From Candidatus Nomurabacteria bacterium (lineage in GTDB: Bacteria > Patescibacteriota > Minisyncoccia > Phycocordibacterales > Phycocordibacteraceae): a stretch of DNA of 54,829 nt. The notes under the pieces are model-generated. The model worked only from the letters and a program-made list of their open reading frames with translations. It ran no database searches and was not told the DNA's origin. The stretch covers positions 1-54,829 of the forward strand of contig CALRBA010000005.1 of NCBI GenBank assembly GCA_943353835.1. Direction: 5' to 3'. This document shows, in pieces, positions 1 through 54,829 of this stretch; positions within the stretch are counted from its first letter, which is position 1; the number at the start of each line of letters is the position of its first letter. The position numbers and the translations under genes were made by a program.

Positions 1-2
1 CG

Positions 3-206
3 GTGGAGAAAAATTCTTGGACGCACGCGCTTTTGTTCGGTGCGTTGTTTGGTTTGGTTTGTTATGCAACGTATGACCTTACTAACCTTGCAGTCGCTAA
101 AGATTGGCCATTGCTCGTAACTATCGTTGATTTAGCGTGGGGTGCAGTATTGGCGGCTTCCGTATCTACCGCGACATACTTCATCGCAAGCAAGATCGGT
201 CTATGA
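3..206 (+). CDS. DUF2177-like membrane protein, C-terminal part (truncated by window edge)
   Basis: ORF open at window start; hydrophobic ...LFGLVCYATYDLTNLAVAKDWPL...DLAWG typical of DUF2177. Confidence 0.7.
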   Translation: MEKNSWTHALLFGALFGLVCYATYDLTNLAVAKDWPLLVTIVDLAWGAVLAASVSTATYFIASKIGL

Positions 207-967
207 GTTATTTTATAACGTTAATTTTAATATTGTTTGCATACATGAGCCTGTGGTTTGTGGTCTCTTTGCTCAAAAAAAGAAATGACTTAGCTGATGT
301 GGCGTGGGGGTTGGGGTTTGTACTCATGACATGGATATCTTTTTTTCTTTCGGATGATTCGGGAGCAAGAGGACTGTTGGTGGGTATCTTGGTAACTGTG
401 TGGGGCTTGCGTTTGGCGTGGCATATTCATGCACGAAACAAGGGCAAGGCGGAGGATTATCGATATCTCGCATGGAGGAAAGAATGGGGTAAGTATTTTT
501 ATATTCGTTCATATTTTCAAGTGTATCTTTTACAGGGTGCTTTCTTGTTTCTCATCGTCCTGCCAGTACTGCTTATCAACAAGAACGAAGGCGGAGATAT
601 CGGCTTACTCGACTTTTTAGGCGTAGCCGTTTGGCTTTTTGGTTTTTATTATGAAGCTGTCGGTGATGCACAACTCGCCCGATTTATTAAAAATCCTGCG
701 AACAAAGGTAAGCTACTGCAAAGCGGTCTATGGGCATATACTCGACATCCAAATTATTTTGGTGAAGTAATGCAGTGGTGGGGCATTTGGCTTATCGCGC
801 TCTCTGTTTCGGGTGGCTGGCTTGGTATAATCGGGCCTATAACTATAACCTTTTTGATTTTGAAAGTTTCTGGTATTCCTATGCTCGAAAAGAAGATGGA
901 AGAAAATCCAGATTTTGCAGAGTATAAGCGGAAGACAAGCATATTTATCCCATTGCCAAGAAAATAA
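203..967 (+). CDS. DUF1295 / steroid 5-alpha-reductase-like membrane protein
   Basis: ATG at 203 overlaps the preceding stop; ADVAWGLGF, GLWAYTRHPNYFGEVMQWWGIW and FAEYKRKTSIFIPLPRK motifs typical of DUF1295. Confidence 0.85.
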   Translation: MSYFITLILILFAYMSLWFVVSLLKKRNDLADVAWGLGFVLMTWISFFLSDDSGARGLLVGILVTVWGLRLAWHIHARNKGKAEDYRYLAWRKEWGKYFYIRSYFQVYLLQGAFLFLIVLPVLLINKNEGGDIGLLDFLGVAVWLFGFYYEAVGDAQLARFIKNPANKGKLLQSGLWAYTRHPNYFGEVMQWWGIWLIALSVSGGWLGIIGPITITFLILKVSGIPMLEKKMEENPDFAEYKRKTSIFIPLPRK

Positions 968-973
968 CGTAGT

Positions 974-1411
974 ATGCAGAATTCTGATCCTCGCTTTAAA
1001 CCAGACCTCACTCCAAAAGAAATGCTTCGTCTTGGAGTTTTTGGCGGATTATATTTTTCTGATAAGCCAAAGGAATTTCCAAAAGATTGGTGGAGGAGTG
1101 CAAAATTATCACCAGATGGAAAACGGCACAAAGAACTGAATTATTTTGGCGTGAATGCCAGTCAGCCGCTTTCAGTGTGGCTTGCGAAGGGTTGGATAAA
1201 TCCACAAGATCCACGGGGATGGTTTCAGTGGTATTGCAGATACTATATGGGTCGTAGAACAGCCGATGACGAGCGACAAATTAAAAGATGGCTCGCTATG
1301 CGACGACATATAATGCAAATTAAAAATAATTGCAGAGCTGAAGATATTTTTTGTCGGCCTCGCCAAAGACAAGCGGTATTGCATTGGGCCTATGATTCGA
1401 GAAAGATGTGA
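974..1411 (+). CDS. conserved hypothetical protein (145 aa)
   Basis: Complete ORF just downstream of the DUF1295 gene; W/Y/R-rich; no family recognised with certainty. Confidence 0.7.
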   Translation: MQNSDPRFKPDLTPKEMLRLGVFGGLYFSDKPKEFPKDWWRSAKLSPDGKRHKELNYFGVNASQPLSVWLAKGWINPQDPRGWFQWYCRYYMGRRTADDERQIKRWLAMRRHIMQIKNNCRAEDIFCRPRQRQAVLHWAYDSRKM

Positions 1412-1420
1412 TCTGGGGAG

Positions 1421-1465
1421 CAATCCCCGCCGTTTTATAATGTTTCCTAAAAACGGCGAGGATTG
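1421..1465. repeat. intergenic inverted repeat, 16-bp arms with one mismatch, 13-nt loop
   Basis: caatccccgccgtttt ... aaaacggcgaggattg. Confidence 0.7.
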
Positions 1466-1663
1466 TTGTGCGCGCATTGGGTTCGCATCGCCACGCAATC
1501 GGAGCCCTAAAGGATTGCTGTTTGTATTCAATCGCTTCGCTCTTGAACAAACAGGGAACGTACGAGGCAGTTTCAAGCCACCACGCGCTCCTCGCGTGCG
1601 ATTAGTCAGCATCAGGATTATCAACAAAATACATTCGAACTTTGTTTAATACACACCGCATCA

Positions 1664-2134
1664 ATGACACGAAATTTTTATATAGGACTTTTGGTGATTG
1701 TGATGGTAGGAGTAGGTGCAGTGTTTTTCTATAGGACACCAGTCCCGCCCTTTCTCCAAGAAAGAGCGGGAGAGTTTGGCGGAGTGTCCTTAAGAATTGA
1801 GTATGCGACAACGCCAGAGGCCAGAGAACGTGGACTCGGAGATCGGACTGAAATACAGAAAGACTACGGAATATTGTTTGTGTTTCCAAAAGATGATTAT
1901 TATGGCTTCTGGATGAAGAATATGCTCGTGCCGATTGATATCTTCTGGCTAAACGCTCAAGGACAGGTCGTCTATATCGCGAGCGATGTCGCGACGTCTA
2001 CCTATCCGAATGTCTTTTATCCGACCACTCCAGCGCGATATGTCCTTGAAACAGTCGCCGGCTTCGTGAGCGAGCATGATATTAAAGTTGGTTCGGAACT
2101 AATATTGAAAAAATTTCCAACTGTTTCGCAATAA
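1664..2134 (+). CDS. DUF192 family protein (membrane-anchored)
   Basis: N-terminal TM; ...ATTPEARERGLGDRTEI...GILFVFPKDDYYGFWMKNMLVPIDIFWL is the DUF192 signature. Confidence 0.9.
   Translation: MTRNFYIGLLVIVMVGVGAVFFYRTPVPPFLQERAGEFGGVSLRIEYATTPEARERGLGDRTEIQKDYGILFVFPKDDYYGFWMKNMLVPIDIFWLNAQGQVVYIASDVATSTYPNVFYPTTPARYVLETVAGFVSEHDIKVGSELILKKFPTVSQ
1743..1771. repeat. 29-nt palindromic element inside the DUF192 CDS (in frame)
   Basis: tcccgccctttctccaagaaagagcggga; 12 of 13 pairs; related to the hairpin in rnpB at 4799-4827. Confidence 0.75.
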
Positions 2135-2220
2135 CGCTGTCCACAGGGTGTTTTCTATATACAGGAGTAAACTTAATCTAAACGAATAACATTATTAATT
2201 TTCAAACACATCAACATACC

Positions 2221-4608
2221 ATGTCTAAGATTGCTAAAGCCCCAGTACGTTCAAAAGCGGTTGTTGCGCAAGTTCAGAAGGTTACGGAGCCTCCTATTTC
2301 TAAAGAAACTCGCAGATATCGCGAGATGATTCCTCAAGTAGAGAAGCGCGACGGACGACTCGTTGCATTTGATTTTGATAAAATTGCAACCGCTATTTGG
2401 AAGGCAATGGCAGTGGCGGAAGAGGGTAGCCAAGAAGATGCAGTGCTTGTGGCGCATCAAGTGGCGGGCGAGCTTGGACGATTCGCGAAGAAGTATAAGA
2501 GTTTCCTCCCGACTGTTGAAGGCCAGCAGGACTCTGTGGAGAAATATCTTATTTTGAACGACTATGTGAAGACAGCGAAAGCATATATTCTCTATCGCGA
2601 CAAGCGTGCACAGATGCGTGCGTCACACGTGGAGATTCCCGAGAGTGTAAAAAAACTTGCGAATGAGAGTAAAAAATATTTTGACGGCAACGCGCTCGGT
2701 GAATTCGTCTATCTGCGTACATATGCGAAATGGATTCCCGAAGAAAGGCGTCGTGAGACATGGGTAGAGACTGTTGATAGATATATGAGCTTCATGCATG
2801 AGAACCTCGGCGATAAGCTCACGAAAAAAGAGTATGCGGAAGTTCGTATGGGCATATTGAAACAGGAAGTGATGCCATCTATGCGTCTTATGCAGTTCTC
2901 TGGAGACGCGGCGCGCAGATGCAACGCATGTGGCTACAATTGTACCTTTACCGCGCCTGTTAAGCTGGAGGATTTCGCGGAAATTATGTATCTCTCTATG
3001 CAAGGGTGTGGTGTTGGTTTCGCCGTAGAGAGTCAAAATGTAGAACAGCTCCCGCAGATTATGAAACAGTTGGGTAAGATGTCACCGACATATGTTATTC
3101 CTGATTCAAAGGAAGGTTGGTGCGACGCTCTAACTCTCGGACTCACAACCTGGTATGCAGGGAAAGATATTACGTTTGATTTTTCAGAGATTCGTCCGGC
3201 CGGCGCGCGCTTGAAAATTATGGGAGGCAAGGCTTCGGGCCCAGAACCTCTGCAATCGCTTCTCGCCTTCACGCGCCAGAAAGTTCTCTCGCGACAAGGC
3301 CGTCGTCTGCGCGCAATTGATGTCCACGACATCACCTGCAAAATAGGCGAATGCGTAGTCGCCGGCGGCGTGCGTCGCACAGCGATGATATCGCTCTCTG
3401 ACCTTGACGACGTTGAGATGCGTGACGCCAAGAAAGGTCAATTCTTTATGACCGACCCACATCGTTCAGTAGCGAACAATTCTTCGGTGTATGAAACCAA
3501 GCCGACCAACACGGAGCTTATGGATGAATGGGTCGCCCTTATGAAGAGCGGGAGCGGAGAGAGAGGAATCTTCAATCGCGGGTCGCTCGCCGTCACTCTT
3601 CCATCACGGCGTGTTGAATATTTCAAAAAACTCGGATTCATCAGTGAAGATGGCGTGACGCAGGGTTCCATTGGGACTAATCCGTGTGCAGAGATAATCC
3701 TGCAGTCCAAACAGTTCTGCAATCTTTCAGAAGTTATTGCGCGCGCGAATGACACAGAAGCGTCGCTTCTGAAGAAGGCGCGTCTCGCTTCAATTCTCGG
3801 CACGTATCAATCAACTCTAACTAAGTTCGGTTATATATCTAAAGAGTGGACAGACCATTGCTCGGCGGAAAGACTTCTTGGAGTATCAATCACCGGACAG
3901 TGGGATTCTCCGGTCGCCCGCCTTGCAGAAGTGATGCGAAAGATTCGCGATGTTGCAGTTAAGACGAATATCACTTATGCAAAACGTTTCGGAGTTGAAC
4001 AATCTATGGCAGTGACGGCGGTAAAGCCATCAGGCACTGTCTCGCAGACATTCAACTGCGCTTCAGGTATCCACCCTCGTCACTCACCGTACTACATCCG
4101 CCGTGTGCGTATCAGCGCGACCGACTCTCTCTTTAAGATGATGCGCGACCAGGGAGTGCCGTATTATCCGGAAGTGGGGCAGTCTATGGAGGAGGCGAAT
4201 ACCTATGTTCTGGAATTTCCGGTGAAGGCCCCAGACCATTCTAAAGAAGCGCGTTTCAAGGATAATCTCTCGGCGTTGGAACAACTTGAATATTGGAAGA
4301 AGGTGAAATTGAATTTCACTGAACATAATCCGTCTGCGACCATCTCGGTAAGCGAGAACGAATGGATCGGAGTCGTAGATTGGATACAGAAGAACTGGGA
4401 TATCATAGGCGGGTTATCATTCCTGCCTAGAAGCAGTCATGTATATCGCCTCGCCCCATATGAAGAAATTACAAAAGAGGAATATGAGGACCGTATTGCT
4501 CGCTTCCCTAAAGTGGATTATTCCAAGCTATATGTCTATGAGCGACAGGACGAAACGGAGATGAAAAAGGAGCTAGCTTGCGCCGGAGGGACTTGTGAAA
4601 TAGAATAG
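2221..4608 (+). CDS. nrdJ: adenosylcobalamin-dependent (class II) ribonucleoside-triphosphate reductase with N-terminal ATP-cone
   Basis: 795 aa; ATP-cone-like VEKRDGRLVAFDFDKIATAIWKAM; CNACGYNCTF...SMQGCGVGFAVE; NPCAEIIL; C-terminal CAGGTCEIE. Confidence 0.88.
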   Translation: MSKIAKAPVRSKAVVAQVQKVTEPPISKETRRYREMIPQVEKRDGRLVAFDFDKIATAIWKAMAVAEEGSQEDAVLVAHQVAGELGRFAKKYKSFLPTVEGQQDSVEKYLILNDYVKTAKAYILYRDKRAQMRASHVEIPESVKKLANESKKYFDGNALGEFVYLRTYAKWIPEERRRETWVETVDRYMSFMHENLGDKLTKKEYAEVRMGILKQEVMPSMRLMQFSGDAARRCNACGYNCTFTAPVKLEDFAEIMYLSMQGCGVGFAVESQNVEQLPQIMKQLGKMSPTYVIPDSKEGWCDALTLGLTTWYAGKDITFDFSEIRPAGARLKIMGGKASGPEPLQSLLAFTRQKVLSRQGRRLRAIDVHDITCKIGECVVAGGVRRTAMISLSDLDDVEMRDAKKGQFFMTDPHRSVANNSSVYETKPTNTELMDEWVALMKSGSGERGIFNRGSLAVTLPSRRVEYFKKLGFISEDGVTQGSIGTNPCAEIILQSKQFCNLSEVIARANDTEASLLKKARLASILGTYQSTLTKFGYISKEWTDHCSAERLLGVSITGQWDSPVARLAEVMRKIRDVAVKTNITYAKRFGVEQSMAVTAVKPSGTVSQTFNCASGIHPRHSPYYIRRVRISATDSLFKMMRDQGVPYYPEVGQSMEEANTYVLEFPVKAPDHSKEARFKDNLSALEQLEYWKKVKLNFTEHNPSATISVSENEWIGVVDWIQKNWDIIGGLSFLPRSSHVYRLAPYEEITKEEYEDRIARFPKVDYSKLYVYERQDETEMKKELACAGGTCEIE

Positions 4609-4676
4609 ATTCACAAGTCTTATGCACCCCTTGGGGTACGACGAAGCGTCGCCTGCGAGATTGAATAAATACATAA

Positions 4677-4717
4677 ATGCGAAAACCTGCGCAGGAGCGC
4701 AGGTTTTCGCATCTTTT
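4677..4717 (+). terminator. rho-independent terminator downstream of nrdJ
   Basis: 16-bp perfect stem atgcgaaaacctgcgc-agga-gcgcaggttttcgcat followed by cttttt. Confidence 0.85.
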
Positions 4718-4718
4718 T

Positions 4719-5052
4719 GGACCCGGCCGATAAGCCGAATTCTGTCGTGGGTGATCATTTATCTGGGACGTTGGTTGCCCAACGCCTCGAGCGGCACTTC
4801 CCGCCTGTTCTTGTAGAACAGGCGGGACACGGCCTTGCACGGAGGTAAGGATTTAACCGTTTCATCTCGAGAGTTACCTCTCGACTCATCCAGTCAACGA
4901 CCGGATGCTTGTACACTTTCGCATCCAAGCGTCTCTGTTCGCACCTCGCGCCTTACGGCGTGTGGGAATTACCCACTACCATTCTGCCACATCGGCCCGT
5001 GTTCGGACTTTCCTCCCCATCACAGTGACAGAGCGATCGCCTAGCTAGGTCC
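4719..5052 (-). ncRNA. rnpB: RNase P RNA
   Basis: Reverse strand contains GAGGAAAGTCCGAACACGGGCC near the 5' end and ACAGAATTCGGCTTATCGGCCGGGTCC at the 3' end, both hallmarks of bacterial RNase P RNA. Confidence 0.95.
4799..4827. repeat. 29-nt perfect hairpin within rnpB (13-bp stem, 3-nt loop), probably a variable-stem insertion such as P12
   Basis: tcccgcctgttct-tgt-agaacaggcggga; same length and outer sequence as the element in the DUF192 gene. Confidence 0.8.
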
Positions 5053-5091
5053 ATAAGAATTATACCACACTTGAAAGTGGAATGCGTCACA

Positions 5092-5766
5092 TTATGGAAT
5101 GTCTGAATTAGCGCAGTACTGACGCGCTTCTCGTAGCATTTTCTGTATTGTAACCGTACGCGCTACGGAAAGTATTTCCGCGTCCAAGATAGCTCTGGTC
5201 GGAGTATGTGCGCCGGCATGGGTACTCAAGCTTGAATACGGATATGCAGCTATGCGTTCTCCTAAGAACTGAGGGTCCACAACGTGGCTGACTTTCCATT
5301 TAGGCTCATAGAGCATTATGGGATTGCAGTGCACGTAGCTAATAAGATTTTGGAGGTAATTGTCTGCTGTAGACACATGGCGAGATTGGAATGGTTTGAG
5401 GAAAAGATTACCAACTCGCGCGTGTCGTGAGTTAAAGTATAGCGCGTACGCCGTTCCTATCTTTCGCATAAATGAAGTAATTCCTCCCTCCGAAACCTCT
5501 TTCAATACCAAATGGAAATGATTTGGCATCAGACAGAACGCACCGATGGCAACTAGTTTTTTACCACGAGGAATATTCATCACCTCTTCAAATTTGCGTA
5601 TGCCTATATCGTCACGCCTGAGAGGTAACTTGTCATTTGCCAAGTATAGAAGTTCCAAGAAGCGATGGTAATCTCTAGTATCTTCAAATGCGATGCGCTT
5701 CTCAATGCTACGATTATAGCAATGGTACCACTCACCTACGGTAAACGGAACTTTTCTATTTGTCAT
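5092..5766 (-). CDS. REP-associated tyrosine transposase (RAYT, Y1_Tnp / IS200-like HUH superfamily)
   Basis: YHCYNRSIEKRIAFEDTRDYHRFLELLYLA; HUH motif MPNHFHLVLKE; catalytic-Tyr region YLQNLISYVHCNP. Confidence 0.92.
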   Translation of the reverse strand: MTNRKVPFTVGEWYHCYNRSIEKRIAFEDTRDYHRFLELLYLANDKLPLRRDDIGIRKFEEVMNIPRGKKLVAIGAFCLMPNHFHLVLKEVSEGGITSFMRKIGTAYALYFNSRHARVGNLFLKPFQSRHVSTADNYLQNLISYVHCNPIMLYEPKWKVSHVVDPQFLGERIAAYPYSSLSTHAGAHTPTRAILDAEILSVARTVTIQKMLREARQYCANSDIP

Positions 5767-5777
5767 ATCATCAATTA

Positions 5778-5833
5778 TAAGGTGTCACCTTACGGAGTCA
5801 AGTAAATTATAAAAATAGTAAGGTGACACCTTA
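5778..5833. repeat. pair of 15-bp palindromes directly upstream of the RAYT gene
   Basis: taaggtgtcacctta (5778-5792) and taaggtgacacctta (5819-5833); exact reverse complements of each other. Confidence 0.9.
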
Positions 5834-5920
5834 CGAAAAAGTGTGGATAAGCACTTTCTGAATACACAGACAGAGTATACTGGCCAGTATTACCATCAAA
5901 TATAATAAACAAAATTCACC

Positions 5921-8296
5921 ATGCCTCCGCAACAGACGATAAGTACCACGCGACCTTCTCTAGACACTATAAGCATAGTAGCCCTACTCGCATCGCTCGT
6001 TGTTTCTTTATTCATTTTTATTCCGTCCACGGCTATTCCGTTCGGAGCAACAAAGACATTTCTTCTCGCTTCAGGCGCGCTCATCACACTTGCTCTCTAC
6101 ATTCTCGCGCGTCTCTCGCGCGGTAATGTAATATTCCCTCCGTCTATTCTTGTCGGTGCGCTTTGGTTGCCCGTGATCGCGTACGCTTTATCATCCGCAT
6201 TTTCAGGAATCTCGTTCGGTAGCGCCCTATGGGGTACTTCTCTTGAACCGGACACGCTCGGGTTTATGCTCGTCGTTGCGGTTCTCGGCACTCTGACGGC
6301 GTTCGTTCTGCGTCGTGCAGAACATTATCGTTTATATCTGTCGGTAAGCGCATATGCGTTCTGCGTCGTTGTCGCTCTACAATTGGTTATTCTAATAGTC
6401 GGACAATTCGCTCCAAGCACTATTTCACCGTCATTTTCAATTGTAGGTTCTTATGACGACCTAGCTCTGCTTCTCGGTCTCGGAGTTGTAAGCATTCTGA
6501 TGACACTACGCTTCATGGAACTTTCTAAGCGAGCGCATAAGGCGCTTCTTCTAGGCGGAATGGGCGCGATGGTTCTACTCGCAGTGACGAACTCCTCTCT
6601 CGTCTGGGTGCTTCTCGCTCTCGTATCGCTTGGTCTCTTCGTTGAGTCCGTAATGAAGCGTTCGCATGGCGCTTCTGATTCAGACTTAGACGATGTCGGT
6701 AGCAGTATGGATTACGAACCGACAGGAACGGATGAAGGCAGTCATTCACTTATTCTCCCGCTCGCAGTGCTTGCAGTATCACTCTTCTTTCTTATCGGTG
6801 GGACGCTCGGCGGAGCACTGGCGAATTCTTTGAACATGAACGTTTTGTCAATTCGTCCGTCGTGGCAATCAACGATTGCAATTGCACAAAATACGTACGG
6901 TACGTCCCCGATCTTCGGTTCTGGTCCAGGAACGTTCGGTGTACAGTGGCTCAAGTACCGTGACGCATCGCTCAATTCAACAGTGTTCTGGAATGTTGAT
7001 TTTTCTTCCGGAATCGGCTTCGTCCCGACGTCGTTTGTTACGACAGGCGTTCTCGGAGTGCTCGCGTGGCTTGGATTCTTAGGTCTCTTTATCGTGTTCG
7101 GTATCAGAATGCTTATCAGGCGCGCGTCCAACGATCCGTTTATAAGCTATGTTGCGATACTTTCGTTCGTCGCATCGCTCTATCTGTTCACTACGGCAGT
7201 CTTCGGTTTACCTAACTCCGTTATTCTCGCTCTGGCGTTCGTGTTCGCTGGTCTCTTCATATCCACCACGCGTTTCGCAGAAGGAAGTAAACAATGGGGA
7301 ATTATCTTCTCTCGGAGTCCGCGAATCGGCTTCGTTATAGTATTCTCGCTTACCATTCTACTTCTGGCATCGGTCGTTGCCGCATACACTCTCGTAGGGC
7401 ACTACATCGCCACGTCTAAGATTACGAGCGCCGGTAATGCGTTCTCTGCAGGAGACCTTGATTATGCAGATAGGGAATCGCAGAATTCAATCTCGTTCGC
7501 TCCGAGCGCTGCCGCCTATCAGATTCAGGCAAGCGTCGCGAGCGCTAGACTTAATCAGATAGTCGCATCCTCAACGATGTCGGTATCTTCGGCGCAACAG
7601 GCATTCCAGACCGCGCTCTCCACCGGCATCAATGCAGCCATGACCGCGACGCGTCTCGCTCCATCTGATTATCAGAGTTGGATTGCGCTTGGGAATCTGT
7701 ATTCACAGGCCGTCCCTCTCGGAGTAGAGAGTGCCTATGACAGCGCCAAGACTGCATATGAAAAGGCGCAGTCATTGAATCCTACAAATCCGCAAATTCA
7801 ATATATTCTCGCTCAATTGAATATAGCGAATAAGAACAACAAAGCCGCTGAAGAAAATCTTAAAGCAGCTATAGCTCTGAAACAGGATTACACCGCCGCA
7901 ATATTCCTCCTCTCGCAACTTCAGGTTAAGGACGGCAATGTGAAGGACGCTCTCGCTTCCGCACTAGCCGCCGCGTACTTCCAGCCGAACGACCAGAACA
8001 TCCTCTTCCAAGTCGGCATTCTGTATGCGGCGCAAAACAATCTCACAAATGCCGCTGCCGCACTCTCTGCCGCAGTGGATGCGAACCCTTCGTTCGCGAA
8101 CGCACGCTACTTCCTCTCTGCTGTCTACGCGAAGCAGGGCGATTTAGGAAAAGCACTCATACAAATGCAAGCGATATCAGCGATGTCAGAGGAAAATGCG
8201 AAGGCAGTCGCCATCCAACTTGATGCGCTTAAATCAAGTAAGAATCCGTTCCCCGCGAATCTTCTTACCATCACTCCAGCTCAGGTGAAGCAGTAG
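5921..8296 (+). CDS. multi-TM O-antigen ligase/polymerase-like protein with C-terminal TPR repeats
   Basis: 791 aa; many TM segments then TPR-like repeats (APSDYQSWIALGNLYSQ..., NPTNPQIQYILAQL..., PNDQNILFQVGILYAAQN...). Confidence 0.8.
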   Translation: MPPQQTISTTRPSLDTISIVALLASLVVSLFIFIPSTAIPFGATKTFLLASGALITLALYILARLSRGNVIFPPSILVGALWLPVIAYALSSAFSGISFGSALWGTSLEPDTLGFMLVVAVLGTLTAFVLRRAEHYRLYLSVSAYAFCVVVALQLVILIVGQFAPSTISPSFSIVGSYDDLALLLGLGVVSILMTLRFMELSKRAHKALLLGGMGAMVLLAVTNSSLVWVLLALVSLGLFVESVMKRSHGASDSDLDDVGSSMDYEPTGTDEGSHSLILPLAVLAVSLFFLIGGTLGGALANSLNMNVLSIRPSWQSTIAIAQNTYGTSPIFGSGPGTFGVQWLKYRDASLNSTVFWNVDFSSGIGFVPTSFVTTGVLGVLAWLGFLGLFIVFGIRMLIRRASNDPFISYVAILSFVASLYLFTTAVFGLPNSVILALAFVFAGLFISTTRFAEGSKQWGIIFSRSPRIGFVIVFSLTILLLASVVAAYTLVGHYIATSKITSAGNAFSAGDLDYADRESQNSISFAPSAAAYQIQASVASARLNQIVASSTMSVSSAQQAFQTALSTGINAAMTATRLAPSDYQSWIALGNLYSQAVPLGVESAYDSAKTAYEKAQSLNPTNPQIQYILAQLNIANKNNKAAEENLKAAIALKQDYTAAIFLLSQLQVKDGNVKDALASALAAAYFQPNDQNILFQVGILYAAQNNLTNAAAALSAAVDANPSFANARYFLSAVYAKQGDLGKALIQMQAISAMSEENAKAVAIQLDALKSSKNPFPANLLTITPAQVKQ

Positions 8297-8352
8297 CAAG
8301 GCGATGCCTTGCTACAAAAACAGCGCGGCCGTAGGCCACGCTGTTTTGTAAT
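8294..8352 (+). terminator. double hairpin / terminator after the O-antigen ligase-like gene
   Basis: tagcaaggc-gat-gccttgcta (includes the stop codon) followed by caaaaacagcgcggccgtaggccacgctgttttg. Confidence 0.7.
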
Positions 8353-8381
8353 TGTCATAGTAATTATTATTGTCAAATTAG

Positions 8382-10085
8382 ATGAGCATAGAGTATGATG
8401 CGTTTATGCGAGAGATTTTTGAGCGCATCACGGCACCGATACGCGGCCTGCATCAGGTCGCGTACTTGCTCGCTGGGCTTACTCTAGCCTCGCAGTTACT
8501 CGCCCTTCTTCGCGACAGAACGTTTGCGCACACATTCGGTGCGGGCGAAGTACTGGACCTCTATTATGCGGCATTTCGCGTGCCTGACCTCGTCTTCGCT
8601 CTCGTCGCTTCACTCGTGAGTGCGTACGTGCTCATTCCTCGTATTACGGGAATGGATAGGGAATCAACGCGAAGGCTCCTTTCAGAATCCGCAACGTTCC
8701 TATTCGGTTTCGGCGGACTCATCTGTATTGTGCTCGCCGTCTTTATGCCGTCTTTCTTGTCATTCCTGTATCCGAGCTTCGTAAACTCTGTTCATCAGGA
8801 CGAGTTCGTCTTACTCTCGCGCATACTACTTATACAGCCGATACTTCTCGGCCTCTCGGGCGTGCTCGGTAGCGTAACGCAGGTGCACCGGCGCTTCACA
8901 CTCTTCGCGCTTTCTCCTGTGCTTTATAACATCGGCATAATCGCAGGCACGGTCTTTTTATATCCGACATTCGGTCTCATAGGAATCGGCTTCGGAGTTA
9001 TTATCGGAGCAGTCGCGTATCTAGCGGTGAATATTCCTGTTGTTATCGGAGAGGGAGTCATGCCGAACTTCCGTATACCCACGCTCTCTCTGATGTCATC
9101 AGTAATGCGCGACTCCGTTCCGCGCTCGCTCGCGCTCGGAGTTGGCTCAATTACTGCGCTCGCTTTGACGGCAATCGCGTCAAGGCTCGGCACTGGATCC
9201 GTTTCAGTATTCACATTCGCCATCAATCTTGAAGCCGTACCTCTCGCACTCATAGGCTCTTCTTATGCTATTGCCGCATTTCCTGCTCTGTCAGAGGCGT
9301 CTGCGCCGGAGAAGAGAGATGACTTCACGCGCATTCTCTCTTCAAGCGCACGACACATTATTCTCTGGTCAGTCGTCGCGCTCGGGCTCATAATCGTCCT
9401 GCGTGCGCATATTGTCCGCGTAGTTCTTGGTACCGGAGCGTTTGATTGGAACGCGACTCGCCTTACTGCCGCAATGCTCGCCGTTCTCGCCGTCGGTCTC
9501 GCCGCGCAAGGACTGGTTATTCTTTTTTCAAGAGCGCTGTATGCTGCACGACAGTCTTGGCGACCTCTTTTCTATCAGCTCGCCGGATGCGCTCTTACGA
9601 TAATTCTGGCTCTTATCTTACTTCCTATCGGCAAAGAAGGAGTTCCATCGCCGCTTGCCGTTTTTCTGCGAGTCGGAGACGTCACCGGCACCGGAATTCT
9701 GTTTCTCGCTCTCGCGGCGACGTTCGGCCAAATCTTTCTTGCGATACTGTCGCTCTTTGCTCTACGCAATATCGCTCCTGGGCTTGCCGGAATGCTGAAG
9801 CGTCCGCTTATTGACGGATGCTTTGCCGCAGTAGCAGGCGGTGCCGCTACCTATGCCGTTCTATTGGTTGAAGGAGGAATCGCTCCTCTCACGACATTGA
9901 TGTCAGTTTTCACTCAAGGGCTCGTCGCCGGTATTGTAGGCCTCGCTGTCGCAGGACTCGCGCTGTTCGTTGTTGAAAATGAAGAATTTCGCATTGTGAC
10001 TGGCGCGCTCGCAAGACTTCTACGAGTACCGAACGAACGTTCCGAAGTCCTAACTCCTTCTGCAGAAGAACTTCCAAAGCCATGA
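8382..10085 (+). CDS. murJ: lipid II flippase MurJ (MviN family)
   Basis: ALLRDRTFAHTFGAGEVLDLYYAAFRVPDLVFALVASLVSAYVLIPRI is MviN/MurJ-like; about 14 TM. Confidence 0.92.
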   Translation: MSIEYDAFMREIFERITAPIRGLHQVAYLLAGLTLASQLLALLRDRTFAHTFGAGEVLDLYYAAFRVPDLVFALVASLVSAYVLIPRITGMDRESTRRLLSESATFLFGFGGLICIVLAVFMPSFLSFLYPSFVNSVHQDEFVLLSRILLIQPILLGLSGVLGSVTQVHRRFTLFALSPVLYNIGIIAGTVFLYPTFGLIGIGFGVIIGAVAYLAVNIPVVIGEGVMPNFRIPTLSLMSSVMRDSVPRSLALGVGSITALALTAIASRLGTGSVSVFTFAINLEAVPLALIGSSYAIAAFPALSEASAPEKRDDFTRILSSSARHIILWSVVALGLIIVLRAHIVRVVLGTGAFDWNATRLTAAMLAVLAVGLAAQGLVILFSRALYAARQSWRPLFYQLAGCALTIILALILLPIGKEGVPSPLAVFLRVGDVTGTGILFLALAATFGQIFLAILSLFALRNIAPGLAGMLKRPLIDGCFAAVAGGAATYAVLLVEGGIAPLTTLMSVFTQGLVAGIVGLAVAGLALFVVENEEFRIVTGALARLLRVPNERSEVLTPSAEELPKP

Positions 10086-11893
10086 ATTCGGAACACATTC
10101 GTAATTTCTCTATCGTCGCTCACGTTGACCACGGGAAGTCTACTCTCGCCGACCGTCTGCTTGAACGAACAGGCACAATTCCGGAACGTCTTATGCGTGA
10201 CCAATTTTTGGACCGTATGGAACTTGAGCGCGAACGCGGTATCACAATAAAGATGCAACCTGTCAGAATGTCTTACACCTTGAACCTTACACCTTACATC
10301 TTGAATCTCATTGATACTCCAGGGCATATAGATTTCTCATATGAAGTTTCGCGGGCGCTCCACGCGGTAGAGGGAGTTTTACTTCTCGTGGACTCTACAC
10401 AAGGAATACAGGCACAGACACTGACGACGCTCTCGGCAGCACAGGCACAGGGATGCGTGATTATACCGATTGTTTCTAAAATTGATTCTCCCGCAGCCAG
10501 AGTAAGTGAAGTAAGTTCAGAACTCGCGAAACTTCTTAACATATCACCGGATGAAGTACTAGCAGTATCTGGAAAGACAGGAGAGGGCGTGGACGAACTT
10601 CTTAAGGAGATCGTTAAACGAGTCCCTCCTCCGTCCGCCGGAGCACGGACTACGGCGGGCGAAGCAAGAGGCCTTATATTTGATTTTTCATATTCTACGC
10701 ACAGAGGCATCGCAGTATATCTGCGTGTCTTTGACGGTACGTTTAAAAAAGGTCAGTCACTCCGATTTCATGCGGCAGGGAAGGATTTTATCGCGCTTGA
10801 AACCGGTATCTTCACGCCTGAAGAGAAGTCTGCGGAGTCGCTCTCTGCCGGCGAAATCGGCTATATAGTTACCGGTATTAAGGAGGCAGGTGTTGTCGCC
10901 GTAGGCGACACTATAGGCGTTGTACGAGGCTCTCTACCGGCATTAGAGGGATACAGCCGTCCACGGCCGGTCGTCTGGGCTTCTGTATATCCGGAGGACC
11001 AGAACGACCTTCCTCTTCTGCGAAAATCGCTTGAAAGATTGCGTCTCTCGGATTCATCACTCTCGTTTGAAGAGGAGTCCTCTGGTGTGCTCGGAAGGGG
11101 ATTCCGTTGTGGGTTCCTTGGACTCCTTCATTTAGAAATCGTCACCGAACGTCTGAAGCGCGAATTCAATCTATCGCTCATTGTCACTATCCCGACTATC
11201 TCGTATGTAGTAACAAAGATGAACGGTTCGCGCGAAGTTATCTATACACCCGCTAAATTTCCGGAGCATGGCGATATATTGAAAATAGAAGAACCGTGGG
11301 CGAAGGTTATTATCATCACTCCGAAGGACTATTTAAATACTCTCATCCAATTGCTCTACGAGCATGAAGCGAATACTCTCGCGACCGAGACCTATCATGA
11401 CGGACGCATTGAGATGTCCGTGGAGATGCCTCTTCGCGAGCTTATGCGCGGATTCTTTGATAAATTAAAAAATATTTCTTCCGGATATGCTTCACTCTCG
11501 TACGAGATTCTCCCGGAGAGACAAGCAGATGTCGTACGGCTGGATATTTTAGTCGCCGAGGAGCCGGTGCCGGCCTTCGCACGTGTGGTCGCCTCTCGGC
11601 GCGTAACTGAGGAGGCGGAGAAGATGGTGGAGAAGCTTCATTCAATTTTACCAAAACAACTCTTCAACACAAAGATTCAGGCGAAAGTAGAAGGTCGCAT
11701 TGTGTCGTCAAGAACACTCTCGGCAATGAGAAAAGATGTTACAGGATACCTCTACGGCGGTGACGTCTCGCGCAAGAATAAACTTCTGGATAAGCAGAAA
11801 CGCGGGAAAAAGAAAATGCTTGAGAGGGGCACCGGTAAGGTCAATATTCCAGAAGAAGTCTTTATGAAAATGGTGCAGTCTTCCGCCGAGTAA
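10082..11893 (+). CDS. lepA: elongation factor 4 (LepA)
   Basis: FSIVAHVDHGKSTLADRLLERTG, RGITIKMQPV, DTPGHIDFSYEVSRAL, GFLGLLHLEI. Confidence 0.98.
   Translation: MNSEHIRNFSIVAHVDHGKSTLADRLLERTGTIPERLMRDQFLDRMELERERGITIKMQPVRMSYTLNLTPYILNLIDTPGHIDFSYEVSRALHAVEGVLLLVDSTQGIQAQTLTTLSAAQAQGCVIIPIVSKIDSPAARVSEVSSELAKLLNISPDEVLAVSGKTGEGVDELLKEIVKRVPPPSAGARTTAGEARGLIFDFSYSTHRGIAVYLRVFDGTFKKGQSLRFHAAGKDFIALETGIFTPEEKSAESLSAGEIGYIVTGIKEAGVVAVGDTIGVVRGSLPALEGYSRPRPVVWASVYPEDQNDLPLLRKSLERLRLSDSSLSFEEESSGVLGRGFRCGFLGLLHLEIVTERLKREFNLSLIVTIPTISYVVTKMNGSREVIYTPAKFPEHGDILKIEEPWAKVIIITPKDYLNTLIQLLYEHEANTLATETYHDGRIEMSVEMPLRELMRGFFDKLKNISSGYASLSYEILPERQADVVRLDILVAEEPVPAFARVVASRRVTEEAEKMVEKLHSILPKQLFNTKIQAKVEGRIVSSRTLSAMRKDVTGYLYGGDVSRKNKLLDKQKRGKKKMLERGTGKVNIPEEVFMKMVQSSAE
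10275..10302. repeat. degenerate heptamer tandem repeat in the lepA CDS (4 units)
   Basis: ACACCTT GAACCTT ACACCTT ACATCTT, encoding YTLNLTPYILNL between switch regions. Confidence 0.7.
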
Positions 11894-11941
11894 AACAAGG
11901 TTTAACCTTGGGAATCTGAATTAAGGTTAAACCTTGTTTTA
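11891..11941. repeat. palindromic element, composite copy (19-bp perfect arms, 13-nt loop), also terminator-like
   Basis: taaaacaaggtttaacctt-gggaatctgaatt-aaggttaaaccttgtttta; contains the lepA stop codon. Confidence 0.92.
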
Positions 11942-11956
11942 CGTTATACTGAAGCA

Positions 11957-12298
11957 ATGCGCGCGAAACAGTGGCGACAGGGGTTACTTATAGGATTCTT
12001 AATGCTCGTCACGTTCTGGCTCATTTCTCTTATTGTTAGTCTCTCGGGGAAGGCGCAGATAGCGGTTGACGAAGCTCATAAAGCACAACGACAGTATCAG
12101 GCTCTTGAAGAAAGAAAGATAGCTCTGGAGGCGAGTCTGGCTGCTCTAGAGACAGCGCGCGGGAGGGACTCTGCTATTCGTACCGCATTCGGAGTTGCGC
12201 GCCCCGGAGAAGAAGTTATCGTGGTGGTACCGCCAAAACCTGCGACTACGACGCCAACTCTCTCTTGGTGGGAGAAGATATTAATTTGGTTCAAATGA
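11957..12298 (+). CDS. septum formation initiator (FtsB/DivIC-like) protein
   Basis: 113 aa; one N-terminal TM then coiled coil (YQALEERKIALEASLAALET...) and FGVARPGEEVIVV. Confidence 0.8.
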   Translation: MRAKQWRQGLLIGFLMLVTFWLISLIVSLSGKAQIAVDEAHKAQRQYQALEERKIALEASLAALETARGRDSAIRTAFGVARPGEEVIVVVPPKPATTTPTLSWWEKILIWFK

Positions 12299-12301
12299 AA
12301 A

Positions 12302-12375
12302 GCGGGTATGGTTCAGTGGTAGAACGCGACCTTCCCAAGGTTGAGACGCGAGTCCGATTCTCGCTACCCGCACCA
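12302..12375 (+). tRNA. tRNA-Gly(CCC), CCA encoded
   Basis: Cloverleaf gcgggta...tacccgc a cca; anticodon loop ttCCCaa. Confidence 0.95.
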
Positions 12376-12424
12376 CATTTTTTGTGCTATAATTTCCTTA
12401 GATCGTAACGTGAGGAGATAGCCA

Positions 12425-12961
12425 GTGAAGATAGAACACGAAATGAAGTCCGTACGAATAGTACGACATCGCACCATCGCCGATGCGCTCATGGTAGGTT
12501 TGAGTAAGCATCCACTTGATGGACTTTCGAACCGCATTTTTAGCGCGTTGCACTTGAATAAACCGACCGTCGCGGAGCAGGAACTTGCTGAAATGCTGTA
12601 CCAACCGCTGTGGAGAGAATACGAAGGTGAAACAGTATATGAAAGAACTCTTGCGCTCATCTCTCTCGATATGGAAATTGGAGTGCATGAGTTTTATCAG
12701 GAGCTCGTCAAGAATGACTGTTACCCAGCGAGTTTTAGTGAAGGGATGTCCTACTTACCGGTTCTTGTGGCGAGCGATGTGATGATTGATGCTGTTCTTC
12801 ATCTTGGCACGTCTCTCCGCGATGAAAAATGGATGGAGTATCGGCTTCTCACTAGAGAGAAAGGAAATGTTGAACTTATCCATTTTTATCCTGCGATGAA
12901 ACTAAAATCTTACTACAGAACCATCGTGGTAAAAGAAGAAAAGAAGCAGGTAAAAAATTGA
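12425..12961 (+). CDS. hypothetical protein (178 aa)
   Basis: Complete ORF followed by a terminator; no family recognised. Confidence 0.7.
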   Translation: MKIEHEMKSVRIVRHRTIADALMVGLSKHPLDGLSNRIFSALHLNKPTVAEQELAEMLYQPLWREYEGETVYERTLALISLDMEIGVHEFYQELVKNDCYPASFSEGMSYLPVLVASDVMIDAVLHLGTSLRDEKWMEYRLLTREKGNVELIHFYPAMKLKSYYRTIVVKEEKKQVKN

Positions 12962-12962
12962 C

Positions 12963-12995
12963 CCGCAGTCGTTGATGACAATCGACTGCGGGTTT
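12963..12995 (+). terminator. rho-independent-like hairpin
   Basis: ccgcagtcg ttgatgacaat cgactgcgg gttta. Confidence 0.65.
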
Positions 12996-13025
12996 ATGCT
13001 ATACTTGTCGAATAATCAAACAAAC

Positions 13026-13268
13026 ATGGATAAAAACATCACCATTTACAGCACGCCGACCTGCCACTTCTGCCAGATGACCAAGGATTTTCTTAAAGAA
13101 AAGGGTATAAGCTATACGGAGTTTAATGTCGCGAGCGACTTGGAGAAGCGCCAAGAGATGATTCAGAAGTCCGGTCAGATGGGCGTTCCCGTTATCTTCG
13201 TGGGAGAGGAAATGATTATCGGTTTTGACAAGGAGAGGCTAGCTTCTCTTCTTAGCATTACCGTGTAA
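13026..13268 (+). CDS. glutaredoxin-family protein
   Basis: ITIYSTPTCHFCQMTKDFLKEKGISYTEFNVA...GQMGVPVIFVGEEMIIGFD; CxxC motif. Confidence 0.93.
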   Translation: MDKNITIYSTPTCHFCQMTKDFLKEKGISYTEFNVASDLEKRQEMIQKSGQMGVPVIFVGEEMIIGFDKERLASLLSITV

Positions 13269-13274
13269 CTTTCA

Positions 13275-13346
13275 GCCCCTGTAGTTCAATGGATAGAACG
13301 GAGGGTTCCTAATCCTCTGATCCATGTTCGACTCATGGCAGGGGCA
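13275..13346 (+). tRNA. tRNA-Arg(CCT)
   Basis: gcccctg...caggggc acceptor; anticodon loop ttCCTaa. Confidence 0.93.
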
Positions 13347-13369
13347 CTAAGCTGGTATACTAGAAACAT

Positions 13370-13654
13370 ATGGACCCGGAGATAAAACGACAGCTGGAGG
13401 AGATACACGCGCTCGCGAAAGATAATCATCAGATGCTCCGCGCCGTACGGCGTCATCAATGGTACGGCATCATCGGGACAATCGTTTTTTGGGCAGTTCT
13501 GCTCATCACTCCGTTTTATCTCTATCAACAATATCTCCAGCCTCTCGTAGCTAAATTCCAAGCGACGACAGGTTCGCCAACGTCCGGCCCTTTCGGTTTA
13601 CCGACTACCGCCGACCTGCAAAAGCTGATAAACTCCTTTAAAGCGGGGCAGTAG
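13370..13654 (+). CDS. small single-TM hypothetical protein
   Basis: 94 aa; amphipathic N-terminus then one TM. Confidence 0.7.
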   Translation: MDPEIKRQLEEIHALAKDNHQMLRAVRRHQWYGIIGTIVFWAVLLITPFYLYQQYLQPLVAKFQATTGSPTSGPFGLPTTADLQKLINSFKAGQ

Positions 13655-13666
13655 AGCCCGCAGAAG

Positions 13667-13742
13667 GCTTGGATAGCTCAGTTGGTAGAGCACTTCCCTG
13701 AAGAGGAAGGGGTCCCCGGTTCGAGCCCGGGTCCAAGCACCA
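13667..13742 (+). tRNA. tRNA-Phe(GAA), CCA encoded
   Basis: gcttgga...tccaagc a cca; anticodon loop ctGAAga. Confidence 0.95.
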
Positions 13743-13744
13743 AT

Positions 13745-14830
13745 ATGTATCAAAAGCTCTTCGCGTGGATTAAGAAATACGAACGACATTTATCCGCGTT
13801 CGCGATGCTTGCTGGATTTATCTTTGACAATCTCTTCTTTGAGCGCATTGACCTCTGGCAGACGCAGGCGGTCTTTGCTTTTTACACGGCGATTTGCTTC
13901 ATAACGATTCCACTTTTGCATCGGATTGAGACACGCGTAACTCGCGGTATATCGGCACCGAGATGGAGTTCTATTCTCCCGATAGCGACGCAGTTTGCAC
14001 TCGGCGGTTTCTGGAGCGGATTCGTTATTTTCTACGGGCGCTCGGCGGTATTCGGCGTATCGTGGCCGTTTCTACTTTTTCTTTTTCTCGTGTTTATCGG
14101 GAACGAATACTTTAGACGTTATCATTCAAGACTTGTTTTCACCAGCGCTCTATTCTTCTTCGCACTCTACTCATACGCCATCTTCGCTATTCCGATTTAT
14201 ATTGGAACCATAGGGATGCTGACCTTTATCCTGAGCGGAGTGGTGGCAATATTCGTTTTCGCATTATTCACTATTCTTCTACGTTTTGTCGGCAGAGAGC
14301 GTTTTATCGCCGATGTGTGGCGAATCCGTGTTTGGGCGTTTCTGATATTCGTCGCGATTAACGTTTCTTACTTCACCAACATACTCCCGCCGTTACCGTT
14401 ATCGGCAGTTGCTGGAGGTATTTATCACCAAGTATGGAATGTTCCAGGCAATTATTTTGCAAAGAACGAGGATCAATCATGGCAAGTGCGATATCTCGGC
14501 TTCCCTCCGATTCTGCACGTAATTAGAGGTGAGTCTCTGTACGCATATAGTTCAGTCTTTGCACCAACATCTCTCAAGACAAATATTGTGCATGAGTGGC
14601 AGAGATATGATTCACAAAATAAAAAATGGATAATTACAGCCACTGTTTCGTATCCGATAGTTGGCGGTCGCGATGGCGGTTATCGCGGTTATTCAAATGC
14701 ATTTGTACCTACGACAGGTAAGTGGCGCGTGAATATAGAAACGACTGACGGACGTCTTATCGCGAGGTTGCCATTTACCGTTGAGTTAACTACTGCTTCT
14801 CCGATTGTGGAAACGATCACTCTTAAGTGA
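13745..14830 (+). CDS. DUF2914 domain membrane protein
   Basis: N-terminal TMs; VWNVPGNYFAKNEDQSWQVRYLG...VFAPTSLKTNIVHEWQRYD...GYRGYSNAFVPTTGKWRVNIET. Confidence 0.8.
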   Translation: MYQKLFAWIKKYERHLSAFAMLAGFIFDNLFFERIDLWQTQAVFAFYTAICFITIPLLHRIETRVTRGISAPRWSSILPIATQFALGGFWSGFVIFYGRSAVFGVSWPFLLFLFLVFIGNEYFRRYHSRLVFTSALFFFALYSYAIFAIPIYIGTIGMLTFILSGVVAIFVFALFTILLRFVGRERFIADVWRIRVWAFLIFVAINVSYFTNILPPLPLSAVAGGIYHQVWNVPGNYFAKNEDQSWQVRYLGFPPILHVIRGESLYAYSSVFAPTSLKTNIVHEWQRYDSQNKKWIITATVSYPIVGGRDGGYRGYSNAFVPTTGKWRVNIETTDGRLIARLPFTVELTTASPIVETITLK

Positions 14831-14881
14831 CAAAACAAGGTTCAACCTTAACTCAGATTCCCAAGGTTGAACCTTGTTTTT
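14831..14881. repeat. palindromic element, second composite copy in inverted orientation; convergent terminator-like
   Basis: aaaacaaggttcaacctt-aactcagattccc-aaggttgaaccttgtttt; loop is the reverse complement of the 11910-11922 loop with one change. Confidence 0.92.
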
Positions 14882-15389
14882 AACCAGCTTTTACGCGTAG
14901 CTTAGTTTGCTTAGCCTTATCCAATTTAGGAAGAATGATAGTGAGTAGACCGTCCTTTGCGCTCGCAGAAGAAGACTCAACATCCACCTCTTGCGGGAGC
15001 ATTATGGTTCGCGAGAACGAGCCCCAGAAGAGCTCGCGCGTGAAATAATCCGTACCGGCGACTTGTTCGCGTTCCATTCTGGAACCCTCTATCTCCACCA
15101 TATCTCGGCTTATAGAAATGCTTAACTCATCAGGGCGTACTCCTGCAACAAATGCGCGAATTATTATGTCGCCGGGAGTCTGATGCACATCTACCGGCAG
15201 TTGACCCTCGTTTCCCGGCATATCGTCGTCAAGCGGTGCCGGGCGAGATGCGTTTTCATTTCCGCGCGCGCGCGGTTTCTCGCGAATAGGAAGAGTTGTC
15301 GTCGGTAGCTCTTCGTCAAACGCGTCTCCGGAAGACGCACTGCCGGAGAGACGCTCAAAGAACGATGGCTTTTTATTCATAATCATCAT
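14880..15389 (-). CDS. Hsp20/alpha-crystallin family small heat-shock protein
   Basis: LPVDVHQTPGDIIIRAFVAGVRPDELSISISRDMVEIEGSR...SFSRTIMLPQEVDVESSSASAKDGLLTIILPK. Confidence 0.95.
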   Translation of the reverse strand: MMIMNKKPSFFERLSGSASSGDAFDEELPTTTLPIREKPRARGNENASRPAPLDDDMPGNEGQLPVDVHQTPGDIIIRAFVAGVRPDELSISISRDMVEIEGSRMEREQVAGTDYFTRELFWGSFSRTIMLPQEVDVESSSASAKDGLLTIILPKLDKAKQTKLRVKAG

Positions 15390-16087
15390 ATGTTGTTAGA
15401 AAAATTTCGGTACTGAAAATATTTTAGCACCTCAAACGTCGCGAAGAAAATAACGGCGACTACCCAGACTAAGAAGAACGCGACAAGTGCAGTAGAGGCA
15501 CCTTGGTTTATAATAAGCATGTTAAAGGCAGTGTGCAATGCGATGGCGAGGATAAGTCCGAGCGCAGCCGCGCTAACACGACCTTGCGGGCTGTATTTCG
15601 TAGAAAAGGCGAGTGCGAAACCTATGGCAGCTGATGCTACAACATGCAGAAGCGTAGAGCCTAAGAAACGCACATTACCGGTAAATAAACCCGTGGCGAA
15701 GTTTCCGTCCGAGATTGGAGTAATGAGAAAAAGCATATTCTCCGCCGCTGCAAAGCCGAGCGCAACGGTAATCATATAAATGACATAATCCGGCGTCTCG
15801 TCTACCGCACGGCGCCAGAGAATGAATATGGCCACCATTAAATATTTAAGAACTTCTTCTATAAGAGCACATGCGGTGATAACAGAGAGACTCCCGTTCA
15901 AATGTTCCTTAGCGTAGTATTCAAGAGGGAACGCGAGCGGTACCGCAATCATTCCTGCGACGAATGTAAGTGCGATAAGAGAACGAGGTTCAGGATGACT
16001 TGCATCCTCTTTCAATAGGAAATAGAGCCAGATAAAGGAAGGCAGGAGCCCACCGAGAAATGCGTAGCCTATTGTTGTGAAAGTCAC
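15386..16087 (-). CDS. PrsW family intramembrane metalloprotease
   Basis: FPLEYYAKEHLNG...ALIEEVLKYLMV, GFAAAENMLFL, STLLHVVASAAIG, ALHTAFN. Confidence 0.9.
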   Translation of the reverse strand: MTFTTIGYAFLGGLLPSFIWLYFLLKEDASHPEPRSLIALTFVAGMIAVPLAFPLEYYAKEHLNGSLSVITACALIEEVLKYLMVAIFILWRRAVDETPDYVIYMITVALGFAAAENMLFLITPISDGNFATGLFTGNVRFLGSTLLHVVASAAIGFALAFSTKYSPQGRVSAAALGLILAIALHTAFNMLIINQGASTALVAFFLVWVVAVIFFATFEVLKYFQYRNFSNNI

Positions 16088-16105
16088 TTTTCTATTCTAC
16101 CGCAC

Positions 16106-18220
16106 TTAAGAAGGCCACTTCGCGACCATCAGGTATTCAGCGTCTTTTGTCGGCATAGACTGATAGATTTCTTCAGTGATGAAAGGCATAAATGGGTGTA
16201 GAAGTTTCAGAATGCGAGTGAGCAGGAGCAGAAGCAGGGTAGCGCGGGACTGCCTTGCATCCTCATCAGTTCCAGCGAATATCGGCTTTGATTCTTCCAA
16301 AATCTTGTCTGCGAACTCGTGCCAAGAGTAGTGGTAGATTTTTTCCGCCGCCATGTATATTCTAAATTCTTCTATGTCTATCGTTATATCTTTTGTTAGT
16401 GCATTTACTTGAGCCAATAATTCTGCGTCCTTCTGCGTCAGTTCTGCGTTGTTCTGCGCAAGATTTGTATTTTCAAATACAAATCTTGAAATGTTCCACA
16501 GCTTGTTTGCGAAGTGCTTGTAGCCCTTCACTTTATCTTCACTGAGTGATAGGTCGGTTCCAGGTGTGTTACCGACGACGAGCGCCATACGAAGAGCGTC
16601 TGTTCCGTACTTATCTGTAAGATTAAGAGGATTCACTACATTACCTTTGCTCTTACTCATCTTTTTACCATGAGCATCATTCACAAGTCCGTGGAGATAG
16701 ACGGTATGAAATGGTGCTTTCTTTGCAAGGTAGAGGCCGAAAATCACCATGCGTGGAATCCACTTGAAAATTAAGTCGTGACCTGTTTCCATCACATCTG
16801 TCGGATAATAAGTTGTGTAATCTTTTCCATTTGGAAATCCGGTAACGATAAGTGGCCACTGTCCGCTTGAGAACCACGTATCAAAAGTATCAGTATCAGC
16901 ATCCCATCCTTCTCCGTCAGGTTTTTCACGGGAGATAATTATTTCTTCGTTCCCACTTTCGCGATTCTTAAACCATGCTGGAATCGGGATACCCCATACT
17001 ATTTGTCTAGAAATGTTCCAATCCAGAGCGTTTTCCATCCAGTACCTGAATATTTTTTCGTAGTTATCAGGTACGAACTTTACTTCGCCACGGTTTACTG
17101 ACTCAAGAGCCATCTTGGCGAGTGGAGCCATCTTCACGAACCACTGTTCCTTCGTCTGCGGTTCAATCATGGTGTTACATTTGTAACAGCGTTTCGTTAT
17201 GTGCGTGTAATTGTCGTCGGTTTTTATAAGAAGACCTTTGGAGGCTAGTTTCTCAACTATTTTCGGTCGTGCTTCGGCAATCTTCATTCCGGTGAATTCT
17301 TCAGCAATCGGGAGAAGTTTTCCGTGCCAGTCTATAATTTGTTCTACATCAAGCCCGTGACGTTTCGCTATCTCAAAGTCAATCTGCGAGTGCCACGGAG
17401 TTATTGTCATAACTCCCGTGCCGAATTCCATGTCAACGGCAATGTCTTTGATGACCGTTGCCATAATAGGACCGTTAATCCACTCAACTTCAAGCCTCTG
17501 TCCATGCTCCCAGTCTTTATATCTAGGATCATCCGGGTGCATTACGACATATTTATCACCAAACTTTGTTTCAGGGCGTACGGTGCCTATTTCAAATGGA
17601 CCATATTTAAAATAATAGAACGGTGATTTTTCTTCAGTATTTTCAGTCTCAACATCCGAAAGGGACGTCTGATGTTTTGAGCACCAGTTGACAGTGCGCT
17701 TACCGCGGTAGACGAGACCGTCTATGAACATCTTTTCAAACGTCTTCTGAACTTCCTTGACCACGTCTGGGTCAAGTGTAAATTTCTCCCGCGACCAATC
17801 GCATGAAGCCCCAAGTTCTCTAACCTGTTGTTCCATGTGTTTTTTGCTTTCTAGAGTAAAGGCAAAAATTTCGTTGTAGAGTTGTTTCGGGTCCATACTG
17901 AACCTAGAACGGCCTTCCTTCTCCAATTTTTTTTCATACACGACCTGGGTTTCAAATCCTGCATGGTCTGCTCCAGGAATCCAGAGCGCTTTGTAACCCT
18001 GCATTCGTTTAAAGCGTATAAGAATATCTTCGAGCGTAATGAAAAGTGCATGACCAGCGTGGAGGTCCCCGTTTGCATTCGGCGGAGGCATAACGATAGT
18101 GTAAGGCTTCCCGTCGCCAGTCAAGTTATCAGGATTAAAGAGCCCACTCTTCTCCCACTTCGCATATATTCGCGACTCGGTTGCAGACGGGTCGTATGGC
18201 TTTAAAAACTTGTCAGGCAT
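16106..18220 (-). CDS. valS: valyl-tRNA synthetase
   Basis: 704 aa; PPPNANGDLHAGHALF (HIGH), GADHAGFETQ, KMSKSKGNVVNP. Confidence 0.96.
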   Translation of the reverse strand: MPDKFLKPYDPSATESRIYAKWEKSGLFNPDNLTGDGKPYTIVMPPPNANGDLHAGHALFITLEDILIRFKRMQGYKALWIPGADHAGFETQVVYEKKLEKEGRSRFSMDPKQLYNEIFAFTLESKKHMEQQVRELGASCDWSREKFTLDPDVVKEVQKTFEKMFIDGLVYRGKRTVNWCSKHQTSLSDVETENTEEKSPFYYFKYGPFEIGTVRPETKFGDKYVVMHPDDPRYKDWEHGQRLEVEWINGPIMATVIKDIAVDMEFGTGVMTITPWHSQIDFEIAKRHGLDVEQIIDWHGKLLPIAEEFTGMKIAEARPKIVEKLASKGLLIKTDDNYTHITKRCYKCNTMIEPQTKEQWFVKMAPLAKMALESVNRGEVKFVPDNYEKIFRYWMENALDWNISRQIVWGIPIPAWFKNRESGNEEIIISREKPDGEGWDADTDTFDTWFSSGQWPLIVTGFPNGKDYTTYYPTDVMETGHDLIFKWIPRMVIFGLYLAKKAPFHTVYLHGLVNDAHGKKMSKSKGNVVNPLNLTDKYGTDALRMALVVGNTPGTDLSLSEDKVKGYKHFANKLWNISRFVFENTNLAQNNAELTQKDAELLAQVNALTKDITIDIEEFRIYMAAEKIYHYSWHEFADKILEESKPIFAGTDEDARQSRATLLLLLLTRILKLLHPFMPFITEEIYQSMPTKDAEYLMVAKWPS
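16421..16488. repeat. decamer-like tandem repeat plus 30-nt hairpin inside the valS CDS
   Basis: Four ttctgcg(t/c) units (16421-16460), then caagatttgtattt-tc-aaatacaaatcttg (16459-16488), 14-bp perfect arms. Confidence 0.85.
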
Positions 18221-18238
18221 TGTCTAAAATATAGCAAA

Positions 18239-19516
18239 TTAAGGCTTTTTGGCGAGAGAGAGATTACCGTTAGCAATAAAATCAGTTGATCCTCCAGCTG
18301 GCTGACTTTGCCGCGAGGCGCGGTAGAAGCCGGCAAGGGCAATCATAATTGCGTTGTCGGTAGTGAGCTCGGCGGATGGTATATTGAGCGAAACGTCGGG
18401 AAATTCGCGAGAAATGTTTTCTTTGAACACGCGACGAATGTGCGTATTTGCCGAAACGCCACCTCCGATAACCAATGTTTTTGCGCCTGTTTCTTTGAGC
18501 GCTTGTGCAGTTTTTTTCCACAGCACGTCAGTAACTGCGTTTTCAAATTCGTGCGCGATATGCTGTTTTTCTTTTTCATTTATATCGGGAATCTTTTTTA
18601 AGAGATACAACACAGCAGTTTTCAATCCGGCAAATGAGAAATCGCATGTCATTGAATCAATCATTGGCCGCGGAAGAATAATCGCAGAGCCGTGCTCCTC
18701 CTCGGCTCCCTCGGACACGGTCCCCAGTCGCCTGCGGGAAGCACGGTTCTGCTCAGCGAGACGCGAAATTTCTGGACCGCCAGGGTAGGGCAGACCGAGC
18801 ATACGCGCTACCTTGTCAAAGGCCTCGCCGACCGCGTCGTCGCGCGTCTGCCCAATAAGCTCATATTCAAGCCACTCTTTCATTAGCACCAGCTCTGTGT
18901 GTCCACCGGAGATAAGGAGCGCAAGCACCGGCAACTCCACACCATTTATAACAAGGTTTAACCTTGTCCCAAACGGTGGCGTATTTGTTGACTCTTTAGC
19001 GAGGGCGGCAAGTATGTGCCCTTCCATATGGTTCACGGCGACAAGCTGTTTATTCCAGATGAGTGCAAGCGCTTTAGCGAAATTTATACCGACCCAGAGT
19101 GCCGGTTCAAGCCCGGGACCTGACGTAACGGCAATGGCATCTATGTCTGGCGTCTCGCACTCGGAGACGAATTCAAAAAACGCTTCAGTGAGTCCGGGTT
19201 CACGCGCCAAAATTTCAGAAACTGTCGCGCGTACTTCTTCTGGTATCGCCTGCGTATCTTCATGTAAAAGCTCCGCCTCCTCCAACACCGCCTCCAGAAT
19301 CGGTACGAGATTCTTCGCGTGTTCGCGCTTCGCGAGCGCGGGGAAGACCCCGCCGTACTCTTTATGAATCTCTATCTGCGAGAGTAATGCATTCCCGAGC
19401 ACGGTAAACGTGGCGTTTCGTTCACCTGCCCCAAGGGTACTCGAGGGGTCGCCCTCGCACTTAAGTATCGCTATCGCCGTCTCGTCGCAGCTCGTTTCAA
19501 TGGCGAGAATTTTCAT
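18239..19516 (-). CDS. tsaD: tRNA N6-adenosine threonylcarbamoyltransferase TsaD
   Basis: MKILAIETSCDETAIAIL; HKEYGGVFPALAKREH; NHMEGHILAAL; ALLISGGHTELVLM; GEAFDKVARMLGLPYPGGPEI; ORF contains several atypical inserts. Confidence 0.96.
   Translation of the reverse strand: MKILAIETSCDETAIAILKCEGDPSSTLGAGERNATFTVLGNALLSQIEIHKEYGGVFPALAKREHAKNLVPILEAVLEEAELLHEDTQAIPEEVRATVSEILAREPGLTEAFFEFVSECETPDIDAIAVTSGPGLEPALWVGINFAKALALIWNKQLVAVNHMEGHILAALAKESTNTPPFGTRLNLVINGVELPVLALLISGGHTELVLMKEWLEYELIGQTRDDAVGEAFDKVARMLGLPYPGGPEISRLAEQNRASRRRLGTVSEGAEEEHGSAIILPRPMIDSMTCDFSFAGLKTAVLYLLKKIPDINEKEKQHIAHEFENAVTDVLWKKTAQALKETGAKTLVIGGGVSANTHIRRVFKENISREFPDVSLNIPSAELTTDNAIMIALAGFYRASRQSQPAGGSTDFIANGNLSLAKKP
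18688..18748. repeat. hairpin-flanked in-frame insert in tsaD
   Basis: agccgtgct ... agcacggtt arms; encodes extra RASRRRLGTVSEGAEEEHGS between LAEQN and AIILPRPM. Confidence 0.65.
18949..18972. repeat. ACAAGGTTTAACCTTGT palindromic element inside tsaD CDS
   Basis: taacaaggtttaaccttgtcccaa, 24 nt identical to 36319-36342 next to the gyrA-linked RAYT. Confidence 0.92.
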
Positions 19517-20387
19517 CTTTTTTCTCAATCAGTTTCCATGGAATAAGATTCCCAAACGGAATTTCAAATCCAGAGGCAGCCGGATGGCCGTTTCCACCAT
19601 ATTTTTGTGCAATGGATGCAACATTGACGCTTCCATCGCTACGCAACGATACACGAAGACCTTCTGCATCCGCAGAAACAATAATTGCAATAGGTGGTTT
19701 AAGACGCGCAAGTCTATTTCCGGTATCACTGGTAAATTCACCGGAAGCACCGGTTAAATAACATTCGTATCCTTCAAAACTAACGATTTCAGCATGATGA
19801 ATGCCATGCAGAACAACATGCTCATGATGTTGAGAGAACAGTCTACCAGTTTCTACTATGCGCTTAAGTTCAATCGGGTCTTCTAGTTCCACAATAAATG
19901 TATTCCATTTCTCCACATTTTTTATATCAAAAGATGCGAAAGAATCCGTAAGCGTGTATACGTATGCAAGAACTTCCCGTGAGTTCTGTAAATTAAAGCG
20001 ATATAAATCGCCGTCCTCCACATATTTCAAAAGCATTGGAACTGGAGTATCAGGATTAAAATAACTCCATGCAATGGTTGCTCCGGAACGACTCGTATCA
20101 AAAACTCCAGGGAATTTTGTTGCGATTTCGCGCACACCATCGTGATGGTCAAGTACGGTAACGGATCTTGCTGATTCCACCAGCTGATCCATAATCGATT
20201 GCGTATAACAAAAATCAATCAAAAACAAATCTTTACCTTCAAGATGTTCAGGCGCAGGTTTACCGTGCTTTAGCGGAATGTATTCCGCCGTGTTACCAAA
20301 TTTTTTCCATGCGGCGTAGGCGCCACCGAAGCCGTCCGGACATCCTCCGTGATAGAGGATGGCTATGTCTTTATGATGTTGGTGCAT
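19497..20387 (-). CDS. DHH-family phosphoesterase
   Basis: IAILYHGGCPDGFGGAYAAWKKFG, VTVLDHHDGV, GGNGHPAASGFEI. Confidence 0.88.
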   Translation of the reverse strand: MHQHHKDIAILYHGGCPDGFGGAYAAWKKFGNTAEYIPLKHGKPAPEHLEGKDLFLIDFCYTQSIMDQLVESARSVTVLDHHDGVREIATKFPGVFDTSRSGATIAWSYFNPDTPVPMLLKYVEDGDLYRFNLQNSREVLAYVYTLTDSFASFDIKNVEKWNTFIVELEDPIELKRIVETGRLFSQHHEHVVLHGIHHAEIVSFEGYECYLTGASGEFTSDTGNRLARLKPPIAIIVSADAEGLRVSLRSDGSVNVASIAQKYGGNGHPAASGFEIPFGNLIPWKLIEKKDENSRH

Positions 20388-20405
20388 AAGTCCAAGTGTA
20401 CTCGC

Positions 20406-21359
20406 TTAACGCGTAAAACGCACTGAGACACCGGCGGGGATGACGCGCTCTGAAGAAGATTCTTTAATGTAGAGTTCGCCAGACTCGCCGTTTATCTCGC
20501 CAAAAGCGCTCTCTATCGCCTGAGCGAAGGAACGCGGGGCGTAGCCAGCCGCGTAGCCGTTCACAAGTAAGAAGGAACCAGTCGCGTCTGAAAAAATCTC
20601 TTTTAGCGACTCAAGAAGAACTGGGAAGTCTTCTTCAATCTTCCACACCTCACCCTTCGCTCCGCGACCGAATGCGGGCGGGTCAAGAATTATTCCATCA
20701 TATTTGGCACCTCTACGGGCTTCGCGTTTTACGAAGGCGAGTGCGTCGTCCAGTATCCAGCGGATTCTATCTTCGTTAATGTCCGAAAGTCGCGCATTCT
20801 CGTGCGCCCAATCCAGCGATTGCTTTGATGCATCAACGTGCGTGACGAACGCTCCCGCTTGTGCGGCGACAAGCGAGGCGATGCCTGTGTAGCCGAACAA
20901 ATTTAGGATACTCACTCCAGTAGCTTGCTGTGAAAAAGTCCTCGGGTCTCCTACCTCCGGTCGGCCAGACTGTTTTATCGCAAGCCCCTGTCGTTCGTTG
21001 AGTGCCTTGACGCAGTCTTTTATCCAAACCCAATTTGGAGCTTGTTCTGGAAAGATACCGGTGTGCTTGAATCCTGTGAGTCGTGCGAGGAATCGTGCGT
21101 CATGCCAAGAAATCTGCCACGATTCCGGTACTGGTTTATTCATTTTCCATTCGCCTTTTTTATCATGGAATGCGAATTCAGCATGTGCAGTTTCCCAAAG
21201 TTCTGGTTTTTGTTTTTTCCACAATGCTTGAGTCTCGGGACGCACGACGATAATCTCACCAAAACGTTCCAGCTTCATATTGTCGCCGGAATCAATAAGT
21301 TCATAGTCATCCCACGGTAGGGAGACGAGATGTTGGTCACAATTTATTTTTTTTGTCAT
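20406..21359 (-). CDS. class I SAM-dependent rRNA methyltransferase (RlmI-like)
   Basis: VSILNLFGYTGIASLVAAQAGAFVTHVDASKQSLDWAHENA...YDGIILDPPAFGRG. Confidence 0.87.
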   Translation of the reverse strand: MTKKINCDQHLVSLPWDDYELIDSGDNMKLERFGEIIVVRPETQALWKKQKPELWETAHAEFAFHDKKGEWKMNKPVPESWQISWHDARFLARLTGFKHTGIFPEQAPNWVWIKDCVKALNERQGLAIKQSGRPEVGDPRTFSQQATGVSILNLFGYTGIASLVAAQAGAFVTHVDASKQSLDWAHENARLSDINEDRIRWILDDALAFVKREARRGAKYDGIILDPPAFGRGAKGEVWKIEEDFPVLLESLKEIFSDATGSFLLVNGYAAGYAPRSFAQAIESAFGEINGESGELYIKESSSERVIPAGVSVRFTR

Positions 21360-21368
21360 AACGTCTTT

Positions 21369-22157
21369 TTATAAAGCTTCGGGATGTTTACGTGACCATT
21401 CGTAGAACACAACTGCTGCGGATACCGCTGCGTTCAGCGATTCGGTCCGCGAATGCATTGGTATTTTTAAAATAACGTCGCAGGTGTCAAGCGTTTTCTC
21501 GCGTATCCCCGCGCCTTCGTTGCCGATAACGAATGCGCTCGGAGCATCAAAAACATCAGTGCCGAGAGATGTTTTTCCGTCCATCGCTAAACCATAAATC
21601 CAAAAGCCTTTCTCTTTAAGCACATTTAGTGTGTTGTTCACATTACCTATGGAGACGAGTGGAATGCGGAATACCATGCCCGCAGATGTTTTCACCACCG
21701 CGCCAGTGATGCCGGCCTGATTATGTTCTGGGATAAGTACAGCCGAGAGTCCGAAGGCTGCCGCCGAGCGGATTATGGCGCCGACATTATGTGGGTCCTG
21801 CACCTCACCCAAGACAGCGACCGCAGGATTTGTTTTTACGTCTAATGTCTTCAAAAAATCATCAAGCGATATGAGCAGAGCAGACGGGTCCATCGTCGCG
21901 ATGACGCCCTGATGCACCGTATCTCGCCCGACGAGATCCTTACCAGAGTCCTTTGTGAGTGTAGATGTCGGAATATTATTTTTCTCCAATAAAATTCGCA
22001 GTTCAGTATCACGCAGATCGGGCGCCAGAAATACCTTACGAATAACCCTAGGAGTATTACGAAGCGCCTCCATAAGCGCGTGCTTACCGTAGATGTAAAT
22101 CTTGCCTCTGGCATCTTTTTTCTGGATATATTTTTTATTGTATTGTTTTGGTCGCAT
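21369..22157 (-). CDS. rlmB: SpoU/TrmH family 23S rRNA 2'-O-methyltransferase (RlmB-like)
   Basis: IYGKHALMEALRNTPRVIRKVFL; VAVLGEVQDPHNVGAIIRSAAAFG; FVIGNEGAGIREKTLDTCDVILKIPMHSRTESLNAAVSAAV. Confidence 0.92.
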   Translation of the reverse strand: MRPKQYNKKYIQKKDARGKIYIYGKHALMEALRNTPRVIRKVFLAPDLRDTELRILLEKNNIPTSTLTKDSGKDLVGRDTVHQGVIATMDPSALLISLDDFLKTLDVKTNPAVAVLGEVQDPHNVGAIIRSAAAFGLSAVLIPEHNQAGITGAVVKTSAGMVFRIPLVSIGNVNNTLNVLKEKGFWIYGLAMDGKTSLGTDVFDAPSAFVIGNEGAGIREKTLDTCDVILKIPMHSRTESLNAAVSAAVVFYEWSRKHPEAL

Positions 22158-22163
22158 AACGAG

Positions 22164-22236
22164 TGCGCGGTGAGGGATTCGAACCCCCGACATCTACAAC
22201 GTCAATGTAGCGCTCTACCAACTGAGCTAACCGCGC
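22164..22236 (-). tRNA. tRNA-Val(GAC)
   Basis: Reverse strand gcgcggttagctcagttggtagagcgctacattGACgttgtag...; full cloverleaf. Confidence 0.95.
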
Positions 22237-22270
22237 GTACAAAAACTATAACACAAAATCCAAAAACCGA

Positions 22271-22342
22271 TGACCCTACCGGGAGTCGAACCCGGGTTTA
22301 GAGCTTGAAAAGCTCTCGTCCTAACCGTTAGACGATAGGGCC
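22271..22342 (-). tRNA. tRNA-Glu(TTC)
   Basis: Reverse strand ggccctatcgtctaacggttaggacgagagcttTTCaagctct...; cloverleaf. Confidence 0.94.
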
Positions 22343-22449
22343 GTCTACACCCAGTAGGTCATTCTACTGAATGAGGTGCACATATTAAAGTGATGTGCCC
22401 GTCTTTAAAACTTATCATTTCCGCGCCAAAATGCTAGGATTGCGAGCAC

Positions 22450-22539
22450 GGAGGCGTGGCAGAGTGGTCGAATGCGCCAGTTTCGAAAACTGGTATGTGG
22501 GAAACCGCATCGGAGGTTCGAATCCTCCCGCCTCCGCCA
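22450..22539 (+). tRNA. tRNA-Ser(CGA), CCA encoded
   Basis: ggaggcg...cgcctcc g cca with long variable arm; anticodon loop ttCGAaa. Confidence 0.95.
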
Positions 22540-22560
22540 GAGCATAGTATACTGACAAAA

Positions 22561-23196
22561 ATGTCACCGGATATAATAATGGAACTTATTCTCCAGTACA
22601 GATACTGGATACTTATCCCGTTGTCCTTCATAGAAGGACCGGCGGTTGCATTCATCGCCGGCACGCTCGCTTCGGTGGGCATATTCAATATGTATTTTCT
22701 CGCAGTGCTGTTCTTCGTCCGCGATGTAGGACTGGATATAGTGTATTACGCGATTGGTCACTACGGAGGCCGTACAGCTTTCGCGAAGCGCATGTTGGCA
22801 AAGATTGGTGTGACAGAGGACCATCTGGAAGATGTGCGCGTTTTATGGGAGAGACGCCCTGGCTGGACGATGTTTATCGGAAAACTTTCATACGGCATCG
22901 CGTCTGCGTTTATTGTCGTTGCAGGAATGGTAAAGATGCCTTTCTCATTGTTCATAAAATACGGAATACTCGTAGCCGTTCTTCAATACGGAATTCTACT
23001 ATTAGCCGGATACTTCCTGGGAGAAAGCTTTGGTGGGAGCATCGTGCAAATCATCAGCAATGTACAGTATGTTATTCTTTTTGCCGCAATAATTATTTCC
23101 GGATACTATATTTTCACCTGGTACATGCGCCAGAAACTTCTTAAAGCAGACAAAAAGATTGAGGAGAAACTGGCTGACAAGAATCATCCGGTATGA
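22561..23196 (+). CDS. DedA/SNARE-associated family membrane protein
   Basis: FIEGPAVAFIAGTLASVGIFN...VGLDIVYYAIGHYGGR...MFIGKLSYGIASAFIVVAGMVKMPF. Confidence 0.85.
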   Translation: MSPDIIMELILQYRYWILIPLSFIEGPAVAFIAGTLASVGIFNMYFLAVLFFVRDVGLDIVYYAIGHYGGRTAFAKRMLAKIGVTEDHLEDVRVLWERRPGWTMFIGKLSYGIASAFIVVAGMVKMPFSLFIKYGILVAVLQYGILLLAGYFLGESFGGSIVQIISNVQYVILFAAIIISGYYIFTWYMRQKLLKADKKIEEKLADKNHPV

Positions 23197-24200
23197 GGAA
23201 AATACTGTTGGTGACCGACGCTTGGGCACCGCAGGTCAACGGTGTTACGCGCGTATTGAATGCTCATATTGACGGCCTTAAGGAACGCGGTTATGAAGTT
23301 TCTGTAATAGAACCAGGCCAATTCAGAACTATGCCGTTGCCTATGTATCCGGAGATTCGTCTCGCACTATTCGCGCGCCGCAGAATTGCTACGATAATTG
23401 ACAAAATTAAACCGGACGCCATACACATAGTTACCGAAGGACCACTTGGATGGGCGGCTCGTTCCGTATGTCTAAAACATAGAATACCATTTACGACGTG
23501 GTATCACACCAAGTTTCAACTATATGTTGACGTTCGTCTTCACGGACTTCTTGGTCCGATTCATTGGCTCATGCGCCGATTCCATTCAAAAGCAGTTCGC
23601 ACCATGGTTTCAACCGAAAGTCTCAAATGCGAACTGGAGGTGGACGGATTTAAAAATGTAGTCGTAGTACCGCTCGGTGTTGATATAATTCAATTTATCC
23701 GCAATTCGTCTCCGCCACTTCCGCCATTGCCGAAGCCCGTCTTCGTATACTTTAGCCGTATCGCACCGGAAAAAAGTCCGGAGGAATTTTTAAAATTGAA
23801 ACTATCCGGTACGAAGCTCGTCATAGGGGACGGACCAGATAGAGCGAAGCTAGAAAAGAAGTATGGGAAAGAAAACAAGTTTGTCGGATATAAGCGCGGA
23901 CAGGAGTTGGTGGATTGGCTCTCGCTCGCTGATGTATTCATCTTTCCTTCTCGCACAGAAACGTTCGGACTTGTTGTTCTAGAAGCGCTCGCCTGTGGGA
24001 TACCGGTCGCCGCGCACTCATGTGTGGGACCGCGCGACATAATAACGGAAGGGAAGGACGGTTACTTAAGCGAAGATTTGGCCCTTGCCGCGCTCAAATG
24101 TCTCGTGCTTTCGCGCGACGATTGCCGCGCAACAGCCGAAAAATATTCTTGGGAACATTCATCCGAAACGTTCATAAAAAACCTCTTCTTCATTCGTTAG
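23193..24200 (+). CDS. glycosyltransferase family 4 (GT-B) protein
   Basis: DAWAPQVNGVTRVLNAHIDGLKERGYEVSVI...YFSRIAPEKSPEEFL...FIFPSRTETFGLVVLEALACGIPV. Confidence 0.93.
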   Translation: MRKILLVTDAWAPQVNGVTRVLNAHIDGLKERGYEVSVIEPGQFRTMPLPMYPEIRLALFARRRIATIIDKIKPDAIHIVTEGPLGWAARSVCLKHRIPFTTWYHTKFQLYVDVRLHGLLGPIHWLMRRFHSKAVRTMVSTESLKCELEVDGFKNVVVVPLGVDIIQFIRNSSPPLPPLPKPVFVYFSRIAPEKSPEEFLKLKLSGTKLVIGDGPDRAKLEKKYGKENKFVGYKRGQELVDWLSLADVFIFPSRTETFGLVVLEALACGIPVAAHSCVGPRDIITEGKDGYLSEDLALAALKCLVLSRDDCRATAEKYSWEHSSETFIKNLFFIR

Positions 24201-24203
24201 AGT

Positions 24204-24938
24204 CTAGCGCACGACAGTCCACTCTTTGTAGGCGGCATGACCGCGCAGAGCGACCGAGAAGCCGTTCTTAATCCAAATGAAATAGGTGCGGAGCCAGCCG
24301 AGTTTATGCTGGCGACGAAGCGAGTGGCGAACACAGAGTTTTGAGTACGACATCGTTTGACCGAGCGTGGCGAGCTGGCGGAAGAGTTCATTGTCTTCGC
24401 CGGCGACCAAGTGCTCGCCGAACCCTCCGATTTTCCTAAACGCATCTCTACGCACCATCTGGAATTCGCCTGAGGAATTGCCCGAATGAAAAATATTATT
24501 GGAGATGATGTAGAACCAGTTAAGCGGAGCGCTGAAAACTTTGTCTACGATAGATTTATTTTCAAGTAACGGTTTTAGCGGAACAGTAGTGGCAACCAGT
24601 TTATTGTTCTCAAATATTTTTAATATTTCTTCAAAAAATTTCTGCGGTTCTGGAATTATTACATCCGCATCTATGAACACTAGAAATTTTCCAGTAGTGA
24701 GCATAGCTCCAGCATTCTTTGCTTCACCAAAGGTTTGTCGTCTTTGTTGATTCCACACTACTATTTTGTCGGTGTATCTGCGTGCGATATCCAGCGTCTC
24801 ATCAGTACTCCCGCCGTCGGTGATGATGAGTTCGTGAGGTATCTGTAGACTTTCAAAATTTTTCAGCGTACGTTCCAAGAATGGTCCTTCGCGAAGCGTT
24901 GGGATTATTATAGAAATAAGCGGAGAATGTGAATTCAT
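24204..24938 (-). CDS. glycosyltransferase family 2 protein
   Basis: ISIIIPTLREGPFLERTLKNFE...ELIITDGGSTDETLDIARRY...LVFIDADVIIP. Confidence 0.93.
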   Translation of the reverse strand: MNSHSPLISIIIPTLREGPFLERTLKNFESLQIPHELIITDGGSTDETLDIARRYTDKIVVWNQQRRQTFGEAKNAGAMLTTGKFLVFIDADVIIPEPQKFFEEILKIFENNKLVATTVPLKPLLENKSIVDKVFSAPLNWFYIISNNIFHSGNSSGEFQMVRRDAFRKIGGFGEHLVAGEDNELFRQLATLGQTMSYSKLCVRHSLRRQHKLGWLRTYFIWIKNGFSVALRGHAAYKEWTVVR

Positions 24939-25858
24939 TGTTTTTTAACCCAGAGATAGATGTCCTCCAACGCCTTCACTCCGTCGCCAGCGGCAATGTT
25001 GTTCTGGTGGTAGAGCTCGTCGGTACAGTCGCCGGCGGCCCACACGCCGTCAACATCTGTTCTCTGGTTGCGAGCATCAACTTTTATGCGTTTTATCTGG
25101 TCAAGCTTGACCAGACCCTCGGCGAATCCTGTACTCGGAATGACTCCCACTTCGGCAAAGATGCCGGAAACAGCGAGTTCTTTTATTTCTCCGGAATCTT
25201 TATCCGTATATTTCAAACCTGTTACGAACTGCTCTCCAGTAATTTCAGTCGGTTCGGAGTAAGCGATTATGCGCATATTCTGGTGCGCGCGAGCTTTTTC
25301 AACCGTTATCTGGTCGGCTTTGAAGTCTTTGTGGCGATGAATAAGTGTGACGGACTTCGCATATGCGAGTAGTTGTAGCGCTGTTTCAAAACCCGCATTC
25401 CCGCCACCTATTACTGCGACGTCCATGCCGGAGAAAAGAGGCCCGTCGCAGGAGGCGCAGTAGGTGACACCTTTGTTTTCAAATTTATCAGCGCCCTTAA
25501 TGTCTAATTTTCTGCGCCCAGCACCCGTAGCTATTAAAACTGCTTTCGAACGATATCCAGAGCCGTCTTTCGTAGTTGCTTTAAAAGCTCCCTCAATCTT
25601 CGTAAGCGCAGTTACGCGTGCGCCGAGCTCAAGCGTTACGATGTCTCCCTTCACTGCATCAATGTGTACAGAAAATGTTTTCGCTAGTTCGGCACCGCTC
25701 ATCTTCGGCGTGCCGATCCAATTCTCAATGCCTTCAGAGACGATGGACTGCCCGCCAATTTCTTCTGTTATGAGAACAGTCTTGAGGCGCTTACGCGCCG
25801 CGTAGACCCCTGCTGCAACTCCCGCTGGCCCACCACCGATAATAATGAGGTCATACAT
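24935..25858 (-). CDS. trxB: thioredoxin reductase / NAD(P)/FAD-dependent oxidoreductase
   Basis: MYDLIIIGGGPAGVAAGVYAARK; GVTYCASCDGPLF; AVIGGGNAGFETA; VWAAGDCTDE. Confidence 0.95.
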   Translation of the reverse strand: MYDLIIIGGGPAGVAAGVYAARKRLKTVLITEEIGGQSIVSEGIENWIGTPKMSGAELAKTFSVHIDAVKGDIVTLELGARVTALTKIEGAFKATTKDGSGYRSKAVLIATGAGRRKLDIKGADKFENKGVTYCASCDGPLFSGMDVAVIGGGNAGFETALQLLAYAKSVTLIHRHKDFKADQITVEKARAHQNMRIIAYSEPTEITGEQFVTGLKYTDKDSGEIKELAVSGIFAEVGVIPSTGFAEGLVKLDQIKRIKVDARNQRTDVDGVWAAGDCTDELYHQNNIAAGDGVKALEDIYLWVKKQ

Positions 25859-25877
25859 AAACCTCATTATAACATTA

Positions 25878-27128
25878 TTATTTCTTATGACGACGTAAAA
25901 ATGCCGGAATCGCGCCCCATGTCTCGTCGTCCTCCGGAGCAGACGGAGTTTCTTCACGCTTGTGAGGCGTCGCCGTCACATTCGGTTCTTCTTTTCCACC
26001 TGAGGCGGACCCGCCTTCGGCTGGAGCAACTTTTTCTGATTTACCCTCAACGGTTTTTTCTTCACGTTTTAGAATTTCGTGATAAATACGTCCGCGTTCC
26101 TCCTCGCGTTTTTCTGTAGGAATTGAGAAAAGGGAACGCTCAATACCTGAATGTGAAGAGTGTATTGCACTCTCAGGAAAACCAGTCGCGATTACGATGA
26201 TTCGCAGTTGTCCCTTCTTAAGCTTCTCGTCCTTCATCACACCCCAGATAATCTTGGCATTCTTATCAACCGATTCGCTGATTATTTTAGACGCTTCATG
26301 CACCTCCATAATGCCGAGGTCGTCAGAGTGAGCGACAACCCAGAGAATGCCTTTTGCACCAGAAATTGAGATATCCAGAAGTGGAGAATTAACGGCTCGT
26401 TTTGCAGCCTCCCCAGCTCGTTCATCGCCATCTGCAATACCAATACCCATAAGCGTCGGGCCAGCACCCTCCATAACCGCCTTGATATCGTTGAAGTCGG
26501 TATTGATGTCACCGGGAGTGCGAATAATATCTGAGACTCCTTCAACCGCTTCGCGCAGCACCTCATCACAGAGAGCGAACGCCTGTTTTAGAGAAAGCAT
26601 TTTTTCAGCGACCGTAAGCAATTTATCATTTGGAATGACAATAAATGCATCAACCTCTTTTTTAAGTTCGGAGAGACCGCGTTCGGCAATGTCTTTTCGT
26701 TGTGCCCCTTCAAATGAGAACGGCTTTGTGACAATGGCGATAACGAGCGCACCGACCTCTTTTGCAATCTTGGCGACAACTGCAGAAGCTCCTGTTCCTG
26801 TCCCGCCCCCCATACCGCAGGTGATAAACACCATATCTGAACCCTGCAGAGCTTCCTGTATCTGTTGGCGCGTTTCTTCAGCAGCACGTTTGCCGAGCTC
26901 CGGGTTCATACCTGTGCCGAGTCCTCGCGTCAGATTCTTGCCGATATGTATCTTGCGTTTAGCGAGAGACCTGTGAAGGTCCTGCGCATCTGAGTTCACA
27001 GCGAGGAATTCAACCCCGCGCACCTTGGAGGTAATCATATGGTTTATCGCATTCCCGCCGGAACCGCCGACTCCTACGACACGAATTCGCGCGAATGTCT
27101 CAATCTCTGGTTCAACGCGTTTGGACAT
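25878..27128 (-). CDS. ftsZ: cell division protein FtsZ
   Basis: GVGGSGGNAINHMI; CGMGGGTGTGASAVVAKIA; FSFEGAQRKDIAERGL; GDINTDFNDIKAVM. Confidence 0.98.
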   Translation of the reverse strand: MSKRVEPEIETFARIRVVGVGGSGGNAINHMITSKVRGVEFLAVNSDAQDLHRSLAKRKIHIGKNLTRGLGTGMNPELGKRAAEETRQQIQEALQGSDMVFITCGMGGGTGTGASAVVAKIAKEVGALVIAIVTKPFSFEGAQRKDIAERGLSELKKEVDAFIVIPNDKLLTVAEKMLSLKQAFALCDEVLREAVEGVSDIIRTPGDINTDFNDIKAVMEGAGPTLMGIGIADGDERAGEAAKRAVNSPLLDISISGAKGILWVVAHSDDLGIMEVHEASKIISESVDKNAKIIWGVMKDEKLKKGQLRIIVIATGFPESAIHSSHSGIERSLFSIPTEKREEERGRIYHEILKREEKTVEGKSEKVAPAEGGSASGGKEEPNVTATPHKREETPSAPEDDETWGAIPAFLRRHKK

Positions 27129-27220
27129 AGTTAAAAATTATGTGAAAAGTTACGTGTTTGCTATCATACCAGACGCAGACAATATGCAAATATTGACAAA
27201 TTATTGATACGGCTCGTTAT

Positions 27221-28378
27221 TTAAGGCAAAAATTGTTTGAAAAACTTACTGATTGAAACCAACGGACCAGGTTTTGACACATTTGTATCGCCGGTGAGGC
27301 CCCAGATAGCGAGACCGTATGCGACCGCCCAAGTCGCATCGCGTATTTTAGTATCCGACGATAAGCGGAACTCCGCGAGACGCGCTGGGAGCTTCAGAGA
27401 CCCGCGAGCAATGTCGCTGATGCTTCCAACGCCGGCGCCACCGCCGGAGATGATAATACCGGCTGGGAGCGGTCCGCGCCTACCGAGCGACTTCAGGTGT
27501 TTATCAATTAAGGCGAACATCGTCACGAGACGGCTCTCTATCAGAGAATCAACTTTCTTTCTTGGATACATTGCTCCGGATAGTCTGCCTATCTTCACAC
27601 GCTCCGCTTCTTCAAGAGAAACGCGTAGTCCAAGAGCAATATCGTCGGTGATGTGACTGGAGCCCATCGGGAACACTTTTACGGAGACTGGAATGCCTTC
27701 ATCATAAACTACGATAGAAATTGTTTCAGCGCCGATATTCGCGAGCACGCACCCTTTCATTTTTTGGTCGCCTTCCAGTAGAACATATGAGCCTGCGAGT
27801 GGAGACGCCATCCGGTCAATAACTTCAATATCAGCATCTTCAACCGCCTTACTAAGTGTGTCCTCGTGTTGGGCTAGACAGGTGACGAATAAGTAGTCAA
27901 CCTCCAGCCGTACGCCCTTCATACCGAGCGGGTCGCCGAGCACCTTCGCGCCGTCAATGCGATACTCCAGCGGGATGCTGTGGAGGACGTGTCGATTAAG
28001 GAATCCTGGCGCTGCTGCCTCGCGAGCCGATTTACCTGCCTTGTCTATATCAAGCGCCGTTATCTCCTGGTCGGCGCGAGAAATTATTGTGGAGCCGGTT
28101 GAACGCGCTTCATCCAGCGAAATACCTCCAACAGCGAGGAAGCCGGCGCGCAGTGGAATGCGCGCCGATGATTCGGCTTCTTGCTTCGCTTTCAAAATGC
28201 TTGCAGATACTTCTTCTTTATTGACGATGTAGCCGTGCCGTAGACCCTTAGACTCGGCGAGACCCGTGCCGAGGATGCGCAATTGTCTCCCGCCTTTTTT
28301 ATCGTAGAGCTCCTCTACGACGACCATTTTTACCTGGTACGTGCCGATGTCTATTCCTGTGGCTATTCGTCGCTTCAT
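27221..28378 (-). CDS. ftsA: cell division protein FtsA
   Basis: RIATGIDIGTYQVKMVVVEE...HVLHSIPLEYRIDG...GCVLANIGAETISIVVYDEG...IIISGGGAGVGSI. Confidence 0.95.
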   Translation of the reverse strand: MKRRIATGIDIGTYQVKMVVVEELYDKKGGRQLRILGTGLAESKGLRHGYIVNKEEVSASILKAKQEAESSARIPLRAGFLAVGGISLDEARSTGSTIISRADQEITALDIDKAGKSAREAAAPGFLNRHVLHSIPLEYRIDGAKVLGDPLGMKGVRLEVDYLFVTCLAQHEDTLSKAVEDADIEVIDRMASPLAGSYVLLEGDQKMKGCVLANIGAETISIVVYDEGIPVSVKVFPMGSSHITDDIALGLRVSLEEAERVKIGRLSGAMYPRKKVDSLIESRLVTMFALIDKHLKSLGRRGPLPAGIIISGGGAGVGSISDIARGSLKLPARLAEFRLSSDTKIRDATWAVAYGLAIWGLTGDTNVSKPGPLVSISKFFKQFLP

Positions 28379-28748
28379 AGCGCTTCAAGAGTTTTTGTTC
28401 GCATTTGTCCATAGTAGCACCATGCACCCGTCCTTTTATATGCAGTACGGCGTGGATAAATAACATGAGCAGGAAGCTGGATACAGAAAGCAGGAAGTCA
28501 GGAGCTTGCTTTCTCGCTTCAGAAAGACAAATAATAATTTCGCCGCTTTTCTTGCCGACAACATACGAAAGAACGTTTGGTACATAATTTTTCCCGCGAA
28601 GTTTTTTATTCAATTCAAGTGCTTTTTCAGAACCAATGAATACGAGCGAAATTTCCCAATCTGGCAAAATTTCTTTTGCAATTTTAGAAAATACAGCACG
28701 CGACGCCGTACGGCGTCGCGTGAGATTCTGTATTGAAACACCCTCCAT
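28299..28748 (-). CDS. ybeY: endoribonuclease YbeY (rRNA maturation factor); 3' end overlaps ftsA by 80 nt
   Basis: LELNKKLRGKNYVPNVLSYVV and metal-binding HAVLHIKGRVHGATMD. Confidence 0.85.
   Translation of the reverse strand: MEGVSIQNLTRRRTASRAVFSKIAKEILPDWEISLVFIGSEKALELNKKLRGKNYVPNVLSYVVGKKSGEIIICLSEARKQAPDFLLSVSSFLLMLFIHAVLHIKGRVHGATMDKCEQKLLKRYEATNSHRNRHRHVPGKNGRRRGALR
28697..28722. repeat. 26-bp perfect palindrome in the ybeY CDS
   Basis: cacgcgacgccgtacggcgtcgcgtg; flanked by further complementary aatacag...ctgtatt. Confidence 0.9.
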
Positions 28749-28752
28749 TCGT

Positions 28753-29019
28753 TTAACGCTTACCGCCCTTGCGTACCTTCTTTGCAGCATGGTCAATTTT
28801 ACCGAGCTTCACGAGCTCGTTATACTTCTCGCGACGAACTTTAGAGATGAGCGCGCGTTTAAGTCCTACGTTTTTAGACTTCGTACGTTTAAAGTAGCGA
28901 CGGTCGCGCATCTCTCTCACGAGGCCGAGCCCCTGCGCTCTGCGAGTAAATCGGCGAATGAGCGCGGTTGAACTCTCGTTCTTCCCACGCTTCACTTCTA
29001 CTCTTGTTCCTGCTGTCAT
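28753..29019 (-). CDS. rpsU: 30S ribosomal protein bS21
   Basis: TRVEVKRGKNESSTALIRRFTRRAQGLGLVREMRDRRYFKRTKSKNVGLKRALI. Confidence 0.88.
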   Translation of the reverse strand: MTAGTRVEVKRGKNESSTALIRRFTRRAQGLGLVREMRDRRYFKRTKSKNVGLKRALISKVRREKYNELVKLGKIDHAAKKVRKGGKR

Positions 29020-29087
29020 AGTGAAAAGACTCTAACACATCGCGTGTGTAATTGCACACCACCACTACTGGTAAGACGAAACATCGC

Positions 29088-30233
29088 CTACGCGAACGAT
29101 TTCAGACGCTCGGCGAGACCTAGAAGAGGAAGTACGGTTTCTTCTTGAGTAGCACAGTTGCGCAGGATGGCAGAGCCCTCTAGAGCCTCTTTGCGTCCCA
29201 TGATGAGGAGGTATGGACTATTCCTTCTCTCTGCCAGATGGATCTGTTCAGTAAGCGATTCAACACCTATATCCTGCGCCAGAGATACTCGTGCTTTACG
29301 GAAATCTTCGGCTAGCCGAATGGAGATACGCTTCGCCTCGTCACCAATGTGGACGAATGAGAAACGCAGTCGCGCGGGATCCGCTTTCTTTATCACACTG
29401 CCTTCACTAGCTATATGTATAACTGCGCCAATCGCGCTAAACGGAGCACCTGGAAAGAAATGGCGCGCGAGGTCGTTATAGCGCGAACCCCACGCGACTC
29501 TGCGCTCGCCAACTAAGATTTCAAAACATGTATCATTCCACACCGAGCCTCGACTTAGAAGCGTGCGTGCGAGCTCATATGGCGTCTCGGTCATTTCCAA
29601 ATATTCAAGCAAATCTTCAAAGCGTTTCCTGCTCGCGTCCGAGAGATGTTCCGTCGGGGCTGGCAGGTCATCGGCGGCATCAAGAAGAATGGCGAGCTCG
29701 GCGGCGAGAAATACATTCTGCTTAGAGAGCGTAACGCATTCTTCAGGGAGCATACCGGAACGTTTCTTGAAAAAGTTGGACAATTCGCGCGCGTAACGCG
29801 CGCGCGTCTCCTTATCTCCCATTGAATTAATGCGAACGGTCGGTTCTTCGTGGAATAGGTCGCGCACGAGAGCGAGAAGTGCGCGTATTACTACTGCGTC
29901 CGCGATAGCACGGTCAGAGCCGAGCGCATGAAATTGTATAGTCGCCTTTTTCTGCGCCGAACGACCTGGAGCGATGTTCGTATGCCAGATAAAGAGTGGC
30001 TGTCTCTGGTTCGGCGTACACGCCGCGTTCTGGCACTGCCTTAAGAAGCTTGCTACCGTCTCTGCGACTGAATCAAGCGCGAGCGCTGTAACCGCGTCCG
30101 GATAACCGGTCTTTGCACGCGCGCTCCAGCGCGCTCTCGTAGTGAGAGAAGTCAACGGAGTGAATCCGTAGTACTGTCCAACCGCACGAGCTTTATTCAA
30201 AAGTTCTTCGGCAGGAATTGTGTCCCGTATCAT
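29088..30233 (-). CDS. histidyl-tRNA-synthetase-like (HisRS/HisZ-type class II core) protein, catalytic motifs degenerate
   Basis: C-terminal anticodon-binding-like domain; SRGSVWNDTCFEILVG and WGSRYNDLARHF align by eye with RGLDYYTGTVFE and GGRYD of HisRS but are not conserved. Confidence 0.65.
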   Translation of the reverse strand: MIRDTIPAEELLNKARAVGQYYGFTPLTSLTTRARWSARAKTGYPDAVTALALDSVAETVASFLRQCQNAACTPNQRQPLFIWHTNIAPGRSAQKKATIQFHALGSDRAIADAVVIRALLALVRDLFHEEPTVRINSMGDKETRARYARELSNFFKKRSGMLPEECVTLSKQNVFLAAELAILLDAADDLPAPTEHLSDASRKRFEDLLEYLEMTETPYELARTLLSRGSVWNDTCFEILVGERRVAWGSRYNDLARHFFPGAPFSAIGAVIHIASEGSVIKKADPARLRFSFVHIGDEAKRISIRLAEDFRKARVSLAQDIGVESLTEQIHLAERRNSPYLLIMGRKEALEGSAILRNCATQEETVLPLLGLAERLKSFA

Positions 30234-30784
30234 GGTGAATAGGTTGCCGTACCCGGGAAAAATGCGCTCTTTGAGAGAGGCAGTAAACGCAGGTCAACCC
30301 TGCCGACGATGTCCTTCCTAGGCAGAGGCCCCCAGACTCTGCTGTCGGAACTGTTCGGGCGATTGTCGCCCATGACGAAATATTCTTCAGGATTGAGTAA
30401 GATATTCTTAGTATATGTCGCATCCTCGTTCACGATGTATGGTTCTGTCAGAGTCAGCTTTTCTCCGTCAGCGGTTGTTACGGTGACCGAGCCGCGACTA
30501 ATAGAGACGGTTTCATTCGGCAGGCCGATAATGCGCTTGATATAGAAGATTGACGGGTTACCAGGATAACGGAAGACGATGACATCTCCACGCGAAGGAG
30601 TTTTAAAGTTGTATATGAATTCATCTATTATAAGATAGTCCAAGTTTTTAAAGGTTGGATGCATAGAATCGCCGTCAACAATAAATGGCGAAGCGATGAA
30701 AACACGAATCGGTATTACAACAACGACAACAAGGAACGCTAATGTGAAAAGATCCTTCAACAGACCCTTCCAAGTGTCAGACAT
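30230..30784 (-). CDS. lepB: signal peptidase I
   Basis: PFIVDGDSMHPTFKNLDYLIIDE; RGDVIVFRYPGNPSIFYIKRIIGLPNE; YFVMGDNRPNSSDSRVWG. Confidence 0.96.
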   Translation of the reverse strand: MSDTWKGLLKDLFTLAFLVVVVVIPIRVFIASPFIVDGDSMHPTFKNLDYLIIDEFIYNFKTPSRGDVIVFRYPGNPSIFYIKRIIGLPNETVSISRGSVTVTTADGEKLTLTEPYIVNEDATYTKNILLNPEEYFVMGDNRPNSSDSRVWGPLPRKDIVGRVDLRLLPLSKSAFFPGTATYSP

Positions 30785-30831
30785 GCGCGCATTGTACTTG
30801 TCCTGCAAACTGATGCAAGTTTTCACAAGCA

Positions 30832-30896
30832 GGTGCGACAAAAATGGGCGCGCTCCGGGTCGCTCGGCCAAGTCTTACACCCATTTTTTCCGCACC
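30832..30896. repeat. long imperfect inverted repeat in the lepB-pth intergenic region
   Basis: ggtgcgacaaaaatggg ... cccattttttccgcacc (15 of 17 paired), 31-nt loop. Confidence 0.8.
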
Positions 30897-30932
30897 CGCT
30901 CGCTCAATAGAACAGTGTGATAGGATTCTCGC

Positions 30933-31529
30933 ATGGCACTCATCATTGTTGGGCTCGGGAACCCGGGAAAGGAGTATGAAAAGACGCGGCACAACGCTGG
31001 GTGGAGCGCGGTAGAGCTAGTATCCAAGAATGAAGGATTTGACGACTTTGTTTTTAATAAAAAAGCGAATGCGTTGGTAGCAAAAGGAGTTGTTGGAAGC
31101 GACAATGCAACTCTTGTTTTACCTGAGACGATGATGAATCTCTCCGGGAAGGCTGTCAGCGCATTTATAAAAAGTCCGAAGGCGGCAAAAAATCTGCTTG
31201 TCATTCACGATGACCTAGACTTACCGCTCGGCACGCTCAAGATGGTGTTCGCGCGCGGGAGCGGCGGGCACAAAGGCGTGGAGAGCGTGATGCGCGCGAT
31301 TAAAACAGACGCATTTGCGCGCATCCGCATCGGCATTTCAGCGGTAGGTAAAAAAAACCAGGCGAAAAAAGTTCACGGTGATGAAAAAGTAATTAAGCAA
31401 GTGATAGGAAAGTGGAAACCACCTGAAGAAGCGACTGTCAAAAAAGTCCTAAAAAAAGTCGCCGAAGCTGTCCGTCTCTATGCCACCTCCGGCCTCGACT
31501 CCGCCACTCAGTTCGCCAACACTCGTTAA
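30933..31529 (+). CDS. pth: peptidyl-tRNA hydrolase
   Basis: LIIVGLGNPGKEYEKTRHNAGW; LVLPETMMNLSGKAV; LLVIHDDLDLPLGTLKM; GSGGHKGVESV. Confidence 0.97.
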   Translation: MALIIVGLGNPGKEYEKTRHNAGWSAVELVSKNEGFDDFVFNKKANALVAKGVVGSDNATLVLPETMMNLSGKAVSAFIKSPKAAKNLLVIHDDLDLPLGTLKMVFARGSGGHKGVESVMRAIKTDAFARIRIGISAVGKKNQAKKVHGDEKVIKQVIGKWKPPEEATVKKVLKKVAEAVRLYATSGLDSATQFANTR

Positions 31530-31532
31530 CTT

Positions 31533-32654
31533 TTATTTCTTCTTGCCTGCGAAGGTGAGCGTCATGCGCTGTTCCTTCGGTTCAAAGAGAGCGATGGTGA
31601 ATGGATACGTTTTTCCGAGTTCCAGCGTTTCGCGGAGTTCGGCAGGCGTGGCGAATTCAGAGACGTGCACGAGACCGGCCACACCCTCTTCAATAGAGGC
31701 GAGCGCGCCGTGCTTGTTGTACTTGATAACTACGCCCGGAACTTCCATGTCCTTCGCGTAACGCTCCGAGGCCGTGTGCCACGGGTTTTCTTTCAATGCT
31801 TTGATTGAGAGAGAAATCTTTCCGTCTTTTATTTCTATCACCTTGACGCGTACCTTGTCGCCGACGGCACAGAACATATGCGGGTCCTCCACGAGGCCCC
31901 AATCAAGCTCGCTGATATGAACGAGGCCTTCCAGCCCCTGTTCTATCTTCACGAATACGCCGAAGTCTACGATGCCGGTTACCTCGCCGAGAGTGGTGTC
32001 GCCGACTTGATACTTATCAATTAAAGATGCCTTCTCCTCGGCCTCAGAGCCTGTGCGTTCCGAGAAGATTAACTTACCTTCCTTCGCATCAGCGGTGATG
32101 ATACGCACCGACAGAGGATGTCCGACGAGATTCATAAGCTCGCTGAAAATCTTATCTTTATCGCCTTCCGGTACTCGCGGGTAATGTTCCTTAGAAAGCT
32201 GTGAGGCTGGTAAAAATCCTTTGATGCCCTGCCACGATAGAATGAGACCGCCCTTGTTCGCTTCTTCAACAATTAGAGAGTAAGGAGTTTGAGAAAGTAT
32301 TGCTGTTTCTGCCTCGCCCCAGATGGCTGCCTGACGCGCCTCCTTCAGCGAGAGTTCAATATATCCATCACGGCCGGCTGGGTCTACGATCTTGGCGCTT
32401 ATGACGTCGCCCTGGTTCGCCTTGCGCAATACATCAGCGGCGTTGAGGTATTCACGACCGTAGATAAGGCCGGTGCCGAAGGGGTGAAGGTCTATATAGA
32501 CACGGCCTCTGCTTATAGCGATAATTGCACCATCTACTAAGTCGCCGACAGACGGTGGCGTCGGTATAGAATCAATAAGTCCTGCCATCGGATGGCCTTC
32601 TGGTAGATGTATGGTCGGAATTGGAACAGAAGTTTTTTTAACCTCGTCAGACAT
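31533..32654 (-). CDS. S1 RNA-binding domain protein (ribosomal protein S1-like)
   Basis: Several S1 repeats: VGDLVDGAIIAISRGRVYIDL; GLILSWQGIKGFLPASQL; GEVTGIVDFGVFVKIEQGLEGLVHISEL. Confidence 0.92.
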   Translation of the reverse strand: MSDEVKKTSVPIPTIHLPEGHPMAGLIDSIPTPPSVGDLVDGAIIAISRGRVYIDLHPFGTGLIYGREYLNAADVLRKANQGDVISAKIVDPAGRDGYIELSLKEARQAAIWGEAETAILSQTPYSLIVEEANKGGLILSWQGIKGFLPASQLSKEHYPRVPEGDKDKIFSELMNLVGHPLSVRIITADAKEGKLIFSERTGSEAEEKASLIDKYQVGDTTLGEVTGIVDFGVFVKIEQGLEGLVHISELDWGLVEDPHMFCAVGDKVRVKVIEIKDGKISLSIKALKENPWHTASERYAKDMEVPGVVIKYNKHGALASIEEGVAGLVHVSEFATPAELRETLELGKTYPFTIALFEPKEQRMTLTFAGKKK

Positions 32655-32690
32655 ATATATAAAGACGCGCGGATTTTCGAGAAAGGTACT

Positions 32691-32708
32691 GTCCCGCCAT
32701 GGCGGGAC
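32691..32708. repeat. 18-bp perfect palindrome upstream of the S1-domain gene
   Basis: gtcccgccatggcgggac. Confidence 0.9.
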
Positions 32709-32790
32709 TAGTGTTAGCCACTTCCTACTTCTCCAGCACGCAACGAGAATACTATAGCAAATAGCATCAAAAAATGCTACAATACGAGCA

Positions 32791-33459
32791 ATGGTCATCA
32801 CGCATCATGGCGGGCAATGCTTCAAGGTTACGTTCGGCGATTTGACGCTCGTTTTTGACCCAATCAGTAAGAATGCGACCCTACCCGCGGTGCGTTTCGG
32901 CGCGGATATCGCGCTCGTCTCGCGCGACCATCCAGACATGAATGGAATAGAAGAAGTGACCTACGGCGAAAAAAAACCGTTCGCTATTACCGGTCCAGGT
33001 GAATATGAGCGACAAGGTGTGGTGATTCATGGGTTTCTTTCTAAAAGCAAATACGGGTTGGGGAAGGGCGAGGAAGAGGCCGTGAATACTATATATAGCG
33101 TCCAGTTAGAGGATATGACGCTGGTGCACCTCGGCGCGCTCGCTGATAATGAGCTATCACACGAAGCGCGCGAGAGCATTGATGAAATAGATGTGCTCTT
33201 CGTGCCGATCGGTGGCGACGGTGTTCTATCTCCGGCGAAGGCGCACGAGCTAGCAGTATCGCTTGAGCCGAAGATTATCGTCCCGATGCACTGGTCCCGC
33301 ATCGGGATGTCCGAAGGGACGCAAGGTATCGGTGTGCCGAAGTCGCTTGAAGCATTTCTAAAAGAAGCCGGGAATGGGAATGAAAAAGTTGATAAGCTCA
33401 CTCTGAAGAAAAAAGATTTAGTTGGCCGAGATGGTAGTATAATAGTAGTAACACAATGA
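32791..33459 (+). CDS. MBL-fold metal-dependent hydrolase (UlaG-like)
   Basis: VITHHGGQCFKVTFGDLTLVFDP...ALVSRDHPDMNG...ITGPGEYE...IIVPMHWS. Confidence 0.88.
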   Translation: MVITHHGGQCFKVTFGDLTLVFDPISKNATLPAVRFGADIALVSRDHPDMNGIEEVTYGEKKPFAITGPGEYERQGVVIHGFLSKSKYGLGKGEEEAVNTIYSVQLEDMTLVHLGALADNELSHEARESIDEIDVLFVPIGGDGVLSPAKAHELAVSLEPKIIVPMHWSRIGMSEGTQGIGVPKSLEAFLKEAGNGNEKVDKLTLKKKDLVGRDGSIIVVTQ

Positions 33460-33806
33460 AAACTATTTTTGAACATATTGAACACGTAAAAGGGAAGCCA
33501 CATCATATCCGTAAGCGTGTCGCATTTGGCGCGGCCACTATCGGGACGGCGGTTATCGCGCTCGCGTGGCTCGCAGGCTCTCTAGGCACGGGCGCATTCG
33601 CACTAAAGCCAAGCTCATTTGCAGACAACACAGAAGGAGAAATGACTCCTATCGTATCCGAAAGCAGTGATTCTAAAGGTCTTGTCGGCGTCGCAGCGGT
33701 GATCCAGAGCGCGCCGACACAGACGCCGGCGCGCATAGAGATTGTTGATTCGGCCAAGTCAGAGTTATCTACGAAGAAGGCGGAGCAGACGATAATTCCT
33801 TTTTAG
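33456..33806 (+). CDS. hypothetical single-TM protein
   Basis: 116 aa, overlaps the preceding stop; TM GTAVIALAWLAGSLGTGAF. Confidence 0.65.
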   Translation: MKTIFEHIEHVKGKPHHIRKRVAFGAATIGTAVIALAWLAGSLGTGAFALKPSSFADNTEGEMTPIVSESSDSKGLVGVAAVIQSAPTQTPARIEIVDSAKSELSTKKAEQTIIPF

Positions 33807-33832
33807 TTCGACCTGGCTCACTATAAATAAAA

Positions 33833-36307
33833 ATGACTTCTAAAGAAACAAAGCGCGATGCGTCAGTAGTGGCAAATATAATAAATCAACCGATTGTCGC
33901 GGAGATGCGCCAGTCCTACATTGACTACGCGATGACCGTCATCACCGCGCGCGCTCTACCGGACGTGCGCGACGGGCTGAAGCCCGTGCATCGCCGTATT
34001 CTATATGCGATGAAGGAACTCGGGCTCTTGCCAGGCGCTAAGTTCCGCAAGTCGGCGCTCGTCGTTGGCGACGTGCTCGGCAAGTATCATCCGCACGGCG
34101 ACATCGCCGTCTATGACTCTATGACCAAGATGGCTCAGGAATTTTCATATCGGTATCCGCTTGTTCTCGGACAAGGAAACTTCGGCTCAATAGACGGCGA
34201 TTCACCGGCGGCGATGCGTTATACCGAGGCGAAGATTTCTAGAATCGCCGATGCTCTCCTCACCGATTTAGATAAAGATACAGTCGTATGGATACCCAAC
34301 TACGACGCGACACGCGATGAGCCGAGAGTCCTTCCAGCGGCGCTACCGAACTTGCTCTTGAACGGCACACTTGGCATCGCGGTGGGCATGGCGACCAACA
34401 TTCCTCCGCACAACCTGCGAGAGGTTGTCTCTGCGACCGTTCATCTTATTGATAATCCTGATGCGACGACGAACGACCTTTTGGAATTCGTGAAGGGTCC
34501 AGATTTTCCGCTCGGCGGTGTTGCGTTCAGTCAAGCGGACATTAAACACGCATACGGGAGCGGGAAGGGGCCGGTCGTGGTGCGCGGAGAAGCAGAGATT
34601 GTTGACGACGGCAAGAAGGATACAAAAATTATCATTACCTCAATCCCGTATCGCGTGAACAAGAGCGAACTCATCTCGCGCATCGCCGATTTAGTACAAG
34701 AGAAGAAGATTGAAGGCATCCGCGATCTGCGTGACGAGTCCACCTCGGATATTCGTGTCGTGGTAGAGCTGAAGGGCACGGCGCATCCGCAGGCAGTTTT
34801 GAATAATCTCTATAAATATACTGAACTTGAGAGCACTTTTCATTACAATATGCTCGCGCTCGTGAACGGCGTGCCGGAGATGCTCTCGCTCTCGGGCATG
34901 TTGGAGCACTTCGTAGCACATCGCCGAGAAGTGGTGAAGCTCCGCACTGAATACGACTTGCGACAAGCAGAAGCGCGCGAACACATTCTTCTCGGACTCT
35001 CCATAGCTCTTGACCACATTGACGAAGTCATCGCGATTATCAAGAAGTCTGTTGACATTCCTTCTGCAAGTCTCGCGCTTCAAAAGAAGTTCAAATTTTC
35101 CGTATTGCAGGCGACGGCGATTCTGGAAATGCGTCTCTCCAAGCTCGCTGGGCTGGAGAGAAAGAAGATTGAAGACGAACTTTCAGAGATACAGGCGCTT
35201 ATCAAGACGTTAAAAACAATTCTTTCGTCGGCTAAAAATATCCTTGTCGTTGTTAAAAAAGAGTTAATAGAACTTGGCGAGAAATACGGCGACGATAGAC
35301 GTACAAGAATCGTGAAAGGCGGTGTGCAGAATATTTCTGCAGAAGACCTCGTACCGGACGAGGATTCAATGCTTGTGTTGACCCAGGGCGGATACGTGAA
35401 GCGAACGAATCCATCTGAATACAAGGTACAGAAGCGCGGAGGAGTCGGCGTTGTGGACATCGCGACTAAAGAAGAGGATATCGTAACACATTTCTTGGTA
35501 GCGAATGCTCACAGCGACCTTCTATTCTTTACAAACTTCGGTAAAGTGTACAAACTTAAGATGTTTGAGATACCGGAAGGGAAGCGCGCGACCAAGGGTA
35601 AAAGCATTATGAATTTCCTCCCGCTCTCGGGCGAAGAGTCTGTAACAAGCGTTCTGGAGGTGCCCAAAACTGATAAAGAGCGCGCCACGCGGAATGCATC
35701 ATCCGTAGTATTCGTGACGGAGGCTGGAGCGGTAAAGAGGGTATCAGCAAGGAGTTTTGCCGACGTGCGCCGTTCAGGAATCATCGCGATTAATTTGAAG
35801 AAAAGCGACACTCTCGTCTCCGCGCACCTCGCCGGCGATGGCGACACGGTATCTATAGTCACCGCGAAAGGGCAGAGTATCCGTTTTGAAACAGAAGATG
35901 TCCGTGAGATGGGCCGCACAGCCGGCGGGGTGCGTGGAATGAGCGTGAAAAAAGGCGACCGCGTCGTCTCGGCTGAAGTCATCCCCGCGTCGGCAAAGGA
36001 TGCCTCGCTTCTGGTGATTATGAGCAAGGGCTACGGCAAGCGCACAAAACTTTCTGAATACAAGGTACAAGGTCGCGGAGGCTCCGGTATTAAGACAGCC
36101 GCCGTGACACCGAAGACCGGTGAGGTCATCGGCGCGCGGGTGGTATTCGGTAATGTTGAAGGCGAGGAGCTTGTCGTAGTTTCTAAAAAGGGTCAGGTGA
36201 TACGCACCTCGGTCGCTTCAATATCGCTTCTTTCTCGCGCGACACAGGGCGTCCGTGTGATGAAGCTCTACCCCGGCGACTCTATAGCAAGCATGGTAGC
36301 GTTGTAA
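33833..36307 (+). CDS. gyrA: DNA gyrase subunit A
   Basis: [54 protein letters not shown]; beta-pinwheel repeats; ends [12 protein letters not shown]. Confidence 0.98.
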
Positions 36308-36318
36308 AGTACTATTGT

Positions 36319-36342
36319 TAACAAGGTTTAACCTTGTCCCAA
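36319..36342. repeat. ACAAGGTTTAACCTTGT palindrome upstream of the RAYT gene
   Basis: taacaaggtttaaccttgtcccaa. Confidence 0.92.
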
Positions 36343-36366
36343 TTTGGCCTTATAATATAAGGCGGT

Positions 36367-37044
36367 ATGACACGCTCAATAATTATTGCTCCAGACGAGT
36401 TCTACCACGTCTATAACCGCGGTGTTGAAAAACGAAAGGTGTTTTTATCGCGCACGGATTACGACCGCTTTGTAGCACTTCTGTATCTTGCAAATCAGAC
36501 TGAGCCCGCCGATCTTAAATACCAAGGAAAATCATTTTCTGAAATCACAGAAAACCGAGCAGGTGAACCACTCGTTGCGATTGTTGCTTATTGCATGATG
36601 CCGAACCACTTTCATTTGTTGTTGCGCGAAGTGATTGATGGTGGGGTAGCTCGCTTTATGCAGAAGCTCACAACCGGCTACACGATGTATTTCAACAAGC
36701 GTAATGAACGAAGAGGCGCACTATTCGAGGGAACCTATAAGGCCAAGCACGCTGAGGAAGATCGGTATTTACGTTATTTGATTTCATATATTCATCTTAA
36801 TCCAGTAAAACTTTTGGACCGCGAATGGAAGACGAATGGAATACGAGATCGCGACGGCGCAGAGCGTTTCCTTGAGAAGTATGAATATTCTAGCTATCTC
36901 GATTATTTCTATTTCGACAAGATTCGACCGCAGAAGAAAATAATCGAACAAGAAATAGGACTCGAACTTTTTGAATCATCGGGAGATTTTAAGCAATGCA
37001 CCACAGAATGGCTTACTTACAGCACAGAACAGAACAAGGTTTAA
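36367..37044 (+). CDS. REP-associated tyrosine transposase (RAYT, Y1_Tnp)
   Basis: DEFYHVYNRGVEKRKVFLSRTDYDRFVALLYLA; MPNHFHLLLRE; RYLRYLISYIHLNPVKL. Confidence 0.94.
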   Translation: MTRSIIIAPDEFYHVYNRGVEKRKVFLSRTDYDRFVALLYLANQTEPADLKYQGKSFSEITENRAGEPLVAIVAYCMMPNHFHLLLREVIDGGVARFMQKLTTGYTMYFNKRNERRGALFEGTYKAKHAEEDRYLRYLISYIHLNPVKLLDREWKTNGIRDRDGAERFLEKYEYSSYLDYFYFDKIRPQKKIIEQEIGLELFESSGDFKQCTTEWLTYSTEQNKV

Positions 37045-37051
37045 CCTTGTT
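37033..37051. repeat. 19-nt palindrome overlapping the RAYT stop codon
   Basis: aacaaggtttaaccttgtt; RAYT stop TAA (37042-37044) lies inside. Confidence 0.92.
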
Positions 37052-37059
37052 TAAAAAAC

Positions 37060-37098
37060 TACCAAGGCGACTCCATCGCAAGCATGGTCGCACTATAA
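37060..37098 (+). pseudogene. second copy of the gyrA 3' end (12 codons plus stop)
   Basis: taccaaggcgactccatcgcaagcatggtcgcactataa = [12 protein letters not shown], versus gyr[13 protein letters not shown] at 36269-36307. Confidence 0.88.
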
Positions 37099-37112
37099 AT
37101 AGTGTTGATTGC

Positions 37113-37141
37113 GCGGTCGCCAGAGGCGACCGCATGTTATT
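37113..37141 (+). terminator. rho-independent-like hairpin after the gyrA remnant
   Basis: gcggtcgcc-aga-ggcgaccgc then atgttatttta. Confidence 0.65.
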
Positions 37142-37149
37142 TTATAGGT

Positions 37150-37686
37150 ATGACTGCGCATTTCAGTTCTCCGCATGAGAATGTCCTCCAACTCGGCCTG
37201 CGAGAGGGAATGAAGGTCGGCGACTTCGGCGCAGGTTCGGGACACTACACGCGCGTTGCAGCTGCTATTGTAGGACACGGTGGAAAGGCGTATGCGATAG
37301 ATGTGCAGGAAGATATTCTAAAACATCTGAAGCTTAATTCGCACGAACATCATCAGAGAATTATTGAAGCAATCTGGGGCGATATTGAGAAACTTGGAGG
37401 GACGCACCTGCGTGAAGCGTCTCTAGACGCCGTAATTCTAGCCAACACCATCTTCCAGATTAACAACAGAGACGGACTTATAGGAGAGATAAAACGAGTT
37501 CTTAAGCCGGGAGGGAAATTTATGCTTATTGATTGGGCCGGCAGTTACGGAGGCATGGGCCCGACTCCGGAGAGAGTCGTTACCGAACACGACGCTGAAG
37601 CCCTTTTTATTAACAACGGTTTCCATAAGGTTAAGTCGTTCCGCGCTGGTCCGCACCATTACGGCGTTATATTTACCTCGCCATGA
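37150..37686 (+). CDS. class I SAM-dependent methyltransferase
   Basis: MKVGDFGAGSGHYTRVAAAIVGHGGKAYAIDVQEDIL...LDAVILANTIFQI...IGEIKRVLKPGGKFMLIDW. Confidence 0.92.
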   Translation: MTAHFSSPHENVLQLGLREGMKVGDFGAGSGHYTRVAAAIVGHGGKAYAIDVQEDILKHLKLNSHEHHQRIIEAIWGDIEKLGGTHLREASLDAVILANTIFQINNRDGLIGEIKRVLKPGGKFMLIDWAGSYGGMGPTPERVVTEHDAEALFINNGFHKVKSFRAGPHHYGVIFTSP

Positions 37687-38981
37687 AAATGTCACTCTTT
37701 CAGGTAATTTTAATCGGCGTTTTCGGTTTTGGCGCATTAATAGGTTTATTCGTTTTCGCAACGTATACCGGCAGTGGCGGAAAAGAAGAAATCGGTTCGG
37801 TCGTTATCTGGGGCATCCTGTCAGAGGATGATATGCGGGTGACGATTACAACTATCGGACAAACGAATACCAACTTAAAGAGCGTTTCGTATGTGCAAAA
37901 AAATCCGGCAACTCTCGCATCCGATTTAGCATCAGCGATAGCGACAGGAGCGTCGCCTGACCTAATACTCGCCTCGCAGGAAGACATATTAACTCTCGCG
38001 AAATTCATAACTCCAATATCATTTGGCACTCTATCCATCAATACGTTCACGAACACATTTATAGAAGGAGCAGGAGCCTTCTCCTCACAGGGCGGATATT
38101 ACGGAGTACCGTTTCTGGTTGACCCGCTTGTACTCTTTTATAATCGTTCAATTCTTTCAAGTAACGGAATCGCGAAGCCTCCTGCAACGTGGGAAGAGTT
38201 AACTGGCCTTGTTTCGAGTGTCGCGATTCTCACGCCGACACGGCAGATTAAACAAGGATTAATTGCTCTCGGCACATACAACAATGTCAATAATGCCAGA
38301 GGAATATTGTCGTCTCTTTTCTTTCAGACTGGCGTACCCATATCGTCTTATTCTTCAAACGGATTATTGTCCGCCAATCTCGGGTCTACGGCAGACGGCG
38401 GTGTGCCGGCGGGAGAGGCTGTGCTCGGCTTCTATATGCAATTCGCCGACCCGTCAAAGGTCTCGTATACGTGGAATGCGTCACTGCCGAATTCCAGACA
38501 AATGTTCCTCGTCGGTGATCTCGCGCTCTATCTTGGGTACGCGTCAGAGGCGCGCTATCTACGCGCCGCCAATCCAAATCTTAATTTCAATGTCGCATTA
38601 CTGCCACAGAGAGCGACCGCACAAGTGAAGAATGTGTACGGGCACATTTATTCGTTTATGATTCCGCGCGGAGCAAAGAATGGTACAGGAGCATACCAAG
38701 TTGCCGTTATTCTCTCCAATTCTGCCGAGCAATCTATCGCCGCCGGCGCGACAGGACTCGCGCCGGTCAACCTGAATGTGCTCGCGACTACTCCGATAGA
38801 CCCTGTCGCCACAGTCGCGTATTCAGAAGCTCTTTATACTCGCGGATGGCTGTCCCCAGCTTCTGGCGACACGGACGTTATCTTCTCTAGTATGATTAAT
38901 AATGTGATAAGCGGAAGATTGACGTTGGAAAACGCGCTCGGCTCCGCCGAGCGCGCCCTAACCGCACTCCTCCAACAATAA
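37683..38981 (+). CDS. extracellular solute-binding protein (family 1-like), membrane-anchored
   Basis: N-terminal TM; ASDLASAIATGASPDLILASQEDI...GVPFLVDPLVLFYNRSIL...PPATWEEL. Confidence 0.85.
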   Translation: MKMSLFQVILIGVFGFGALIGLFVFATYTGSGGKEEIGSVVIWGILSEDDMRVTITTIGQTNTNLKSVSYVQKNPATLASDLASAIATGASPDLILASQEDILTLAKFITPISFGTLSINTFTNTFIEGAGAFSSQGGYYGVPFLVDPLVLFYNRSILSSNGIAKPPATWEELTGLVSSVAILTPTRQIKQGLIALGTYNNVNNARGILSSLFFQTGVPISSYSSNGLLSANLGSTADGGVPAGEAVLGFYMQFADPSKVSYTWNASLPNSRQMFLVGDLALYLGYASEARYLRAANPNLNFNVALLPQRATAQVKNVYGHIYSFMIPRGAKNGTGAYQVAVILSNSAEQSIAAGATGLAPVNLNVLATTPIDPVATVAYSEALYTRGWLSPASGDTDVIFSSMINNVISGRLTLENALGSAERALTALLQQ

Positions 38982-38982
38982 T

Positions 38983-39606
38983 ATGCGCACTTTTGTCATC
39001 GCCACGCTCTTCTTCGTATCCATCTCCCTCGCGCCTGCGGCGCTCGCTGCGCCCTTAATAACTTGTGCAACCTTGCAAACAGGGGCTAACTGCACCACAG
39101 CCGCAGGGGCAACTGGCATCTGCGATGCATCTAGCGTCTGTCAACAAAATGTAAATGGCGGCGTCACTTGTGCCTTATATGGTCAAGGGGCGGTGTGTAG
39201 GAATGCCGGAGTGAGTGGCACATGCAATGCGAATAATATCTGTCAGCCTGCCACACAAGGCGGAACGCAACAAGGTACTGGAGAGATCAATCAGGTACAA
39301 ACCGGTTCCAGAAGTACTAATACCGGTCCCATCACTCTTATCAACCCGCTCAAGGGCGGTGGGAATCTACAAAGCTTCCTTCTTAATATTCTGGATTTCG
39401 TAATACAAATCGGCGGTGTTATCGTCGTTCTGATGCTCATCTTCGTCGGCTACAAGTTCGTCGCGGCCCAGGGCGAGCCTGCGAAGATTACCGAAGCGCG
39501 TTCCGCGCTCCTCTGGACTGTCGTCGGCGCCCTCATACTTCTAGGCTCCAAGGCGATAGCCATCGGTATAGAAGCTACGGTGAAGGCATTATCAGTCGGC
39601 GGTTGA
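38983..39606 (+). CDS. T4SS pilin-like protein with Cys-rich ectodomain
   Basis: Signal peptide; two Cys-rich repeats; two TM segments IQIGGVIVVLMLIFVGYKFVAAQGEPAKITEARSALLWTVVGALILLGSKAIA. Confidence 0.8.
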   Translation: MRTFVIATLFFVSISLAPAALAAPLITCATLQTGANCTTAAGATGICDASSVCQQNVNGGVTCALYGQGAVCRNAGVSGTCNANNICQPATQGGTQQGTGEINQVQTGSRSTNTGPITLINPLKGGGNLQSFLLNILDFVIQIGGVIVVLMLIFVGYKFVAAQGEPAKITEARSALLWTVVGALILLGSKAIAIGIEATVKALSVGG

Positions 39607-39607
39607 T

Positions 39608-39871
39608 ATGACGTTCAAACAATTTATCGGCACCGGCGATACCGGCATCATCGGTATAATAAATACTGTCATTGTGCCGGTAATCTTCGCACTCGCATTC
39701 CTCGTATTTATTTGGGGCGTATTTAAGTTTGTCGCGAACGCCGGAGACGAGACGAAACGTGCTGAAGGACGCCAGTTTATTCTCTGGGGTCTACTCGGTA
39801 TAGTGGTACTCTTCTCGGTCTGGGGGTTCGTGAACCTGTTGTTATCCACTCTCGGCATAATGCCTTCTTAA
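39608..39871 (+). CDS. T4SS pilin-like 2-TM protein
   Basis: IINTVIVPVIFALAFLVFIWGVFKFVANAGDETKRAEGRQFILWGLLGIVVLFSVWGFVNLL. Confidence 0.8.
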   Translation: MTFKQFIGTGDTGIIGIINTVIVPVIFALAFLVFIWGVFKFVANAGDETKRAEGRQFILWGLLGIVVLFSVWGFVNLLLSTLGIMPS

Positions 39872-39893
39872 TGATGTGTCATACTTACCATAT

Positions 39894-40361
39894 ATGAAAA
39901 TTTTCACACGCTTCGCTGTCGTTCTAGCAACTTCAATAATGCTCATCGCTCCGTCCATAGCGTTCGCACAGACTCAAATATATTCCGACTCAAGAGGCAA
40001 CTTTCAGTACAACAGTCCCAACTTCTCCATCGGCTTCGGGAGCGGGGCCGGTATGGGAGGACAGTTCGCCTGCGGAGCGAGCAATATCTGCAGAGTTGCG
40101 TCCACCATTCTCTACATTATCAATAATGTCCTCGTACCGGTCCTCTTCGCGCTAGCCTTCATCGTCTTCCTTTACGGCATTGTCTCCAAATATATCTTCT
40201 CTCACGGCGATGAAACGAAGGTGGCGGAGGGGCACAAACTAATCCTGTGGGGCATCGTTGCTTTCGTGGTGATGATATCGCTCTGGGGACTCGTAAACGT
40301 CGTCGCGAACACACTCGGTCTCTACGGCATCGGGGCGCCGCCGACCCCGCGCTCATATTAA
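39894..40361 (+). CDS. T4SS pilin-like 2-TM protein with signal peptide
   Basis: IINNVLVPVLFALAFIVFLYGIVSKYIFSHGDETKVAEGHKLILWGIVAFVVMISLWGLVNVV. Confidence 0.8.
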   Translation: MKIFTRFAVVLATSIMLIAPSIAFAQTQIYSDSRGNFQYNSPNFSIGFGSGAGMGGQFACGASNICRVASTILYIINNVLVPVLFALAFIVFLYGIVSKYIFSHGDETKVAEGHKLILWGIVAFVVMISLWGLVNVVANTLGLYGIGAPPTPRSY

Positions 40362-40407
40362 GTCGCACTTTAATAGACAATTGCACGACATAATTTTGCT
40401 AAATCAT

Positions 40408-40926
40408 ATGAAAAAATTCTCTCGATACGGAGCACTCCTCATTTTGCTTGCATCTTTTAGCGCACCAATACTCGCGAGCGCCCAGAATAGTGACGGATGT
40501 AGTTCAACGGGCCCTTCCTGCACGAACAGTGGCGGATACAGAGGGAGCTGTGCAGAAAGTCCAGACACCGGATATTTTTATTGCAAGCCAGACATTCTCA
40601 GACCTCAAACATCTGGTTCAAGCGGTGGAAGTGGGGGCATCAACATTAATGTCATCAAGCCATATTCAGACAGCATCATAGGCATCATCAACAGCATCTT
40701 CGTGCCTGTTTTAATGGCCATCGCCTTTATTGTCTTCCTCTGGGGCGTCTTCAAGTACTTCATTTGGAACAAAGAGAGCGAGTCTGAGAAGATGGAAGGC
40801 CGTAAGTTCGCCATGTGGGGCATCATCGGCTTTGTTATCATCTTATCAGTGTGGGGACTGGTAAATATCCTGATGGGTGCGTTAAATCTGCAGGGCGGTA
40901 AACCACCTCCTTTTCCAAAGATATAA
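40408..40926 (+). CDS. T4SS pilin-like 2-TM protein with Cys-rich ectodomain
   Basis: CSSTGPSCTNSGGYRGSC; IINSIFVPVLMAIAFIVFLWGVFKYFIWNKESESEKMEGRKFAMWGIIGFVIILSVWGLVNIL. Confidence 0.8.
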   Translation: MKKFSRYGALLILLASFSAPILASAQNSDGCSSTGPSCTNSGGYRGSCAESPDTGYFYCKPDILRPQTSGSSGGSGGININVIKPYSDSIIGIINSIFVPVLMAIAFIVFLWGVFKYFIWNKESESEKMEGRKFAMWGIIGFVIILSVWGLVNILMGALNLQGGKPPPFPKI

Positions 40927-40985
40927 TCCGTCCTTCCCTTATGAAGTCCCGATGCGGGATATCCACACATTTTTCGCAGGGCGCG

Positions 40986-41013
40986 TTGACTAGCCGAGCA
41001 GAGAAGCTATAAT
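40986..41013 (+). promoter_or_regulatory. sigma70-type promoter upstream of the fifth pilin-like gene
   Basis: TTGACT-16 nt-TATAAT. Confidence 0.65.
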
Positions 41014-41086
41014 TAACCCATTATCCACTTAATAAATTCGGTCGCGTTTCAATGGACATTTACGCGACATGATTTTGTAAAATCAC

Positions 41087-41464
41087 ATGAAAAAAGCACT
41101 CGCAATCACCGCAGGGACACTTACGGCATTCGCTCTGCCACTTGTCTCGTTCGCTCAGACGATCACCAACGTTCAGTCTGCTGGCTCGCTCATTATCAAT
41201 ACAATCAATAACGTGCTCGTGCCTGTCCTCTTCGCAGTAGCCTTCATCGTCTTCCTCTGGGGCGCGTTCAAGACATTTATTCTCGGTCAAGGTTCTGATG
41301 AATCAAAGGAAGCTGGTAAGAGCCTGATGCTCTGGGGCATCATTGGCTTCTTCGTGATGGTCTCTATCTGGGGCCTCGTGAACATCCTCACAGGTACGGT
41401 TAACTTCGGCAACAACGCCGGACCTACGGGCGGTACTCCTGGAGCAGGCGTTCAAATAAGATAA
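41087..41464 (+). CDS. T4SS pilin-like 2-TM protein
   Basis: IINTINNVLVPVLFAVAFIVFLWGAFKTFILGQGSDESKEAGKSLMLWGIIGFFVMVSIWGLVNIL. Confidence 0.8.
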   Translation: MKKALAITAGTLTAFALPLVSFAQTITNVQSAGSLIINTINNVLVPVLFAVAFIVFLWGAFKTFILGQGSDESKEAGKSLMLWGIIGFFVMVSIWGLVNILTGTVNFGNNAGPTGGTPGAGVQIR

Positions 41465-41740
41465 ATGCCCGTTCTTAATGAATTTTTAAAAAAAGTTGTC
41501 ACTGAGATAGTCAATCCGATTATCCTGCTTCTCTCTGCGGCGGCGTTCGTCCTATTCCTCTGGGGCGTGTTTGATTTCGTCGCTCACGCTGGAGACGAGA
41601 CTAAACGCACAGATGGTAAAAAGGCAATCATGTGGGGCATCATAGGTCTCGTCATCATCTTCGGCGCGTACGGCATCATTAATGTCGCGCTCGGAACCTT
41701 CGGTATAGACAAGCTGGTCCCCGGAGCCTTAAGCAGGTAA
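41465..41740 (+). CDS. T4SS pilin-like 2-TM protein
   Basis: IVNPIILLLSAAAFVLFLWGVFDFVAHAGDETKRTDGKKAIMWGIIGLVIIFGAYGIINVAL. Confidence 0.8.
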   Translation: MPVLNEFLKKVVTEIVNPIILLLSAAAFVLFLWGVFDFVAHAGDETKRTDGKKAIMWGIIGLVIIFGAYGIINVALGTFGIDKLVPGALSR

Positions 41741-41757
41741 AGAAGTAAGTGAAAAAG

Positions 41758-41792
41758 AAAAAAGGCCGCACATTTCTGTGCGGCCTTTGTGT
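41758..41792. terminator. terminator between pilin-like array and convergent gene
   Basis: aaaggccgcacatttctgtgcggcctttgtgtt. Confidence 0.8.
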
Positions 41793-41812
41793 TGGACATC
41801 CAACAAAGAACT

Positions 41813-42610
41813 TCAATCAGGAACGTAGGCGTAGGAGATTATGTTTTCTTTTTCCGACAAGTTTCGTGCGTAGGCTCCAAGCGAACCTTCCGGACAGGTC
41901 TTTAAGAAAGAGCATTCGCTACTCTCGAAGACGTTAAATCCTTCAAAGTTTTTTCCAGCCATACTAATCTTCATACCGGATGGACGTGGTACGAATTGTG
42001 ACTTACCGCCTGACGGAATAACCAACTTCGGCCATTCCGACTGAGGAGAGCTCGCGAGCGGAATTTCCGAACGCGAAATCTTAGGCGAGGATGAACTCTC
42101 GCCCCAGATTCCGTGCACGATCATGGCGCCAACGAGAGTGACCGCAACGATACTCACCATCCCCTGAACAGCTTTCGCCCAGGGTTTGGCGATGCCGCCG
42201 AACACGAAGAACAAAAAGGCGAGGCCTATGATGGTCCAGAACCAGTAGTTCTTCGTGAACTCCCACACGCCACTTGGTGTCGGCGACCATCCAGTACCAG
42301 GTGCCGAAGAAGCACTTGGCGTGGCTGGTGGTGCACTAGATGACGTGCTCCACCACCACACACCTAGTCCGGCGAGCACAATCAAGATCAGGATAACCCA
42401 CCAATACTTTGTGAACCATCCTTGTTCGCCATTACCACCTAGGGGATCGTCAGGACCTTCCTTGCTTTCTTGGCCACTTCTTTTTTTGTGAATGACTGCT
42501 AACTTGAGAGCCGTAGCAATCATAACAAGGACTACAAGCACAACGACTAATGTATCCGTCATCGTCATGGCCGCCTCCTTATTTAGTTGAAGTTGGTGAT
42601 GAAGCGGCAA
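41813..42610 (-). CDS. hypothetical membrane protein (265 aa)
   Basis: Multiple TM segments; overlaps the SPFH gene. Confidence 0.65.
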   Translation of the reverse strand: MPLHHQLQLNKEAAMTMTDTLVVVLVVLVMIATALKLAVIHKKRSGQESKEGPDDPLGGNGEQGWFTKYWWVILILIVLAGLGVWWWSTSSSAPPATPSASSAPGTGWSPTPSGVWEFTKNYWFWTIIGLAFLFFVFGGIAKPWAKAVQGMVSIVAVTLVGAMIVHGIWGESSSSPKISRSEIPLASSPQSEWPKLVIPSGGKSQFVPRPSGMKISMAGKNFEGFNVFESSECSFLKTCPEGSLGAYARNLSEKENIISYAYVPD

Positions 42611-43925
42611 CCATTACTGAAGCCGAAGCTCCTCCCTCGACGTAGGTCACGATTTTACTGTCTTTGCCACCGATGTTTTCTGTCCGAAGCTGCGTTTGCA
42701 CAACTCCAGCCGCTACATCAGGAGTCACCCCTTTATTGACTAGGGCAGTTACAAGCCGCTCATAACGACTTGATTCTGCCTTCGCTACTGCCTCGATGGC
42801 ATCTCTTTTGCCTTCCGCTTCTTTTCGGACTACTTCTGCCGTGTGCGCTTGGGTTTCTTTTGCCATGAGTGCCTTGGCTAGATCCTTGCTATCCTTGTGT
42901 GGCTCCCATTCGACAAGTCTAATGCTTATCAGCGCGAATCCGAACCGCTTGATAATGCCGCCCGGGGCGATTTTAAGCTCTTCAGGTGTGGCTTCTTTAG
43001 CCAGCTCATTGTGAGTTATTTTGTCGAGGTAATCGACCAGCTCACTATTTGTAGGCAAGTTCTTATTGGCCACCACATTCTTCGAATGCAACTCCTCCAG
43101 CTCCTTCCGGTACGACTTGTTTGCATTTATTGTCCGAAGATACGGTTCAAATAACGATTCGCCACCACTTTTGGCGAGTTTGAGCCAATGGTAGAAGGTA
43201 AGCGGAATCTTTTTCTCAGTCTCATCATCCTGTTTCTCATGGACGATATGAGTGGCAAGGCAGTCCATCACCGCTGTTTCCACAGAGGCGTCAAGTAGAG
43301 GAAAGAACTCCCCCATCAGGTTGAATACCGGCAATGACGGTATCACTTGTTGGAATACCGGGAGAAGCACGAGATTCACTTTTGAGTCGCCCCCTCCAAG
43401 TTCTACCCCTTCCATATACATCGGCCGTGGCACAATGAAGCGCAGTGAGTTAACAACGGAGCCTTCTTTTTTGGAAAGGGGAGAGTCAATAACCCGCTCG
43501 CTAAGTGGCATTGACTTACCTCGCGCTGCGAGTCTATGCCTTCCGTCCTTTCCGATGTCGAACTTATGGACACGAGTCTGCGGCCAATACGGACTTATGA
43601 ACTTCACGCCAAACCTCTTCCACAGCCACTTCTGGAACCCGGCGGTCCCAGACATGGAGTTACGAAAGAGCGCGGCGATCCGATCATCTTCACTTTTTGC
43701 AGAGATGAGCCAGTATTGACCCTCTGGATCTACCCCTTCCGACATTTTGTGTCCGTCCACGTTCGGCAGGATTTCCACCGGGGTTTTGCCAGCGATGATA
43801 AATGTGGTGGTTCCCTTGTCCAGCTCGACAAAGTAAGCGCCGAGACTATTCAGTAGCAACATTATGACAATTGCCAATACTGCAATTCCAACAACTAGGC
43901 CGACGATTATCAGTAACTCAAACAT
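42579..43925 (-). CDS. SPFH/Band 7 domain protein
   Basis: N-terminal TM; ...KRFGFALISIRLVEWEPHKDSKDLAKALMAKETQAHTAEVVRKEAEGKRDAIEAVAKAESSRYERL. Confidence 0.8.
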   Translation of the reverse strand: MFELLIIVGLVVGIAVLAIVIMLLLNSLGAYFVELDKGTTTFIIAGKTPVEILPNVDGHKMSEGVDPEGQYWLISAKSEDDRIAALFRNSMSGTAGFQKWLWKRFGVKFISPYWPQTRVHKFDIGKDGRHRLAARGKSMPLSERVIDSPLSKKEGSVVNSLRFIVPRPMYMEGVELGGGDSKVNLVLLPVFQQVIPSLPVFNLMGEFFPLLDASVETAVMDCLATHIVHEKQDDETEKKIPLTFYHWLKLAKSGGESLFEPYLRTINANKSYRKELEELHSKNVVANKNLPTNSELVDYLDKITHNELAKEATPEELKIAPGGIIKRFGFALISIRLVEWEPHKDSKDLAKALMAKETQAHTAEVVRKEAEGKRDAIEAVAKAESSRYERLVTALVNKGVTPDVAAGVVQTQLRTENIGGKDSKIVTYVEGGASASVMVAASSPTSTK

Positions 43926-43999
43926 GACGTTCTCCTATGTAAGACGGCAAAGAGCCGCTTTCTGTTATACAGAATACAGGAAACTATGAGAAAGTCAAG

Positions 44000-44072
44000 T
44001 GCGCCTACCTGGGCTCGAACCAGGGACCTTATCCTTAAGAGGGATCTGCTCTACCAACTGAGCTATAGGCGC
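44000..44072 (-). tRNA. tRNA-Lys(CTT)
   Basis: Reverse strand gcgcctatagctcagttggtagagcagatccctCTTaaggat...taggcgc. Confidence 0.9.
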
Positions 44073-44112
44073 GTGAGTAAAATATAGCAAATCATAGTAT
44101 GCTTTGAAAGTG

Positions 44113-44195
44113 GCTGGGGTGGCGAAATTGGTAGACGCATCAGCCTTAGGAGCTGACGGGGCAACCCATTGGAGGTTCGAGTCCTCTCCCCAGCA
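44113..44195 (+). tRNA. tRNA-Leu(TAG)
   Basis: gctgggg...ccccagc; long variable arm; anticodon loop ctTAGga. Confidence 0.94.
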
Positions 44196-44199
44196 CAAA

Positions 44200-45018
44200 T
44201 TATACAAGAATAGCTTTTTTGACCTCTATTGGTCGGCCGAAGATCTTACTCCCTAGAATTTTGAAACTGTCCGTACCGTCCGTTGAGTAAAAGTGAATAA
44301 TTGATTTCTTGCGTAAAGTCTTTTCAAGTTCAGAATGCTTTTCAAAATATATTTTCAGTTTTTTCGGCACGACCCTCGCTTCGGAGATTATCGCGATATC
44401 TGGTCCTATAATTTTGCGAATTTTATTTTCTAATATCCCATAATGCGTACAGCCTAGAATAAGCGTGTCTATTTTTTTATGGAGCAAAGGAGCTAGATAT
44501 TTTTTGAGAATAGTCTCAGTCTCTCTAGAATTATGTTCTCCCTCTTCTATGAGCGGTACGAGAAGCGGACACTCCTGTTGAAATACGCTGATATCCGGAT
44601 CGAGCTTCGCGAGTTCTCTAATGAATTTATTGGATGCGACAGTGCTCGTAGTGGCGATAATGCCGACACGCTTGTTCTTACTCTTTTGCACTGCCTCCTC
44701 TGCCGCGGGGATCAGAACGCCGAGAATCTTTTGCTTCGCACCAAACTTTTCTTGAAGTGCCCGCAGAGCCTCGCTCGATGCCGTGTTGCAGGCGAGGATG
44801 ACCATCCCGCAACCGGCTGAGAAAAGGAAGTCCATCGCCTGTTTTGTATATTCATATATCGTCTCCTGTGACCTGTGTCCGTAAGGCGCGCGAGCCGTAT
44901 CGCCGAGATACACATAGTCATACTGCGGGATCGTGCGCACTATAGAGCGCAGGATATGTAGCCCGCCAAGTCCAGAATCAAAAACCCCTATACACATGTT
45001 TCTACATTTCTTTTGCAT
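44200..45018 (-). CDS. murI: glutamate racemase
   Basis: CIGVFDSGLGGLHILRSI; YLGDTARAPYG; ILACNTASSEAL; LILGCTHYGIL. Confidence 0.96.
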   Translation of the reverse strand: MQKKCRNMCIGVFDSGLGGLHILRSIVRTIPQYDYVYLGDTARAPYGHRSQETIYEYTKQAMDFLFSAGCGMVILACNTASSEALRALQEKFGAKQKILGVLIPAAEEAVQKSKNKRVGIIATTSTVASNKFIRELAKLDPDISVFQQECPLLVPLIEEGEHNSRETETILKKYLAPLLHKKIDTLILGCTHYGILENKIRKIIGPDIAIISEARVVPKKLKIYFEKHSELEKTLRKKSIIHFYSTDGTDSFKILGSKIFGRPIEVKKAILV

Positions 45019-45032
45019 TTCTATATTGCCAG

Positions 45033-45122
45033 TGCCGGGGGTGGGAATCGAACCCACATGAGGTTTTTAAGCCCTCGCAGGATTTTAAGTCCTGTGCGTC
45101 TAACCAATTTCGCCACCCCGGC
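45033..45122 (-). tRNA. tRNA-Leu(TAA)
   Basis: Reverse strand gccggggtggcgaaattggttagacgcacaggactTAAaatcctg...; long variable arm. Confidence 0.94.
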
Positions 45123-45151
45123 ATTTTAATATATTACATCATTTACGATTG

Positions 45152-45223
45152 AGGCCCGGGAGGGATTCGCACCCTCGCATAACGGTTTTGCAGACCGTCG
45201 CGTTGCTTCTTCGCCACCGGGCC
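45152..45223 (-). tRNA. tRNA-Cys(GCA)
   Basis: Reverse strand ggcccggtggcgaagaagcaacgcgacggtctGCAaaaccgt...; U73 discriminator. Confidence 0.94.
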
Positions 45224-45237
45224 GTTTCTTGATGATA

Positions 45238-45573
45238 CTACCGAGTAGCTTTATCTGGAAGCGACGATTCTCCGTTATCAAGCATGAAGTCTATACGCGG
45301 TAAGCGCATGCGCGCATGTGTCTTTAAATAGTCGGAGAATTCCTCTCGCTTACGTTCCAGATATGCGAGCGCCGAACGAGCCTTTTCTATTGGGAAGACG
45401 CTGACGAAGATCATTATGCGTTCCCCGTGCGAGACACTTTGCGCGCGGATGACTGTGATGAGCGACTCGCTTCCTGCCTCGCGTGAAATAAATAGAGCTG
45501 CTTCGCGTGCGACTATCTCGGTGGCGCGGTCGGCTTGTTTGCGTGGACTGCGACTTCTGGTGTCCGGATTCAT
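45238..45573 (-). CDS. rbfA: ribosome-binding factor A
   Basis: RQADRATEIVAREAALFISREA...ITVIRAQSVSHGERIMIFVSVFP; directly downstream of infB. Confidence 0.8.
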   Translation of the reverse strand: MNPDTRSRSPRKQADRATEIVAREAALFISREAGSESLITVIRAQSVSHGERIMIFVSVFPIEKARSALAYLERKREEFSDYLKTHARMRLPRIDFMLDNGESSLPDKATR

Positions 45574-47039
45574 GATTCTATAACGGCGAACGCGACAAGC
45601 TCGTCGCCGTATATTGTGTTCTCCCTCGCTTCTATTTCTATGCCGAAGTCGCCCTCCGTGTGAATTTCTTTCACATCAGCACGCGCTTGTTGTAGATTCT
45701 TAATGCTCCCACGCGAAATTTCAACATCTTTTCTGATTATCTTTACGCGATCCCCGACCGTGAACGCGCCTGAGATATGACGTGCTCCCAACACCTGTTT
45801 CTTCGCTCCCGAAGAAAATGTTTTAAGCACAAGGGCGCGTCCAAGCTCTTTTTCTATCGCGACAGTAGATATACATGCTTCCAAAAGTTCTTTCACCTTT
45901 GCAGATAATTCATAAATAATTGAGAAAGAAAATATTGAAATATTTTCGCGTTCGGCTAGATCGCGCGCAATGGTATCGGTCCCCACATTGAACGCTATGA
46001 TAACTCCGTTTGAAGCGTGAGCGGTCTTAACATCAGTTTCAGAGATGCTCCCGACTCCTGAAGAAACGGTGCGGATGGATGCGCGTTCGTGAGTAATCTT
46101 CGCGAGCTCGTGGACGATAGCGTCCACCGAGCCAGCAACATCCGCCTTCACGATAATAGGTAGTTCGGCTATGCCTTCAATCGCCGCGTCTCGTTCCGGC
46201 AATGCAGAAAATGACTTTGCATTTTCATTCGCCAAAGCCTCTGCATCTTTCTTATTCTTCGTAATGCTGAAAAGAGTCCCGGCAGTCGGCAGTTTATTGA
46301 ATCCTGAAATACGTACTGGTTCCGATGGTCCGGCTTGTTGGACGCGCTTACCGCGGAAATCTTCAATAAATCGTACTGGAGCGTATGCATCGCCAGCGAC
46401 GACGAAACACTTCAAAGAGAGTGTGCCGTCCTTAATTATAAGTGTTGCTGAGGCTCCGCGTTTCGGGTCTTGAGTTGATTCAAGAACAAATCCAGTCGCA
46501 TCCGCTTCTGTATCGGCTGTTATTTCGGTCAGATCCGCAGAGAGAAGAACGAGATCCAAAAGTTCCGATATTCCCTCGCCGGTTTTAGAAGATATTTGCG
46601 CATACGAGATATCTCCGCCGAGACCCTCAATAAATATTTGATGTTCAAGAAGCGAATTTTTTGTGTGCTCAATGTCGGCGTTGTTCTTATCAATCTTTGT
46701 AATGGCTATGATGAAAGGAATACCAGCATCTTTAATTGCCGTTAGTGCGTCAAGCGTCTGTGGCATTACACCCTCGTCTGCCGCGACGACGAGGATGGCG
46801 ATGTCTGCGGCAGCCGCTCCGCGCGTGCGGAGCGCTTTGAACGCCTCGTGTCCGGGCGTATCCAAGAAAGTAACGAAGCGTCCGTTATGTTCGGCTATAT
46901 ACGCGGCGACGTGTTGGGTAATCCCGCCAGCTTCGCCCGCGACAATATTCGCCTTCCGTATGTAATCCAGAAGAGAGGACTTTCCGTGGTCTATGTGGCC
47001 CATCACCGCGATGACGGGCGGTCTATGAGTCCGCGCCAT
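45570..47039 (-). CDS. infB: translation initiation factor IF-2 (short form)
   Basis: [60 protein letters not shown]. Confidence 0.97.
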
Positions 47040-47098
47040 AATGGCTCTATTTCATCACAAAAATAGCCTGAATGCAATTTTTTGTGTAGAATTGAAAA

Positions 47099-48250
47099 AT
47101 GTTTTGGAAGAAGAAAAGAACGTATTTAGATTATTCCGCTGGGGCTGGCGGGAATGTGTCGTCGCCCCACGCAGAGGGAAGAGGATCGAAGAAGATGTTG
47201 GAAGACGCACGGACAGATATTGCGAGACTTCTTGAAGTACAGTCAGATGATGTGATTTTCACAAGCGGAGCTACAGAGGCGAATGCACTCGCGATTCTCG
47301 GCATCGCCACAGCCGGTGACCACGTGTTCTATCTGCCGAGCTCGCATGCATCTATCGTTGAGAATATGAAACTATTAAAAGAACGAAGAGTTGAAGTGGA
47401 AGAACTGCCGATAAAAGACTGTCGAGTTGATTGTGAGAAGTTGAAGAAGTTGTTACGATCGCAGACAAAATTAGTTGTTATGGACGCAGTCTGCGGAGAG
47501 ACGGGAGTCGTGTGGAATACACGCGAAGTTGCTGAGGTTTTGAGGAAGTTTCGCACGGGCGCACCAGAAAAAGAAAGCGCTCAGGCCGCTAGGCCGATTC
47601 AACATTCTTTTTCTGGTGCGCCCGTGCTCCACGTTGATGCGAGTCAGGCGCCGCTCACAGAGAAGATAACGAGAGCGCATTTCGGCGCTGATATGCTCAC
47701 TCTGGACGCTTCAAAAGTCGGTAATGTTCGCGGTATAGGAGTGCTTATCGCGCATAGAACGATTCCGCTTAAACCGTTGTATCGCGGTGGTGGGCAGGAA
47801 AGGGGATTACGAAGCGGAAGCGAGGCGCCGGAGCTCGCGAGAGAATTCGTGGCCTGCCTCCGTCAGTCCGCGTTTAATCGCGAAGAATTTCGCGCGCGCG
47901 CCGCGCGTGCGCGGGTCAATCTTATTGAAGCGATAACTAGCGTCATTACAAATGTATTTGTTAACGAAAGTCGCGCTCAAGCCCCGCACATTCTCAATCT
48001 CTCACTCCCCAATCGCGACACTGATTACCTTGTAGCACTCCTTGATGAATCAGGATTCGCAATATCCACACGAAGCGCGTGCGAGACAGATTCTGAAGAA
48101 GGCTCGCGAGCCGTTCTGGCTCTTACTGGCGATAGAGAGCGAGCGAAAGCGACACTGCGCATATCGTGGGGACATAACATTCTGGAACGCGAACTTACGC
48201 ATTTTGTTAAAGCTCTTGTGCGAGCAGTATCATTTATTGACAACGAGTGA
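47099..48250 (+). CDS. cysteine desulfurase (NifS/IscS-like, class V aminotransferase)
   Basis: YLDYSAGAGGNVSSPHAEGR; VIFTSGATEANALAI; LHVDASQAP; LTLDASKVGNVRGIGVL; GGGQERGLRSGSEAP. Confidence 0.9.
   Translation: MFWKKKRTYLDYSAGAGGNVSSPHAEGRGSKKMLEDARTDIARLLEVQSDDVIFTSGATEANALAILGIATAGDHVFYLPSSHASIVENMKLLKERRVEVEELPIKDCRVDCEKLKKLLRSQTKLVVMDAVCGETGVVWNTREVAEVLRKFRTGAPEKESAQAARPIQHSFSGAPVLHVDASQAPLTEKITRAHFGADMLTLDASKVGNVRGIGVLIAHRTIPLKPLYRGGGQERGLRSGSEAPELAREFVACLRQSAFNREEFRARAARARVNLIEAITSVITNVFVNESRAQAPHILNLSLPNRDTDYLVALLDESGFAISTRSACETDSEEGSRAVLALTGDRERAKATLRISWGHNILERELTHFVKALVRAVSFIDNE
47553..47627. repeat. 75-nt in-frame hairpin element inside the cysteine desulfurase CDS
   Basis: 23-bp perfect arms gcacgggcgcaccagaaaaagaa / ttctttttctggtgcgcccgtgc; 29-nt loop. 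Confidence 0.93.
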
Positions 48251-48271
48251 GAGTGGTAGCATTATAGAGTT

Positions 48272-49039
48272 ATGAACATAGAGGAACTCTCCAAGTCTCA
48301 GCTTATATTGCTCACGATTCTTGTGAACTTCGTTACCTCCGTAGCGACCGGCATTTTAACCGTTTCTCTTCTTGATAAAGCACCTCCGTTCGTTACGCAG
48401 ACGATTAATCGCGTCGTTGAGAGAACAATAGAAACCGTAGCGCAGGTGGCGCCGGCGGCGATTATTCAGGCGCCCGCGCCGTCTAATCAGGACCTCGTTA
48501 CATCCGCTATAGGTGCTGTGGCGACTCGTGCAGTTGTTATTTATTCTGCAGAAACAGGAACATCAACTCCAGCTATTTCAGTCGGAACATACATTCCTAA
48601 AGCGCGCGCTGTGGCGACAGCCGAGCAGGATTCTCTGCCTAAAGAGGCTCTTATAGAATTCCCAGGCGGAATTTATATTCAGGCATCACTAACTCACGAA
48701 GGAGGTGGAATCACGATATACGGTTTCGCAGACAGTGCCACATTGCCAAAAGTCAATTCCACGACTCTTATAGCCTCTGGCGACCTGAGGCTTGGTGAGA
48801 CGGTTCTTGCAGTAGGGTCTGACGGTTCGGCGTCTACTGGAATCGTCGCGCGCGTTAGTGCGAAGAACATATATACGACCCTTCCGGACATCGGTACCGG
48901 AAGCGCCGCGGTTAACCTGTCAGGCAATCTTATCGGTATCGGCGCTGGAGGGACACCAGGGATTCTTATTCCAACAAATAAAATAACGGCGCTTCTGATA
49001 GCCACGACAACTACGGCAACCTCAACGAAGCCGCGTTAA
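48272..49039 (+). CDS. membrane-anchored trypsin-like (HtrA-type) fold protein, probably catalytically inactive
   Basis: N-terminal TM; two beta-barrel-like halves; TGSAAVNLSGNLIGIGAGGTPGILIPTNKI sits where GNSGGPL...GINT...IP occurs in S1C proteases. Confidence 0.55.
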   Translation: MNIEELSKSQLILLTILVNFVTSVATGILTVSLLDKAPPFVTQTINRVVERTIETVAQVAPAAIIQAPAPSNQDLVTSAIGAVATRAVVIYSAETGTSTPAISVGTYIPKARAVATAEQDSLPKEALIEFPGGIYIQASLTHEGGGITIYGFADSATLPKVNSTTLIASGDLRLGETVLAVGSDGSASTGIVARVSAKNIYTTLPDIGTGSAAVNLSGNLIGIGAGGTPGILIPTNKITALLIATTTTATSTKPR

Positions 49040-49050
49040 AAATCATCAAA

Positions 49051-51759
49051 ATGCCACCATTCAACAATTTTACTACTAAAGCCAAAGAAGCAGTGCGTCG
49101 CGCGCACGAGCTCGCCATAGAGCGTGGTCAGAATCATGTTTCTCCAATGCATTTGTTAGCAGCTCTAGTTTTACAGGAAGAATCTCTTGTATTTTCAATG
49201 TTAGACCGCATGGAAGTTGATACGATAATGTTGGCTGATGCGGTATTGGAGCATTTGGAAATGCCGGAGAACTCAACTGTTCTGTCACCTTCGTATCAGA
49301 TTTATCTCACTCCGGACCTCGCACAGGCGCTTGAGGCGTCCGGTAAGATTGCCGCTAGGATGAATGATGCATTCGTCGGGACGGAACATTTATTCCTTGC
49401 AGTTATTGAACACCCGGGTTCAGCCTCGGAGATCTTCTCGCGTTTCAATATCGGACGCGATGCCGCACTCTCTATACTCAAAGAACTTAAAACATCTAAA
49501 GACGGGCAGATTACGGAGCCGAAGCGTTTTCGCGCTCTCGCTAAATATTCGCGGAACCTGACAAAACTCGCTTCAGAGAATAAGCTTGACCCAGTCATTG
49601 GCCGCGATTTGGAGATTAGCCGTGTTATCCAGATTCTCGCGCGCCGTACCAAGAATAATCCAGTCCTAATCGGCGAGGCCGGAGTAGGTAAGACTGCGAT
49701 TGCCGAAGGACTCGCCGCACGTATGGCGACAGGAGAAGTCCCACAGTCTTTGAAAGGCAAAGAACTTCTTTCATTGGATCTTGGATTAATGATTGCGGGG
49801 ACCAAGTATCGTGGAGAATTTGAAGAACGTATGAAAAATGTGATGAAGGAAGTTCAGAGGGCAGAAGGGAAGGTTATTCTCTTCGTTGACGAGCTCCACA
49901 CGCTGGTCGGCGCCGGAGGCGCCGAGGGCTCTCTTGACGCATCAAACATGTTGAAACCCGCGCTCTCGCGCGGTGAGATACGCGTTATCGGCGCGACCAC
50001 TCTGAAGGAGTATCAGAAGTACATTGAGAAAGATGCTGCGCTCACGCGTCGATTCCAATCGGTGTTTGTACAAGAGCCGTCGATAGAAGACGGTATCGCC
50101 ATCTTGCGCGGACTGCGCGACAAGTATGAACTATTCCACGGAGTGCGCATCACTGACGGTGCTATTGTCGCTGCCGTTGAACTCTCTGCCAGATATATCA
50201 GCGACCGATTCTTGCCGGACAAAGCGATTGACCTCATTGACGAAGCAGCTTCAGGCCTCCGCATTGCGCTGGAGAACAAACCACCTCTCCTTGAAGAGGC
50301 TGACCGTAAAATTCGCAGATTAGAAATAGAGAAGCAGGCGCTTCAGAAAGACTTAGAAGGCGAACGTGCAAAAGAAATTAAAGACCGAGTTAAAGAGATT
50401 GATTCAGAGGTTGCTGACCTGAAAGAGAAGACGAGTGAGCTGGAACTCAAGTGGAAAAATGAAAAAGAAGTTTTGGAAGGCATTCGTGCGAATAAGACAG
50501 AATTGGAAAAGTTGAAGATACAGGCTGACAATGCAGAAATGACTGCAGACCTAGGCACGGTCGCAGAAATTCGCTACGGTAAAATCCCGCACCTTCAAAA
50601 AGATTTGGAAATAAAATTGAAGCGTTTGAAAATGCTTCAGAAGTCGCGTCGAGTATTGAATGAAGAAGTGGCAGAACAGGATATCGCCTCCGTTGTCAGT
50701 AGATGGACAGGTATTCCGGTAGCAAGAATGCTTGAAGAAGAGGCGACGAAGCTCTCGCGTATGGAAGAGTGGTTGAAGAACGCCATTATCGGTCAAGATA
50801 CGGCTGTTAAGAAAGTGACGGATGCGGTGAAGCGTTCGCGTGTAGGAATCTCTGACCCGAATCGCCCTATAGGCTCATTTCTCTTTCTCGGACCAACCGG
50901 CGTGGGGAAGACGGAACTATCAAAGAAGCTCGCCGAGTTTATGTTCAACGACACTGACTCGCTCGTGCGTGTAGATATGAGCGAATTTATGGAGAAACAC
51001 TCTGTGGCGAAGCTTATCGGCGCTCCTCCCGGCTACGTCGGTTACGAAGAGGCAGGGTCGCTCACCGAGCGGATACGGCATCGCCCGTATGCGGTCGTGC
51101 TCTTTGATGAAATAGAAAAGGCGCATCCGGAAGTGTTCAACATTCTTCTTCAGGTTTTGGACTCCGGCCACCTCACCGACGGCAAGGGACGCAAGGTTAA
51201 TTTCAAAAATACAATCATCGTACTCACGAGCAACATAGGCGGAGAATTTATAGACCGTCTAGCTCACATCGGCTTCGGTAATGCCGGAGCGACCGATGCG
51301 ACTCGCTATGAAGAGACGAAAGGGAAGGTGATGGACGCGCTCAAGGAGCACTTCCGCCCCGAATTTCTCAATCGTTTGGACGATATCATCATCTTTGACG
51401 TACTCGCGATGTCAGCGCTCGCTAAAATTGTGGACACGCAGATTGAAGAAGTTATGAAGCGACTAACCCATAAGCGCATCGCACTCGTCATAGAACCCTT
51501 GGTGAAGACATGGCTCGCAGATAAAGGATACAACCCGCAGTATGGAGCGCGCCCGCTCCGCAGAACGATTCAAGACAAGATACTCACGCCACTTGCGTCA
51601 ATGATGGTCGCTCAAGGTCTTCTTGAAGGAGGCACAGTTACGGTATCAATTAAGAATAACGAGCCAAGTTTTGATGTGAAGAAGAAAAGAACGGCCAAGA
51701 ATGACGTCAAGAAATCCCTCGCTTTGGCTCGAGACGGCGTTGTTGTGCCGGTTGCCTAA
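49051..51759 (+). CDS. clpB: AAA+ disaggregase ClpB
   Basis: Clp-N domain; two Walker A motifs GEAGVGKTAI and GPTGVGKTEL; long coiled-coil M domain with AEIRYGKIPHLQKDLE. Confidence 0.93.
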   Translation: MPPFNNFTTKAKEAVRRAHELAIERGQNHVSPMHLLAALVLQEESLVFSMLDRMEVDTIMLADAVLEHLEMPENSTVLSPSYQIYLTPDLAQALEASGKIAARMNDAFVGTEHLFLAVIEHPGSASEIFSRFNIGRDAALSILKELKTSKDGQITEPKRFRALAKYSRNLTKLASENKLDPVIGRDLEISRVIQILARRTKNNPVLIGEAGVGKTAIAEGLAARMATGEVPQSLKGKELLSLDLGLMIAGTKYRGEFEERMKNVMKEVQRAEGKVILFVDELHTLVGAGGAEGSLDASNMLKPALSRGEIRVIGATTLKEYQKYIEKDAALTRRFQSVFVQEPSIEDGIAILRGLRDKYELFHGVRITDGAIVAAVELSARYISDRFLPDKAIDLIDEAASGLRIALENKPPLLEEADRKIRRLEIEKQALQKDLEGERAKEIKDRVKEIDSEVADLKEKTSELELKWKNEKEVLEGIRANKTELEKLKIQADNAEMTADLGTVAEIRYGKIPHLQKDLEIKLKRLKMLQKSRRVLNEEVAEQDIASVVSRWTGIPVARMLEEEATKLSRMEEWLKNAIIGQDTAVKKVTDAVKRSRVGISDPNRPIGSFLFLGPTGVGKTELSKKLAEFMFNDTDSLVRVDMSEFMEKHSVAKLIGAPPGYVGYEEAGSLTERIRHRPYAVVLFDEIEKAHPEVFNILLQVLDSGHLTDGKGRKVNFKNTIIVLTSNIGGEFIDRLAHIGFGNAGATDATRYEETKGKVMDALKEHFRPEFLNRLDDIIIFDVLAMSALAKIVDTQIEEVMKRLTHKRIALVIEPLVKTWLADKGYNPQYGARPLRRTIQDKILTPLASMMVAQGLLEGGTVTVSIKNNEPSFDVKKKRTAKNDVKKSLALARDGVVVPVA

Positions 51760-51786
51760 ATCAAGCATTTTTGTTAAGGTATTCAT

Positions 51787-51942
51787 ATGTCACAAGACCG
51801 CCTCCTTCGGCTTAAGTCCACGAAGTCCAATCACGTCATCTGGACTCGTAAGAATAGAAAAACAACTGAACGTAAGATTGAACTTATGAAGTTCGACCCA
51901 ACTCTGCGTAAGAACGTTCTTTTTAAAGAAACGAAGAAGTAA
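51787..51942 (+). CDS. rpmG: 50S ribosomal protein bL33 (Cys-less form)
   Basis: 51-aa ORF absent from the supplied track: MSQDRLLRLKSTKSNHVIWTRKNRKTTERKIELMKFDPTLRKNVLFKETKK*. Confidence 0.88.
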   Translation: MSQDRLLRLKSTKSNHVIWTRKNRKTTERKIELMKFDPTLRKNVLFKETKK

Positions 51943-51950
51943 AACAAAGG

Positions 51951-52454
51951 CTAATCATCGCATCGAAGATCTCCCAAAAAGGGATACTTTTCTTCCGCGT
52001 ATACGAAGTAAATCGTCGTTGTGGCCATTTTTGCTTGTTCAGAAAAGTCAGACCACCAGTAGCCGAGCGGGTAATTCAATGGCCATGTCCCCGGCTCATC
52101 AGGGAATAATATTTGAACAGGAATTTTCTTGAGTCCATACACCGATCGTATGGTGGAAGTTGCATATCTTTGTTTTAGTCCAGCTTTCGATAAAGGAGAG
52201 GATCGGAACTCCCCAGCCGCGTACACACAAGTTTGAGAACCGTGATCATCAGGACCGCCGAAATAGGATTTAGATGCGAGGAGTGTTGAATCTTTTGGGT
52301 GGGGCAGTGAGGTGGTCCGATAACGTTGGTTAAATATCCAATGATTAAAATCGTGTATTGGGTTATATAAGAAAAGACCCATATAAGCGAGGACGAGTAG
52401 AATTATTAGGATTCCAAGAAAACGGTAAAAGTTTGTCACAATCCTTGAAGCCAT
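51951..52454 (-). CDS. hypothetical single-TM protein
   Basis: TM FLGILIILLVLAYMGLFLY; start overlaps the upstream gene. Confidence 0.6.
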   Translation of the reverse strand: MASRIVTNFYRFLGILIILLVLAYMGLFLYNPIHDFNHWIFNQRYRTTSLPHPKDSTLLASKSYFGGPDDHGSQTCVYAAGEFRSSPLSKAGLKQRYATSTIRSVYGLKKIPVQILFPDEPGTWPLNYPLGYWWSDFSEQAKMATTTIYFVYAEEKYPFLGDLRCDD

Positions 52455-53326
52455 TGTTTCGCCAGCTGATAGAATTCTCCGGCAATTTGGCTTCCGCGCT
52501 CATCTGGAGCAGGATCGCTGTGTGGAACTACATGTTCGCGGTGATACAAAGTCGCAATAATTTCCGGTTTTTTGGCTAGGTCAATTTTTTTGCGCCACTC
52601 GTCTACGAGCGATCGAATGAACGCAGCTGAAAAGAAAATATTGTGTCTCGGTTGGGCTACGTATCTGTATAGATAAATTCGTGCGCCATCATTAAGCGTC
52701 TTGAATGGCAGTGCTTTATCGTCTGGGTTTGGGTTATAGAGACCTTTTTTGATGAGGTTGTTTGCGGTAGCTAACTTTACTTGTGCAATACCCACTGAAG
52801 CATCTCTGCCGACGAATCCTCCTTTAATAGCGTCAATAATTGGTTCGAATGGGAGCAAACGCGCAGTCTCGTCCACCATTATCGCGCCAAGGAGGTATGG
52901 ATCTATACTAAACCGGCGAGCAGCGTCAAGGATATCTTCACGTCGATGAACTATTCTATTTTTTACATCTGCTGTCAATATAGATAACGCATACCCAACA
53001 GGTCTGATGATTACCTGTCCTTTTTGAAGCGAAGATGCGTATGCTTCGACGTATCTGCTTAGTGGCTGGGAATCAACCGCAACACCTTGTGCATACAAAA
53101 GAAGATTCTTGAAGGGGGTGGCGATTTTCTCGAATTGCTCCAATTTTGGTACGCTCGCTTTGGTACGAATATACGCTCCTGTTTTCCTTTCAACTACATA
53201 CGTACCCGCAACATCCCCTCGGCGTACGGCTTTAATAGCTTCTGCAAGCGACAGAGTTTGCAATTCTTTCGAGACAAATGCCAGATTTTTACCACGAGTA
53301 TCCGTTACTACGAGTACAAATTTCAT
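52436..53326 (-). CDS. DUF3892-like N-terminus fused to lysozyme/transglycosylase-like domain
   Basis: SLAEAIKAVRRGDVAGTYVVERKTGAYIRTKASV; DPYLLGAIMVDETARLLPFE...ASVGIAQVKLATANNLI. Confidence 0.55.
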   Translation of the reverse strand: MKFVLVVTDTRGKNLAFVSKELQTLSLAEAIKAVRRGDVAGTYVVERKTGAYIRTKASVPKLEQFEKIATPFKNLLLYAQGVAVDSQPLSRYVEAYASSLQKGQVIIRPVGYALSILTADVKNRIVHRREDILDAARRFSIDPYLLGAIMVDETARLLPFEPIIDAIKGGFVGRDASVGIAQVKLATANNLIKKGLYNPNPDDKALPFKTLNDGARIYLYRYVAQPRHNIFFSAAFIRSLVDEWRKKIDLAKKPEIIATLYHREHVVPHSDPAPDERGSQIAGEFYQLAKQWLQGL

Positions 53327-53370
53327 GCCATGAGCATACCATGCAAAAAATCTTGATTTGCGGGCCTACA

Positions 53371-53430
53371 AAGCCTGGGATGGAACACCATTGAGGGGAC
53401 CATCCTGAAGTAGAAGGGAGTGTTTGGAAT
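53371..53430 (+). repeat. 60-nt direct repeat copy A, upstream of the NYN gene
   Basis: aagcctgggatggaacaccattgaggggaccatcctgaagtagaagggagtgtttggaat. Confidence 0.93.
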
Positions 53431-53456
53431 GCATAACTGAGTGTTATGATTTGACC

Positions 53457-53954
53457 ATGGTACATCAAGGAAGTAATGTCGCGTACATTGACGGCGCGAA
53501 TCTCCATAATGGGGTCAAAAGTCTTTCGTGGGGTTTCGATTATAAACGATTTCGTGTATGGCTTCGGGAGAAATACGCGGTGGAACAGGCGTATCTATTT
53601 ATTGGGATGATGCCAAAGTATGCAGAACTCTATACGAGATTGCAAGAACAAGGCTACACGCTCGTATTCAAAGATGTTATCTATGACGGCAATGGGAAAG
53701 CGAAAGGGAATTGCGATGCAGACCTTGTCGTTGCCGCTATGCAAGATGCGTACGAAAATAAGTTTGATAGTGCAGTGCTTGTTTCGAGCGATGGCGATTA
53801 TGCTCCACTGGTGAAGTTTCTAATTGCGAAAGAAAAGATGCTGGCGGTCGTCTCGCCATACGAAACACAAAAATGTTCAGTTCTGTTGAAACGATCGGGA
53901 GTGAAGATTGCTTATATCGCGGACCAGAAGAATATTCTGAAGGTTATAAAATGA
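53457..53954 (+). CDS. NYN domain (LabA/DUF88-like) putative nuclease
   Basis: VAYIDGANLHNGVKSL...KDVIYDGNGKAKGNCDADLVVAAMQDAYENKFDSAVLVSSDGDYAPLVKFL. Confidence 0.9.
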   Translation: MVHQGSNVAYIDGANLHNGVKSLSWGFDYKRFRVWLREKYAVEQAYLFIGMMPKYAELYTRLQEQGYTLVFKDVIYDGNGKAKGNCDADLVVAAMQDAYENKFDSAVLVSSDGDYAPLVKFLIAKEKMLAVVSPYETQKCSVLLKRSGVKIAYIADQKNILKVIK

Positions 53955-53995
53955 AAAGCCCCCAATGAGGACGAGCCTCATCAGGGTCTTTCCGT
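53953..53995. terminator. bidirectional terminator-like hairpin
   Basis: aaaagcccccaatgaggacgagcctcatcagggtcttt. Confidence 0.7.
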
Positions 53996-54054
53996 AGGGA
54001 TGCATATACTATACACCATAGCGACGGCTCGGCAAGGTTGTCCACAGGCGTGCG

Positions 54055-54114
54055 AAGCCTGGGATGGAACACGATTGAGAGGACTATTCTGAAGTGGAAG
54101 GGAGTGTTTGGAAT
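54055..54114 (+). repeat. 60-nt direct repeat copy B, upstream of the small hypothetical gene
   Basis: aagcctgggatggaacacgattgagaggactattctgaagtggaagggagtgtttggaat; 55 of 60 identical to copy A. Confidence 0.93.
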
Positions 54115-54138
54115 TTTCCAGACTGCTATAATTGCATC

Positions 54139-54414
54139 ATGGAAAGAATCCCAGTATCGAAGGAAGCAGGTATATCTTCCAAGGAATTACGCGAAAAAGC
54201 CGCGATTCTCGAAAGTATTAATTGTTGGGTCGTGCCCAAAGCCGAATTAATCCTCGTTCTTGCTGGATTGAAGCCTGTAACCGACCTCCATCTATTTAAA
54301 AATAACGAAGATTCAGAATCTGTTAAAAAGAAAATCACTGACGCTGGGCTTGTGTACAAAGAGTTCGACTCCGCTTGGACGGATGTGAAAAATAACTCAG
54401 TAAACACAAGCTAG
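54139..54414 (+). CDS. small hypothetical protein (91 aa)
   Basis: MERIPVSKEAGISSKELREKAAILESINCWVVPKAELILVLAGLKP...; preceded by TATAAT and repeat B. Confidence 0.7.
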   Translation: MERIPVSKEAGISSKELREKAAILESINCWVVPKAELILVLAGLKPVTDLHLFKNNEDSESVKKKITDAGLVYKEFDSAWTDVKNNSVNTS

Positions 54415-54573
54415 AAAAAATCGGTGGCCCACCAGGACCGCGATTACGCTTATCGAAGCTTACAGCTTCAGTACACCTTGCGGGCATTTTGCTTCAGGAA
54501 ATCTCAAAATGCGCTCGCAAGGTTTCCGATTCCTGGACGCACGTCTCTCAGACGTGCTTGGGCCCGCAGCGCA

Positions 54574-54599
54574 AAACCGCTCTTGCGAGCGGCTTTGCT
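54574..54599 (-). terminator. intrinsic terminator-like hairpin downstream of tRNA-Trp
   Basis: Reverse strand gccgctc-gcaa-gagcggttttgc. Confidence 0.65.
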
Positions 54600-54603
54600 T
54601 ATG

Positions 54604-54674
54604 CGGGCCCACCAGGAATCGGACCTGGACTGTCGCTTTTGGAGAGCGATGTACTACCACTATACGATGGACCC
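54604..54674 (-). tRNA. tRNA-Trp(CCA)
   Basis: Reverse strand gggtccatcgtatagtggtagtacatcgctctCCAaaagcgacagtccaggtccgattcctggtgggccc. Confidence 0.9.
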
Positions 54675-54749
54675 GTGTAGACAGCGTAGCAGATATGAGA
54701 GAGGTGGAAAAGCCGACACAAATAGAGCAGAGGGCGGTATGATATAGAT

Positions 54750-54829
54750 ATGCGTTCTCGTATATCTCTATTCGCGCTTCTACTCGTGGTGAGTTCGTTC
54801 GTGTTGCCTCTCGTCGCTCACGCTGGCAT
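54750..54829 (+). CDS. start of a secreted protein (truncated by window end)
   Basis: MRSRISLFALLLVVSSFVLPLVAHAG... signal peptide with AHA cleavage-like motif. Confidence 0.6.
   Translation, partial: MRSRISLFALLLVVSSFVLPLVAHAG

Follow-up and report, generated by a model that had tools for sequence, protein, structure and literature searches.

How does a perfect hairpin come to lie in frame inside a gene for a cysteine desulfurase-like protein, and what keeps its two arms complementary? The hairpin occupies positions 47553-47627 of the 54,829-nucleotide stretch of DNA analysed here (the window), where the initial annotation had described a perfect 23-bp inverted repeat around a 29-nt loop, inserted at a point at which NifS and IscS proteins have a short linker.

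An in-frame hairpin in a cysteine desulfurase-like gene

Comparison of the arms bore this description out: they are 23 nt each, 100% complementary and separated by 29 nt (Table 1). The inverted repeat is real and well above chance expectation, the longest stem of comparable type in 40 dinucleotide-preserving shuffles of the window being 13 bp. The great stability attributed to the hairpin is likewise seen in the RNA folding energy of the segment, -54.7 kcal/mol versus -29.7 +/- 3.3 kcal/mol in shuffles (7.6 SD lower). Both arms are in frame with an open reading frame of 383 aa, as had been claimed, and re-translation returned the insert peptide as originally quoted (the product reads RTGAPEKESAQAARPIQHSFSGAPV at this point).

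The host product matches Pfam Aminotran_5 (class-V aminotransferase; E 2e-31) and, with scores below cut-off, the NCBIfam DndA/NifS/IscS models, and its predicted structure (mean pLDDT 86.6) matches IscS/NifS structures with a TM of about 0.8. Invariant columns in an alignment of 25 relatives (A4) include His83, Asp180, Gln183, Lys206 and Cys328, of which we take the Asp, Gln and Lys to be PLP-site residues and the Cys to be catalytic, as in NifS/IscS-like desulfurases. Sequence and model together suggest a protein with the fold, the PLP-site Asp/Gln/Lys and the catalytic Cys columns of that family. AlphaFold models the insert as unstructured, with residues 158-168 at pLDDT <50 between a predicted helix (141-153) and a predicted strand (176-180). 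The best solved homologue has zero residues between query positions 149 and 172, and one orthologue, L149, has the same KFRT...VLHVDASQ flanks and is 20 aa shorter (KFRTAAVLHVDASQ), in agreement with the short linker that had been supposed; this empty site holds only a weak quasi-palindrome.

Table 1. Features of the hairpin locus, and sequence classes of palindromes in the desulfurase linkers of relatives
Feature	Position or linker	Strand	Basis or remark
Cysteine desulfurase-like gene (NifS/IscS/DndA family), insert host	47099..48250	+	ORF, Pfam, NCBIfam, structure match
5' stem arm, 23 nt, encodes RTGAPEKE	47553..47575	+	outer part locus-specific; inner part A-rich, family-typical
Loop with core-1 variant AGCGCTCAGGCCGCTAGGCCGATTCAACA and inner GGCC-GCTA-GGCC mini-hairpin	47576..47604	+	model R1 match
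3' stem arm, perfect complement of 5' arm	47605..47627	+	inverted-repeat comparison
Second core-1 copy in window, core CGCTCCGGGTCGCTCGGCCAAGTCTTAC	30828..30901	+	E 9e-10; outside R1 training set
Core-1 class	L001 (= window), L002, L004, L153; decayed in L160, L007, L006		by eye
Second loop type	L019, L028, L056		by eye
Third loop type	L158, L036		by eye
Double palindrome AACAAGGTTNAACCTTGTT	L024		equals palindromes dispersed in window
Short-loop GC hairpins	L008, L009, L012, L013, L017, L022		by eye
Unrelated palindromes	L003, L005, L018, L046, L020, L162		by eye

The dispersed core-1 family and its sites

Sequence comparison identifies the hairpin as one copy of a dispersed palindromic element of Candidatus Kaiserbacteria, which we call core-1. 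The core, conserved and about 28 nt long (CGCTCCGGGCCGCTAGGCCAAGTCTTAC), has a 26-nt variant form as well and sits on a stem of about 20-32 bp, the whole measuring about 75 nt. The view of the 75-nt hairpin as a unit stands in part: an insertion is supported, and conservation is confined to the 28-nt core and a short inner stem rich in A and T. A DNA similarity search found copies outside the desulfurase gene in other genomes, and a covariance model (R1) built from 15 copies gave 145 matches in 50 of 93 congener genomes, with up to nine per genome, the genome-wide counts coming from searches and sampled stretches. The desulfurase copy matches R1 with an E value of 6e-20 and is itself among the training sequences; the second copy in the window lies where a gene end overlaps an intergenic space. 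Of the two parts that the initial annotation had proposed to look for elsewhere, the arm gave nothing beyond weak matches in its own genome, and the core recurs in this second copy and in many relatives, so that the hairpin, present in the desulfurase as described, is not specific to that gene and is one family member at a hot spot. Of 95 fetched copies, 86 have a core that shares 80% identity or more with either of two consensus forms, and in some copies the inner hairpin GGCC-GCTA-GGCC is replaced by GGGC-GCTA-GCCC, a compensated change.

Among 384 class members searched, seven copies were found in G491 and one in G407, both outside the genus, and core-1 is therefore not strictly genus-specific; an earlier order-wide pattern search fitted one core variant only. 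Viral contigs contained no exact match to the core. Ten loci gave no match of the element in Rfam at E up to 0.1, and the window gave none at the gathering score.

No transposase or other mobiliser was linked to core-1. At least 14 genomes, some of them incomplete, have core-1 and no detected Y1 transposase (Y1_Tnp), and a link to Y1 transposases was rejected because the two do not track each other across genomes. An IS200-type gene lies near one copy, in L212, where by eye core-1 is not at its end, and the element was likewise rejected as an IS200 end. In a comparison with MITEs, no terminal repeats common to the 95 fetched copies were seen. We infer the mobility of core-1 from its distribution. 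No pair of near-identical strains that would show a site before and after was found, so that neither mobility nor a template switch has been seen as it happened. The window itself also holds a REP-associated tyrosine transposase-like gene, below the NCBIfam cut-off (36367-37044, + strand), flanked by AACAAGGTTTAACCTTG palindromes at 36323-36335 and 37036-37048; palindromes of this type lie at 11897, 11923, 14837, 14863 and 18953 as well, and elsewhere in the genome. A second REP-associated transposase-like gene (5092-5766, - strand) has its own, different palindrome pair (TAAGGTGNCACCTTA) at 5779-5791 and 5820-5832.

Open reading frames of at least 230 aa hold 27 of the 95 fetched copies; about six of the 27 are close to a predicted N-terminus, and the real start of those genes is uncertain. 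Copies that are clearly internal occur in the desulfurase, in valS and in two genes whose sequences we read as probable prmC and as a probable O-antigen-ligase-like membrane protein. The valS host, an NCBIfam valine--tRNA ligase, contains core-1 by coordinates in about a dozen congeners; empty orthologues exist, and the element is read from both strands. Orientation relative to genes is mixed, with 24 copies in the same and 16 in the opposite direction at co-directional intergenic sites, and 15 and 21, respectively, in open reading frames. The consensus core is open in four of six frames, and frame 2 contains a TAG; two copies, L153 and L203, were seen to use frame 2, and both have TCG in its place. 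Other perfect hairpins lie in predicted open reading frames of the same genome (L059, 5362-5413 and 6762-6811; L060, 680-714 and 19445-19481), and two of these four carry AACAAGGTT.

The desulfurase gene is present in 94 of 99 relatives searched, the named public records being Candidatus Kaiserbacteria and other Paceibacterota/Patescibacteria genomes. Among 66 distinct orthologues, collected partly by the criterion of an open reading frame, the counted linker spans 17 to 50 residues, and strong stems (score >=14) occur in the linker of 16 versus anywhere else in the gene in 7. The linker palindromes are unrelated in sequence and fall into several families, their classes being assigned by eye (Table 1); a short pattern for the second loop type found few copies. 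When the linker is left out of the tree, the classes lie scattered over it, core-1 requiring seven changes, of which at least four are forced by well-supported branches. Linkers and tree together show repeated occupation of this loop by unrelated palindromes. The linkers of L026, L027 and L151 encode EPSRAKRGI or a close variant of it; the underlying DNA, CCATCCCGAGCGAAGCGAGGGAT, has the look of a further dispersed repeat.

The linker of prmC before FLDLCAGSG (L305-L335, congeners) is a third hot spot, with inserts of up to about 70 residues and further loop families, such as SGTLHRSTDRAGGTFSAENDSVPRNR and EERTERDGASKSNFSAEKYA. In five prmC genes (L306, L307, L326, L322 and L325), some of which may share one inherited event, conserved codons that follow WWTE form part of the 5' arm, and the 3' arm repeats that arm in inverted orientation. 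These codons are conserved also in prmC genes that have no insert, which indicates that in these cases one arm is native and the other made from it. The case is extended to core-1 by inference, since these prmC genes carry other loop types.

Origin and upkeep of the stems

In the stretch 10-20 nt out from the core the arms are paired at 79-93% of positions, yet same-arm identity between copies is 27-33% across genomes, against a background of about 30%, and 29-46% within a genome; core-1 stems are therefore mostly locus-specific, and up to 32 perfect stem pairs are found in arms whose sequence is not common to copies. Nearer the core the arms are alike: at 5-8 nt they are A-rich and common to copies, and the inner arm at 5-9 nt has some sequence in common. 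This, with the partial likeness of copies within a genome, implies that part of the stem is borne by the element. Double changes occur in 18 of 21 stem pairs, a covariation equalled in 0 of 500 shuffles. Between the desulfurase copy in the window and that of L153, compared with one bulged base removed from the L153 stem, there are six double changes, all Watson-Crick, and zero single-sided ones; between the window copy and that of L002, three of three double changes retain pairing. In both comparisons amino acids are altered. The initial annotation would have yielded to a protein segment common to relatives and lacking complementarity; what is found is pairing that is kept while the peptide changes. 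Its interpretation as a whole is partly supported.

Something, so it appears, repeatedly builds and repairs these stems, with the protein bearing the cost. Core-1 is probably a dispersed palindromic element lodged in a disordered loop of the desulfurase, with a conserved core, a stem taken from the host locus and upkeep by template switching. The family, the conservation of its core, its locus-specific paired stems, its in-frame occupancy of several genes, the empty-site orthologue and the repeated occupation of the desulfurase loop are what sequence comparison establishes, and the best reading of them is a selfish insert, resembling the Rickettsia palindromic elements, in a permissive protein loop, its stem being built and repaired at the DNA level, probably by template switching, which is known to make and keep perfect stems (PMC8794818). 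The recognised part would presumably be the 28-nt apical core with its mini-hairpin; one flank would be copied inverted onto the opposite side of the core to give most of the stem, as largely arbitrary sequence; and mismatches would be removed later, replicative template switching (quasipalindrome correction) being the likeliest route, which would leave the stem paired while the encoded peptide changes. Core-1 may owe its persistence in the surface loop to being in frame and harmless at that place, and the enzyme presumably gains no benefit from it. A further step, which we put forward tentatively, is that only the 28-nt core of this selfish element is heritable, the stem arising through inverted copying of host flank and the locus-made hairpin serving, as a single strand or cruciform, for spread; loops of essential proteins would then be safe harbours for the element.

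The main rival to locus-built stems, which we consider unlikely, is that an enzyme inserts the core into the tip of a pre-existing hairpin, the locus-specific stem being the old target; both processes may also act in combination. Insertion at the tip would account for perfect hairpins that have 3-4-nt loops and no core at the same sites in relatives, in the desulfurase (L008, L009, L012, L013, L017, L022, L003, L162 and L046), in valS (L184) and in prmC (L280, L281 and L283), and for L018, whose outer stem resembles that of L022 (GCGCGCGAGG) and bears a 17-bp stem and loop at its tip. There is also a precedent in the IS element ISPpu9, which sits in REP palindromes (PMC8450116). Against it, L149, the one desulfurase gene that offers a clean unoccupied site between matching flanks, holds nothing there but a weak quasi-palindrome, L018 and L022 are not sisters on the tree, and the prmC stem reaches codons conserved in genes without any hairpin.

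Template-switch upkeep is not the only way in which pairing could be kept, since selection for a hairpin at the DNA or RNA level could do the same. A structured RNA with a conserved loop, be it a cis-regulatory, terminator or processing hairpin, would explain the conserved apical loop on a variable, covarying stem, the many intergenic copies that are no more than about 10 nt from the end of a gene, and the excess of convergent over divergent sites (12 versus 4), and the lack of an Rfam match would allow an undescribed RNA. Covariation by itself is no proof of RNA function, and we judge this explanation improbable given copies in mixed orientation, intergenic as well as in open reading frames and on both strands in valS, and lying in the middle of conserved genes of unrelated function. 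Bypassed coding hairpins occur in some yeast mitochondria, and a hairpin so stable within a reading frame might go untranslated, whether taken out like an intron or passed over by translational bypass, and the protein would then never contain the segment. Linkers of widely differing length that are open and in frame in the 66 orthologues (openness being a collection criterion) and the altered TAG of the two copies read in frame 2 count against this, because skipping would require neither, and we give it very little weight. Hardly credible, too, is recruitment of the loop for a protein function with the inverted repeat incidental: many congeners have a longer linker than the solved homologues, but pairing persists among orthologues whose loops differ freely in sequence and length, and the model leaves the loop unstructured.

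Comparison with known palindromic elements

Protein-coding palindromic repeats are known from Rickettsia and Wolbachia (Ogata et al. 2000, 2002, 2005, as cited in PMC2229807 and PMC10969869). As described there, these are small, lie both in intergenic sites and in frame in unrelated conserved genes, are tolerated by the protein and inhabit reduced genomes, all of which applies to core-1. Core-1 has both marks of such a repeat, a dispersed family in intergenic and genic sites (the 145 matches in 50 of 93 genomes) and in-frame insertion in conserved genes with empty orthologues (desulfurase, valS and prmC). Judged by those same descriptions, the Rickettsia elements are about 100-150 bp long with terminal inverted repeats, family-conserved arms and a conserved peptide, whereas core-1 has a conserved 28-nt loop in about 75 nt, a stem of its own at every locus, translation in more than one frame and from either strand, and a Kaiserbacteria host. 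REP/REPIN sequences and their RAYT transposases (PMC2817692, PMC3116915, PMC8266576) are likewise dispersed palindromes, and the window has two such transposase-like genes beside their own palindromes, one family's palindrome occurring in the L024 desulfurase loop; core-1, unlike these, has no linked transposase and no common stem sequence, is present without a detected Y1 transposase and, by eye, shows no conserved GTAG-type flanking tetranucleotide.

Template-switch hairpins (PMC8794818) and the homogenised inverted repeats of yeast coding genes, whose creation and upkeep are ascribed to template switching (PMC8604942), share with core-1, on our reading of it, perfect stems made and maintained by copying of one arm from the other and proteins that change as a result, but their abstracts describe no conserved, dispersed tip loop. 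Coding palindromes of Nematomorpha mitochondria are also perfect, translated inverted repeats in protein-coding genes; unlike in core-1, both arms encode conserved protein regions, and the abstract mentions no conserved loop element (PMC6649704). The LIMP palindromes of the Lobosphaera mitochondrion (PMC4524435) are dispersed and have an invariant loop, as core-1 does, but the loop is 7 nt, the stems consist of a repeated pentanucleotide and the sites are intergenic. No account of elements of this sort from Patescibacteria came up in a literature search that covered few subscription journals. The kind of element is thus known from Rickettsia and Wolbachia, and what is new here is a different reduced-genome lineage and recurrent hot spots, with many natural replicates in valS, prmC and the desulfurase across about 90 species. 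With a conserved loop on a locus-made stem, selection acting on a mobile core can be told apart from the mutational upkeep of the stem, and the template-switching origin of hairpins is therefore directly testable on coding sequence, in which each double change alters amino acids too.
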